Source: Allobosea sp.
GTDB taxonomy: Bacteria; Pseudomonadota; Alphaproteobacteria; Rhizobiales; Beijerinckiaceae
Assembly (NCBI RefSeq): GCF_017308015.1
Contig: NZ_JAFKFW010000034.1
Location: 1-44,193, forward strand
Reading direction: 5' to 3'
DNA: 44,193 nucleotides
Under the pieces are notes generated by a model. The model saw only the letters and a list, made by a program, of their open reading frames with translations. It searched no databases and had not been told where the DNA came from. How positions within the stretch are numbered: position 1 is the first letter of the stretch; every line of letters begins with the position of its first letter. Below, piece by piece: positions 1-44,193 of the stretch. Position numbers and translations under genes: made by a program.

Positions 1-752
1 AGAAGCACGGGCAGCGTCACCAGGAGCGCAGCCGCAGCGAGCGGCCCCCAGGAGATCTGCTCGAAGGTCAGCGAGTTGTAGACGGCCGAGGGCAGCGTCC
101 GGCTCGCCTTGCCGCCGAGCACCACCGAGAAGATGAAGTTGTTCCACGAGAAGATGAAGGCGAGAATGCCGCCGACGACGATGCCGGGCTTCGCCAGCGG
201 CAGCGCGACATGACGGAAAGCCTGCCAGGTCGTGGCGCCGTCGATGCGCGAGGCATCCTCCAGCTCCATCGGCACATTCTCGAAATACCCGATCATGATC
301 CAGACGATGATCGGGATGGTGATGACGAGATGGGTGATGACCAGCGCCGTAATGGAGCCGACCAATCCTGTGATCTGGAACAGCAGGAACAGCGGGATCA
401 GGTAGGACAGGGCCGGCGTCATCCGCGCGACCAGGATCAGCACCGCGAACTTATGCGCCTTGCCGCGCGCGATGCCGTAGCCAGCGGGCACGCCGACCAG
501 CAGGCCGAGCAGCACCGCCCCGCCCGTGACCAGGATCGAGTTCCAGAGATAGAGCCCGAAATTATTCTGCGCGAAGACGTCGGCATAGTTCTTCAGCGTC
601 GGCGGGTTCGGGATGAAGACCGGCGGGAAGGCGGTGTTGTCGAGCTCGTTCTTGAGCGACAGCGAGATCATCCAGAGGAAGACCAGCACCGCCGGCGAGA
701 CCAGCACGAAGACCGAGGCCCAGAAGCCGATTTTCTTGAGCGTGCGGTTCAT
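1..752 (-). CDS. Sugar ABC transporter permease, MalG-like (3' end outside window)
   Basis: Inner-membrane permease subunit of a carbohydrate ABC importer of the MalG/UgpE type. About 250 codons are visible. The N-terminus is complete, with ATG at 752-750, and the C-terminus runs off the left edge. The translation starts MNRTLKKIGFWASVFVLVSP and shows several hydrophobic membrane segments. A typical EAA loop lies around residues 165-190 (ELEDASRIDGATTWQAFRHV, then LPLAKPG), where the ATPase docks. Its start codon overlaps the stop of the upstream permease by one base (TGATG), so the two are translationally coupled. No ATPase gene is in the window; it probably lies beyond the left edge. The substrate is inferred only from neighbouring genes. 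Confidence 0.9.
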   Translation of the reverse strand, partial: MNRTLKKIGFWASVFVLVSPAVLVFLWMISLSLKNELDNTAFPPVFIPNPPTLKNYADVFAQNNFGLYLWNSILVTGGAVLLGLLVGVPAGYGIARGKAHKFAVLILVARMTPALSYLIPLFLLFQITGLVGSITALVITHLVITIPIIVWIMIGYFENVPMELEDASRIDGATTWQAFRHVALPLAKPGIVVGGILAFIFSWNNFIFSVVLGGKASRTLPSAVYNSLTFEQISWGPLAAAALLVTLPVL

Positions 753-1681
753 CACGCGTTCCACTTCGACTTCTGCCGCGCATAGAGCAGAAGCAGCGAG
801 AGCATGATGATGATGACGAAGAAGATCACCACGACGGCGGAAGCGTAGCCGATCTTGTAGAACTGGAAGGCCTGCAGATAGAGGAAGATGTTCAGCGTCT
901 CCGACGCGGTACCCGGTCCGCCCTGCGTGATCACGAAGATCGTGTCGAAGGCCTTCAGCGCATCGATGGTGCGGATCACGATCGCGACCATGATGAAGGG
1001 CCAGACCAGCGGCAGCGTGATGTGGCGGAACATGTGCCAGTCGTTGGCGCCGTCGATCAGCGCGGACTCGTAAGGCTCTCGCGGCAGCCCGGCCAAGCCG
1101 CCGAGCACGATCAGCATGACCAGCGGCGTCCAGTGCCAAACCTCGACCATGACCAGTGTCGGGATCACCGTCGAGGGCTCGTAGACCCAGCCGGACGGCC
1201 CGATGCCGACGAGCGAGAGCAGATAATTGAGCACGCCGAGCTGCGGATGGAACATCATCGTCCAGACCAGCGCGACCGCGACCGGCGTCGCCATCATCGG
1301 CATGACGAAGATCGTCCGCAGCACCCCCCGCATCGGAAACTCGCGATGGAAGACCAGCGCCGCCGCCGTGCCGAACACGATCGGCAGTACCACCGCAAGC
1401 ACGGTGAAATAAAGCGTATGCCCCATCGACTCGATGAAGCGCTGATCCTTCATCAGCTCGGCGAAATTGCCGAGGCCGACGAACTCCACCCCGCCGCCGA
1501 TCTTCCAGTCCTGCCCGGACATGTAGAGAGTGAACAGCCAGGGGAACACGATCACCGCTGCGATCACCAGCACCGCCGGCAGCGAGAACAGCCAGTAGCG
1601 CGGCGTGAAATCCGCCGAGGCCACGGCCGCGCTCGCTCGTGTCGTACTCGGCATGCTGGCTGGCAGGGACGTGCTGGTCAT
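752..1681 (-). CDS. Sugar ABC transporter permease, MalF/UgpA-like
   Basis: Second membrane subunit of the same importer, 309 residues, usual for the MalF/UgpA family without an enlarged periplasmic loop. The N-terminal 25 residues are polar. About six membrane segments follow, the first near residues 30-52 (LFSLPAVLVIAAVIVFPWLF). The EAA motif is near residues 203-228 (PYESALIDGANDWHMFRHI, then TLPLVWP). A GGPG stretch near residue 253 is common in this family. The gene lies between the binding-protein gene and the MalG-like gene, all on the minus strand, and overlaps the latter by one base. A palindromic repeat fills the roughly 100-base gap to the binding protein. Confidence 0.92.
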   Translation of the reverse strand: MTSTSLPASMPSTTRASAAVASADFTPRYWLFSLPAVLVIAAVIVFPWLFTLYMSGQDWKIGGGVEFVGLGNFAELMKDQRFIESMGHTLYFTVLAVVLPIVFGTAAALVFHREFPMRGVLRTIFVMPMMATPVAVALVWTMMFHPQLGVLNYLLSLVGIGPSGWVYEPSTVIPTLVMVEVWHWTPLVMLIVLGGLAGLPREPYESALIDGANDWHMFRHITLPLVWPFIMVAIVIRTIDALKAFDTIFVITQGGPGTASETLNIFLYLQAFQFYKIGYASAVVVIFFVIIIMLSLLLLYARQKSKWNA

Positions 1682-1694
1682 GCGTCTGGAACCG

Positions 1695-1774
1695 TCATGC
1701 TCGGGCTTGCCCCGAGCATCTCTTGAAAGAGAGCCTACTGGTCACGAGATGGCCGGGTCAGGCCCGGCCATGAC
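1695..1774. repeat. Paired palindromic intergenic element (REP/BIME-like)
   Basis: Two hairpins in tandem. The first is ATGCTCGGG/CCCGAGCAT at 1697-1719 with a 5-base loop. The second is ATGGCCGGG/CCCGGCCAT at 1749-1771 with a 5-base loop. The unit begins GTCATG and ends CATGAC. It sits between the binding-protein and permease genes of one operon, so it may also trim or stabilise the mRNA. The same architecture recurs near 9541, 14345, 38442 and 38890. Confidence 0.75.
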
Positions 1775-1785
1775 GCTTGTTGCCT

Positions 1786-3123
1786 TCAGCCCTGCTCGCT
1801 CTTGGCGAGCACCGGCGCGAAGGTCTCGGTCGCCTTCTTCAACTCGGCCGCGACATCCGCGCCGCCGATCGCATTGGTCAGCGCCACGCCGAACACGTCG
1901 CGGAACTCGGTCACCGGCACGATCTGCGGCAGGCCGGCGCGAGCGATCTTGGCCGAGGCCAGCAGGCAGTCGAAATACTGCTTGCCGAACTTCGACTGCG
2001 CGATCGTCTCGGTGTCGAGATAGGCCGAGGAGCGGCCGGGCGCGCCGGCGCCGGCCTTGAGCATGGCGATCTGGTTCTTCTTGTTGGTCATGAACTGGAG
2101 ATAGAGCCAGGCCGCCTCCTTCTTGGAGGAGCCGCGCGAGATGCCCATGCCGTCGGCGAACATGCCGGCATGGTGCGCCTTCGGCCCCGGCGGCGTCACG
2201 CCATAGCCGACCTTGCCGACGATGCGCGACTTGGTCGGGTCCTCCAGCGGCGTGGCGAAGCCGATGCCGTCGAGCCACATCGCGGCCCGCCCCTGCATGA
2301 ACGTCGTCTGGCACTCGTTCCAGTTGAAGCCGACCTGCCCCACCGGGCCGGTCTCCTTGTTGAGCTTCCTGTAGAGCTCACCCGCCCAGACGGCTTCCGG
2401 CGTATCGGTCAGCAGCTTGCCCTCGGGCGAGACCGTCTCCATGCCCTGGCCGAGCATCAGCGAGGTCCAGACCGGAATGTTCGCGTTCTTCAGCCCGCGC
2501 GAGACGAAGCCGGCGACGCCCTTCGCGGGATCATGCAGCTTCTGCGCGACGGTGAAGATCTCCTCCATCGTCTTCGGATAGGCCACGCCCTTCGCGTCGA
2601 AGAGTTCCTTGTTGTAGTAGATCATCCAGTAGTCGACGAAGAACGGGATCGTGTCGAGCGATCCGTCGGCCTGTCGCGCATAGGCGACCGGGCCGGCGCC
2701 GAAATCGGCGAAATCGAAATCGGGCGCGGTCAGCGACGGGTTCTTGATGAAGGGCTCGAGGTTTTCGAACCACTTGCCCTTGGCCGCCATGCGCTTCTGC
2801 ACATGCAGGGAGATGCCGCTGACGTCGAAGCTCGGCTTGCCCGAGGCGAACTCGATCACCGCCTTCTGGCGCTGCTGCTGCTCCGGCACCTGCTCGGCCG
2901 AGACCTTGATACCGGTGAGCTCGGTGAACTCCTTCTCAGCCGCCTGCATCAGGTCGGAGCGCGGGTTCTTCACCAGCAGCACGTCGATCGTCTGGCCGGA
3001 GAATTTCTTCCAGTCGAACGCCCCTTGCGCCTGCGCCTTGCGCAGCACGAAGGGCGAGGCGATCGCGGCGGCGCCGCCCGCCAACAGGACACGGCGGGTC
3101 GGCTTGAGAATGCTATCGGTCAT
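1786..3123 (-). CDS. Extracellular sugar-binding protein of ABC importer
   Basis: Periplasmic substrate-binding protein of the SBP_bac_1/UgpB type, 445 residues. I start it at ATG 3123, giving MTDSILKPTRRVLLAGGAAA. A strong GGGGAGGA lies a few bases upstream on the minus strand, and this start puts an export signal at the N-terminus. The signal has a twin-arginine-like TRRVLL followed by a hydrophobic stretch and a probable cut after AQAQG, so Tat export is plausible. A longer in-frame start at 3207 adds residues without signal character. The mature part shows features usual for sugar-binding SBPs, for example VDYWMIYYNKELFDAKGV and GRAAMWLDGIGF. It is the first gene of the minus-strand transporter operon and diverges from the amidohydrolase gene. 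The ligand is unknown; a deoxyhexose such as L-fucose is inferred from neighbours. Confidence 0.92.
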   Translation of the reverse strand: MTDSILKPTRRVLLAGGAAAIASPFVLRKAQAQGAFDWKKFSGQTIDVLLVKNPRSDLMQAAEKEFTELTGIKVSAEQVPEQQQRQKAVIEFASGKPSFDVSGISLHVQKRMAAKGKWFENLEPFIKNPSLTAPDFDFADFGAGPVAYARQADGSLDTIPFFVDYWMIYYNKELFDAKGVAYPKTMEEIFTVAQKLHDPAKGVAGFVSRGLKNANIPVWTSLMLGQGMETVSPEGKLLTDTPEAVWAGELYRKLNKETGPVGQVGFNWNECQTTFMQGRAAMWLDGIGFATPLEDPTKSRIVGKVGYGVTPPGPKAHHAGMFADGMGISRGSSKKEAAWLYLQFMTNKKNQIAMLKAGAGAPGRSSAYLDTETIAQSKFGKQYFDCLLASAKIARAGLPQIVPVTEFRDVFGVALTNAIGGADVAAELKKATETFAPVLAKSEQG

Positions 3124-3251
3124 CGGCGTCCTCCCCAGGACTTGAACACGGCCCGTTTCGGGCCTTTGATGGCGCGCGGAACATGAGGCAACCATCACCT
3201 CCCGCATCCGTGATCGGGCTGGACGCTAATCTCCTTTCGGGCCGGTTGCAA

Positions 3252-3265
3252 GCTAACATGTTGGC
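3252..3265. promoter_or_regulatory. Candidate operator palindrome between transporter and lactonase genes
   Basis: GCTAACATGTTGGC is a 14-base palindrome with one mismatched pair around an AACATGTT core. It lies in the 202-base gap between the divergent starts at 3123 (minus) and 3326 (plus). Its size and position fit a binding site for a dimeric regulator such as a GntR or LacI family repressor, but no regulator gene is in the window. Inference from symmetry and position only. Confidence 0.4.
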
Positions 3266-3325
3266 GTGCACATAGTGTCGCCGCACCAGCCTACCCCGCC
3301 GCCGGATCCTCTGCGAGAGCCGCCC

Positions 3326-4186
3326 GTGACGAGCCTGCCCCGCATCGATTCCCACCAGCATTTCTGGCGGCTCTCCCGCGGCGACTATGGCTGGCTGAAG
3401 CCGGGACTGAAGCCGATTTACCGCGATTTCGAGCCGGCCGATCTCGCGCCCCTGCTCGCCCAGCACGACATCGCCTCGACCATCCTCGTCCAGGCCGCCC
3501 CGACCGAAGCCGAGACGCATCACCTGCTCGCGCTCGCCGCCGCCACGCCCTTCATCGCCGGTGTCGTCGGCTGGACCGATTTCGAGGCACCCGACGCCCC
3601 CGCCCGCATCGCCGCGCTCGCCGCCGACCCGCTGCTCGTCGGCTTGCGCCCCATGGCGCAGGACATCCCCGGTCCCGGCTGGCTCGCAAAGCCCGCGCTT
3701 GCCCCCGCCTTCGCGGCACTTAAACAGCACGGCCTCGTCTTCGACGCGCTGGTGAAGCCGCCGCAGATCCCCGCCCTCCTCACCCTGCTGGAGCGCGAGA
3801 CCGAGCTGCCCGTCGTCATCGACCACGGCGCCAAGCCGGACCTGACCGGCACCGACCTCTCCGCCTGGCGCGGCGGCATCGCGGCGCTGGCCGCGCGGCC
3901 GAACACCACCTGCAAACTCTCCGGCCTCGTCACCGAAGCCGGCCCCGGCTGGCGCGAGGCGACGCTGGCACCGGCCGTCGCCCAGCTTATCGCCTGCTTC
4001 GGGCCGGAGCGCCTGCTCTGGGGCAGCGACTGGCCCGTCGCGACGCTCGCCGCTACCTACGACCAGTGGATCGCTGCCGCCGAGCGCCTGACCGCGACGC
4101 TCACACGCGCCGAGCGCGCCGCGATCTTCGGCGGCAACGCCGCCCGCATCTACCTGACGAAGAGGGGCCGCCGCCCGTCATGCTGA
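3326..4186 (+). CDS. Amidohydrolase-2 family sugar lactonase (L-fucono/L-rhamnono-lactonase-like)
   Basis: Metal-dependent hydrolase of the amidohydrolase-2 family (COG3618), 286 residues from a GTG start. This group opens sugar 1,4- or 1,5-lactones in oxidative deoxysugar pathways. Visible features are the metal-binding HxH in DSHQHFW (H10, H12), a later conserved histidine in VIDHGAKP, and the terminal aspartate motif LWGSDWPV. The alternative GTG at 3266 would make a 306-residue protein with a proline-rich, poorly conserved extension. It would start directly after the 3252-3265 palindrome, so I prefer 3326, where GAGAG lies upstream. The 3' end overlaps the FucU-like gene by 7 bases, so the two are coupled. 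The exact lactone is not shown by sequence. Confidence 0.85.
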   Translation: MTSLPRIDSHQHFWRLSRGDYGWLKPGLKPIYRDFEPADLAPLLAQHDIASTILVQAAPTEAETHHLLALAAATPFIAGVVGWTDFEAPDAPARIAALAADPLLVGLRPMAQDIPGPGWLAKPALAPAFAALKQHGLVFDALVKPPQIPALLTLLERETELPVVIDHGAKPDLTGTDLSAWRGGIAALAARPNTTCKLSGLVTEAGPGWREATLAPAVAQLIACFGPERLLWGSDWPVATLAATYDQWIAAAERLTATLTRAERAAIFGGNAARIYLTKRGRRPSC

Positions 4187-4635
4187 AAAACCTCGACCCC
4201 GTCCTCTCCGCCGACCTGCTCTGGGTGCTCGCCGCGATGGGCCATGGCGACGACCTCGCGCTGGTCGATGCCAACCACCCCGCCGAAACCATCGCCAGCG
4301 CCACCACCAGCGGCCGCCTGATCCGCCTGCCGGGTCTGACGATGCAGCGCGCCGCGCGCGCCATCCTCTCGGTGCTGCCGATCGACGATTTCGAGCCCGA
4401 GCCTGTCAGGCGCATGGAAGTGGTCGGCGATGCCGCCGCGATCCCCGAGGTGCAGCGCGCGGTCCAGGCCGAGATCGACACCGCGCTCGGCCGCGCCACG
4501 CCGCTCGCGGGCATCGAGCGCTTCGCCTTCTACGATCAGGCGCGGCGGGCCTTCGCGGTGGTGCAGGTCGGCGATCCCCGCCCCTATGGCTGCTTCCTGC
4601 TGCGCAAGGGCGTCATCGCCGGCGAGCCGGGCTGA
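4180..4635 (+). CDS. fucU: RbsD/FucU family sugar mutarotase
   Basis: Protein of 151 residues, matching the usual length of the RbsD/FucU family, which interconverts anomers of ribose or L-fucose. Family features are the N-terminal LSADLLWVLAAMGHGDDLAL with H22, then D30 and H33 in VDANHP, and the C-terminal YGCFLLRKG. FucU members are L-fucose mutarotases. RbsD members normally sit with ribose transport and ribokinase genes, which are absent here. The start overlaps the lactonase stop (ATGCTGA). With the lactonase and the sugar ABC importer it suggests a non-phosphorylating L-fucose-type pathway. The dehydrogenase and dehydratase expected for this pathway are not in the window. Confidence 0.82.
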   Translation: MLKNLDPVLSADLLWVLAAMGHGDDLALVDANHPAETIASATTSGRLIRLPGLTMQRAARAILSVLPIDDFEPEPVRRMEVVGDAAAIPEVQRAVQAEIDTALGRATPLAGIERFAFYDQARRAFAVVQVGDPRPYGCFLLRKGVIAGEPG

Positions 4636-4644
4636 AGCGCGCCT

Positions 4645-4905
4645 TCACGAACCCTTGGCGACGGCCTGTTTCAGGCGCGCGACAGCCTCAGCCGCGCCGG
4701 ACCGGACCGTGATCTCCAGCGTCGGCGCTTCGCGCTCGATCATCTCGATCAGCGACTCGGGCGTGATCTCGGCCCGCTGCTGGGTGAGCTTCAGCACGGA
4801 ATTGGCGATGATGTTCGGCCAGTACGCCGCCCCGCCCTTGGCCAGCCCCTTGGCCTTGCGGCCCTCGAATTCCTGGGCGAGCTGTTCGGGCGTCTTCTTG
4901 GCCAT
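4645..4905 (-). CDS. Small hypothetical protein, 86 residues
   Basis: Not recognised. The 86-residue product begins MAKKTPEQLAQEFEGRKAKG and has no membrane segment or signal. It is charged and probably helical, with an NSVLKLTQQ segment and a C-terminal alanine-rich helix. AGAGAC lies just upstream of the ATG at 4905. It converges with the fucU gene, ending 9 bases beyond its stop. The acid/base balance and size would suit a small cytoplasmic or nucleic-acid-associated protein, but nothing proves a role. Confidence 0.65.
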   Translation of the reverse strand: MAKKTPEQLAQEFEGRKAKGLAKGGAAYWPNIIANSVLKLTQQRAEITPESLIEMIEREAPTLEITVRSGAAEAVARLKQAVAKGS

Positions 4906-5176
4906 GGTCTCTTCACCTCAAAGCAATTCCAGCAAAAATGCGAAGCGGTTTTGCGTCCGGAATTGCGTAAAACAAAAGACTGGAGCTTTGGAGGCGAACC
5001 ATGTTCGCCGGAAAGGCTCCAGCGGATCGAGCCGCTGCCTATCACGAAATGCCGATCCCTGCCTGCCCCATCGGATTCTCCCGAAAAAGCGGATTCCCCT
5101 TTCCGGTCCGATGCCTTAGCAGGAGCGGCGCCCGAGGCTTAAGCCCGTAATACGGCCGCCCGTTCAGGACCAGACC
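4906..5176. repeat. Intergenic region with two consecutive imperfect hairpins
   Basis: Gap of 271 bases between divergent small genes. At 4923-4966 GCAATTCC...GGAATTGC frames an AGCAAAA/TTTTGC extension, a long imperfect inverted repeat. At 4980-5022 CTGGAGC...GCTCCAG encloses GGCGAAC/GTTCGCC, a second hairpin. These resemble dispersed Hyphomicrobiales intergenic repeats. No gene is seen here. Confidence 0.55.
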
Positions 5177-5401
5177 ATGCCCCGCCTCGCCTTGCTCGCC
5201 GCTGTCGCCGGCCTCCTCATTGCCGCCCCGGCCACCGCCCAGATCACCGACCGGGAGCAGAGCTGCGCCGACTGGCTGAAATCCGGCGCCCACCGCAAGA
5301 GCGAATATTCTGCCCGCGTCGCGGAGAGGATCAGGGCCTTCTGCGCCGCCAATCCGAAGATGAAGGCGATCGACGCCGAAATGAACATGACGGGGGATTG
5401 A
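5177..5401 (+). CDS. Small secreted or periplasmic hypothetical protein, 74 residues
   Basis: Not recognised as a named family. Residues 1-21 (MPRLALLAAVAGLLIAAPATAQ) form a clear Sec signal peptide with a probable cut after ATAQ or nearby. The mature part of about 52 residues contains two cysteines (SCADWL and AFCAANP), which could form one disulfide, and is rich in charged helix-forming residues. It resembles the many small exported proteins of unknown role in alphaproteobacteria, such as HdeA-like sizes, but I see no specific HdeA match. It stands alone, followed by a repeat-rich noncoding stretch. Confidence 0.65.
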   Translation: MPRLALLAAVAGLLIAAPATAQITDREQSCADWLKSGAHRKSEYSARVAERIRAFCAANPKMKAIDAEMNMTGD

Positions 5402-5417
5402 AGGGCGCGGCCTCTTT

Positions 5418-5439
5418 CCTTCTCCCGGATGGGAGAAGG
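5418..5439. repeat. Hairpin repeat CCTTCTCCC/GGGAGAAGG
   Basis: Perfect 9-base arms around a GGAT loop, 17 bases after the stop of the small secreted protein. Related CTCTCCC/GGGAGAG or TTCTCCC/GGGAGAA palindromes occur at 5534-5618, 6151-6174 and 34001-34166, so this is a dispersed repeat family. It could secondarily act as a transcript end, but there is no T-run. Confidence 0.6.
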
Positions 5440-5533
5440 TGGCGCGGAGCGCCGGATGAGGGTGTGCCCTTGCCGCAGAAGGCTCAGCGGCACACGCTTC
5501 ACTCAGGCGATCAGCGGCGGTCCCTCACCCCTG

Positions 5534-5618
5534 CCCCTCTCACTGATCTCGGGCCTGCCCGAGATCAGCACTCAAAGTGTCGAAGTCGGCAACAGCCGAC
5601 TTCGATGCGGGAGAGGGG
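5534..5618. repeat. Composite nested palindrome: two hairpins inside the loop of a third
   Basis: Outer arms are CCCCTCTC (5534-5541) and GAGAGGGG (5611-5618). Between them lie a perfect 26-base palindrome with 12-base arms CTGATCTCGGGC/GCCCGAGATCAG (5543-5568) and a hairpin with 11-base arms TCGAAGTCGGC/GCCGACTTCGA (5580-5605). The right-hand repeat copy near 34131-34166 has the same outer sequence without the insert, which suggests insertion of one palindromic element into another. Confidence 0.7.
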
Positions 5619-6150
5619 TTCCCCGCGGTTCCAGCGCACGCCAAAATCCCGCCCGCGCGGATCGCGCCGCGGTTTCGAAATGAGGGGCAGCGGAGCGCCG
5701 CGAGGCGCGGGGTTATCCAAGCCGCTTCCATTGAGCCAGGATGCGGCGCGGATGGATTGAGCCACCATCCGCACGCCCCGTGGCGCTCCGCTTGCCGGCG
5801 TTCTTAAGTCTCCGGGCCGCGCTTATCGGGCCTGGGGCTATCCTTTGCCGCGAACCCTTTCAACGCCAGTTCGGCTCATCGCCTTGTCGCGTCTCGTCGG
5901 GCATGGGACGAAGGCGTGATGCCACCGACCGTTCCAGCGAAGCTCCTCGCGCAGGGGCCGTAGTACCCCCAGGGCGGTGCCCCGAAGCCTCCCGGGAGTG
6001 GGTCGTAACCCCACCCGCAGGCGCCGCCCCCGCCCCGCCAACGGCATACCTCCGGATGGCTGCCCCTCGGGGACGAGGTGGGGTGAGGATAGAGGCGGCA
6101 CGGGAGGGCGGGGATAAAATTTCGCAGTCGCCAAGATCGAGCGGGGAGAA

Positions 6151-6174
6151 CCTTTCTCCCGTATGGGAGAAGGG
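6151..6174. repeat. Hairpin repeat TTCTCCC/GGGAGAA
   Basis: CCTTTCTCCC-GTAT-GGGAGAAGGG, a near-perfect stem with a 4-base loop. It matches the 5418-5439 hairpin, so copies of one family lie upstream and downstream of the noncoding block beside the AT-rich gene. Confidence 0.55.
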
Positions 6175-6327
6175 TATGTATTGGGGGCAGCCTTCTCAAA
6201 GTACGTCGGCGGCGGCAGTGACACTTATATCTTCAACAATCATCGCCACCGCTGCCTTTCATCCGGAAGAAGGCGTCATGCGGCAATCGTCGCCGAAAAC
6301 TCGCCTTCGCGTGAAGCAGCTCTCGGC

Positions 6328-8196
6328 TTATTCAACTGCCTTTTGTTTCGGCATCTGGACCTTCCGCCATCGGACGCTTAACCGCCGGCCGCCCAAAGTG
6401 ATAACCTCACCCAGTGCCTTTTCAGCTAAGCGCCTATCTTCATATTCAACAAATGCAAAACCTTTTGTAACGGAACCATTTAGAGGGATTTTTACCGCAT
6501 CAGGCTGGCCGATATCTCTAAAAGCAAATATTATGTCCCTATCGGTCGTATTTAAAGGTATGTTTGCAACATACAGCTCGCCACTTTGTGGCAACAAATC
6601 CGACAATGCAATTTTATCCTGCGTCTTCCTCGGATTTCTTTTTGTTTCAATTTCGGAAACTGGCTTAACTCGGAAACGTTTTACGTCCCTAACACCAACT
6701 TTTGATTTTGACGCAATTTTTTGAGCTTTATGTTTTGTAATGGCGGATTCCAAAATCCCCTTCTGCTGAAGAGAATGGATGATTTGACGATAATTCTCGA
6801 TGTCTACTATACCAAGATGGCTAATAATACCATTTGGAGATATCAAATCGCCAGATCGCCCCATAAGAATAAGAGCCTTCTCCTTCAAAGAAAGATTCAA
6901 TGAGGAATATTGATCAATCCAAAGTATTTCATCCCTATTATACATAGTCCGATGATGAAGGGCCAATACAAATGAATTTCTATCGCTAATTATCTCGGGA
7001 GGAGAAAGCTCATTACTTTTCATTATCTCGAATATGCGCATCATGCCTTCGCCAAGCTCGCGCATGAAACCAATTTCGCGCAAGCAACGAGCAACATAGG
7101 AATTCCTTGATTGATGTACGCCCCGAAGTTCCTCGAGGTCCTTAACCGAGATTGAGGATAATAATCCACCCGGATTCTTTGTCTCTATCCGGTCATTATA
7201 TATGTATATCTCAATTCCTCGACCTTCGTCTGAATAATCCCTATGAGCTATTGCATTAACAAGCGACTCACGACACGCAATCTCGGGATACATATAGGTA
7301 GTTTTAAATTTTGCTTCTTCATTAAATCTCGTTTCGACCAAGTGAGGCCTAATACGATCCCACGCTTCGTCAAGAAGTTTTATAAGATTGTTATTGATCG
7401 TCTCGTCAGCGGTAACATTATAACTTGATCCAGCACCGATGCTAATACCATTTACCTTTAGAATTCGTACTTGCGACCTGGGGTGCCAGCGATCTGGATT
7501 ACGTGCGAACAAAAGAAGGGCAGCGCGACGCAATCGCAGCCCAGTACCAGCGTCATACTCGGCCAAACCAAGATACTGTAAACAGCGGTCGATGCTAATT
7601 CCCTTAGAAACCTGATCGGCAACAAGCCTCAGGAGGTCGCTGTCCAAATCAGCAACAGAAGCACCATCAATAAACTCCCGATCATACTCGCGCGAAAAGA
7701 CCTCTTGACGATCAAACTGCAATCTCTCTGCTGAGACGGGTATAGTTTCGAGGTCGTTCCTTCGTAAACACCTACCGTCTGATGTCAAATGAACATATTT
7801 TGTACTTTTTGATATACGAAAATAGATAACCTTCAAGCCGTCAATAATTATATCGCGCGCCAAAACAGACTGCAGTGGCGTGTCAGGATGAACATGACTT
7901 ACCGGAGATTTTTTTAGCCTCGATATCTCCTCTTCTGAAAAATCATTCACGCCAGTGATGGAGCCATCATCTTCAACTCCAATAATTATTTCACCGCCAT
8001 CAGCGTTTGCGAAGCCAACAAGAGCCTCAGAGATATCGACACAGATGTCTCTAACCTTGCGCTTAATCTTACTTTGGGGAGGCCCCTCCAAGGCGCTCTT
8101 GAATTCCCGAAATTGGCCCTCGGCGAGCGAGACTGCGATTCGAACTTGTTCAACGAGATTAAGTGGTTCTGACATGGTCCCCTCGGCCAGCGTCAC
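6328..8196 (-). CDS. AlbA_2 (Schlafen-like) / ATPase-like / RRM fusion protein
   Basis: Protein of 622 residues from GTG 8196, where AGGGAG lies 8 bases upstream. ATG 8175 (MSEPLNL) is an alternative, 7 residues shorter. Residues ~20-165 form an AlbA_2 domain: E26-x4-E31-F-K, then GFANADGGEIIIGVEDDG at 61-78. Residues ~300-395 carry the COG2865/HATPase_c_4 signature RESLVNAIAHRDYS, then NPGGL at 341-345 and ELGEGMMRIFE. Residues ~420-490 look like a winged helix. A lysine/arginine-rich linker leads to a C-terminal RRM at ~539-612 with RNP2 LYVANI (541-546) and RNP1 KGFAFVEY (578-585). COG2865 proteins are usually annotated as transcriptional regulators; an RRM fused to one is unusual. Base composition is far more AT-rich than all neighbours, indicating transfer. 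Its function is unknown; RNA-targeting or defence is inference. Confidence 0.92.
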   Translation of the reverse strand: MTLAEGTMSEPLNLVEQVRIAVSLAEGQFREFKSALEGPPQSKIKRKVRDICVDISEALVGFANADGGEIIIGVEDDGSITGVNDFSEEEISRLKKSPVSHVHPDTPLQSVLARDIIIDGLKVIYFRISKSTKYVHLTSDGRCLRRNDLETIPVSAERLQFDRQEVFSREYDREFIDGASVADLDSDLLRLVADQVSKGISIDRCLQYLGLAEYDAGTGLRLRRAALLLFARNPDRWHPRSQVRILKVNGISIGAGSSYNVTADETINNNLIKLLDEAWDRIRPHLVETRFNEEAKFKTTYMYPEIACRESLVNAIAHRDYSDEGRGIEIYIYNDRIETKNPGGLLSSISVKDLEELRGVHQSRNSYVARCLREIGFMRELGEGMMRIFEIMKSNELSPPEIISDRNSFVLALHHRTMYNRDEILWIDQYSSLNLSLKEKALILMGRSGDLISPNGIISHLGIVDIENYRQIIHSLQQKGILESAITKHKAQKIASKSKVGVRDVKRFRVKPVSEIETKRNPRKTQDKIALSDLLPQSGELYVANIPLNTTDRDIIFAFRDIGQPDAVKIPLNGSVTKGFAFVEYEDRRLAEKALGEVITLGGRRLSVRWRKVQMPKQKAVE

Positions 8197-8340
8197 TCGA
8201 ATCGCTCCCTAGATCACAACCTTTAGTAAACATGTGTTTCCACGTATACACCTTGACTCCCCCCGCCCTCCCATCCTACCCCCATCGACGGGACACGCCC
8301 CCCCAACGGGGCGCGCCCATCTGTAAGGATGGAGACATCG

Positions 8341-9519
8341 ATGGCGAATACCGTACCGACCACGCGTCCGCGCGTGCCTAATTTCTCGTCCGGCCCCTGC
8401 GCCAAGCGCCCCGGCTGGGCCCTCAAGAACCTCTCCGACGCCCCGCTCGGCCGCTCGCACCGCGCCAAGATCGGCAAGGACAAGCTCAAGCGCGCGATCG
8501 ACCTGACGCGCGAGGTGCTTGCCGTTCCCGCCGATTACCGCATCGGCATCGTGCCGGCCTCCGATACCGGCGCCGTCGAGATGGCGCTCTGGTCCTTGTT
8601 GGGCGCCCGCGGCGTCGACATGGTCAGCTGGGAGAGCTTCGGCGCCGGTTGGGTCACCGATGTCGTCAAGCAGCTCAAGCTCGCCGATGTCCGCACCTTC
8701 GACGCCCCCTATGGCGAGTTGCCGAACCTCAGGAAGGTCGACACCAGGAACCGCGACGTCGTCTTCACCTGGAACGGCACCACCTCGGGCGTGCGCGTCG
8801 TCGACGCGAGCTGGATCGCTGACGATCGCGAAGGGCTGACCATCTGCGACGCCACCTCCGCCGCCTTCGCCCAGCGCCTCGACTGGCCAAAGCTCGATGT
8901 CGTCACCTTCTCCTGGCAGAAGGTGCTCGGCGGCGAGGCCGCGCATGGCATGATCGTGCTCTCGCCCCGCGCCGTCGCCCGGCTCGAAAGCTACAAGCCG
9001 GCCTGGCCGCTGCCGAAGATCTTCCGCATGACCTCGGGCGGCAAGCTGATCGAGGGCATCTTCACCGGCGAGACCATCAACACCCCCTCCATGCTCGCGG
9101 TCGAGGACTATATCGACGCACTGGAATGGGCCCAAAAGGTCGGCGGGCTCGACGGCCTGGTGAAGCGCGCCGACGGCAATGCCCGCGTCATCGCCAAGTT
9201 CGTGCGCGAGAACGACTGGATCGACTTCCTGGCCGTGAAGCCGAAGACGCGCTCCAACACGAGCGTGTGCCTGAAGTTCACCGACCCGGCCGTGACGGCA
9301 CTGGCGCCGGACGCGCAGGCGGCCTTCGCCAAGCAGGTCGTTTCGATCATCGAGAAGGCCGGCGCCGGCTACGACCTCGGCCATTACCGCGACGCCCCTC
9401 CCGGCCTGCGCATCTGGTGCGGCGCGACCGTCCAGTCGCGCGACCTCAAGGCGCTGATGCCGTGGATCGCCTATGCCTTCGCCGAGGCGAAGGCCGGGCT
9501 CGGCAAGAAGGCGGCGTAA
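8341..9519 (+). CDS. serC: Phosphoserine aminotransferase
   Basis: PLP enzyme converting 3-phosphohydroxypyruvate plus glutamate to phosphoserine, second step of serine synthesis. It has 392 residues and belongs to the subgroup common in alphaproteobacteria. The PLP lysine is K194 in [13 protein letters not shown], with the preceding cofactor aspartate in ICDATSA (D170). Substrate-phosphate features such as [12 protein letters not shown] lie near the N-terminus. I start at ATG 8341 because GGAGA precedes it at good spacing; ATG 8329 would put that GGAGA inside the gene. It is followed by serA on the same strand about 195 bases on, separated by a palindromic repeat. Confidence 0.96.
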
Positions 9520-9540
9520 GGCGCTTTCCACCAACGCGCC

Positions 9541-9639
9541 GTCATCCCGGACAAGCCGCGTGAGCGGCGCCGATCCGGGATCCAAGCCTGAACCGTTCCG
9601 GCATGGATCCCGGGTCTCCCTTCGGTCGCCCGGGATGAC
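9541..9639. repeat. GTCATCCCGG...GGGATGAC paired palindromic element
   Basis: Two hairpin halves: ATCCCGGA...TCCGGGAT at the left, and GATCCCGGG...CCCGGGAT with a CTTCGG-containing centre at the right, joined by about 20 bases. It is bounded by GTCAT and ATGAC. It lies in the serC-serA gap and resembles the copy at 14345-14440. Confidence 0.75.
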
Positions 9640-9714
9640 CAGCGCATTTTCCTGTTCATCGAGTTCATGCGCCAGACCGCTCCCTGTGCAGCGCGGCGCC
9701 AGCCGGAGCCTCCC

Positions 9715-11304
9715 ATGCCCGCACCAAAGGTCCTGATTTCCGACGCCCTCTCCCCCGCCGCCGTCCAGATCTTCAGGGATCGCGGCATCGACGTGACCTT
9801 CGATCCGAACCTCGGCAAGGACAAGGACAAGCTGGCCAGCATCATCGGCGAGTATGACGGCCTCGCCATCCGCTCGGCCACCAAGGCGACCGCCAAGCTG
9901 CTGGAGCAGGCGACGAACCTCAAGGTCATCGGCCGCGCCGGCATCGGCGTCGACAATGTCGAGATCCCCGCGGCGACCGCGCGCGGCGTGATCGTGATGA
10001 ACACGCCCTTCGGCAACTCGATCACCACCGCCGAGCACGCCATCGCCATGATGTTCGCTCTCGCCCGCCAGATCCCCTCGGCCGATATCTCGACCCAGGC
10101 CGGCAAGTGGGAGAAGAACCGCTTCATGGGCGTCGAGATCACGGCCAAGACGCTGGGTCTCATCGGCGCCGGCAATATCGGCTCGATCGTCGCCGAGCGC
10201 GCCATCGGCCTGAAGATGCGCGTCATCGCCTATGATCCCTATCTCTCGCCGGAGCGCGCGGTCGCGCTCGGCGTCGAGAAGGTCGAGCTGGACGACCTGC
10301 TGAAGCGCTCGGACTTCATCACGCTGCACGTGCCGATGACCGAGAAGACGAAGAACATCCTCTCGGCCGAGAACCTCGCCAAGACCAAGAAGGGCGTGCG
10401 CATCATCAACTGCGCCCGCGGCGGCCTCGTCGACGAGCAGGCGCTGGCGGAGCTGATCAAGTCCGGCCATGTCGCCGGCGCCGCCTTCGACGTGTTCTCG
10501 CAGGAGCCGGCCGAGACGAACCCGCTCTTCGGGCTGGAGAACGTGGTCTGCACGCCGCATCTCGGCGCCTCCACCAACGAGGCGCAGGAGAATGTCGCCC
10601 TGCAGGTCGCCGAGCAGATGAGCGACTACCTGCTCAAGGGCGCGATCACCAACGCGGTGAACTTCCCCTCGATCACGGCGGAAGAAGCGCCGCGGGTGAA
10701 GCCCTTCGTCGATCTCGCGGAGAAGCTCGGCTCCTTCCTCGGCCAGCTCACCGAGGCGCCGGTCAAGGGCATCCGCATCGAGTACGAGGGCGCGGTCGCG
10801 AGCCTGAACCTCAAGGCGATCTCGGCTGCCGCGATCACCGGCGTGCTCAGGCCCTTCCTGCCCGAGATCAACATGGTCAACGCGGCCATGGTGGCGAAGG
10901 AGAAAGGCATCGTCGTCGAGGAATTGACCCGCGAGGTCGCCGGCAATCTCGAAAGCGTCATCCGCATCGTCGTCGAGGCCGAGGACATGCCGCGCCATGC
11001 CTCCGGCACCGTCTTCCATGACGGCAAGCCGCGCATCGTCGAGATCCGCGACATCCAGGTCGACGCCGAGTTCGCGCCGCATATGCTCTATGTCCGCAAT
11101 GCCGACAAGCCGGGCTTCATCGGCCAGTTCGGCTCGCTGCTCGGCGCTGCCGGCGTCAACGTCGCGACCTTCGCGCTCGGCCGCGACAAGCCCGGCGGCG
11201 ACGCGATCTGCTATGTCGCGGTCGACGAGCCGATCTCGGACGAACTGCTCGACAGGATCCACGCGATCCCGATGGTCAAGCGCGCCCGCCGCCTGAAGTT
11301 CTGA
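9715..11304 (+). CDS. serA: D-3-phosphoglycerate dehydrogenase
   Basis: First enzyme of serine biosynthesis, oxidising 3-phosphoglycerate with NAD. It has 529 residues, the long form with an intervening ASB domain and a C-terminal ACT domain. The nucleotide-binding motif is GLIGAGNIGS near residues 148-157. The catalytic triad is R235 (NCARGG), E264 (FSQEPAE) and H282 (TPHLGAST). The ACT region at ~455-529 starts around HMLYVRNADKPGFIGQFGSLL and may respond to serine. The start at ATG 9715 follows CGGAG; an in-frame ATG at 9667 adds 16 residues of low quality. It acts with the upstream serC. Confidence 0.97.
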   Translation: MPAPKVLISDALSPAAVQIFRDRGIDVTFDPNLGKDKDKLASIIGEYDGLAIRSATKATAKLLEQATNLKVIGRAGIGVDNVEIPAATARGVIVMNTPFGNSITTAEHAIAMMFALARQIPSADISTQAGKWEKNRFMGVEITAKTLGLIGAGNIGSIVAERAIGLKMRVIAYDPYLSPERAVALGVEKVELDDLLKRSDFITLHVPMTEKTKNILSAENLAKTKKGVRIINCARGGLVDEQALAELIKSGHVAGAAFDVFSQEPAETNPLFGLENVVCTPHLGASTNEAQENVALQVAEQMSDYLLKGAITNAVNFPSITAEEAPRVKPFVDLAEKLGSFLGQLTEAPVKGIRIEYEGAVASLNLKAISAAAITGVLRPFLPEINMVNAAMVAKEKGIVVEELTREVAGNLESVIRIVVEAEDMPRHASGTVFHDGKPRIVEIRDIQVDAEFAPHMLYVRNADKPGFIGQFGSLLGAAGVNVATFALGRDKPGGDAICYVAVDEPISDELLDRIHAIPMVKRARRLKF

Positions 11305-11343
11305 GCCGCCGGTTCGGCGCCCCAGCGCCGCCGCAATTCTCGT

Positions 11344-11367
11344 CCCCTGTGGTGCCTGCCACAGGGG
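11344..11367 (+). promoter_or_regulatory. Hairpin covering the beta-lactamase ribosome binding site
   Basis: CCCCTGTGG (11344-11352) pairs perfectly with CCACAGGGG (11359-11367) over a 6-base loop. The 3' arm contains the AGGGG that serves as ribosome binding site for ATG 11374, and ATG 11368 directly abuts the stem. Folding would hide the site, as in RNA thermometers or attenuated leaders. No T-run follows, so it is unlikely to be a terminator. Confidence 0.5.
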
Positions 11368-11373
11368 ATGTCC

Positions 11374-12375
11374 ATGTCTGCCCGCCTTCGCCTCGCCGCC
11401 GCGGCCCTCGCCTTCCTTGCGGCAACTCCGGCCTTCGCCGACTGGGATCGCGACAAGCTCGACCGAGCAATCGAGGACATCGAACGGGCGTCCAAGGGCC
11501 GCCTCGGCGTCGCGCTCATGGACCTGCGCGACCGCAAGCTCTGGTCGCATCGCGGCGCCGAGACTTTCCCGATGCAGAGCGTCTTCAAGCTGCCGCTGGC
11601 GGTCGCGGTGCTCCAGCAGGTCGAGGCCGGGAAGTTCAGGCTCGACCAGCCGATCACGGTGACCCGCAAGGATTTCTCGCTCTTCCACAGCCCGCTCGCC
11701 AAGACCTTCAAGGGCGAGCGCAACGACTATCCGCTGCGCGAACTGATCCGGCTCGCTGCCGGCGAGAGCGACAACACCGCCGCCGACCTGCTGATGCGCG
11801 AGATCGGCGGGCCGCAGGTGGTGACCAGGATGCTGCGCGATGGCGGCATCACCGGCATGTCGATCGACCGTTACGAGCGCCAGCTCCAACCGGAAATCTA
11901 CGGACTCAAGGGCTTCGGCTGGGACGAGGTCGTGGACGAGCAGGCCTTCCGCGCCGAACTCAGGGCGATGCGGCCGCGCCTGCGCATCGGCGCCCTGTCG
12001 AACGCGCTCAAGGACAGGCGCGATGCCGCGACCCCGGAAGCGAGCGCGCAGTTCCTCGAGGCCTTCGCCAAGGGCAACTGGCTGCGCGACCCCGCCCACA
12101 CCGCCTTCATCGAGAAGATCGTCTCGGAATCGAAGATCGGCACCGACCGGCTCAAGGCCGGCCTGCCGGCGGGCACCCGCTTCGCCCATCGCACCGGCCT
12201 CGGCCTCACCACCGACGGCATCAACCACGCCACCAACGACATCGGCATCGCCACCCTGCCGGACGGCCGCCGTTTCGTCATCGTTACCTATCTCGCAGGC
12301 TCGCGCGCCGACGCCAGGGAGCGGGAGGCGGCGCTGGCGGATGTGGCGCGGCTCGCGGTCTCGGCACTGCGCTGA
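11374..12375 (+). CDS. Class A beta-lactamase family serine hydrolase
   Basis: Periplasmic penicillin-hydrolase fold, 333 residues from ATG 11374. That start has AGGGGA 5 bases upstream; ATG 11368 lies against the hairpin. Residues 1-22 are a signal peptide ending AFA. Catalytic motifs: S69-V-F-K72 (SxxK), S132-D-N134 (SDN), E168-R-Q-L-Q172 at the omega-loop position, and R273-T-G at the KTG position. So the usual EPELN asparagine is replaced by glutamine and the KTG lysine by arginine; both kinds of change are known in some class A subgroups. It converges with the DMT exporter with a gap of 4 bases. It may be a resistance enzyme or a housekeeping relative; the spectrum cannot be read from sequence. 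Confidence 0.9.
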   Translation: MSARLRLAAAALAFLAATPAFADWDRDKLDRAIEDIERASKGRLGVALMDLRDRKLWSHRGAETFPMQSVFKLPLAVAVLQQVEAGKFRLDQPITVTRKDFSLFHSPLAKTFKGERNDYPLRELIRLAAGESDNTAADLLMREIGGPQVVTRMLRDGGITGMSIDRYERQLQPEIYGLKGFGWDEVVDEQAFRAELRAMRPRLRIGALSNALKDRRDAATPEASAQFLEAFAKGNWLRDPAHTAFIEKIVSESKIGTDRLKAGLPAGTRFAHRTGLGLTTDGINHATNDIGIATLPDGRRFVIVTYLAGSRADAREREAALADVARLAVSALR

Positions 12376-12379
12376 GGTC

Positions 12380-13288
12380 CTACCGCCCCAGCCGCTCGGC
12401 GATGAAGATGCCGCCAAGCACGAGGGCGAGCGCCAGCGCGTGATAGAGCCCGAAGGGTTCGCCGATGATCAGCACGGCCAGGATCGGCGCGAAGACCGGC
12501 ACGAGATTGACGAAGACCCCGGCCCGCCCCGGCCCGATCAGTTCGATCGCCCGCATGAAGGACAATTGCGAGACGATCGACGGAAAGATCACCGTGAAGG
12601 CGAGGATCAGCCAGCCCTGCAGCGTCGGGATATAGGAGTAGCCGAGCGCGGCCTCGATCGCGAGCAGAGGCAGCGACGCGACGCAGGCGAAGCTGGCCAT
12701 CGCGGTGAAGAAGACGAGGCCCGGCACCGGCGGCCGCTTGCGCACACCGACGGTGAAGCCGGCATAGAGTACGCAAGCCATGATCATCAGCAGGTCGCCC
12801 GGCACGAAGCGGAAAGCCATGAGGGTGTGGATGTCGCCCCGGCTCGCCGTGACCGCGACGCCGAGAAGGGTCACCGCGACGCCGATCCCCTGCATCAGCG
12901 TGATCCTGGTACGGAAAACCAGAAAGGCCCCCATCAGCACGAAGACCGGGATCGAGCCCTGTAGAATGCCGATATTGATCGCGCTGGTCGAATAAGCCGC
13001 GAGATACATCAGCGTGTTGAAGGTGGTGAAACCGAGCGTGCCGAGCACGGCGACGAGCCGCCAATGCGCGCACAGCACCGGCCAATGCGTGCGCAACTGG
13101 TCGCGCAGCAGCCAGGGCATGACGGCGCAGACTGCCACCCAGCGCAGCGAGGTCAGCATCATCGGCGGGATGTTGTCGACGGCGAGCCGGCTCGCCACGG
13201 CGTTGCCGCCCCACATCAGGGTGGTCAACACCATCAGCAGGTAGGCATTGCCCCAGGCGCGTTGCAGCCAGGTCTGGGTAGGGTGCAC
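12380..13288 (-). CDS. DMT superfamily transporter, EamA type
   Basis: Inner-membrane transporter of 302 residues with ten predicted membrane segments arranged as two EamA repeats. The first repeat starts at YLLMVLTTLMWGGNAVASR, and the second starts near GDLLMIMACVLYAGFTVGV. A conserved RAIELIGPGRAGVFVNLVPVFAP segment precedes the last helices. The start is GTG at 13288 with GGCGGA upstream. Such proteins export amino acids or other small metabolites, but the substrate is not deducible here. It is divergent from the amidotransferase gene with about 114 bases between. Confidence 0.9.
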   Translation of the reverse strand: MHPTQTWLQRAWGNAYLLMVLTTLMWGGNAVASRLAVDNIPPMMLTSLRWVAVCAVMPWLLRDQLRTHWPVLCAHWRLVAVLGTLGFTTFNTLMYLAAYSTSAINIGILQGSIPVFVLMGAFLVFRTRITLMQGIGVAVTLLGVAVTASRGDIHTLMAFRFVPGDLLMIMACVLYAGFTVGVRKRPPVPGLVFFTAMASFACVASLPLLAIEAALGYSYIPTLQGWLILAFTVIFPSIVSQLSFMRAIELIGPGRAGVFVNLVPVFAPILAVLIIGEPFGLYHALALALVLGGIFIAERLGR

Positions 13289-13402
13289 GTTTCCGCCCTG
13301 TTGCGAGAAAGGACCCTTGCAATACCCTTGCGTGTACCCGGCTCATATGAGATCGGGCGCACACCTGCCCGTCGCCCTGCGCATTCCTGCGGAACGTCCC
13401 AG

Positions 13403-14284
13403 ATGATCGAAACCAGCGCCCGCCCGCTCCGCCTGCTCTTTGTCGACGGCAATATGCGCGACACCCGCGAGGGGCTGCGCCAGTCCTATGGCATGGCCTA
13501 TGGCGAGGCCTATGCGGCCGAGATCGCGGCGATCGAGCCGGGCATCGTCTCCGATATCTGCCTGCCGGCCGACGAGGGCGCCAACCTCCCCGACGGCGAA
13601 GGGCTCGAATCCTACGACGGCATCTTCCTGACCGGCTCGGCCCTGCACATCTACGACACCGCCCCGCCGGTGACCCGTCAGATCGACCTGATGCGCGCGA
13701 TCTATGCCAGCGGCACACCCTGCTTCGGTTCCTGCTGGGGCATCCAGATCGGCTCCGTCGCGGCCGGCGGCACCGTCGCCGCCAATCCCAAGGGCCGCGA
13801 GACCGGCTTCGCCCGCAAGATCACGCCGACCGAGGCCGGCCGCAGCCACGCCCTGCTCGCCAGCCGCCCGGCCGCCTTCGATGCGCCTGCGATCCATCTC
13901 GACACCATAGCCCTGCCCGCTCACGGCACGACGATCCTCGCCTCCAACGCCTACAGCCAGGTGCAGGCCGCCGAGATCAGACATAATGGCGGCACCTTCT
14001 GGGGCGTGCAGTACCATCCCGAATTCTCGCTGAAGCAGATCGTCGCGATCCTCGACCGCCGGGTGCCGCTCATGATCAAGGAAGGCTTCCGCAAGGACGA
14101 GGCTTCCGCGAAAGCCTGGCTCGACGACATGCTGACGCTCGATGCCGAGCCCGGCCGGCAGGATCTCGCCTGGGCGCATGGCCTCGACCGCGAGGTGCTC
14201 GATGCCGAGCGTCGCGTCACCGAACTGCGCAACTTCATGGAGCATCGCGTCAAGCCGCATGCCAGCGCCCGCGGACGGGCCTGA
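13403..14284 (+). CDS. Class I glutamine amidotransferase-like protein
   Basis: Cytoplasmic protein of 293 residues with a class I GATase fold. The nucleophile is C111 in FGSCWGIQ. The partner residues are H205 and E207 in QYHPEFS, so the Cys-His-Glu triad is intact. A C-terminal helical extension of about 70 residues follows the domain. It resembles GMP-synthase-like amidotransferases annotated as stand-alone proteins (COG0518), which often act on small amines or gamma-glutamyl compounds. No synthase partner is next to it. Start at ATG 13403; upstream in-frame extensions cross the divergent promoter region and look noncoding. Confidence 0.85.
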   Translation: MIETSARPLRLLFVDGNMRDTREGLRQSYGMAYGEAYAAEIAAIEPGIVSDICLPADEGANLPDGEGLESYDGIFLTGSALHIYDTAPPVTRQIDLMRAIYASGTPCFGSCWGIQIGSVAAGGTVAANPKGRETGFARKITPTEAGRSHALLASRPAAFDAPAIHLDTIALPAHGTTILASNAYSQVQAAEIRHNGGTFWGVQYHPEFSLKQIVAILDRRVPLMIKEGFRKDEASAKAWLDDMLTLDAEPGRQDLAWAHGLDREVLDAERRVTELRNFMEHRVKPHASARGRA

Positions 14285-14344
14285 GCCTGCTCCGTCCCGC
14301 GACGTCACGAGTCGCGTCGACAAAGAAGCTTAGGATCCACGCGG

Positions 14345-14440
14345 GTCATCCCGGGCTTGACCCGGGATCCATTCCGGAACGCCTCCGATCAAGGTTCAGG
14401 CATGGATCCCGGATCTCCGCTTCGCTCCGTCCGGGATGAC
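14345..14440. repeat. GTCATCCCGG...CCGGGATGAC paired palindromic element
   Basis: The left hairpin is ATCCCGGG-CTTGA-CCCGGGAT, a near-perfect stem. The right hairpin is GGATCCCGGA...TCCGGGAT with a CTTCG centre. About 30 bases separate them. The boundaries GTCAT/ATGAC are shared with the 9541 copy. It lies between the amidotransferase and sugE genes. Confidence 0.75.
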
Positions 14441-14510
14441 CCGCTTCCTTGAAACGCGGCAAATCCGCAGCCTTGCCATCGGGGTCTCGGGTGGCTACCT
14501 AAGCACCCGC

Positions 14511-14558
14511 GAGGCCACGACCTCCCCCAACCTGGGCAATGTGCCGGGACGACCCGGC
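14511..14558 (+). promoter_or_regulatory. Guanidine-II-like (mini-ykkC) riboswitch candidate before sugE
   Basis: Two hairpins with ACGA in their loops: GAGG-CCACGA-CCTC at 14511-14524 and GCCGGG-ACGA-CCCGGC at 14543-14558, joined by 18 bases. The second is an ideal six-pair stem with an ACGA tetraloop, and a GGGGGA ribosome binding site follows it by 8 bases. Guanidine-II riboswitches have exactly two ACGR hairpins and typically control SugE/Gdx exporters. The first hairpin is atypical because two extra C residues enlarge its loop. Confidence 0.5.
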
Positions 14559-14576
14559 GAACCATGGGGGACCGCG

Positions 14577-14894
14577 ATGGCGTGGCTCTATCTGTTTTCC
14601 GCCGGCATTCTCGAGATCGTCTGGGCTTTCACCATGAAGCAGTCGGACGGCTTCACGCGCCCGGTGCCGACGGCGATCACCATCGTCACGATGATCGGCA
14701 GCTTCGCCCTGCTCTCGCTGGCGATGCGCTCTCTGCCGCTCGGTACGGCCTATACGATCTGGACCGGTATCGGCGCCGTCGGCGCCTTCCTCGTCGGCGT
14801 CATCGTGCTCGGCGAGGCGCTGACGCCGATGCGCATCGCAGCCGCGGCGCTGATCGTTTCCGGCCTCGTCATGATGAAGCTTTCCGCGAGCTGA
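14577..14894 (+). CDS. sugE: SMR family exporter, SugE/Gdx type (guanidinium exporter)
   Basis: Small multidrug resistance transporter of 105 residues, the standard SugE length, with four membrane helices. The active-site glutamate is in helix 1 (GILEIVWAFTMKQSDGFTR). GTAYTIWTGIGAVGAF in helix 3 is the pattern of the SugE/Gdx subgroup rather than EmrE. Gdx proteins exchange guanidinium for protons. The start at ATG 14577 follows GGGGGA at good spacing; the longer in-frame start at 14436 would translate the repeat and leader. The two ACGR hairpins upstream support guanidine-responsive control. Confidence 0.9.
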   Translation: MAWLYLFSAGILEIVWAFTMKQSDGFTRPVPTAITIVTMIGSFALLSLAMRSLPLGTAYTIWTGIGAVGAFLVGVIVLGEALTPMRIAAAALIVSGLVMMKLSAS

Positions 14895-14937
14895 CGGCCG
14901 CACTTGCCAAAGCGGCTGGCGCCTTCTAGGCAGGCCG

Positions 14938-14985
14938 GGCCCCGGGACGACCCGCGGCCTTCGCAACCTCACAGGGGACGGCCCC
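14938..14985 (+). promoter_or_regulatory. Second pair of ACGR hairpins, in the atpB leader
   Basis: The first stem is GGCC-C-CGGG-ACGA-CCCG-C-GGCC at 14938-14959 (eight pairs, one C-C mismatch). The second is GGGG-ACGG-CCCC at 14974-14985. A 14-base linker joins them. Both loops satisfy ACGR, the guanidine-II signature, yet the next gene is atpB. A third strong hairpin, CGCGGA-ATCT-TCCGCG, follows at 14990-15005. This could be a real riboswitch-like element or chance in GC-rich sequence. Confidence 0.35.
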
Positions 14986-15039
14986 ACGACGCGGAATCTT
15001 CCGCGCCGTCGCGCAACCCCGTGAGCGGAGGCCTTCGCC

Positions 15040-15786
15040 TTGGCCAATCCCAGCGATCAGTTCATCGTCAAGACTCTCATTCCGTTCCGTGTCGGCGGGC
15101 TCGATCTCGGCTTCACCAACGCAGCCCTGATGATGAGCCTCGCCACCGCCGCGATCGCCGGCGGACTGATCCTCGCGACGCGCTCGCGCGCCATCGTTCC
15201 CGGCCGCACCCAGGCGCTTGCCGAGATGCTCTACGAATTCGTCGCGAAGACCCTGACCGATGCGACCGGCCGCGAGGGTCAGCGCTTCCTGCCTCTGATC
15301 TTCTCGCTCTTCATGTTCGTGCTGGTGCTCAACCTGTTCGGCATGGTTCCCGGCGCCTTCACCGTCACCAGCCATATCGTCGTGACCTTCGCGCTCGCCA
15401 TGCTGGTGATGGCGACGGTCATCGGCTTCGGCGTGCTGCGCCACGGCTTCGGTTTCCTCAGGCTCTTCGTGCCGTCGGACGTGCCGAAATGGCTTTTACC
15501 CTTCATCACGCTGATCGAGATCGTCTCCTTCCTGTCGCGGCCGATCTCGCTGAGCCTGCGCCTCTTCGCCAACCTGCTCGGCGGCCATATCGCGCTCAAG
15601 GTCTTCGGCAGCTTCGTCGCGGCACTGCTCGCCGCCGGCGCGGGCTATTCCTTGCTCGCGCCGCTCCCGCTGCTGATGACGGTCGCACTCACCGCCTTCG
15701 AGTTCATGGTCGCGGTGCTGCAGGCCTATGTCTTCACCGTGCTCGCCTGCATCTATCTGAACGACGCCCTGCATCCCGGCCATTGA
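15040..15786 (+). CDS. atpB: F0F1 ATP synthase subunit a
   Basis: Membrane subunit a of ATP synthase, forming the proton half-channels with the c-ring. It has 248 residues and matches the alphaproteobacterial type throughout. Features: LAEMLYEFVAKTL, the essential arginine in ISLSLRLFANLLGGH, the glutamate of FEFMVAVLQAYVF, and the C-terminal YLNDALHPGH. The start is TTG 15040 with GGAGG 8 bases upstream; no ATG or GTG fits the frame. Oddly, no atpI precedes it and no atpE/atpF follows, although these genes usually form one operon in the order. The neighbours are sugE and a DUF4139 gene. It has all the key residues, so it looks functional. Confidence 0.95.
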   Translation: MANPSDQFIVKTLIPFRVGGLDLGFTNAALMMSLATAAIAGGLILATRSRAIVPGRTQALAEMLYEFVAKTLTDATGREGQRFLPLIFSLFMFVLVLNLFGMVPGAFTVTSHIVVTFALAMLVMATVIGFGVLRHGFGFLRLFVPSDVPKWLLPFITLIEIVSFLSRPISLSLRLFANLLGGHIALKVFGSFVAALLAAGAGYSLLAPLPLLMTVALTAFEFMVAVLQAYVFTVLACIYLNDALHPGH

Positions 15787-15948
15787 GCGTTTCGCCCGGC
15801 TTCGATCGCTGAAGCGCTCCTGCAAACGCAGGACGCTTCCGGCACCCGCCTCGGCTATCCGCATTCCGGCCCAATTCCGCCTTGGACACGCCGGATTCGG
15901 TGGTGTCTATCACGACGACGTGATTGCGATCCGGAGGGAATGATTTCG

Positions 15949-17640
15949 ATGCGAAGCCATATTGCCGCCGCCCTGATTCTGGCACCCGGCCTCGCCAGCG
16001 CCGCCGAGACCGAATTGTCGAGCCGGATCGACCGTGTCACGGTCTTTCCGGACGGGGCCGTGGTGACGCGGCTCGGCAAGGCCGAACTGCTGCAGGGCGC
16101 CTCGCAGATCGTCCTGCGCGGCCTGCCGGCGACGATCGACCCCGCCTCGATCCGCGTCGAAGGCAAGGGTGACGGCACGTTCTCGGTCGGCGCCGTCGAT
16201 GTCCGCGTCACGCCCGGCGACGCCAGGCCCGTGCTCGACACGGTGCTGGAAGAGAAGCTCAGGACCCTGCGCGACGAGAAGGAGAAGCTCTCCGGCCAGA
16301 TCGGCGCGATCGAGGCGAAGCGCGCCACGATCGAACGCTTCGCGCAGGTCGGTCCCGACAAGCTCGGCCCGGATGGCAAGGCCCTGCCCGTCGCCGATTG
16401 GCCGGCGGTGTTCGAGGCGATCGGCACCGCGCTGGTCAAGGTCCAGGACGAATTGCGCGGCACCCGCAACCGCCTCTCCGATGTCGAAGCCGAGATCGCT
16501 TCGCTGGAGCGCGCCCGCCCGCAGGCCGGTCGCCCCGGCGCGCCGAAGCGCGACGTCGCCATCGCCATCGAGGCGCCGCAGCCGGTCGCGGCCGAGTTCA
16601 CCGTGACCTATCGCGTCACCGGCGCGAACTGGACCCCGACCTACGAGGCTCGCCTGACCACGACCGGCGAGAAGCCGGAAATCGCCTTGACGCGCCGTGC
16701 CGAAATTCGCCAGCGCACGGGCGAGGCCTGGGACGATGTCGCGCTTTCGCTCTCGACCACGCGGTCGGCCGGCGGCACCCGCGCGCCCGAGCTCACCCCG
16801 ATGCAGGTAGCCTTCTTCGAGCCGCCGGTCGTGTATGAAAGCCGCCCGCGCCTCGGTGCGGCCCCCGCTCCGATGGCGGCGGCCCGGGCGAAGGCAGAGG
16901 CCGAGGCGACGGCGGACGCCCTCGCCAAGCAGTCGCAGCGCTCGGCGGCGCCCAAGCCGGCCGAAATCCAGGTCGCGACGATCGAGGCCGGGGCCTATCA
17001 GGCGAATTTCCAGGTGCCCGGCCGCGCATCGATCCCGCAGGACGGCAGTTCGAAAACGGTGACTCTGACCCAGCGCAAGGCGGAAGCGACGTTGTCCGCC
17101 CGCACCGTGCCGGAGCTGGAGCAGAAGGCTTATCTGGAGGCCGGCTTCGTCCATGAGGAGGAAGCGCCGCTGCTCTCCGGCCGCGTCGCGCTGCATCGCG
17201 ACGGCACCTATATCGGCATGGGCCAGTTCGGGCTGGTCGCACCCGGCGACAAGGTCGAGCTCGGCTTCGGCGCCGATGACCGGATCAAGGTCAGTTTCGC
17301 GCCGGTGAAGCGCCGTGAGAACGAGCCGAGCTGGCTCGGCCAGACCCGCACCGACCTGCGCGAGTTCCGCACGGTGGTGAAGAGCCTGCACGCGAAGCCG
17401 GTCAAGATCACCGTGCTGGAGCGCATCCCGTTCTCGGAGAGCAGCGGAATCACGGTCGAGACGATAGCGGCCCAGACCACGCCGCCGACCGAGAAGCAGG
17501 TCGGCGACCGGCGCGGCGTCGCCTCATGGACCTTCGATCTCGCAGGAGGCGCCGAGAAGGAGATCAAGCTCGCCTACCGCATCAAATGGCCGGGCGACCG
17601 CGAACTCTCCTACGAGGAGCAGCCGCTGCCGGGGCGGTGA
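15949..17640 (+). CDS. DUF4139 domain protein (mucoidy inhibitor MuiA-like)
   Basis: Exported protein of 563 residues. The signal peptide is MRSHIAAALILAPGLASAAE, with the start at ATG 15949 placed 10 bases after GGAGGG; ATG 15940 sits too near that site. An N-terminal DUF4140-like segment (~20-95: SRIDRVTVFPDGAVVTRLGK) is followed by a coiled coil (~100-185, EEKLRTLRDEKEKLSGQIGAIEAKR region). The C-terminal DUF4139 beta-rich domain starts near FTVTYRVTGANWTPTYEARL and ends at the C-terminal KLAYRIKWPGDREL. The family includes proteins named mucoidy inhibitor A, but its biochemical role is not established. It stands after atpB and before a convergent phosphatase gene. Confidence 0.88.
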   Translation: MRSHIAAALILAPGLASAAETELSSRIDRVTVFPDGAVVTRLGKAELLQGASQIVLRGLPATIDPASIRVEGKGDGTFSVGAVDVRVTPGDARPVLDTVLEEKLRTLRDEKEKLSGQIGAIEAKRATIERFAQVGPDKLGPDGKALPVADWPAVFEAIGTALVKVQDELRGTRNRLSDVEAEIASLERARPQAGRPGAPKRDVAIAIEAPQPVAAEFTVTYRVTGANWTPTYEARLTTTGEKPEIALTRRAEIRQRTGEAWDDVALSLSTTRSAGGTRAPELTPMQVAFFEPPVVYESRPRLGAAPAPMAAARAKAEAEATADALAKQSQRSAAPKPAEIQVATIEAGAYQANFQVPGRASIPQDGSSKTVTLTQRKAEATLSARTVPELEQKAYLEAGFVHEEEAPLLSGRVALHRDGTYIGMGQFGLVAPGDKVELGFGADDRIKVSFAPVKRRENEPSWLGQTRTDLREFRTVVKSLHAKPVKITVLERIPFSESSGITVETIAAQTTPPTEKQVGDRRGVASWTFDLAGGAEKEIKLAYRIKWPGDRELSYEEQPLPGR

Positions 17641-17654
17641 GCCAGTCGCCCCTA

Positions 17655-17692
17655 TCGCGCCCGGGTCAAGTCCGGGCGTGATGGCTGCCTCA
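17655..17692. repeat. Single palindromic repeat unit
   Basis: CGCCCGG-GTCAAGT-CCGGGCG forms a hairpin just after the DUF4139 stop and next to GTGATGGC. It looks like a half unit of the GTCAT/ATGAC-bounded family and lies between convergent genes, where it may help end transcripts. Confidence 0.5.
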
Positions 17693-18274
17693 GGGCGTGA
17701 GACCCATCTCGATCTCGCGCTTGCGGCCGAGATCGTTCATCCAGGTGCGGAACTTGGGCTGCACCTCGATCTGGTGCGCGTAGTGCCGCCGCAGCGCCTG
17801 CGTCAGCCGGCCCTTGCGCCCGAGCTGCTCGTCCGCGAAGCCGATCATCACCGAATTCGGCCAGGCCTGCGGGCGGATCTCGCGCAGGCGCGCGAACAGC
17901 GCATCCTCGTCCTCGGCCGCATCGGCCTGCGCCATCAAGGTCATCATCGCCGCCGTCGAGCGCGAGATGCCCATATGGCAATGTACCAGCAGATGGCCCT
18001 TCACGCGGCCTGCCGCGGTCCCGCGCAGGCCATCGCCGAAGCTGATGATCTCGCCGACATGTTCCGGCGTCGGCATGGTCTGGCCAGGCTGCGGGTCGAT
18101 GATATCGTGGAAGCGCAATGTGACGCGCTGGTGCTCGCCATAGGTCCCGAAGGCGTCGATCTCGGCCCGATCGGGATCGAGCACGGACAGCACATGCGTC
18201 ACCTCGCGGGCGCTGTTGCCGGGCAATTCATCAATGCCGCAGATCGTCAGGGTCGAGATGGACAGGGTCTTCAT
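17690..18274 (-). CDS. Tyrosine phosphatase-like protein
   Basis: Cytoplasmic protein of 194 residues with the PTP signature H98-C99-HMGIS-R105-S (HCx5RS). C99 would be the nucleophile and R105 the phosphate binder. The upstream acid is probably in FHDIIDPQPG (D57 or D60). Residues 8-55 resemble the small dual-specificity-like phosphatases found widely in Hyphomicrobiales (COG5350 type). Start at ATG 18274; a longer in-frame start at 18361 gives an arginine-rich extension with no support. It runs opposite to the DUF4139 gene. Its natural substrate is unknown. Confidence 0.85.
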   Translation of the reverse strand: MKTLSISTLTICGIDELPGNSAREVTHVLSVLDPDRAEIDAFGTYGEHQRVTLRFHDIIDPQPGQTMPTPEHVGEIISFGDGLRGTAAGRVKGHLLVHCHMGISRSTAAMMTLMAQADAAEDEDALFARLREIRPQAWPNSVMIGFADEQLGRKGRLTQALRRHYAHQIEVQPKFRTWMNDLGRKREIEMGLTP

Positions 18275-18394
18275 GGCGTGCCTCCGCTGCGGAGCCCGCC
18301 TAGCGCTGCTGCGCCGGCTATACAACTGCCGGGAATGACGGGCTGCCCTGCATGATTGCAACCGGCCCCGGAGGGCCGGCTGCGATGATCGTTC

Positions 18395-19591
18395 TCAGGC
18401 GGCCTTGGCCTGCCCGAGCTCCTGATCGACGACGCCGACCCAGTAGCGCACGCCGTCCGGGATGATCTCGTCGTTGAAGTCGTAGAGCGGCGTATGCAGG
18501 CCGACGAAGGAGCCGTCCGGATTGACGCCGTTGCCGATGCGCATGAAGGCGCCCGGACGCACCAGCATCATCTCGGCGAAATCCTCGCCGCCCGTGCCGG
18601 GGCGAAGCTGGCCGTTGACCTTCTCGGCGCCGACGGCCGCCGTCGCCGCGGCCACCCCGACGCGGACCTGCTCGGCCTCGTTCACCAGCGGGCTGGTGCC
18701 GCGATGGTAATAGGCTTCCGCCTTGCAGCCCCAGGCCTGCGCCGTCGCCGCCGCAAGCTCGCCGATGCGTCGCTCCACGATGTCGCGGACTTCCATGGAA
18801 TAGGTCCGCGCCGTACCGCCGATGACGAGCTCGGAGGGGATCACGTTCGAGGCGTTGACGTCGCCGCCATGGATGTAGCCGACGCTGATCACCGCGGTGT
18901 CGAGCGGGGCGACGTTGCGGCCGATGATGCCCTGCAGGCCGAGCACGAAATGCGCCTGGGCATAGGTGATGTCCGTCGAGCGATGCGGCTGCGAACCGCC
19001 ATGGCCGCCGACGCCGTGGAAGGTGACCTTCCACGAGTCGGCTGCCGCCAGGAACGGGCCGACCGTGGTGCCGAAGGTACCGGGCGCCATGCCGGGCGTG
19101 TTGTGCAGGCCATAGATCGCATCGCAGGGGAAGCGCTCGAACAGCTTGTCGGCGAGCATCGCGTTGGCGCCGCCGCGGCCTTCCTCCGCCGGCTGGAAGA
19201 TCAGGTTGACGGTACCCTCGAAATCGCGGTTCTCGGCGAGGTAGCGCCCGGCCGCGAGCAGCATCGTGGTGTGTCCGTCATGGCCGCAGGCATGCATCCG
19301 GCCCGGGTTCTTCGAGGAATAGGGCAGGTTCGTCGTCTCATCGAGCGCGAGGCAGTCCATGTCGGCGCGCAGGCCCACGGCGCGGCCGGGCTTGTTGCCG
19401 CGGATCACGCCGACGACGCCGGTCTTGCCGACATTCTCGGTGACCTCGACACCCCACTCGCGCAGCTTGTCGGCGACGAGCTTGGCCGTGCGGACCTCTT
19501 CGAGACCGAGTTCGGGATGGGCGTGGATGTCGCGGCGGATCGCGGTGAAGGCGGCGTGATGCTGGTCGAGCCAGGCGTCGAGTTTCGTCAT
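18395..19591 (-). CDS. M20 family amidohydrolase (hippurate hydrolase-like)
   Basis: Metal-dependent deacylase of 398 residues, peptidase M20 subfamily D, as in hippurate hydrolases and N-acyl-amino-acid amidohydrolases. The metal/catalytic ligands are visible: C102-G-H104 in MHACGHDGHTTM, then the catalytic EE in FQPAEEGRGGA, and the histidine of VGGHGGSQPH in the dimerisation domain. The terminal GGEDFAEM supplies the last metal site. Start at ATG 19591. A much longer in-frame extension to 21169 is antisense to purA and is rejected. It could hydrolyse N-acyl amino acids or process indole-acetyl conjugates; the sequence does not decide. Confidence 0.93.
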   Translation of the reverse strand: MTKLDAWLDQHHAAFTAIRRDIHAHPELGLEEVRTAKLVADKLREWGVEVTENVGKTGVVGVIRGNKPGRAVGLRADMDCLALDETTNLPYSSKNPGRMHACGHDGHTTMLLAAGRYLAENRDFEGTVNLIFQPAEEGRGGANAMLADKLFERFPCDAIYGLHNTPGMAPGTFGTTVGPFLAAADSWKVTFHGVGGHGGSQPHRSTDITYAQAHFVLGLQGIIGRNVAPLDTAVISVGYIHGGDVNASNVIPSELVIGGTARTYSMEVRDIVERRIGELAAATAQAWGCKAEAYYHRGTSPLVNEAEQVRVGVAAATAAVGAEKVNGQLRPGTGGEDFAEMMLVRPGAFMRIGNGVNPDGSFVGLHTPLYDFNDEIIPDGVRYWVGVVDQELGQAKAA

Positions 19592-19894
19592 GGTCGGTGA
19601 AATCCCCTCTCCTTGGGCCTGCGGCGGCATGGCCCCTCCATCGCCGCCCGCTGGCCCATAGCCCTTACGCCCGATTGTGGCGGCATCACTGCGCAGATGC
19701 TGCAGGGCGGCCATGCTCCGGCAGTTTATCCCGCCAAATTGCCGCCCGATCCGCCGGAAAACTTGACCTGCGCGCCCTATTGGCCGATGAGGGCTTGCAA
19801 GGACCTGCCCCGAAACCCCGGCCTTGCGCCGGGGTTTTGCATTTGCGCGGGCCGCTTGCACAGACAACGCGGTAACAGCAGGGACACCTCGCTC
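19592..19894. other. 303-base divergent gap before purA with an intrinsic terminator
   Basis: Lies between the minus-strand M20 gene and purA. A TTGACC box lies at about 19763, and a strong terminator-like hairpin at 19813-19838 precedes the purA start by about 57 bases. No protein-coding frame is convincing. A short transcript ending at the hairpin, or a purA leader attenuator, is possible. Confidence 0.5.
19813..19838 (+). terminator. Intrinsic terminator-like hairpin in the purA leader
   Basis: Perfect 10-base arms AAACCCCGGC/GCCGGGGTTT around CTTGC, ending in TTTT. It sits upstream of purA on the same strand with no gene before it, so it may end a small RNA or attenuate purA. Confidence 0.6.
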
Positions 19895-21187
<1,293 letters not shown>

Positions 21188-21218
21188 CGGAAGACTTCAT
21201 CAGCGACAAGTGAGGCCA

Positions 21219-22460
21219 ATGGCCGACTTCTATCCGATCCTGGCGCGTGCGGTCGCCGGGCTGCCCGAAACTTCCCCGGAGGCGCGGCGCGCCATCTACG
21301 ACCGGGCGCGGACGGCGCTCGTCGCGCAGTTGAGGGGGCTCGACCCGCCGCTGAGCGAGGCCGAGATCATGCGCGAGCGCCTCGCGCTCGACGAGGCCGT
21401 CGCCCGGATCGAAGCTGATTACGACGACGCGCCGCCCCCTCCGCCGGCCTCGGACGGCCCGGTGATCCGAACCGTCGAGAATCCGACGCTGCCGATCCGC
21501 CCGCCGACGCCGAAGAAGCCGCCGGAATTCGCGCCGCTGCCTCCCGCCGCCGGGCAGGATGACGGCGAGCCGCTGCCCGAGCCGGCCGAGCCGCAGGTCG
21601 CCCGGCCGCGCGTGCAGCCGCCGCGCGAGCGGCGGGTCAAACCCGGCCATATCCGCTCCGCCGTGGTCGGCGGCGTCGTGGCGGTCGCGGTCGCCGCCAT
21701 CGCGGCCACCGCTATCTATGTCCACAAGCTCAGGCCCCAGGACGCGCCACGCCCGAACGGCGAAACCGCGCAGCGGACGCAAGCCCCCCAGCCCGACAAT
21801 GCCGGCAAGATCGCCGAGCGCGTCGGCGAGCCCGGCGCGCCCCCGCAGAACCGCCCGGCGGGCAACCAGCAGGGCAGCACGCCCGGCATCCCCGTGCCGC
21901 AGCCCGGCGGCGAGATCGCCGTCGCCCAGCGCGCGGTCCTCTTCGTCGAGGTTCCCGAAACCCCGCAGCAGCCGCAGACCACCGCCGGCCGCGTGTTCTG
22001 GCGCCTCGACAGCGAAAGCGCCGGCCAGGGCCGGCCGATCGAGACCATCGTGCGTGCGACGGTCGAGATCCCCGATGTCGGCCTCAGCCTCGACTTCACC
22101 ATCCGCCGCAATACCGATACGGCCTTCCCCGCTTCGCATATCATCGGTCTGCGCTTCACCAGCACCGGCGACCCGGCCACCCAGACCGTCAAGGAAGTCG
22201 GCGTTCCCCAGTTCAAGAGCGAGGAAGGCGAGCGCGGCGCGCCGCTCTCGGCGATCAATTCGGCACTGGGCGACAATCTCTTCGTCGCGGCGTTGTCGAA
22301 CGTGCCGGTCGAGGTCGAGCGCAATATCGAACTGATCCTCAACCGCGCCTGGATCGACGTGCCCGTACGCTTCGCCTCGGGCCGGCGCGGCATCATCACC
22401 TTCGAGAAGGGCGTCTCCGGCAGCCAGACGCTGGCAGACGCCTTCGGCCGCTGGCGCTGA
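21219..22460 (+). CDS. Proline-rich single-pass membrane protein of unknown function
   Basis: Hypothetical protein of 413 residues. Residues 1-75 are helical (MADFYPILARAVAGLPETSP region, common to a family in Hyphomicrobiales). Residues ~75-145 are proline-rich and cytoplasmic. One membrane helix follows (~146-168, SAVVGGVVAVAVAAIAATAIYV). After a second low-complexity linker comes a probable periplasmic domain (~225-413) with VFWRLDSE and ALGDNLFVAALSN. The start at ATG 21219 follows AGTGAGG closely; an alternative GTG is at 21210. It lies directly after purA, a placement I recall as common in the order (memory, not checked). No function is known to me. Confidence 0.82.
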   Translation: MADFYPILARAVAGLPETSPEARRAIYDRARTALVAQLRGLDPPLSEAEIMRERLALDEAVARIEADYDDAPPPPPASDGPVIRTVENPTLPIRPPTPKKPPEFAPLPPAAGQDDGEPLPEPAEPQVARPRVQPPRERRVKPGHIRSAVVGGVVAVAVAAIAATAIYVHKLRPQDAPRPNGETAQRTQAPQPDNAGKIAERVGEPGAPPQNRPAGNQQGSTPGIPVPQPGGEIAVAQRAVLFVEVPETPQQPQTTAGRVFWRLDSESAGQGRPIETIVRATVEIPDVGLSLDFTIRRNTDTAFPASHIIGLRFTSTGDPATQTVKEVGVPQFKSEEGERGAPLSAINSALGDNLFVAALSNVPVEVERNIELILNRAWIDVPVRFASGRRGIITFEKGVSGSQTLADAFGRWR

Positions 22461-22600
22461 CATGAGCGCCTCAGGCAACGCCATCCTCGCCCGAAGACCC
22501 CGACGCAAGCTCTGAAACGCCACGCGCGCTCCGGCGCATGCGCGGCATTCCTTCAGCTTTCAATGGAAACCGGCAGCATCCGTGCCGGTGGGGCGAGATC

Positions 22601-23254
22601 ATGACGAATGCCTTCGAAAGCCCGTTCAAGGGCCGCCTGCTCTCCGAGCAGGTCACCAACCCCAATATCAGCGTCGGCTGCTACAGCTATTATTCCGGCT
22701 ATTATCACGGCCACGCCTTCGACGATTGCGCCCGCTATCTCTGGCCGGAGCTCGCCGATGTCGACAAGCTCGTCATAGGCAGCTTCTGCTCGATCGGCAC
22801 CGGCGCCTCGTTCATGATGGCCGGCAATCAGGGACACCGGAACGACTGGGTCTCCAGCTTCCCCTTCTTCTATATGACGCAGGAGCCCGCCTTCGCCCGC
22901 GCGCAGGATGCGTTCCGCAAGGCCGGCGATACGATCATCGGCAGCGATGTCTGGATCGGTGCCGAGGCGATGATCATGCCGGGCATCCGGGTCGGCCATG
23001 GTGCCGTCATCGGCAGCCGCGCCCTGGTGACGAAGGATGTCGAGCCCTACACGATCGTCGGCGGCAACCCGGCAAGGCCGCTGCGCAAGCGCTTCGGCGA
23101 CGAGGAGATCGCGCTGCTGCTCGAAATGGCGTGGTGGAACTGGCCCCTCGACGAGATCGAAGCCGCCATGGATCTGCTCTGCTCGGGCGACATCCACGGG
23201 CTGCATGCCCGCTGGCGCACCGGGCGAGGGGCCGTCGAGGGAAGAGCGTCCTAG
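22601..23254 (+). CDS. Xenobiotic O-acetyltransferase, CatB/Vat type
   Basis: Left-handed beta-helix acetyltransferase of 217 residues, the usual size of type B chloramphenicol acetyltransferases and streptogramin acetyltransferases. The catalytic histidine is H79 in [10 protein letters not shown], at the canonical position. [20 protein letters not shown] near the N-terminus matches this family. Hexapeptide repeats follow ([28 protein letters not shown]), as does the [10 protein letters not shown] loop. Start at ATG 22601 with GGGGCGAG upstream. Its stop shares a CTAG palindrome with the stop of the convergent polyprenyl synthase gene. It may confer drug acetylation or act on an unknown housekeeping substrate. 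Confidence 0.9.
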
Positions 23255-24198
23255 CTCTTCCGCTCAGCCGCAAACCGCGCCGCGGCCCGGAGCATATCCG
23301 CCTCCGGGCCGAAGCCCGACAACGCCGCCACGGCCTCGGCGCTCAGCCGGTCGCGCTCGCGCTTGGCGCGGTCAAGTCCGAGCGCGCCGACCAGCGTGCC
23401 CTTCCCCTGGTCGGCATCCTTGGCCGTCGCCTTGCCCATCTGCGCGGCGTCCGATTCCACGTCGAGAATATCGTCGGCGATCTGGAAGGTCGCGCCCAGG
23501 GCCCGGCCATAGCGGCCGAGAGCCGCCAGCGCCACCGCGTCGGCGCCGCCGAGCCGGGCGCCGATCTCAACGCTCGCCGCCAGCAAAGCACCGGTCTTCA
23601 TCGCCTGGAGACGGCGGATTTCGGCGTCCGACAGGGCGCTGCGCGCCGTCTCGAAGCGCCCTTCGGCGGCCAGGTCCAGCATCTGGCCGCCGACCATGCC
23701 GCCGAGGCCCGTGGCCCGCGCGAGGCTAGTCACCAGCGCCGCGCGCACCCCGCCATCGGGATGCGTCGCCTCATCGGCCAGCACGTCGAAGGCGAGTGTC
23801 AGCAGGGCGTCGCCCGCCAGGATCGCCGTCGCCTCGTCGAAGGCCTTGTGCACGGTCGGCCGGCCGCGACGAAGGTCGTCGTCGTCCATCGCCGGCAGGT
23901 CGTCATGCACCAGCGAATAGCAGTGCAGCAATTCGACCGCCGCGCCCGCACGCCGGGCCTGCTGCGCCGGAACCCCGAGAAATCCGGCCGTCTCGACCGT
24001 CAGGAAGGGGCGCAGCCGCTTGCCGCCGCCGAGCGCGCCATGCCGCATCGCGGCGACGAGCCGCGGCGGGCGCACGATCTCGCCCGCAGCCGGAGCATCG
24101 GACAACAGCGTCTCCAGCAGCGTTTCGATGGCGGCCGCATTCTGCGCCAGCCGGAGATCGAGATCGCCGGAATGGGCCGAAGGAGGGACGGAACTCAT
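23251..24198 (-). CDS. ispA: Polyprenyl synthetase (farnesyl/geranylgeranyl diphosphate synthase)
   Basis: Cytoplasmic prenyltransferase of 315 residues making a C15-C20 isoprenoid diphosphate from IPP. Aspartate-rich motif 1 is [15 protein letters not shown] (D99, D100, D105), followed by the substrate site GRPTVHK. The second motif is [21 protein letters not shown] near residue 57 binds IPP. The insertion of two residues in motif 1 fits the bacterial FPP synthase (IspA) type. GAGGGAC precedes ATG 24198. It converges on the acetyltransferase gene, overlapping by 4 bases through CTAG. Confidence 0.93.
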
Positions 24199-24324
24199 GC
24201 GCAGATCTCGCGTTCGCTGCCGGAAGGGGGGCCTTGCCGGACGTTCGCCGCATCGTCAAGCTGCACCGCCTCGGGTTCGGGCCATGACGGCCGGGCCGAT
24301 CGAACGGCAGCGGGGTGAAGCAAG

Positions 24325-24993
24325 GTGCTGGGTAGGGTTCTCGGCCTGTGCTTCCGGATCGCCGTCTGGCTGCTCCTCGCCCTCGCGGCCTTGATCCTGC
24401 TCTACCGATTCGTTCCCGTGCCCTCGACCCTGATGCTCGGCCGCTGGCTGGCGCTCAAGCCCGTCGAACGCGACTGGGTGGCGCTCGACCAGATTTCGCC
24501 GCATCTCATCCGGGCCGTGATCGCCTCGGAGGACCAGCGCTTCTGCAGCCATGGCGGCGTCGACTGGGTCGAGCTCAACAAGGTGCTGGAGAACGAGGAC
24601 GGGCCGAGTCGCGGCGCCTCGACGCTGACCATGCAGACGGCCAAGAACGTCTTCCTCTGGCCGGGCCGCTCCTATATCCGCAAAGGCATGGAGATTCCGC
24701 TCGCCATGGCCATCGATTTCGCCTGGTCGAAGCCGCGCGTCATCGAGGTCTATCTCAACGTCGCCGAATGGGGCGAGGGCCTGTTCGGCGCCGAAGCCGC
24801 GGCCCAGCGCTATTTCCGCAAATCCGCGGCACGATTGACGCCGGCCGAGGCCGCGCGCCTCGCCGGCGCCCTGCCCAATCCGCTGCTGCGCAACCCGGCC
24901 AGGCCGAATCGGGCGCTGCAATCCGCCGCCGGCCGCAGCCTGCGCCAGCTCGGCCAGCTCGGATCGCTGGGCGATTGCGCCCTGCCCGGCTGA
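24325..24993 (+). CDS. mtgA: Monofunctional peptidoglycan glycosyltransferase
   Basis: GT51 enzyme of 222 residues that polymerises lipid II into glycan strands at the outer face of the inner membrane. One N-terminal membrane helix (residues ~8-30) is followed by the catalytic domain. E69 in ASEDQRFCSHGG is the catalytic glutamate. Further conserved motifs are GASTLTMQTAKN, RKGMEIPLAM, and YLNVAEWGEGLFGAEAAAQRYF with the usual family residues. The start is GTG 24325, giving MLGRVLGLCF. It is divergent from the ispA gene, with about 126 bases between, and is followed by rpmF. Confidence 0.95.
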   Translation: MLGRVLGLCFRIAVWLLLALAALILLYRFVPVPSTLMLGRWLALKPVERDWVALDQISPHLIRAVIASEDQRFCSHGGVDWVELNKVLENEDGPSRGASTLTMQTAKNVFLWPGRSYIRKGMEIPLAMAIDFAWSKPRVIEVYLNVAEWGEGLFGAEAAAQRYFRKSAARLTPAEAARLAGALPNPLLRNPARPNRALQSAAGRSLRQLGQLGSLGDCALPG

Positions 24994-25144
24994 TACTGGC
25001 CGAGCCGGCGAAGAAATCCGGATTCGGCACTAGCCATCGCGGCTCCGACGGTGTAAGGCCAACGCCTCACGAGATTGATCCGTCGCCGTGGCGGATGCGT
25101 GGCCTTGGGGCCAGCGTCCGGGCGGTGGCACGATGGAGAGTACA

Positions 25145-25330
25145 ATGGCCGTTCCGAAGAGAAAGACGTCGCCGTCGAAGCGTGGCATGCGCCGCTCGGC
25201 CGACGCCCTGAAGCAGCCCACCTATATCGAGGACAAGAACTCGGGTGAGCTGCGCCGTCCGCACCATGTCGACCTGAAAAGCGGCATGTATCGCGGCCGT
25301 CAGGTCCTGAAGGTCAAGACCGACGCCTGA
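25145..25330 (+). CDS. rpmF: 50S ribosomal protein L32
   Basis: Ribosomal protein bL32, 61 residues, [20 protein letters not shown]. It is the C-minus form: the four zinc cysteines found in other bacteria are absent, as is normal in alphaproteobacteria. Start at ATG 25145, preceded by GGAGAGTACA, rather than the upstream in-frame ATG 25088. A terminator follows at 25376. It is probably transcribed alone from the 150-base gap after mtgA. Confidence 0.98.
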
Positions 25331-25375
25331 GGCGTCCGGTTTTCCGGCGCCGGCAGCGATGCCGGCCAAAGCTTG

Positions 25376-25400
25376 AAACCGGCCGCAAGGCCGGTTTTTC
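25376..25400 (+). terminator. Intrinsic terminator after rpmF
   Basis: AAACCGGCC-GCAA-GGCCGGTTTTTC, a perfect 9-base stem followed by a T-run, 45 bases after the L32 stop. Confidence 0.9.
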
Positions 25401-25407
25401 TTTGCCT

Positions 25408-25620
25408 TCAGGTCCGGGCCGATTGCAGGCGTATCTTCCCGACCGGCGCAACGAGCCGCGCCGTGGCGCGATAGACGCTCGCCGCCGCTTGCGGGCTCGC
25501 CCGTCCGCGCCGGGCGAAGGGACCGATCTCCGCCCGCGCCGCAGCCGCCTGCAGGAGCACCAGCCCGGATGCGTCGGCACCCGCAGCATTCCGTTGCGTC
25601 CAGCTTCCGGCTTCAACCAT
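25408..25620 (-). CDS. Possible small protein, 70 residues
   Basis: Unrecognised. The ATG at 25620 has CGGAG 7 bases upstream, which is the main support. The translation MVEAGSWTQRNAAGADASG and onward is alanine/arginine-rich with a possible amphipathic helix (LVLLQAAAARAEIG). It has no motif. It starts in the gap between rpmF and the EAL gene and runs toward the rpmF terminator. It could equally be noncoding; an overlapping plus-strand frame at 25402-25683 looks worse. Confidence 0.35.
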   Translation of the reverse strand: MVEAGSWTQRNAAGADASGLVLLQAAAARAEIGPFARRGRASPQAAASVYRATARLVAPVGKIRLQSART

Positions 25621-25792
25621 GTATCACTCCGGCACAGACAAGTTGTGACGGAGTCGTTACTGCAAGGAATCAACCAGCCTTAACGCCGCGTTAATCTGAA
25701 ATACCGCATCGTTTCGAAGCACTTCCCATCTCATGGACAGGGCGCCGAAGCACCAGAACGGGGCTCCGCGGCCGTCCTCTAGAGGCCGACCG

Positions 25793-27484
25793 ATGCCCTC
25801 CCCGTCGATCTTCAGCTTCCAGAACGGCAGCCCGGTTGATCCCCGCAGCATCCTCTCCTCGATCGGCGAAGTGGTCTATGGCTGGGACATCCAGAGCGAC
25901 GCGCTGAGCTGGGGGCCGAACGCCCCTGAAGTCCTCGGCGCGCTTCCCGAGCAGGCCATGCAGCGGGGTCTTGCTTTCGCCGGCCTGGTCGAGCCCGGCA
26001 GCGGGCCCAGCCGCTATGACGCGATCTTCTGCTCAAGCGAGCACGACAAGGGCGAGGGCGTCATCTACCGCACGCGCTACGCCGTCGATCTCGGGGGGCG
26101 CAAGATGTGGGCCGAGGATACCGGCCGCTGGTTCGCCGGCAACGACGGCTACCCGGCGAGCGCGCGCGGCGTGCTCAGGCTCGAACGCGCCGCCCGGCCC
26201 GACGAGCTCGAGCAGTTCGGCAGCGAGCTCTGCGATCGCCCGGCCCTGGTCGAGCGAATCGGCGCAATGTTGCAGGAGCACCTGCCGGCGGGGCTCCCGG
26301 TCGTCGTCCTCGTCGCGGCGATCGACGAACTCGCCCGCCTCAACGACGACTTCGGCCATGAAGCCACCGACGAGATCATCGGCACCGTCCATGAGCGCCT
26401 GCGTTCGGTGACGCGCCGGCGCGACCATCTCGTCCGCTATGCCGGCAACAGCTTCGCGATTCTCCTCGCCGGCTGTCCGCCCGATCAGGTCGAGCCCGCC
26501 GCCCGCCGCTTCATCAAGGTCGTCGCGCAATCGGCGATCGAAACCAGCCGCGGCATCGCGCTGGTGCGGCTGCGCGTCGGCGCGGCGAGTGCCCCCGAGC
26601 TCGGCAGCCATGGCGGCTCGCTGCTCGCCGCGGCCGAAGGAGCTCTGGCGAGCGCCCGGGCCGGTGCCGTCGACAGCGCCGTGATGGCCAAGCCGCAGCC
26701 GCGGCGCAATCCCGGCAGCGAGCAGACCGGCTTCGACTTTCAGGCGATCGCGGCCCTGAACGAGCGCCGCGTGCGCCTGGCCCTGCAGCCGATCGTCCGG
26801 ACGGCTTCGCGCGAGATCGCCTTCCACGAGGCGCTGCTGCGCGTCGGCCAGGGCGATACCGGCCTCTATTTCGCCTCAGCCGAACTGATCCCGATGCTGG
26901 AGCGCCGCGGCCTCGTGCGGCTCTTCGACCAGCGCGTGCTGGAGCTGGCCATCGAGATGCTGGGCGCCGATCCGAAGCTCAACCTCTCGGTCAACGTCTC
27001 GCCGCGCTCGCTGAACGATCCCGAATGGTTCGACGCCTTCATCGCCTGCACCGCCGCCGCCAGCGGCAAGGCCTCGCGCCTGATCGTCGAGATCACGGAA
27101 ACCGCGACGATCGAGAATCCCGGCCGCATCGCCAAACTGCTGGGCCGAATCAAGGAACAGGGCGCACGCGTCGCCATCGACGATTTCGGCGCCGGCCATA
27201 CCTCGCTCAAGCACCTGCGCGCCTTCCCGATCGACATCCTCAAGATCGACGGCACCTTCACCCAGAACCTGCGCCGCTCGACCGACGACCGCTTCTATGT
27301 CCGCACGCTGGTCGAGCTCGCCAGCCATCTCGGCGTCGAGACGGTCGCCGAATGGGTCGACGACGAGATGCAGGCGAGCATGCTGCGCGACTGGGGCGTC
27401 ACCTATCTTCAGGGCCATCTCGTGGGGCGAGCCCAGATCGCCGAACCGTTGCAGATCGCGCCGCGGCGGCGGACAGCCGGCTGA
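25793..27484 (+). CDS. Degenerate GGDEF plus EAL domain protein (c-di-GMP phosphodiesterase)
   Basis: Cytoplasmic signalling protein of 563 residues. An N-terminal PAS-like segment (~18-130) precedes a GGDEF-fold domain (~165-290) whose signature is AGNSF (~217-221), so cyclase activity should be lost. The EAL domain (~318-555) retains HEALLRV, NVSPRSL, EITETATI, IDDFGAGHTSL and LKIDGTF, the main metal and catalytic residues. The later AEWVDDE replaces the common AEGVE form. It therefore probably degrades c-di-GMP, perhaps with GTP binding or PAS sensing as control. I start at ATG 25793 because AGAGG precedes it; ATG 25733 lacks such a site. It has no transmembrane segment. Confidence 0.9.
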   Translation: MPSPSIFSFQNGSPVDPRSILSSIGEVVYGWDIQSDALSWGPNAPEVLGALPEQAMQRGLAFAGLVEPGSGPSRYDAIFCSSEHDKGEGVIYRTRYAVDLGGRKMWAEDTGRWFAGNDGYPASARGVLRLERAARPDELEQFGSELCDRPALVERIGAMLQEHLPAGLPVVVLVAAIDELARLNDDFGHEATDEIIGTVHERLRSVTRRRDHLVRYAGNSFAILLAGCPPDQVEPAARRFIKVVAQSAIETSRGIALVRLRVGAASAPELGSHGGSLLAAAEGALASARAGAVDSAVMAKPQPRRNPGSEQTGFDFQAIAALNERRVRLALQPIVRTASREIAFHEALLRVGQGDTGLYFASAELIPMLERRGLVRLFDQRVLELAIEMLGADPKLNLSVNVSPRSLNDPEWFDAFIACTAAASGKASRLIVEITETATIENPGRIAKLLGRIKEQGARVAIDDFGAGHTSLKHLRAFPIDILKIDGTFTQNLRRSTDDRFYVRTLVELASHLGVETVAEWVDDEMQASMLRDWGVTYLQGHLVGRAQIAEPLQIAPRRRTAG

Positions 27485-27549
27485 CGCAGCCCCGTTTCGA
27501 CCGGGTTTCGGGAGCCTGGTCCGATAACCGCTGACGACAGTCGCAGATC

Positions 27550-28431
27550 ATGCTTTATGTCGCCGGTCCGCCACCCGAGCGAAGTATTGCCGTCTGGCGA
27601 ACCAAATCGGTGGCAAGCTTGATCGATCTCGACGACGTCACGACGATTGCCAGGAAGGCCGCGATCGCTGCGGGCCGCACCGTTGTAGAACACTGGAATT
27701 CATACCAGCGGGATGTGCGCGCCAAGGGTACAACCGACATCGTGAGCGCGGCCGACCTTGCGTCGGATCGCATCATTTCGGCTGCCATACGCGCCGCATA
27801 CCCCGATCACCGGATCCTCTCCGAGGAAGACCTCCACACCGACGGCTTTGACTATTCCGGCCCGCTTTGGGTCGTCGACCCCATCGACGGCACGGCCAAC
27901 TACGTCAGAGGCCACCCGTATTTCGCCGTCTCCATCGCGTTTGCGCTCGACGGTGTGGTGATGGCGGGATGCGTCCACGCTCCGGCATTGGCTGAAACTT
28001 TCATGGCGACAAAAGACGGCGGCGCGACCCTCAATGGCGCGCCCATCGGAACGTCATCGCCGGCCGGCCTCATTCGATCCGTGGTCAGCACGGGTTTCCC
28101 GCATGACAAATCCGACATCGGGAAGCCGCTGCGGCGGGTCGCAATTCTCTTGCGGCACTGTCAGGATGTTCGGCGATCCGCTTCGCCCGTCCTCGACATC
28201 GCCTATGTCGCCATGGGGCGTCTGGACGCCCATGCCGAAACCCTGTTTCCGTGGGACGTCGCGGCAGCGGGCCTCATCGCGCAGGAAGCCGGAGCGAGAC
28301 GGGGCAATCTCGAGGCTGCTCCGATCGACACGCCTCCCGATCTCTTCGGCGGCGAGGTCGTATTCAGCGCTCCCTCGATCTTTCAGGAGTTGATGGCTCG
28401 ACTGGTGGAATCGCCCTCCGGCGCCGAATGA
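27550..28431 (+). CDS. Inositol monophosphatase family phosphatase
   Basis: Mg-dependent phosphatase of the IMPase/SuhB/HisN superfamily, 293 residues. The metal motifs are intact: ILSEED, WVVDPIDGTANYVRGHPYFAVSIA (DPIDGT), and the C-terminal PWDVAAAGLIAQEAGA (WD). Substrates in the family include inositol phosphate, histidinol phosphate and PAP; the sequence does not decide. The start is uncertain: ATG 27550 lacks a good ribosome binding site, and GTG 27610 or TTG 27619 would give LIDLDDV near the N-terminus, closer to the family length. Codon use looks slightly less GC-biased than neighbours, perhaps indicating more recent acquisition. Confidence 0.88.
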   Translation: MLYVAGPPPERSIAVWRTKSVASLIDLDDVTTIARKAAIAAGRTVVEHWNSYQRDVRAKGTTDIVSAADLASDRIISAAIRAAYPDHRILSEEDLHTDGFDYSGPLWVVDPIDGTANYVRGHPYFAVSIAFALDGVVMAGCVHAPALAETFMATKDGGATLNGAPIGTSSPAGLIRSVVSTGFPHDKSDIGKPLRRVAILLRHCQDVRRSASPVLDIAYVAMGRLDAHAETLFPWDVAAAGLIAQEAGARRGNLEAAPIDTPPDLFGGEVVFSAPSIFQELMARLVESPSGAE

Positions 28432-28538
28432 ATAACGGCCGCCGCCGGGCCCGTGACGCGCGGCATGCCGTCTATCCACCCGACGAAACGCCGCGCCCCA
28501 TTGTCACGGGAGCGCGGCTCGATATTGTCCGGCCAGCC

Positions 28539-29144
28539 TCAGCGCGAGCGCGACAGCTTGTCCAGCCGCTCGCGCATCTCGTTGAGCTCGCGCTTGAGTT
28601 CCCCGAGATCGCCGTTCCCGGCATCGGCCGCAGGTTTTGCGCTTGCGGCAGCCTCCTGCTTGGCCTGCGCCGCGGCAGTAAACGGGTTGAAGAGCCGGAA
28701 TGCTTCCTGGAACATCTGCATGTTGGCCCGCGTCTGCGCCTGAATGGCGTCGAGCGCATTGCCGCCGAAGGCCGATCCTCCGAAAGCCTTGCTCATCTGC
28801 TCCCGGAACTTGCTCTGCTCTTGCGTGAGGTTCTCCATCGAGAACTCCAGATAGCGCGGCACCAGCGCCTGCATGCTGTCACCGTAAAAGCGGATGAGCT
28901 GGCGCAGGAAGGCGATCGGCAGCAGATTCTGCCCGTCCTTGGCCTCCTCGTCGAAGATGATCTGCGCCAGTACCGAGCGGGTGATGTCCTCGCCGGACTT
29001 GGCATCATAGACCACGAAATCCTCGCCCGAGCGGACGAGCCCGGCAAGGTCCTCCAAGGTCACGTAGGAGCTGGTGCCCGTATGATAAAGACGCCGGTTG
29101 GCGTATTTCTTGATGACGGTCGGTTCTTTGTCGCTGGCCATCAT
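28539..29144 (-). CDS. phaR: Polyhydroxyalkanoate synthesis repressor
   Basis: DNA- and PHB-binding repressor of 201 residues controlling phasin and PHB genes. The N-terminal PHB_acc_N domain (~8-68, VIKKYANRRLYHTGTSSYVT) is followed by a PHB_acc domain (~70-110, LLPIAFLRQLIRFYGDSMQ). A low-complexity alanine region and a terminal coiled coil (LGELKRELNEMRERLDKLSRS) end the protein. Start at MM (29144 or 29141); the longer frame to 29291 is arginine-rich leader. It diverges from phaA over a 303-base gap, the standard arrangement with phaAB. Confidence 0.96.
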   Translation of the reverse strand: MMASDKEPTVIKKYANRRLYHTGTSSYVTLEDLAGLVRSGEDFVVYDAKSGEDITRSVLAQIIFDEEAKDGQNLLPIAFLRQLIRFYGDSMQALVPRYLEFSMENLTQEQSKFREQMSKAFGGSAFGGNALDAIQAQTRANMQMFQEAFRLFNPFTAAAQAKQEAAASAKPAADAGNGDLGELKRELNEMRERLDKLSRSR

Positions 29145-29447
29145 GTCCCGCTTGACGTTGATCCGCGGCCGCCGGTGGCTCCGGCGTGCTCTGCGAAACG
29201 GTCTCCCATGGTCAGACGATAGCCTGTCGGTGCTGCGCCGCAAGCTCTTTGAGCGGGCACTGCAAAAATCGATTGAAAGCCCTGCAACCACGGGGATACG
29301 CCCTCCCTTACGTCACCCGTAGACGGCCTATCGGTCGATTTCACCTCCCGCCCGTCTTGACGCGGTCGCAGCAGGCTTCGAAGGTGGCGGTGAACGGTTG
29401 CGCCGGCGGGAGCGGCGCAGCCGCAACAACAAGCGAGGAACCCTCTC
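29145..29447. promoter_or_regulatory. phaR-phaA divergent promoter region
   Basis: 303 bases without a gene. It contains CTGC-GCC-GCAA at 29233-29243, close to the CTGC-N3/4-GCAG site described for PhaR of Paracoccus. Two CTGCAA copies at 29260-29265 and 29282-29287 are 22 bases apart, two helical turns. These could be PhaR operators; this is inference from pattern and position. Confidence 0.35.
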
Positions 29448-30626
29448 ATGGCAGATTCGGATATCGTGATCGTCGGTGCCGCCCGCACCGCGGTCGGCGC
29501 CTTCAACGGCGCTTTTGCCAACACTCCCGCTCATGATCTCGGCGCTGTCGCGATCAAGGAAGCGCTGCGCCGCGCCAAGGTCGAGGCCGCCGAGGTCGAC
29601 GAGGTCGTGCTGGGCCAGGTGCTCGCCGCCGGCCAGGGCCAGAACCCGGCTCGCCAGGCCGCGATGGCCGCCGGCATTCCGCAGGAGAAGACCGCCTGGG
29701 GCCTCAACCAGCTCTGCGGCTCCGGCCTGCGCACCGTCGCCATCGGCCTTCAGCAGATCGCCAACGGCGATGCGAACGTCATCGTCGCCGGCGGCATGGA
29801 ATCGATGTCGCTCGCCCCGCACGCCTCCTACATGCGTGCCGGCACCAAGATGGGCGACGTCAAGTTCGTCGACACCATGATCAAGGACGGCCTGTGGGAT
29901 GCCTTCCACGGCTACCACATGGGCACGACGGCGGAGAACGTCGCGACCAAGTACCAGATCAGCCGCGAGGAGCAGGACCGCTTCGCCGTCGCCTCGCAGA
30001 ACAAGGCCGAGGCCGCGCAGAAGGCCGGCCGGTTCAAGGACGAGATCGCGCCTGTCACGATCTCGACCCGCAAGGGCGACATCGTCGTCGACAGCGACGA
30101 ATACCCGCGCCATGGCGCCACGGTCGAGGCCATGGCCAAGCTCAGGCCCGCCTTCTCGAAGGATGGCACGGTGACCGCCGGCAATGCGTCGGGCATCAAT
30201 GACGGCGCCGCCGCGCTTGTCATCATGACCGCCGGGGAAGCGGCTCGCCGCGGCCTCACCCCGCTCGCCCGCATCGCCTCCTGGGCGACCGCCGGCGTCG
30301 ACCCGCAGATCATGGGCACCGGCCCGATCCCCGCGACCCGCAAGGCGCTCGAGAAGGCCGGCTGGAAGGTCGGCGATCTCGATCTCGTCGAGGCCAACGA
30401 GGCCTTCGCAGCACAGGCGCTGGCGGTGAACAAGGACCTCGGCTGGAACCCCGATATCGTCAACGTCAATGGCGGCGCGATCGCGATCGGCCACCCGATC
30501 GGCGCATCCGGCGCGCGCGTGCTGGTGACGCTGCTGCACGAGATGGCCAAGCGCGACGCCAAGAAAGGCCTTGCCACGCTCTGCATCGGCGGCGGCATGG
30601 GCGTCGCCATGGCCGTGGAGCGCTGA
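29448..30626 (+). CDS. phaA: Acetyl-CoA acetyltransferase (beta-ketothiolase)
   Basis: Thiolase condensing two acetyl-CoA to acetoacetyl-CoA, first step of PHB synthesis. It has 392 residues. The acyl-accepting cysteine is C90 in [13 protein letters not shown]. The histidine site is in [16 protein letters not shown], and the second cysteine in [16 protein letters not shown] canonical NEAFA loop ([13 protein letters not shown]) is present. Start at ATG 29448 with GAGGA upstream. It is the first gene of the plus-strand phaA-DUF1737-phaB cluster. The polymerase gene phaC is not in the window. Confidence 0.97.
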
Positions 30627-30645
30627 GCAGAAGCCCCCACAGCCC

Positions 30646-30861
30646 ATGGCGAAGCGCACGACGCTCTACCGCTACCTCACCGGCCCCGATGACGCTTCCT
30701 TCTGTCATCGGGTTTCCGAGGCGCTGAGCCTCGGCTGGTCGCTCTACGGCCAGCCCACCCTGACCTTCGACACGGTCCAGGGGCGCGTGATCTGTGGCCA
30801 GGCCATTATCAAGGACGTGGACGCGGATTACGCGCCCACCCTGAAGCTGTCTGAACAATAA
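30646..30861 (+). CDS. DUF1737 small protein
   Basis: 71 residues, MAKRTTLYRYLTGPDDASFC and onward, matching the DUF1737 pattern (YxxLTGPDDxxFCxRVxxALxxGWxLYGxP). No signal or membrane helix. It lies between phaA (20 bases upstream) and phaB (45 bases downstream), so it is co-transcribed with them. The role is unknown; the placement suggests a link to PHB or acyl-CoA metabolism, but DUF1737 members also occur elsewhere. Confidence 0.88.
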   Translation: MAKRTTLYRYLTGPDDASFCHRVSEALSLGWSLYGQPTLTFDTVQGRVICGQAIIKDVDADYAPTLKLSEQ

Positions 30862-30905
30862 CGGCGGCAAGCCGGACGGGTGATCACTGAAAGGGAGACT
30901 GGCCT

Positions 30906-31631
30906 ATGGCGAAGGTGGCATTGGTTACGGGCGGCTCGCGCGGCATCGGCGCGGCGATCTCGAAGGGTCTGAAGGCGGCCGGCTACAGCGTCGCGGCAAG
31001 CTATGCCGGCAATGACGAGGCCGCGGCCAGGTTCACCGCCGAGACCGGGATCAAGACCTATAAATGGGACGTCTCGGACTATGATTCCTGCGTCGCCGGC
31101 ATCGCCAAGGTCGAGGCCGATCTCGGGCCGGTCGATATCCTGGTCAACAATGCCGGCATCACCCGCGACGGCATGTTCCACAAGATGACCAAGGAGCAGT
31201 GGGACGCGGTGATCAACACCAACCTGAACTCGCTGTTCAACATGACCCGCCCGGTCTGGGAAGGCATGCGCGCCCGCAAGTTCGGCCGCGTCATCTGCAT
31301 CTCCTCGATCAACGGCCAGAAGGGCCAGATGGGACAGGTGAATTACTCCGCCGCCAAGGCCGGCGATATCGGCTTCGTCAAGGCGCTGGCCCAGGAAGGC
31401 GCGCGCGCCGGCATCACCGTCAACGCGATCTGCCCCGGCTATATCGCGACCGAGATGGTCAAGGCGATCGACCCGGCGGTGATCGAGAAGTCGATCCTGC
31501 CGCATATCCCGGTCGGCCGCCTCGGCGAGCCCGAGGAGATCGCGCGCGCGGTGGTGTTCCTCGCCAGCGACGATGCCGGCTTCATCACCGGCTCGACCCT
31601 TTCCGCCAATGGCGGCCAGTACATGGCCTGA
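30906..31631 (+). CDS. phaB: Acetoacetyl-CoA reductase
   Basis: Short-chain dehydrogenase of 241 residues that reduces acetoacetyl-CoA to (R)-3-hydroxybutyryl-CoA with NADPH. The nucleotide motif is GGSRGIG (residues 9-15), then NNAGITRDGMFHKM, which is typical of PhaB. The catalytic set is S134, Y147 and K151. GQMGQVNYSAAKAG and CPGYIATEMV support PhaB over FabG. Start at ATG 30906 with GGGAG upstream. A strong terminator follows at 31671. Confidence 0.96.
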   Translation: MAKVALVTGGSRGIGAAISKGLKAAGYSVAASYAGNDEAAARFTAETGIKTYKWDVSDYDSCVAGIAKVEADLGPVDILVNNAGITRDGMFHKMTKEQWDAVINTNLNSLFNMTRPVWEGMRARKFGRVICISSINGQKGQMGQVNYSAAKAGDIGFVKALAQEGARAGITVNAICPGYIATEMVKAIDPAVIEKSILPHIPVGRLGEPEEIARAVVFLASDDAGFITGSTLSANGGQYMA

Positions 31632-31670
31632 GCGGCCGCGCCGCCCGAGGACACGGGCGGTTGAAACGAG

Positions 31671-31708
31671 AAGACCCCGGAACTGCCTGACGGCGATTCC
31701 GGGGTCTT
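31671..31708. terminator. Bidirectional terminator between phaB and the MFS gene
   Basis: AAGACCCCGGAA (31671-31682) pairs perfectly with TTCCGGGGTCTT (31697-31708) over 14 bases. The flanks ACGAG/CTCGT extend the stem past a one-base bulge. It lies between convergent genes. There is a T-rich right flank, so it can serve both strands. Confidence 0.8.
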
Positions 31709-31739
31709 CCTCGTTCTGGGCGGTGGACCTGCCGGCACC

Positions 31740-32942
31740 TCAGCGCTGCCGGCCGCCCTTCGGCAGCAGGAAGGTCAGCAGGCCGAAGGCGGGCAGCCAG
31801 GCGCAGATCTTGAACACCTCGATGATGCCGATCTTGTCGGCGAGCAGGCCGATGCCGGCTGCCGCGACGCCGCCGAGCCCGAAGGACAGGCCGTAGAACA
31901 GCCCGCCGACGAGGCCGACTCGATGCGGCGCGAGGTCGATCGCGTAGATCAGGATCGCCGAGAAGGCGCTCGACATGATGAAGCTGATGACGACGCTGAG
32001 AACCACGGTCCAGAACAGGTCGGCATGGGGCAGCATCAGCGCGAAGGGCAGAGCGCCGAGGATCGACAGCCAGATCACCCTGTCGCGGCCGATCCTGTCG
32101 CCGATCATGCCGCCGACGATCACACCGATGGCACCGACGACGAGATAGAGGAACAGCATGACCTGCGAGAGCTGGATCTCGATGCCGAAGCGCTCGATCA
32201 GATAGAAGGTATAGTAGGAGGAGAAGGCCGCCGTGTAGCCGTTCTTCGAGATCAGCAGCATGACCAGCACCGTCATCGCCAGCAGCACGCCCCCGCGCGG
32301 CAAGCCATGGCTCGCCATCTCGTCCACATGCGCGGGCGACGCCTTCTGCTCACGCCGCATCGCGGAATAGCGGGCTCCGAGCCAGCCCATCACCAGCATC
32401 GCCACCAGCACCACGCCGGAGAACCAGGACAGGCTCGCCTGCCCGCGCGGCATCACCACCGCCGCCGCCAGCAGCGGGCCGACGGAGTAGCCGATATGGC
32501 CGCCGACCTGGAACACGCCCTGCGCCAGCCCCTGCCGGCCGGCGGCGGCATGGCGCGCCATCCGCGTCGCCTCCGGATGGAACACCGCGGAGCCCAGCCC
32601 GATCAGTCCCGCGGCAAGCAGGACGATGGCATAGCTATCGGCGAAGGAGAGCATCAGCAGACCGACCAGCGTCGAGCACATGCCGGCGACCATCGCATAG
32701 GGCCAGGGCTTGCGGTCGGTGACGAAGCCGAGGATCGGCTGCAGCAGGGAAGAGGTCACCTGGAAGGCGAGCGTGATCAGGCCGATCTGCACGAAATCAA
32801 GCTGATAATTCTCTTTGAGCAGCGGATAGAGCGCCGGGATCATCGACTGGACGAGATCGTTCAGCAGATGCGCGAGACTGAGCGCCGCCAGAACCGGCAT
32901 CAGCGGACGGCGAGCGACGGATTGCAGCGGGATCGTGGTCAT
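31740..32942 (-). CDS. MFS exporter, fosmidomycin-resistance (Fsr) like
   Basis: Major facilitator transporter of 400 residues with about twelve membrane helices. Residues LSLAHLLNDLVQSMIPALYPLLKEN, then GLITLAFQVTSSLLQP and GFVTDRKPWPYAMVAGM, match the Fsr subgroup. GSAVFHPEATRMAR is another hallmark of that subgroup. The loop between the halves is near YSAMRREQKASPAHVDEM. It probably exports a toxic small molecule; fosmidomycin is the family name, not a demonstrated substrate. ATG at 32942. It converges with phaB. Confidence 0.92.
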   Translation of the reverse strand: MTTIPLQSVARRPLMPVLAALSLAHLLNDLVQSMIPALYPLLKENYQLDFVQIGLITLAFQVTSSLLQPILGFVTDRKPWPYAMVAGMCSTLVGLLMLSFADSYAIVLLAAGLIGLGSAVFHPEATRMARHAAAGRQGLAQGVFQVGGHIGYSVGPLLAAAVVMPRGQASLSWFSGVVLVAMLVMGWLGARYSAMRREQKASPAHVDEMASHGLPRGGVLLAMTVLVMLLISKNGYTAAFSSYYTFYLIERFGIEIQLSQVMLFLYLVVGAIGVIVGGMIGDRIGRDRVIWLSILGALPFALMLPHADLFWTVVLSVVISFIMSSAFSAILIYAIDLAPHRVGLVGGLFYGLSFGLGGVAAAGIGLLADKIGIIEVFKICAWLPAFGLLTFLLPKGGRQR

Positions 32943-33143
32943 AAATCAGGCAATGAGCCGCCTTTTGCGCCGGGTCAACAGGTACCGGAGCATGGCGCCC
33001 ATGGCGACCAGGCCGGGTTGCGATGCAACATTCGCCGTCGACCGCCGCAAAGCGCGAGCCATCTGAAGGCGCATGGGGCTTGCCCCATCGGCAAGCCCCG
33101 CAAAACCTGCTATCGCCGCGCGACCTTCATGCCCGGTTGCCTC

Positions 33144-33998
33144 ATGACCTCCCGCACCGCGACCCTCATCGGCTTCTGCGCGATCCTGCTCTGGTCCACT
33201 CTCGCGCTGTTTACGGCGATGTCGGGCCGCGTCCCGCCCTTCCAGCTCGTGGCCATGACCTTCGTGATCGGCGGCCTGCTGATCCTCGCGATCACGGCTT
33301 TGCGCGGACAGCTTTCCCGCATCCGCCCGACGCCGGCCTCCTTCGCGCTCGGCCTCTATGGCCCGTTCGGCGACACCGCGCTCTATTATGCCGCGGTGAA
33401 GACGGCCCCGCCGGCCGAGGCGAACCTGATCCACTATCTCTGGCCGCTGCTGATCGTGCTCTTTGCGGCGCTGCTGCCGGGCGGCGGTCTCAAGCCCCGC
33501 CACCTGATCGGCGCCCTCATCGGATTGGTGGCCACCGGCCTGCTCGTCTCGGGCGGGCTCGGCACCGGCGGCGGACTGGCGCCTGGCCATGTGCTCGCAG
33601 CGCTCGGCGCCCTCGTCTGGGCGAGCTATTCGGTCGCCTCGCGCCGCTTCGCTGACGTGCCGTCCGAGAGCCTGTGCGTGACGATGCTGGGTTGCGCGGT
33701 GCCGGCACTGGCCTGCCATTTCGCCTTCGAGACCACGCTCTGGTCGCTGACGACGATCGAATGGGGCGGCGTGCTCGGCCTCGGCCTCGGCTCGATCGGA
33801 CTCGCCTTCGTCGTTTGGGACATCGGCATGAAACAGGGCGACGTCGCCCTGCTCGGCGTCGCCTCCTATGCCGCACCGGTGCTCTCGACACTGATCCTCG
33901 TGCTGTTCGGTTACGCCCCGGCGAGCTGGCTGCTCGCGGCGTCCTGCGCGCTCATCGTCGTGGGGGCGCTGGTGGCGAGCGGGGCCGGGCGACGATGA
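33144..33998 (+). CDS. DMT exporter, aromatic amino acid exporter YddG-like
   Basis: Ten-helix EamA transporter of 284 residues. The N-terminal MTSRTATLIGFCAILLWSTL, then YGPFGDTALYYAAVKTAPPAEANLIHYLWPLLIVLFAA, follows the YddG subgroup, which exports aromatic amino acids. The last helices end at ALIVVGALVAS. Two in-frame ATGs lie at 33129 and 33144; neither has a clear ribosome binding site, and I prefer 33144 because it begins in family style. The longer frame to 31923 is antisense to the MFS gene and is rejected. It is divergent from the MFS gene. Confidence 0.87.
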   Translation: MTSRTATLIGFCAILLWSTLALFTAMSGRVPPFQLVAMTFVIGGLLILAITALRGQLSRIRPTPASFALGLYGPFGDTALYYAAVKTAPPAEANLIHYLWPLLIVLFAALLPGGGLKPRHLIGALIGLVATGLLVSGGLGTGGGLAPGHVLAALGALVWASYSVASRRFADVPSESLCVTMLGCAVPALACHFAFETTLWSLTTIEWGGVLGLGLGSIGLAFVVWDIGMKQGDVALLGVASYAAPVLSTLILVLFGYAPASWLLAASCALIVVGALVASGAGRR

Positions 33999-34000
33999 AA

Positions 34001-34166
34001 GCGCGGGGAACCCCCTCTCCTGTAAGGAGAGGGGCAGGGGCGAGGTGTAGGCCCCTGGACCAGTGAACGGCAGCTCCTTCGCTGCGCAGCGACCACCTCA
34101 CGGCAAATTCGGTGAGCGGCCTACCCCTCACCCTGCCCTCTCCCTCCGGGAGAGGGTTCCCCGCGC
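34001..34166. repeat. MITE-like 166-base inverted repeat
   Basis: The ends are GCGCGGGGAACC (34001-34012) and GGTTCCCCGCGC (34155-34166), perfect inverse complements. Inner arms continue for about 50 bases (CTCTCC..., CAGGGGCGAGGTGTAGGCC against GGCCTACCCCTCACCCTG). Each arm also forms its own CTCTCC/GGAGAG hairpin. There is no gene inside. It lies between the YddG-like gene and TIGR02302. Confidence 0.7.
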
Positions 34167-34191
34167 TATACTTGGTTAGCGCACAGCCCAC

Positions 34192-36930
34192 TCAGTTCCG
34201 CCGCAGCAGCCGCTCCAGATAATCCAGCTCTTCCGCCGGCCTCAGGGGATCGCCGAGCCGCTTGCGCAGCTCTTCCAGAATGCGCCGCGCCCGCTGCGTC
34301 GCGCTCTCGTCGGCGCCAGGCACCTTGACCCGGCCATCGGCCCAGTCGCGCTGGCGCTGCGGCCGGCCGAGCGGGTCCTCGCTGCCGCGCTGCTGCGCTG
34401 AGGGCCGGCCCTGCTGGCGCCCGTCCGGCTCGCCATAGGCCTGGCCCTCGCCTTCGCCCTCCCCGGGCTGGCCCTGCATCTGCTGGGCGAGGTTCTGCCC
34501 GCCCTTGCGCAAGGCTTCGAGGGCGCGGCCTTGCGCATCGAGGGCGCCTTCGCCCTGGCCCTGCCCGAGCTGGCTTTCCGCCTCGCGCATCGCATCCTCG
34601 GCCTCGTCGAGCTCGCCGCTCTGCGGCGCGCCCATGCCGCGCATCCGCCGCTGCAGGTCCTGCAGGCGCTCGCGCAGCGCCTGCTGGCGCTGCGACAGGC
34701 CCTGCCCCTCGCCGTTCTGGCCCTGCATGCCCTCGCCGCCTTCGCCGTCCTCGCCCTGCTCGCCGGGCTGCTGCCCCGGCTGCTGGCCGCGCTGACCCTG
34801 TTGGCCGCGCTGCCCTTGTTGGCCGCGCTGCCCTTGTTGGCCTTGCTGGCCGCGCTGGCCCGGCCGCGCCTGCTGCTGGCCGGGGCGCTGGCCGCGCTGT
34901 GTCTGGCCCTGCCCCTGCTGGCGACGCTGCTCGTTCTGATAGGTCTCGTCGCGCAGATTCTGCTGGTCGCGCGTCATCCGGTCGAGATCGCCGAGCGCCT
35001 GGTTCATCTCGCGCTGGCGCGGGTCCTGCTGGCCGGGACGCGCCATCTGGAGATTGTTGAGCATCCGGTTGAGCTCTTCCATCAGGCGCTGCGCCTCGGC
35101 CATGTCGCCGCGCTTCGACAGTTCCTCGATGCGGTCGAGCATGTTCTGCAGGTCGCGCGGCGTCACCGTGCGGAAATTCTCCGGCAGGCGGGCCTGGTCG
35201 CGGTCGCCGTTCTGCTGTTGCTGGCGCATCATCTGCTCGGCGAGTTGGCGCATGAAATTATCCATGGCCCGGCGCATCTCGTCGGTGAGCTTCTTGATCT
35301 CCTCCTCGGAGGCGCCACGCTCCAATGCCTGCTGCAGGTTCTCCTGCGCCTGCCGCAGCGCCCGCTCGGCATCGGACATGTCGCCGTCCTCGAGCTGGAG
35401 CGCCATCGCCCACATCAGCTCGGAGACCTCGCGCAGGGCGTCGTCGCCACTGGCCCGGCGCAAGCGCTCGCTCAGCATGCGCATGCCCAGATAGACGCCG
35501 GGCTCCTTCATGAAGAGGCCAGGTTCTATCATCAGCGCATCCATGGCAAGCTGCACCTTGGAGCGGTCCTCGACATCCATGACGAGCTTGCGGCGCTGCT
35601 CGACCAGCGCCTTGGCCAAGGGCTTGGTGAAGGTGCGCTGCGGCAGCACGACCTCGAGCGGCTCGCTGCGGCCCTCCTGCCCCGCCTCGTCCTTGGCGAT
35701 GAGCACCATCCTGACCTTGGCGCCGGCCCAGGGATGAGCCGAGAAATCGACCGTGCTCTTGTTCTCCTCCTCGCCCGAGGCGGAGGACGGCACGGCGAGG
35801 TTCTGCTTCGGCGGCTCGACAAGCGAGCGTCCGCCCTTGGCCACGTCTGGACGCGCGACATTCACCTCGATCGAGGCGATGCCGTAATCGTCCCTGGCCT
35901 TGTAGGTGATGGCGAGCCCGCCCGATTGCGCGCCGGTGACGGGTTTCGGCGGATCGGTGAAGGCGATGGTCGGCGGCTGGTCGGCGACCGAGGTGATGTT
36001 GAGCGTGGTGCCGGGCGCGCCGCTGCCGGTGAGCTTCAGCGTGCCGTTGCCGGCGAGCGTGAAGCGCTTCTCCAGGACAGCCTGCTGCGGGCCCAGCGAT
36101 TGAGCGGGCTTCGCCTGACCATCCTTGGTTTCGCCCTCCTTTGCCTCCGGCCTGATCGGGTCCAGCCGGCCGGTCGTGGCGACGTCCATGTTGGTCTTGC
36201 CGGCGATGCGCACGACGATGACGGACTTCTCGGGCGCGCTGATATGCGGGCTCGCCAGCTTGGCGAAATCGATCAGGATCGGCGGCAGGCGCGTATAGGC
36301 GGGCGGGTCGATCCAGGCGTCGATCCGGGTCGAGGCTGCAATGGCGGAGGGACCCTTCCAGTCGAAGGCTGCGGAAAGGCGCTGTGTCACCTCCGGGCCC
36401 GCGACGAAGAAGCCGGTGATGGCGGCGAGCAGCGGCACCGCGCGCAACGCCCGCCGGTCGTGGCCCGCCATGCGCGGCTGCGGCGGCTGGACGCGCAGGG
36501 ATGCGACCTGCCGGCTCTGGCGCTCGACATGCAGTTTCCACAGCGCCTGCGAGACCGGATCGGCCGAACCGATCGCGAGGCTGTCCTCCAGCGATGAGGC
36601 CGGACGGTGACCGTCGGCGACCGAACGGTCGAGCCGAGTCAGCGCGTCGCGATGCGTCGGCAGGACGAGGCGGGCGACATGCCAGAGGCCGGCGGCGAAG
36701 GCTGCCGCAAAGGCGAGCACGCCGACGATCCGCCCATACCAGGGCAGATGCGTCCACAGGCCGAACCAGGAGACGGCAAGGAAGGCGAGGACGACGCCGA
36801 GCGGCAGCCACAGCCGCGGCCACAGCCGCTCCCAGCCGAGCGAGACACGTGAGGCCAGCGCGAGACGGCTGAGCCGCTGCCGGATGCCGTCGATCGTGTC
36901 GGGCGCCTTGCGGCGCTCTGCCTCGCTCAT
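34192..36930 (-). CDS. TIGR02302 family membrane protein (DUF4175)
   Basis: Hypothetical protein of 912 residues, typical of TIGR02302 in Hyphomicrobiales. Two N-terminal membrane helices lie at ~40-92 (WLPLGVVLAFLAVSWFGLW, then VGVLAFAAAFAAGLW), with another near 170-195 (VPLLAAITGFFVAG). A beta-rich middle part with repeated beta-sandwich-like segments follows. The C-terminal third is a glutamine/glycine-rich low-complexity stretch (GQRGQQGQQGQRGQQ) and an acidic, helical end. The region around residues 705-735 is encoded by 18-base tandem repeats (34783-34863). I start at ATG 36930 because CGGAG precedes it; ATG 36954 is too near its own possible site. It is followed by lysA on the same strand side. 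Function unknown. Confidence 0.9.
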   Translation of the reverse strand: MSEAERRKAPDTIDGIRQRLSRLALASRVSLGWERLWPRLWLPLGVVLAFLAVSWFGLWTHLPWYGRIVGVLAFAAAFAAGLWHVARLVLPTHRDALTRLDRSVADGHRPASSLEDSLAIGSADPVSQALWKLHVERQSRQVASLRVQPPQPRMAGHDRRALRAVPLLAAITGFFVAGPEVTQRLSAAFDWKGPSAIAASTRIDAWIDPPAYTRLPPILIDFAKLASPHISAPEKSVIVVRIAGKTNMDVATTGRLDPIRPEAKEGETKDGQAKPAQSLGPQQAVLEKRFTLAGNGTLKLTGSGAPGTTLNITSVADQPPTIAFTDPPKPVTGAQSGGLAITYKARDDYGIASIEVNVARPDVAKGGRSLVEPPKQNLAVPSSASGEEENKSTVDFSAHPWAGAKVRMVLIAKDEAGQEGRSEPLEVVLPQRTFTKPLAKALVEQRRKLVMDVEDRSKVQLAMDALMIEPGLFMKEPGVYLGMRMLSERLRRASGDDALREVSELMWAMALQLEDGDMSDAERALRQAQENLQQALERGASEEEIKKLTDEMRRAMDNFMRQLAEQMMRQQQQNGDRDQARLPENFRTVTPRDLQNMLDRIEELSKRGDMAEAQRLMEELNRMLNNLQMARPGQQDPRQREMNQALGDLDRMTRDQQNLRDETYQNEQRRQQGQGQTQRGQRPGQQQARPGQRGQQGQQGQRGQQGQRGQQGQRGQQPGQQPGEQGEDGEGGEGMQGQNGEGQGLSQRQQALRERLQDLQRRMRGMGAPQSGELDEAEDAMREAESQLGQGQGEGALDAQGRALEALRKGGQNLAQQMQGQPGEGEGEGQAYGEPDGRQQGRPSAQQRGSEDPLGRPQRQRDWADGRVKVPGADESATQRARRILEELRKRLGDPLRPAEELDYLERLLRRN
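34783..34863. repeat. 18-base tandem repeats within TIGR02302
   Basis: Units of the form (C/T)TGGCCGCGCTGCCCTTG occur at 34783-34800, 34801-34818 and 34819-34836. A 9-base half unit and a variant unit follow. On the coding strand they encode GQRGQQ repeats. Copies 2 and 3 are identical, which suggests recent slippage. Confidence 0.75.
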
Positions 36931-37112
36931 GCCATCGCTCCGGGCAGCCCCCATTCCTGTCTGAACTCGCCTGACCGGATCAGGCTAGCACGGGAATGTG
37001 GCATTGCCAGCGCGAAGAGGCACCAACGCACGGCGCTCCACCTTTCGTGAACAGACGCACACCCCGTCATGCCCGGGCAGAAAAACCAGATAGCGCGGGG
37101 ACGCGTCGGAAA

Positions 37113-38402
37113 TCAGGCGAACCAGCCCGGCAGCTTGTCCGTGCCGATGAGCTCTTCGTAGCTCTGGCGCGGCCGCGTCACGGCATATTGGTCGCCCTTG
37201 ACCATGACCTCGGCCACCAGCAGGCGCTGGTTATAGGTCGAGGACATCGAGGCGCCATAGGCGCCAGCCGTCATGAAGGCGACGAGGTCGTTTTGGCGAA
37301 GCTGCGGCAGCTTGCGTCCGGTCGTGAAGGTATCGCCCGATTCGCAGATCGGCCCGACCACGTCGTAGGCCAGCTCCGGCTCGCCGATCGCCGGCTCCGT
37401 CACCGGCCAGATCTCGTGATAGGCCTCGTACATCGCCGGGCGGACGAGATCGTTCATCGCCGCGTCGACCACGAGGAACTGCTTGGTCGGACGCGGATTG
37501 AGATGCAGCACCCGCGTCAGCAGGATGCCGGCATTGCCGACGATCAGGCGGCCCGGCTCGAAGCCGAGCTCGACATCGAGCCCCTTGGTCACCTTGGCGA
37601 CCATCTCCGCATAGGCCTCGATCAGCCCCGGCCCGTAGTCGAAGGTCTTCGGGATGTCGTAGGGGATGCCGAGCCCACCGCCGAGATCGAGCCGGTCGAC
37701 GCGATGCCCCTCGCCCTTCAGATCGCCGACCAGCGCGACCATCTTGGAATAGGCCGCCTCGAAGGCGTCGATCTCGCGGATCTGGCTGCCGATATGAACG
37801 GCGAGCCCCATGATCCGCACGCCCGGCATGTTGGCCGCGCGGGAATAGAGCCGGCCGACCTCCTCGAAGGAGACGCCGAACTTGTTCTCGGAGGAGCCGG
37901 TCGTGATCTTGGCATGGCCGCCGGCGCCGATATCGGGATTGACCCGGAACACCGCCTCCTGACGCTTGCCCAGCGACGCCGCAACCTTGGAGAGCAGGTC
38001 GAGCTCGCTTTCGCTCTCGATATTGACCTGATAAATGCCGGCCTCGGCCGCGAAGCGCAGTTCCTGCTCGCTCTTACCGACGCCCGAGAACACGATCTTC
38101 TCGGGCGGAATGCCGGCGGCCAGGGCCTTGCGCACCTCACCTTCCGAGACCGTGTCGATGCCGGCGCCGAGCGCGCCCAGCGTCTTCAGCACGCCGAGAT
38201 TGCCGTTCGCCTTCATGGCATAGAAGACATGGGTCTTGCCGGCCGGCGCGGTCGTTTTCATCGCCGCCTCGAACAGCTTGTAGTGCCGCTCGATCGTGGC
38301 GCTGGAATAGATATAGGCCGGCGTGCCGACCTCGGCCGCGATCCGCTGAAGATCGACGCCCTCCGCATGAAGCGAGCCGTCGCGATAGGCGAAATGATGC
38401 AT
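37113..38402 (-). CDS. lysA: Diaminopimelate decarboxylase
   Basis: PLP enzyme making L-lysine from meso-diaminopimelate, last step of lysine synthesis. It has 429 residues. The PLP lysine is K64 in YAMKANGNLGV. Further features are the HIGSQI loop, GGGLGIPY, and the active-site cysteine in GPICESGDTF, with YGASMSSTYN at the end. Start at ATG 38402. It belongs to the minus-strand block argH-lptM-lysA-TIGR02302 that is common in the order. A palindromic repeat lies between it and lptM. Confidence 0.97.
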   Translation of the reverse strand: MHHFAYRDGSLHAEGVDLQRIAAEVGTPAYIYSSATIERHYKLFEAAMKTTAPAGKTHVFYAMKANGNLGVLKTLGALGAGIDTVSEGEVRKALAAGIPPEKIVFSGVGKSEQELRFAAEAGIYQVNIESESELDLLSKVAASLGKRQEAVFRVNPDIGAGGHAKITTGSSENKFGVSFEEVGRLYSRAANMPGVRIMGLAVHIGSQIREIDAFEAAYSKMVALVGDLKGEGHRVDRLDLGGGLGIPYDIPKTFDYGPGLIEAYAEMVAKVTKGLDVELGFEPGRLIVGNAGILLTRVLHLNPRPTKQFLVVDAAMNDLVRPAMYEAYHEIWPVTEPAIGEPELAYDVVGPICESGDTFTTGRKLPQLRQNDLVAFMTAGAYGASMSSTYNQRLLVAEVMVKGDQYAVTRPRQSYEELIGTDKLPGWFA

Positions 38403-38441
38403 GGGATGAGCTCGCAGTCAGGCTAAGGCGGCTATGCAGGC

Positions 38442-38516
38442 GTCATTCTCGGGCGGAGCGAAGCGCAGACCCGAGAATCCCTTTCAGGAGATGCCCGGGT
38501 CAGGCCCGAGCATGAT
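38442..38516. repeat. Paired palindromic intergenic element
   Basis: The first hairpin is ATTCTCGGG...CCCGAGAAT, with a 16-base centre containing GGAGCGAAGC. The second is ATGCCCGGG-TCAGG-CCCGAGCAT. It begins GTCAT and ends ATGAT. It sits between lysA and lptM and is the close sister of the 38890 copy. Confidence 0.7.
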
Positions 38517-38552
38517 GGCGGCTCCGGAGGACCGATTCCGGTCCGTTGGAGA

Positions 38553-38816
38553 TCACATCAGCGGATCGAGCAGGAACGGCTTGTCCGGCACGCTGATCGC
38601 CTTGTTGGCCTTGGCCGGCTTGGCCAGCACGGAGGCCGAGCCCAGCGAGGCCGGATCGTTCTCCTTTGCGCCGATCTGGTTGTCCGGCAGGTCGATGGCG
38701 CCGGTCGCGTTGGGCGGCGGCTCCAGCGGACCCTTGCGCCCGCAGGCGGCGAGCGCAACGGCCAGAAGGCCGACGACCAGCAAGGCGCGGCCGAGTTTCA
38801 GGCGGGAATCAAGCAC
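38553..38816 (-). CDS. lptM: Small lipoprotein LptM-like
   Basis: Outer-membrane lipoprotein of 87 residues from GTG 38816, where GAGGG lies about 10 bases upstream. The signal ends in a lipobox VALAAC, followed directly by GRKGPLEPP, the conserved LptM/YifL segment. LptM assists maturation of the LptD-LptE translocon. The remainder is low-complexity (alanine/lysine/proline). Longer in-frame starts add an arginine-rich repeat-derived sequence. It lies between argH and lysA, as in many proteobacteria. Confidence 0.88.
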   Translation of the reverse strand: MLDSRLKLGRALLVVGLLAVALAACGRKGPLEPPPNATGAIDLPDNQIGAKENDPASLGSASVLAKPAKANKAISVPDKPFLLDPLM

Positions 38817-38889
38817 GAAAACGAACCCTCGGGCGAAACGTGGCGGGACCTTAGCGGAGGATGCGGCGGAGCGCGAGGCTTCCCGTGGC

Positions 38890-38960
38890 GTCGTTCTCGG
38901 GCAGGCGTAGCGCCGACCCGAGAATCTCTTGCAGGAGATGCTCGGGTCAAGCCCGAGCAT
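38890..38960. repeat. Paired palindromic intergenic element
   Basis: Hairpins TTCTCGGG...CCCGAGAA and ATGCTCGGG-TCAAG-CCCGAGCAT. It starts GTCGT and ends GCAT, with the CTTGCAGGAGATG linker shared with the 38442 copy. It ends 6 bases before the argH stop region. Confidence 0.7.
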
Positions 38961-38966
38961 GGCGCA

Positions 38967-40349
38967 CTACTTCGCGAGCTGCTTCAGCCAGCGCCTAGCC
39001 TGTTTGCGGACATTGGCCGGGGCCGTGCCGCCATAGCTGACGCGGCTCTTCACCGACTGGTCGACGCCGAGGACGGCGAAGATGGCCTCGGTGATCTGCG
39101 GCTCGACCGCCTGCATCTCGGCGAGCGAGAGCTTCTCCAGCCCCACCTTCTTCTCCGAGGCGACGGCGACGAGCCGGCCGGTGACGTGATGCGCGTCGCG
39201 GAACGGCATCTTCAGCACCCGCACCAGCCAGTCGGCGAGATCGGTCGCGGTGGCATAGCCGAGGCCCGCCGCCTTCTTCATCACCTTGAGGTCGGGCTGC
39301 ATGTCGCGGACCATGCCGGCGGTCGCGGCAAGGCAGAGCGACAGGGTCTGCAGCGCGTCGAACGTGCCTTCCTTGTCCTCCTGCATGTCCTTCGAATAGG
39401 TCAGCGGCAGGCCCTTCATCATGGTCAGCAGCGCCTGCAGCGCGCCGAAGACGCGCCCGGCCTTGCCGCGCACCAGTTCGGCCGCATCGGGATTGCGCTT
39501 CTGCGGCATGATCGACGAGCCCGTCGAGAACGCGTCCGAGAGCCGCACGAAGCCGAATTGCGGCGTCGACCACAGCACGATCTCCTCGGCGAAGCGCGAG
39601 AGATGCATGGCGCAGATCGAGGCTGCCGAAAGCGTCTCCAGCACGAAATCGCGGTCCGAGACCGAATCGAGCGAGTTGGCCGTCGGCCGGTCGAAGCCGA
39701 GCGCCTTCGCCGTCATGTGCCGGTCGATCGGGAAGGAGGTGCCGGCGAGCGCGGCCGCGCCAAGCGGACATTCGTTGAGACGCGCGCGCGCATCGCGGAT
39801 GCGGCTGCGGTCGCGGCCGAGCATCTCGACATAGGCGAGCAGGTGGTGGCCGAAGGTGACCGGCTGCGCCGACTGCAGATGGGTGAAGCCCGGCATCACC
39901 GCACCGGCATAGGTCTCGGCCTTCTCGGCCAGCGCGAGCTGGAGATCGGCCATCTGGCCGTCGAGCTCTTCCAGCGTGTCGCGCACCCACAGACGCATGT
40001 CGGTCGCGACCTGGTCGTTGCGCGAGCGCGCGGTGTGCAGGCGGCCGGCGGCGAGGCCGATCTTGTCCTTGAGATTGGACTCGACGTTCATATGGACGTC
40101 TTCGAGCGCCCGCGAGAATGTGAAGGCGCCGCTCTCGATCTCGCCCTCGACCTTTTTCAGGCCGGCGGTGATCGTCGCGACGTCGTCCTTGGTCAGGATA
40201 CCGGTCTCGGCCAGCATGGACGCATGCGCCAGCGAGCCTCGGATATCCTGGCGCCAGAGCTTCTTGTCGAAATCGATGGAGGCATTGATCTCCTCCATGA
40301 TGGCGTCGGGACCTGTGGCGAAACGCCCACCCCACATGCGATTGCTCAC
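38967..40349 (-). CDS. argH: Argininosuccinate lyase
   Basis: Last enzyme of arginine biosynthesis, cleaving argininosuccinate to arginine and fumarate. It has 460 residues. The signature is [12 protein letters not shown], with the catalytic serine at S278/S279. Other conserved parts are [17 protein letters not shown] and the histidine in [11 protein letters not shown]. Start at ATG 40349, divergent from tlpA with 30 bases between. It is first in the minus-strand transcript argH-lptM-lysA, with the TIGR02302 gene probably following. Confidence 0.98.
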
Positions 40350-40379
40350 GACGGTCTTTCCTGCTTTTGAGGACGCATA

Positions 40380-41006
40380 ATGACGTCTGGAAAAAAGATC
40401 GGACTGGCCCTCGGGGTCGTGGCGACGCTCGGCCTCGCTGGCGCAGCCGCCTTCTACTCCGTCCGGGGCGATGCCGGCAACGGATCATGCAGCGCTGCGA
40501 ACGCGGCGGTCGCGCGCATGAAGCCGCTCGTCAAGGGCGAGGTCGCGGCGGTCGAACTGCGAGCCAGCCCGCAGCCCGCTCCCGCGCTTGCCTTCACCGG
40601 ACCGGACGGCCAGCCGACGACGCTCGCCGCGCTGAAAGGCAAGACGCTGCTGGTCAATCTCTGGGCGACATGGTGCGCGCCCTGCCTGAAGGAGATGCCG
40701 TCGCTCGACGCGCTCCAGAAGGAGATGGGCGGGCCGGATTTCGCGGTCGTGGCGATCAATATCGACACGCGCAATCTCGACAAGCCGAGGGCCTGGCTCG
40801 CCGACAACAGGATCACCGCCCTGCCCTTCCATGCCGATCCGCAGGCTGCGACCTTCCAGGCGCTGCGCGCCGCCCACAAGGTCGAAGGCATGCCGGTCAG
40901 CCTGATCGTCGACAAGGCCGGCTGCGAACTCGGCATCATCCAGGGGCCGGCCGACTGGGCCAGCGCCGATTCGAAGGCATTGATGAAGGCCGCCATCGGC
41001 CGCTGA
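40380..41006 (+). CDS. tlpA: TlpA-like thiol:disulfide interchange protein
   Basis: Membrane-anchored periplasmic thioredoxin-like protein of 208 residues. An N-terminal helix (residues ~6-26, [20 protein letters not shown]) anchors it. The active site W98-C-A-P-C102 is in [17 protein letters not shown] third cysteine is in the KAGCELG loop near the end. TlpA in related bacteria reduces CoxB/ScoI for cytochrome oxidase assembly. Start at ATG 40380, opposite argH, a standard arrangement in the order. Confidence 0.93.
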
Positions 41007-41081
41007 TTGACGGCTTTGAACCTCGCGGGCTTATTGCGCGACGGTGGGAGATAGCATCCGTCGTAAGCGAGGTCCTCGATC

Positions 41082-42056
41082 GTGAACCCATCCGCCCTTC
41101 GCGCGGCGCTCCTGCGCTGCCTCCTCGCCTTGTCCCTGCTCGGCACCGGTTTCGGCCTCGCCCAGGCCCAGGATCGCAAGACCATCACCGGCACGACTGT
41201 CTCGATCGTGCCGCTCGACGGCTTCACGCCATCGAAGACCTTCGCCGGGCTGGAAAGCGCCGGCACCAAGGCCTCGCTCCTCGTCGTCGAACTGCCTCCG
41301 CAGGCGCATGATCAGCTCGCTGCCCTCTTCGGCGATCGCGAAAAAGCCAAGGCGAACTTCGCCCGTCAGAACATTACCGTCGACGACATCGAAACCATCG
41401 AGACCGGCGCCGGCCCGGCCCCCCTGATCACCGGCAGCCAGGAGGCGAACGGCACGAGCTACGACAAGTGGATCGTGCTGCTGAAGGGCGAGAAGACCGT
41501 GATGATCACCGTCCAGTCGCCCGATGGTGCCGATCTCGACCCCGACGACATCGTCGCGATGCTGAAGACGGTCTCGCTCGGCGCTCCGCCCAGCCTCGCC
41601 GACAAGCTGAAGGCCCTGCCCTTCACGGTCGCCGCAGCCGAGCCGTTCCGGGTCATCGATACGCTCGGCGGCTCCGGCCTGCTGATGACCGCCGGCCCGC
41701 TCGACGCCGACCCCTCCGGCACCCAGCCGATCATCGTCGTCGCCTACCAGCTTTCCGCACCGATCCCGGCGGACAAGCTGGAAGCCAGTGCCGAGGCCCT
41801 GCTCAAGCAGACCAAGAACCTCGAAGCCGCGACGATCGCGAAGCGCGAACGCGTGCCCTTCGCCGGGTCGTCCGGCGTGCTGCTGACCGGCACGGCCACG
41901 GATCGCGGCACCGAGAAGCGCTTCGCACAGTACATGGCGGTCGGAGCAGACGGACGTTTCGTCCGCCTCGTCGCGATCGCCCCGGCCAGCGCCTATGACG
42001 CCGTGAAAGCCGGAATCGAGACAGTCGCAGCCAGCATCTCCTTCGCCGCGAAGTAA
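41082..42056 (+). CDS. Exported hypothetical protein, 324 residues
   Basis: Not recognised. GTG start at 41082. Residues 1-30 form a signal peptide (LRCLLALSLLGTGFGLAQAQ, with a cut after AQAQ). The mature part has two similar halves of about 130 residues: SIVPLDGFTPSKTFAGLESAG near the start and LPFTVAAAEPFRVIDTLGGSG later. Each looks like an alpha/beta periplasmic domain, so it could be an internal duplication. It has no cysteine in the mature part that I can see and no membrane helix. It lies between tlpA and the carbamoyltransferase, in the same direction with about 70 bases on each side. Confidence 0.8.
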   Translation: MNPSALRAALLRCLLALSLLGTGFGLAQAQDRKTITGTTVSIVPLDGFTPSKTFAGLESAGTKASLLVVELPPQAHDQLAALFGDREKAKANFARQNITVDDIETIETGAGPAPLITGSQEANGTSYDKWIVLLKGEKTVMITVQSPDGADLDPDDIVAMLKTVSLGAPPSLADKLKALPFTVAAAEPFRVIDTLGGSGLLMTAGPLDADPSGTQPIIVVAYQLSAPIPADKLEASAEALLKQTKNLEAATIAKRERVPFAGSSGVLLTGTATDRGTEKRFAQYMAVGADGRFVRLVAIAPASAYDAVKAGIETVAASISFAAK

Positions 42057-42123
42057 GCTGGCCTCGTCGCGCCCGCCGCCCAATTGGATTGGCTGATCGC
42101 GCCGACAAGGGTAAGGCAGGCGC

Positions 42124-43854
42124 ATGACCTATACGATCGGCCTCGCCACCACCTTCCACGACCCCGCCATCGCGATCATCGGTCCCGATGGCGAGGTTCT
42201 CTTCGCGGAAGCGACCGAACGCTACCTGCAGTACAAGCGCGCCCCGAACTGCGAACCGGATTCGGCGCCGCGCATGGAAGGGCTGCTGAAGCGCTACATC
42301 CCGGAGGGCGCCGAAGTCCGCATCGCCACGAGCTGGGGCGAAGATTTCACCGGCTTCCTCGACCAGATGGCACGCGCCGGTTCCTTCACGCTGGACGCTC
42401 TGCTCAAGCTCTCGCCCGAGCTCAACCGCTCGCTGGTGCCGGAACGGACAGAGCGCGCGCTGATCGCCTCGCTCCATCTCGGCCAGCAGCGCGCCGGCAT
42501 GGGCGTCCTGCTCGGGCTCGACCGGGCCTATGGCAAGGCCAATGTCACCGGCCTGAAGCGCTATGGCCACCATCTCAGCCACGCGGCCTACGCCTGCTGG
42601 TCCTCGCCCTTCGACAACGCCGCCTGCCTCGTCGTCGATGGCATGGGTGAGACAGGCGCCTCCGCCATCTTCGCGCTGGAGAACGGCAAGCTCCGCGAGG
42701 TGAAGCGCCATCGCGGCCGCGAATCGATCGGCTTCTATTTCGGGCTCGTCACCGATCTCGCCGGCTTCGACCAGGCCAAGGGCGAGGAATGGAAGATCAT
42801 GGGGCTCGCGCCCTATGGCAACACCGACCCGGAATTGATGGCGCTGCTGCGCAAGCTCTACACGATCGAAGGTCACAAGCTCTCCTTCGCGAAGGCAGAT
42901 GTGGTGCAGGCGGTCGCAGCCGAGATACTGGCGAAGCGCCCGTCCGACGCCATCGACCAGGGCTGGGCCGATCTCGCCCGCTGCGGCCAGGACGTCTTTG
43001 CCGAGATGATGGAGGCCCTGCTGGCTGAGGCCGCCGCGCTCGTGCCGAGCGAAAACCTCGTCATGGCCGGCGGCTGCGCGCTGAACTCCTCCTTCAACGG
43101 CAAGATCGCCGGCCGCCACGGCTTCAAGACCGTGTTCGTGCCCTCGGCTCCGGCCGATGACGGCAACGCGATCGGCGCGGCCTGGCTCAGCCATGCGGAA
43201 GCCAATCCGGACTGGCGCGCACTGAGAGGCCCGCTCACGCCCTATCTCGGCTCGACCGTCTCGACCGAGCCCTTCGAGCGCATGCAGCTCTGGGAAAAGC
43301 GCCTGCGTAAACTCTCATCCGACGAGATCGCGCCCGTTACGGCGAAGCTCCTGACCGAGGGCAAGCTGATCGGCTGGGTGCAGGGCCGCGCCGAATTCGG
43401 CCCGCGCGCGCTCGGCAACCGCTCGATCATCGCCGATCCGCGGCCCGCCGACGCCAAGGACATCCTCAACGCCAAGGTGAAGTACCGCGAAGCATTCCGG
43501 CCCTTCGCGCCCTCGATTCTGGCCGAGCACGCTGCCGACTGGTTCGAGAACTACCAGGATGCGCCCTATATGGAGCGCACGCTGGTCTGGAGGAAAGCGG
43601 TGCGCAACCGTGTCCCGGCCGTGGTTCACGAGGATGCCACCGGGCGCCTCCAGAGCGTCACGGCGGAGCGCAATCCGCGCTATCACGCGCTGATCTCGGC
43701 CTTCCATGATCTGACGGGCGTGCCGGTGATCCTCAACACCTCCTTCAACATCATGGGCAAGCCGATCCTGCACACGGCGGAGGACGCGATCCTGATGTTC
43801 TATACGAGCGGGCTCGACGCGCTGGTGATCGAGGACTGGCTGCTGGTGAAGTAA
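42124..43854 (+). CDS. Carbamoyltransferase, NodU/CmcH/TobZ family
   Basis: O-carbamoyltransferase of 576 residues transferring a carbamoyl group from carbamoyl phosphate via carbamoyl-AMP. The N-terminal Kae1-like domain begins MTYTIGLATTFHDPAIAII and has GHHLSHAAYA with metal-binding histidines, then VVDGMGETG and GEEWKIMGLAPYG. The C-terminal YrdC-like part has WVQGRAEFGPRALGNRSI and NTSFNIMGKPI. All these are typical of functional members. It is an orphan: no nod or antibiotic genes are near. The acceptor is unknown, possibly a polysaccharide or a small metabolite. Confidence 0.93.
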   Translation: MTYTIGLATTFHDPAIAIIGPDGEVLFAEATERYLQYKRAPNCEPDSAPRMEGLLKRYIPEGAEVRIATSWGEDFTGFLDQMARAGSFTLDALLKLSPELNRSLVPERTERALIASLHLGQQRAGMGVLLGLDRAYGKANVTGLKRYGHHLSHAAYACWSSPFDNAACLVVDGMGETGASAIFALENGKLREVKRHRGRESIGFYFGLVTDLAGFDQAKGEEWKIMGLAPYGNTDPELMALLRKLYTIEGHKLSFAKADVVQAVAAEILAKRPSDAIDQGWADLARCGQDVFAEMMEALLAEAAALVPSENLVMAGGCALNSSFNGKIAGRHGFKTVFVPSAPADDGNAIGAAWLSHAEANPDWRALRGPLTPYLGSTVSTEPFERMQLWEKRLRKLSSDEIAPVTAKLLTEGKLIGWVQGRAEFGPRALGNRSIIADPRPADAKDILNAKVKYREAFRPFAPSILAEHAADWFENYQDAPYMERTLVWRKAVRNRVPAVVHEDATGRLQSVTAERNPRYHALISAFHDLTGVPVILNTSFNIMGKPILHTAEDAILMFYTSGLDALVIEDWLLVK

Positions 43855-43960
43855 CGGGCGGCCCACCAATCCGCCCCGTTGATCGGTCGGATCACGCGAA
43901 ATCGCTGGTTTCGGTCCGGTTTGCGGTCATTCTTCCGGCCCATTGGAAGGGAGACGAGCC

Positions 43961-44193
43961 ATGCTGCAACTGCGCCCGAACTGCGAATGCTGCGACCGCG
44001 ACCTGCCGCCGCAATCGCGCGACGCTCTGATCTGCACTTTCGAATGCACGTTTTGCGTCGATTGCGCGGAGACGCGCTTCGCCGGCACCTGCCCGAATTG
44101 CGGCGGCGACCTGGCGCGCCGGCCGATCAGGCCGGAGCGGATGCTGGAGAAATACCCGGCCTCGACCGAGCGCGTCCGCAAGCCGCACCCGCA
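43961..44193 (+). CDS. DUF1272 protein (3' end outside window)
   Basis: Starts at ATG 43961 after GGAAGGGAG. The visible 77 residues carry the full DUF1272 pattern: LRPNCECCDRDLPPQSRDAL, then CTFECTFCVDCAE and CPNCGGDL. The eight cysteines visible suggest two zinc sites. These are short cytoplasmic proteins of unknown role. The frame is open to the window end. Confidence 0.9.
   Translation, partial: MLQLRPNCECCDRDLPPQSRDALICTFECTFCVDCAETRFAGTCPNCGGDLARRPIRPERMLEKYPASTERVRKPHP

Follow-up and report, generated by a model that had tools for sequence, protein, structure and literature searches.

A Schlafen-like protein with a C-terminal RRM, a candidate RNA-triggered defence RNase, in an exchange slot upstream of serC

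A single AT-rich gene in a 44,193-nucleotide stretch of Allobosea sp. DNA (hereafter the window, meaning the whole stretch that was analysed) encodes a Schlafen-like protein, related to the antiviral, RNA-cleaving Schlafens of humans, that ends in an RRM. What does an RRM do at the end of a bacterial Schlafen protein, and how did the gene come to lie upstream of serC? The reading that we favour, with modest confidence, is that the window protein is a single-gene, RNA-triggered bacterial Schlafen RNase for phage defence, in which nuclease activity, RNA trigger, ATP gating and defence role are all deduced from the evidence given below.

Domain architecture and the Schlafen head

The longest open reading frame of the gene spans 6328-8196 and opens with GTG. 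The likelier start, and the one preferred, is an ATG at 8175 that is closely preceded by a GAGGGG run; it gives a protein of 615 aa (6328..8175, on the reverse strand, as are all of its features below) with the order SLFN_AlbA_2, HATPase_c_4, winged helix and RRM. These parts, including a C-terminal RRM with RNP2 and RNP1, had been proposed in an earlier sequence-only reading, and profile searches bear the proposal out, with all three Pfam families scoring above their cut-offs. The SLFN_AlbA_2 (Schlafen-like) domain occupies residues 19-145 (7741..8121; 1.4e-15, 58.3 bits against a cut-off of 25.3), the HATPase_c_4 (GHKL-type ATPase) domain occupies residues 318-405 (6961..7224; 2.3e-21), and the RRM occupies residues 534-590 (6406..6576; RRM_1, PF00076, 4.5e-10, 39.7 bits against 20.7). 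The Pfam query started at residue 2, and domain residue numbers were therefore moved by one. The winged helix, at about residues 425-481 (6733..6903), was assigned from the secondary structure of a model and from family-profile matches to MarR-type chains at this position; the window protein itself has no Pfam match there. Both RNP motifs are complete, with their aromatic residues, in the translation. RNP2 reads LYVANI (residues 534-539, 6559..6576) and RNP1 reads KGFAFVEY (residues 571-578, 6442..6465), in agreement with the RNP2 and RNP1 consensus. The sole RecG-related Pfam match of the protein was PF13749, whose description mentions RecG; a RecG helicase was rejected, as any helicase-core family was absent in Pfam at E values up to 1.

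The view that bacterial RRMs are usually short holds in the class to which the host belongs. A survey of 385 genomes of the class, the host's among them, gave RRM matches in 42, with 46 matches altogether; apart from the window protein, none of them (45 matches) is in an open frame longer than 330 aa. An RRM protein of 615 aa is thus exceptional in the class surveyed. Pfam searches of the host genome found this gene as the sole copy of AlbA_2 and as the sole RRM match.

An AlphaFold2 model made with a 61-sequence alignment has pLDDT above 90 over most residues up to about 480, and its winged-helix region consists of helices and a strand at pLDDT 91-96. Structure prediction had been named as a check in the sequence-only reading; it models the RRM part poorly, with block means of 33-63 from residue 531 onward, so that the RRM fold rests on the sequence. 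The best Foldseek match of the model was PDB 3lmm (3.1e-22). SLFN5 was matched at 6.1e-4, and SLFN11, 12, 13 and 14, the SAMD9 tRNase domain and histidine-kinase cores were matched at about 2e-3 to 2e-2; query TM-scores to the SLFN chains were weak (0.14-0.16). The family profile also matched 3lmm best (1.2e-48), and it matched chains of SLFN12, SLFN14, SLFN13 (5yd0), SLFN11 and SLFN5 with best values of 5.8e-9 to 2e-6. The 3lmm chain is DIP2311, a COG2865 protein that was deposited as uncharacterised and is without an RRM.

SLFN13 requires the three carboxylates E205, E210 and D248 (PMC5862951, accessible part). In the printed family-profile alignments to SLFN12 and SLFN14, with the spacing counted by eye, the corresponding residues of the window protein are E19 (8119..8121), E24 (8104..8106) and D69 (7969..7971), which we propose as its triad. 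Across the 61 sequences, E19 and D69 are both kept in 40 and both missing in 19, with E19 alone in one and D69 alone in one; the two are therefore kept or lost together in 59 of 61 (Fisher 1.3e-13, kinship ignored). One clade of five relatives has replaced both jointly, by Arg and Pro. Position 24 is Glu in 29 sequences, Asp in 18 and neither in 14, and is Glu in all 16 subfamily members. Such a pattern would be expected of a shared active site, although common descent inflates the count. In the ATPase part, E303 and N307 are invariant in all 61 sequences and lie just N-terminal of the HATPase_c_4 match; we take them to be the N-box pair of GHKL ATPases.

A head of this type is known in defence. 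Bacterial Schlafens with an ATPase and a wHTH have been placed in defence (PMC12839542, accessible part); like the window protein, they combine AlbA_2, a GHKL-type ATPase and a winged helix, and the same portion of that source proposes tRNA cleavage and abortive infection for them. The kind is therefore known; what is new is the tail with its RRM. The window protein differs from these relatives in adding this C-terminal RRM, its fastest-changing part, and in its company, as PADLOC matched no defence gene among the ten other window genes scanned, a control of only that size. Vertebrate SLFN proteins and the SAMD9 tRNase domain have the AlbA_2 fold in common with the window protein, which, unlike them, has a GHKL-type ATPase domain and an RRM; it has one AlbA_2 unit as against two lobes in SLFN13.

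Two further systems resemble the protein in part. Some long-B pAgos are fused to an AlbA_2 domain (PMC6299218, accessible part) and so have a similar head with a nucleic-acid-recognising tail, whereas the window protein has no PIWI, MID or PAZ part. The window protein had its best PADLOC match with a pAgo model, in the N-terminal part of that model (4.9e-29), and two Aga_SIR2 models were matched in part (3.1e-16 and 1.4e-11). Membership of the pAgo family was rejected, since the pAgo model was matched only at positions 27-437 of 1121; Pfam gave no PIWI match in the window protein. The DUF499 ATPases of BREX-related systems carry a C-terminal hypervariable RRM-fold domain that is proposed to bind foreign nucleic acid (PMC12839542, accessible part). 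A hypervariable RRM-fold tail is thus common to these ATPases and the window protein, but the former belong to a multi-gene system whose ATPase and effector differ from those described here.

Fusion relatives and the fast-changing RRM tail

Single-protein scans of genome contigs and viral contigs returned no relative of the window protein, and neither plasmid nor phage records held one covering 80% of it in one place. A profile search of genome contigs with the COG2865 alignment reached a protein of Paenibacillus rubinfantis (L118) that is co-linear with the window protein (44% identity over 581 aligned columns), has the proposed triad residues, as the window protein does, and carries AlbA_2, HATPase_c_4 and RRM_1 (1e-15; 57.7 bits) in Pfam. 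A search of 299 Bacilli genomes found the fusion in two, P. rubinfantis being one of them; the other supplies a third member, 63% identical to the Paenibacillus protein over residues 2-606. Its tail matches PUF60 RRM chains at 1.6e-8, and our own RRM profile gives it 15.5 bits, compared with 32.8 and 46.0 for the other two. All three members found accordingly have a tail that scores as an RRM, and the searches made brought up no well-described regulator of the same architecture.

No further fusion was found in a set of 61 genomes of relatives at 1e-3, in 397 genomes of the order at 1e-15, in 398 of the phylum at 1e-20 or in 357 of the class at 1e-30 (own included in each), nor in 40 genomes of the Paenibacillus genus at 1e-20 (P. 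rubinfantis included); these sets and the Bacilli set overlap. Among at least 87 homologues, counted over the matches listed, our own profile detects an RRM, apart from that of the window protein, in the Paenibacillus protein alone. Eighteen of the 87 homologue ORFs are shorter than 420 aa and four shorter than 350 aa, some being evident fragments, and at least that many homologues were listed, so more Schlafen-RRM fusions may exist. Several close relatives end instead in one or two winged helices, as judged by eye, and the last stretch of one of them (L119) matches MarR_2 at 1.7e-4.

In a tree of 30 proteins, for which the window and Paenibacillus proteins were cut to their first 520 residues (without the RRM) and the third member was left out, these two group together, at the end of a long stem, with 100/100 support. 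There are three co-linear fusion proteins in two phyla, and the simplest history is one fusion event followed by transfer between phyla. The gene had been described at the outset as far more AT-rich than its neighbours, and this is so: its GC is 0.436 against 0.62-0.73 in the 1-kb windows either side. The Paenibacillus copy (0.358, flanking windows 0.46-0.68) and the third member (0.377, flanking windows 0.45-0.61) are low as well. With blastn, no common flank was seen between any two of the three fusion regions; the two Bacilli regions have the fusion gene alone in common, beyond which tblastx shows short segments and, at a different position, a weak LacI-like similarity, and the stretch that the window shares with either Bacilli region lies inside the gene only. 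Composition and the occurrence of fusion copies among different neighbours support horizontal acquisition of the gene, as the sequence-only reading had supposed. Whether homologues of the same architecture lie near defence genes had been named as a check. Two such homologues were found, both in Bacilli, and their neighbours are ordinary: trypsin/PDZ, DAO, SLH/CAP and LRR/SLH genes at the Paenibacillus copy, and ordinary-looking ORFs, read by eye, at the third member.

The literature searched, with bioRxiv outside the search, contained no report of a Schlafen-RRM fusion in bacteria that we could find. For COG2865 and defense, its accessible text gave only a genomic-context label; in the accessible part of PMC12851939, Schlafen occurs in the references only. 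Among 15 of 144 papers listed, no source was found for the PDB entry called CbCash.

The two Bacilli proteins allow the domains to be compared. Their AlbA_2, middle and ATPase parts are 74-75% identical and their winged helices 53%, while their RRMs are 25% identical over 72 columns. Nei-Gojobori dN between the two genes is 0.21 for the head, 0.35 for the winged helix and linker and 0.72 for the RRM, which at amino-acid-changing sites has thus evolved about three times as fast as the nuclease head; dN/dS is not given because dS is at or close to saturation. All three members retain RNP1. In RNP2 of the third member, His replaces the aromatic residue, and this substitution together with the low profile score of its tail indicates that the canonical RNA-binding surface is preserved only in part. 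An effector that stays constant beside a fast-changing tail would, we infer, be what one usually sees where a recognition domain is in conflict with a virus. An alternative source of the divergence, which is possible, is that the tail was swapped for an unrelated RRM.

RRMs commonly bind single-stranded RNA, and this one might serve as a substrate-delivery arm that brings tRNA, mRNA or ribosomal RNA to AlbA_2, with the trigger read elsewhere, for example in the ATPase domain. The nuclease residues look intact, as such an arm would have it, and because some relatives carry another winged-helix-like stretch at the place of the RRM (by eye, and in L119 by the MarR_2 match), the tail may just present substrate. 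An arm for a conserved host RNA should itself be conserved, however, and the RRM falls far below the heads in identity between the Bacilli proteins. We consider substrate delivery unlikely as the role of the RRM, and keep to the reading of the tail as a sensor of the trigger RNA.

The serC slot and the proposed function

The gene lies in a slot that is bounded on the right by conserved sequence, the promoter region and leader of serC (8251..8337, forward strand; RF00517 at 8286-8337), defined by Rfam and by comparison with congeners. The serC region was matched in all 41 genomes of the genus (own included), three of the matches being short or weak, and at 76-79% in replicons of Methylobacterium, Shinella, Sinorhizobium and Rhizobium; these replicon matches, with the serC leader, point to an alphaproteobacterial host close to such genera. 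In 19 of 20 congener regions the conserved right block begins at window positions 8247-8252, and in the remaining one (L045) at 8276; similarity on the left side stops at 6073-6176 in 16 of the 20. Near this left border lies a palindrome that we label REP-like (6154..6173, forward strand). The borders had been called repeat-dense; more exactly, the left one consists of this palindrome and a specific dispersed structured element (about 5648-6118), and the right one of the promoter and leader of serC.

Between the borders, upstream of serC, low-GC ORFs are present in 16 of the 20 congener regions. This cargo differs species by species, with the exception of a GmrSD_N gene common to two slots (L056 and L062), and its GC is mostly 0.41-0.55. 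It includes a reverse transcriptase, HTH with ImmA/IrrE, DUF5343 with HEPN, GmrSD_N with HEPN, and a D12 methyltransferase, as well as cytidine deaminase, DUF3800, DUF2971, DUF488 and unknown genes. One slot (L057) contains a longer stretch, for the most part of high GC, that includes a C5 methyltransferase, two (L058 and L059) are without low-GC cargo, and the slot of L045 measures 35 bp.

PADLOC was run on 20 cargo ORFs from 12 of the 20 congener slots, chosen by size and low GC with their Pfam results already known and hence not a blind sample, and nine ORFs in seven slots matched. The models matched, several of which have 'candidate' status only, were DRT9 (1.8e-154), dCTPase (9.9e-144, the cytidine deaminase of Pfam), PD-Lambda-5 (B 1.1e-112 and A 6.2e-72, the latter over its second half only), NsnA twice (2.2e-56 and 3.5e-45), PD-Lambda-2_B (7.8e-45) and PDC-M34 (A 5.2e-36 and B 9.9e-36). 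The other five scanned slots (L044, L049, L053, L054 and L055) gave no match, nor did the ten flanking genes of the window that served as control. The serC slot is a defence hotspot at which cargo is exchanged species by species, and the defence setting first guessed for the gene is supported by these congener cargoes.

In the window, the slot offers no partner gene beside the Schlafen-RRM gene, since every further ORF there that reaches 80 aa is an antisense overlap. A two-gene toxin-antitoxin system was rejected on this ground.

The Schlafen relationship, the fast RNA-binding tail and the defence-swapping site together make the gene probably a one-gene, RNA-triggered phage defence. The AlbA_2 domain would be an endoribonuclease using E19, E24 and D69, with tRNA or another translation RNA as its probable target, and the GHKL-type ATPase domain and winged helix would hold or gate it. 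The RRM would be the recognition module, binding RNA that appears on infection. Upon this binding the ATPase domain would change state, and the switched ATPase would set the AlbA_2 nuclease to shut translation down (abortive infection). The gene itself would be horizontally moved cargo of the slot. That the protein senses or acts on RNA is suggested by its RNP motifs, by the putative triad and by how fast the RRM evolves. If this is right, the sensing part of a bacterial Schlafen can here be guessed, since it is a recognisable RNA-binding domain, and RRMs, otherwise confined to short frames in the class surveyed, would enter bacterial immunity.

The same domains could make a regulator without nuclease function, its winged helix on DNA and its RRM on RNA, that controls host or phage transcription or translation. 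This fits the relation of the winged helix to MarR in the family profile and the 19 sequences that miss both E19 and D69. With the triad present in the window and Paenibacillus proteins, and with defence models matched by the other slot cargoes, we rate it still less likely than substrate delivery. More doubtful again is that the gene is a selfish one of toxin type, maintained through addiction, or that it defends against plasmids instead of phages. Low GC relative to the surroundings in all three hosts and the want of an evident partner in the window would suit either; the slot, however, has no candidate antitoxin gene, its further ORFs of 80 aa or more being antisense overlaps, and anti-phage models are matched by cargoes of the congeners. 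That the gene came in by horizontal transfer and is now a decaying remnant without function is scarcely credible, given a 615-codon open frame with intact motifs and a co-linear Paenibacillus homologue at 44% identity; one might cite for it the atypical composition and the lack of another fusion among the genus genomes searched.

The structured element left of the cargo

The element at the left of the slot (5648..6118, forward strand) is a dispersed, covarying structured element of 0.47 kb that ends in GGGCGGGGATAA. It has two hairpins with the loop ATTGAGCCA (5721-5772), and for each of the two the loop ATTGAGCCA or GTTGAGCCA is present in 21 of 22 copies. Four matches lie in the host genome and five in one congener (G009). 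The element was matched in 11 of 12 genus genomes (own included), with only short pieces in G001 and G008, and not in any of seven genomes outside the genus; there was no match in plasmids, and none in viral contigs for an exact 28-base piece. It stands left of the cargo in 16 of the 20 congener serC regions, which are the 16 with low-GC cargo.

In an alignment of the 22 copies, pairing reaches 95.0% in a partial structure of 31 pairs, which shows 51 double changes, compared with a shuffled mean of 16.9 and at most 12 in slid versions. Further pair types number 15 against 13.3 in the shuffles (82 of 500), which is not clearly above. The helices were picked by eye from one sequence, after an RNAalifold fold of nine copies that had 16 compensated pairs and an overall covariation term of +1.13, meaning no net gain. 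No Rfam family is reached at gathering score, and at E up to 1 the matches are at chance level (mir-1986 0.27, Chlorobi-1 0.8). RNase P RNA, tmRNA and 6S RNA were rejected as identities for lack of an Rfam match, and ARAGORN called no tmRNA. Two other patterns were set aside: complementarity between the end of the element and the serC promoter is chance-like and only partly kept in congeners, and a motif at the right end of some congener slots is too irregular to claim.

All 27 copies with at least 1.5 kb either side have their lowest 500-base GC on the 3' side. Eleven of the 27 lie away from serC, two of the eleven (L248 and L252) with a GC difference of only 0.03; copies in different genomes may be orthologous and are therefore not independent. 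A wider reading, which we offer tentatively as a possibility, is that the RRM-Schlafen gene is one cassette of an exchange system. The genus-specific, non-coding element would mark fixed docking sites, one at serC and several more at other loci; low-GC defence genes that can replace one another would be swapped in 3' of it, apparently without a local recombinase, and the RRM tail would be a fast-evolving RNA sensor that fires the Schlafen RNase. If the element is a docking site, there would be a fixed cargo junction 3' of GGGGATAA, and the stretch 3' of the element would be a place to look for more defence genes.

Ten cargo ORFs found 3' of non-serC copies, from 8 of 14 such regions, were scanned with PADLOC. 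Three were without a match and three more matched weakly (3.3e-8 to 1e-5). The others comprise a protein that we read as SIR2-like (LmuA 2.3e-9, ThsA 1.2e-5), a type II methyltransferase (1.6e-98) beside a DpdB-like protein (2e-16), and a match to AbiU at 7.5e-104.

The 0.47-kb structured element and its flanks

A dispersed structured element of 0.47 kb is located at positions 5648-6118 of the window on the forward strand, where a search of Rfam yields no match. Copies are present in the serC regions of congeners (L044, L046-L056 and L060-L063) and in further regions (L241-L254), and the element is confined to the genus (19 genomes searched). It contains two hairpins that share the common loop (A/G)TTGAGCCA, and its stems covary. 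The 3' side is the lower-GC side in 27 of the 27 measurable copies, and in several places this lower-GC DNA is defence-type cargo. The element may be a marker or a driver of cargo exchange. Elsewhere in the window, a Guanidine-II (mini-ykkC) riboswitch aptamer resides at 14939-14986 on the forward strand.

Cargo upstream of serC

A defence hotspot is found upstream of serC in seven congener regions (L047, L050, L051, L052, L056, L062 and L063), whose genes match the models DRT9, PD-Lambda-5, PD-Lambda-2, PDC-M34, NsnA (twice) and dCTPase. Other cargo of this slot is found at L049:9792-11897 (reverse strand), L053:1310-3608 (reverse) and L055:1389-3838 (forward), with no match in a PADLOC scan of these three, and at L060:1353-3358 (reverse). 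These four cargoes are candidates for undescribed defence genes.

By eye, loosely similar CATTTG...GTTCGCGC-type runs can be seen at the right border of the slot in L057, L062, L050, L060 and L061, adjoining the serC promoter on its left; they are perhaps a recombination or end motif.

Relatives of the fusion protein

The clade formed by homologues at L120, L122, L124, L125 and L127 comprises close relatives of the Schlafen–RRM fusion protein. In this clade, the proposed Schlafen active-site residues E19 and D69 are jointly changed to Arg and Pro, and the members retain E303 and N307 of the ATPase. Judged from these sequences, its members are possibly nuclease-dead. In another relative (L130:7157-9277, forward strand), the C-terminal part holds a HATPase_c_4 unit, the second in that protein.
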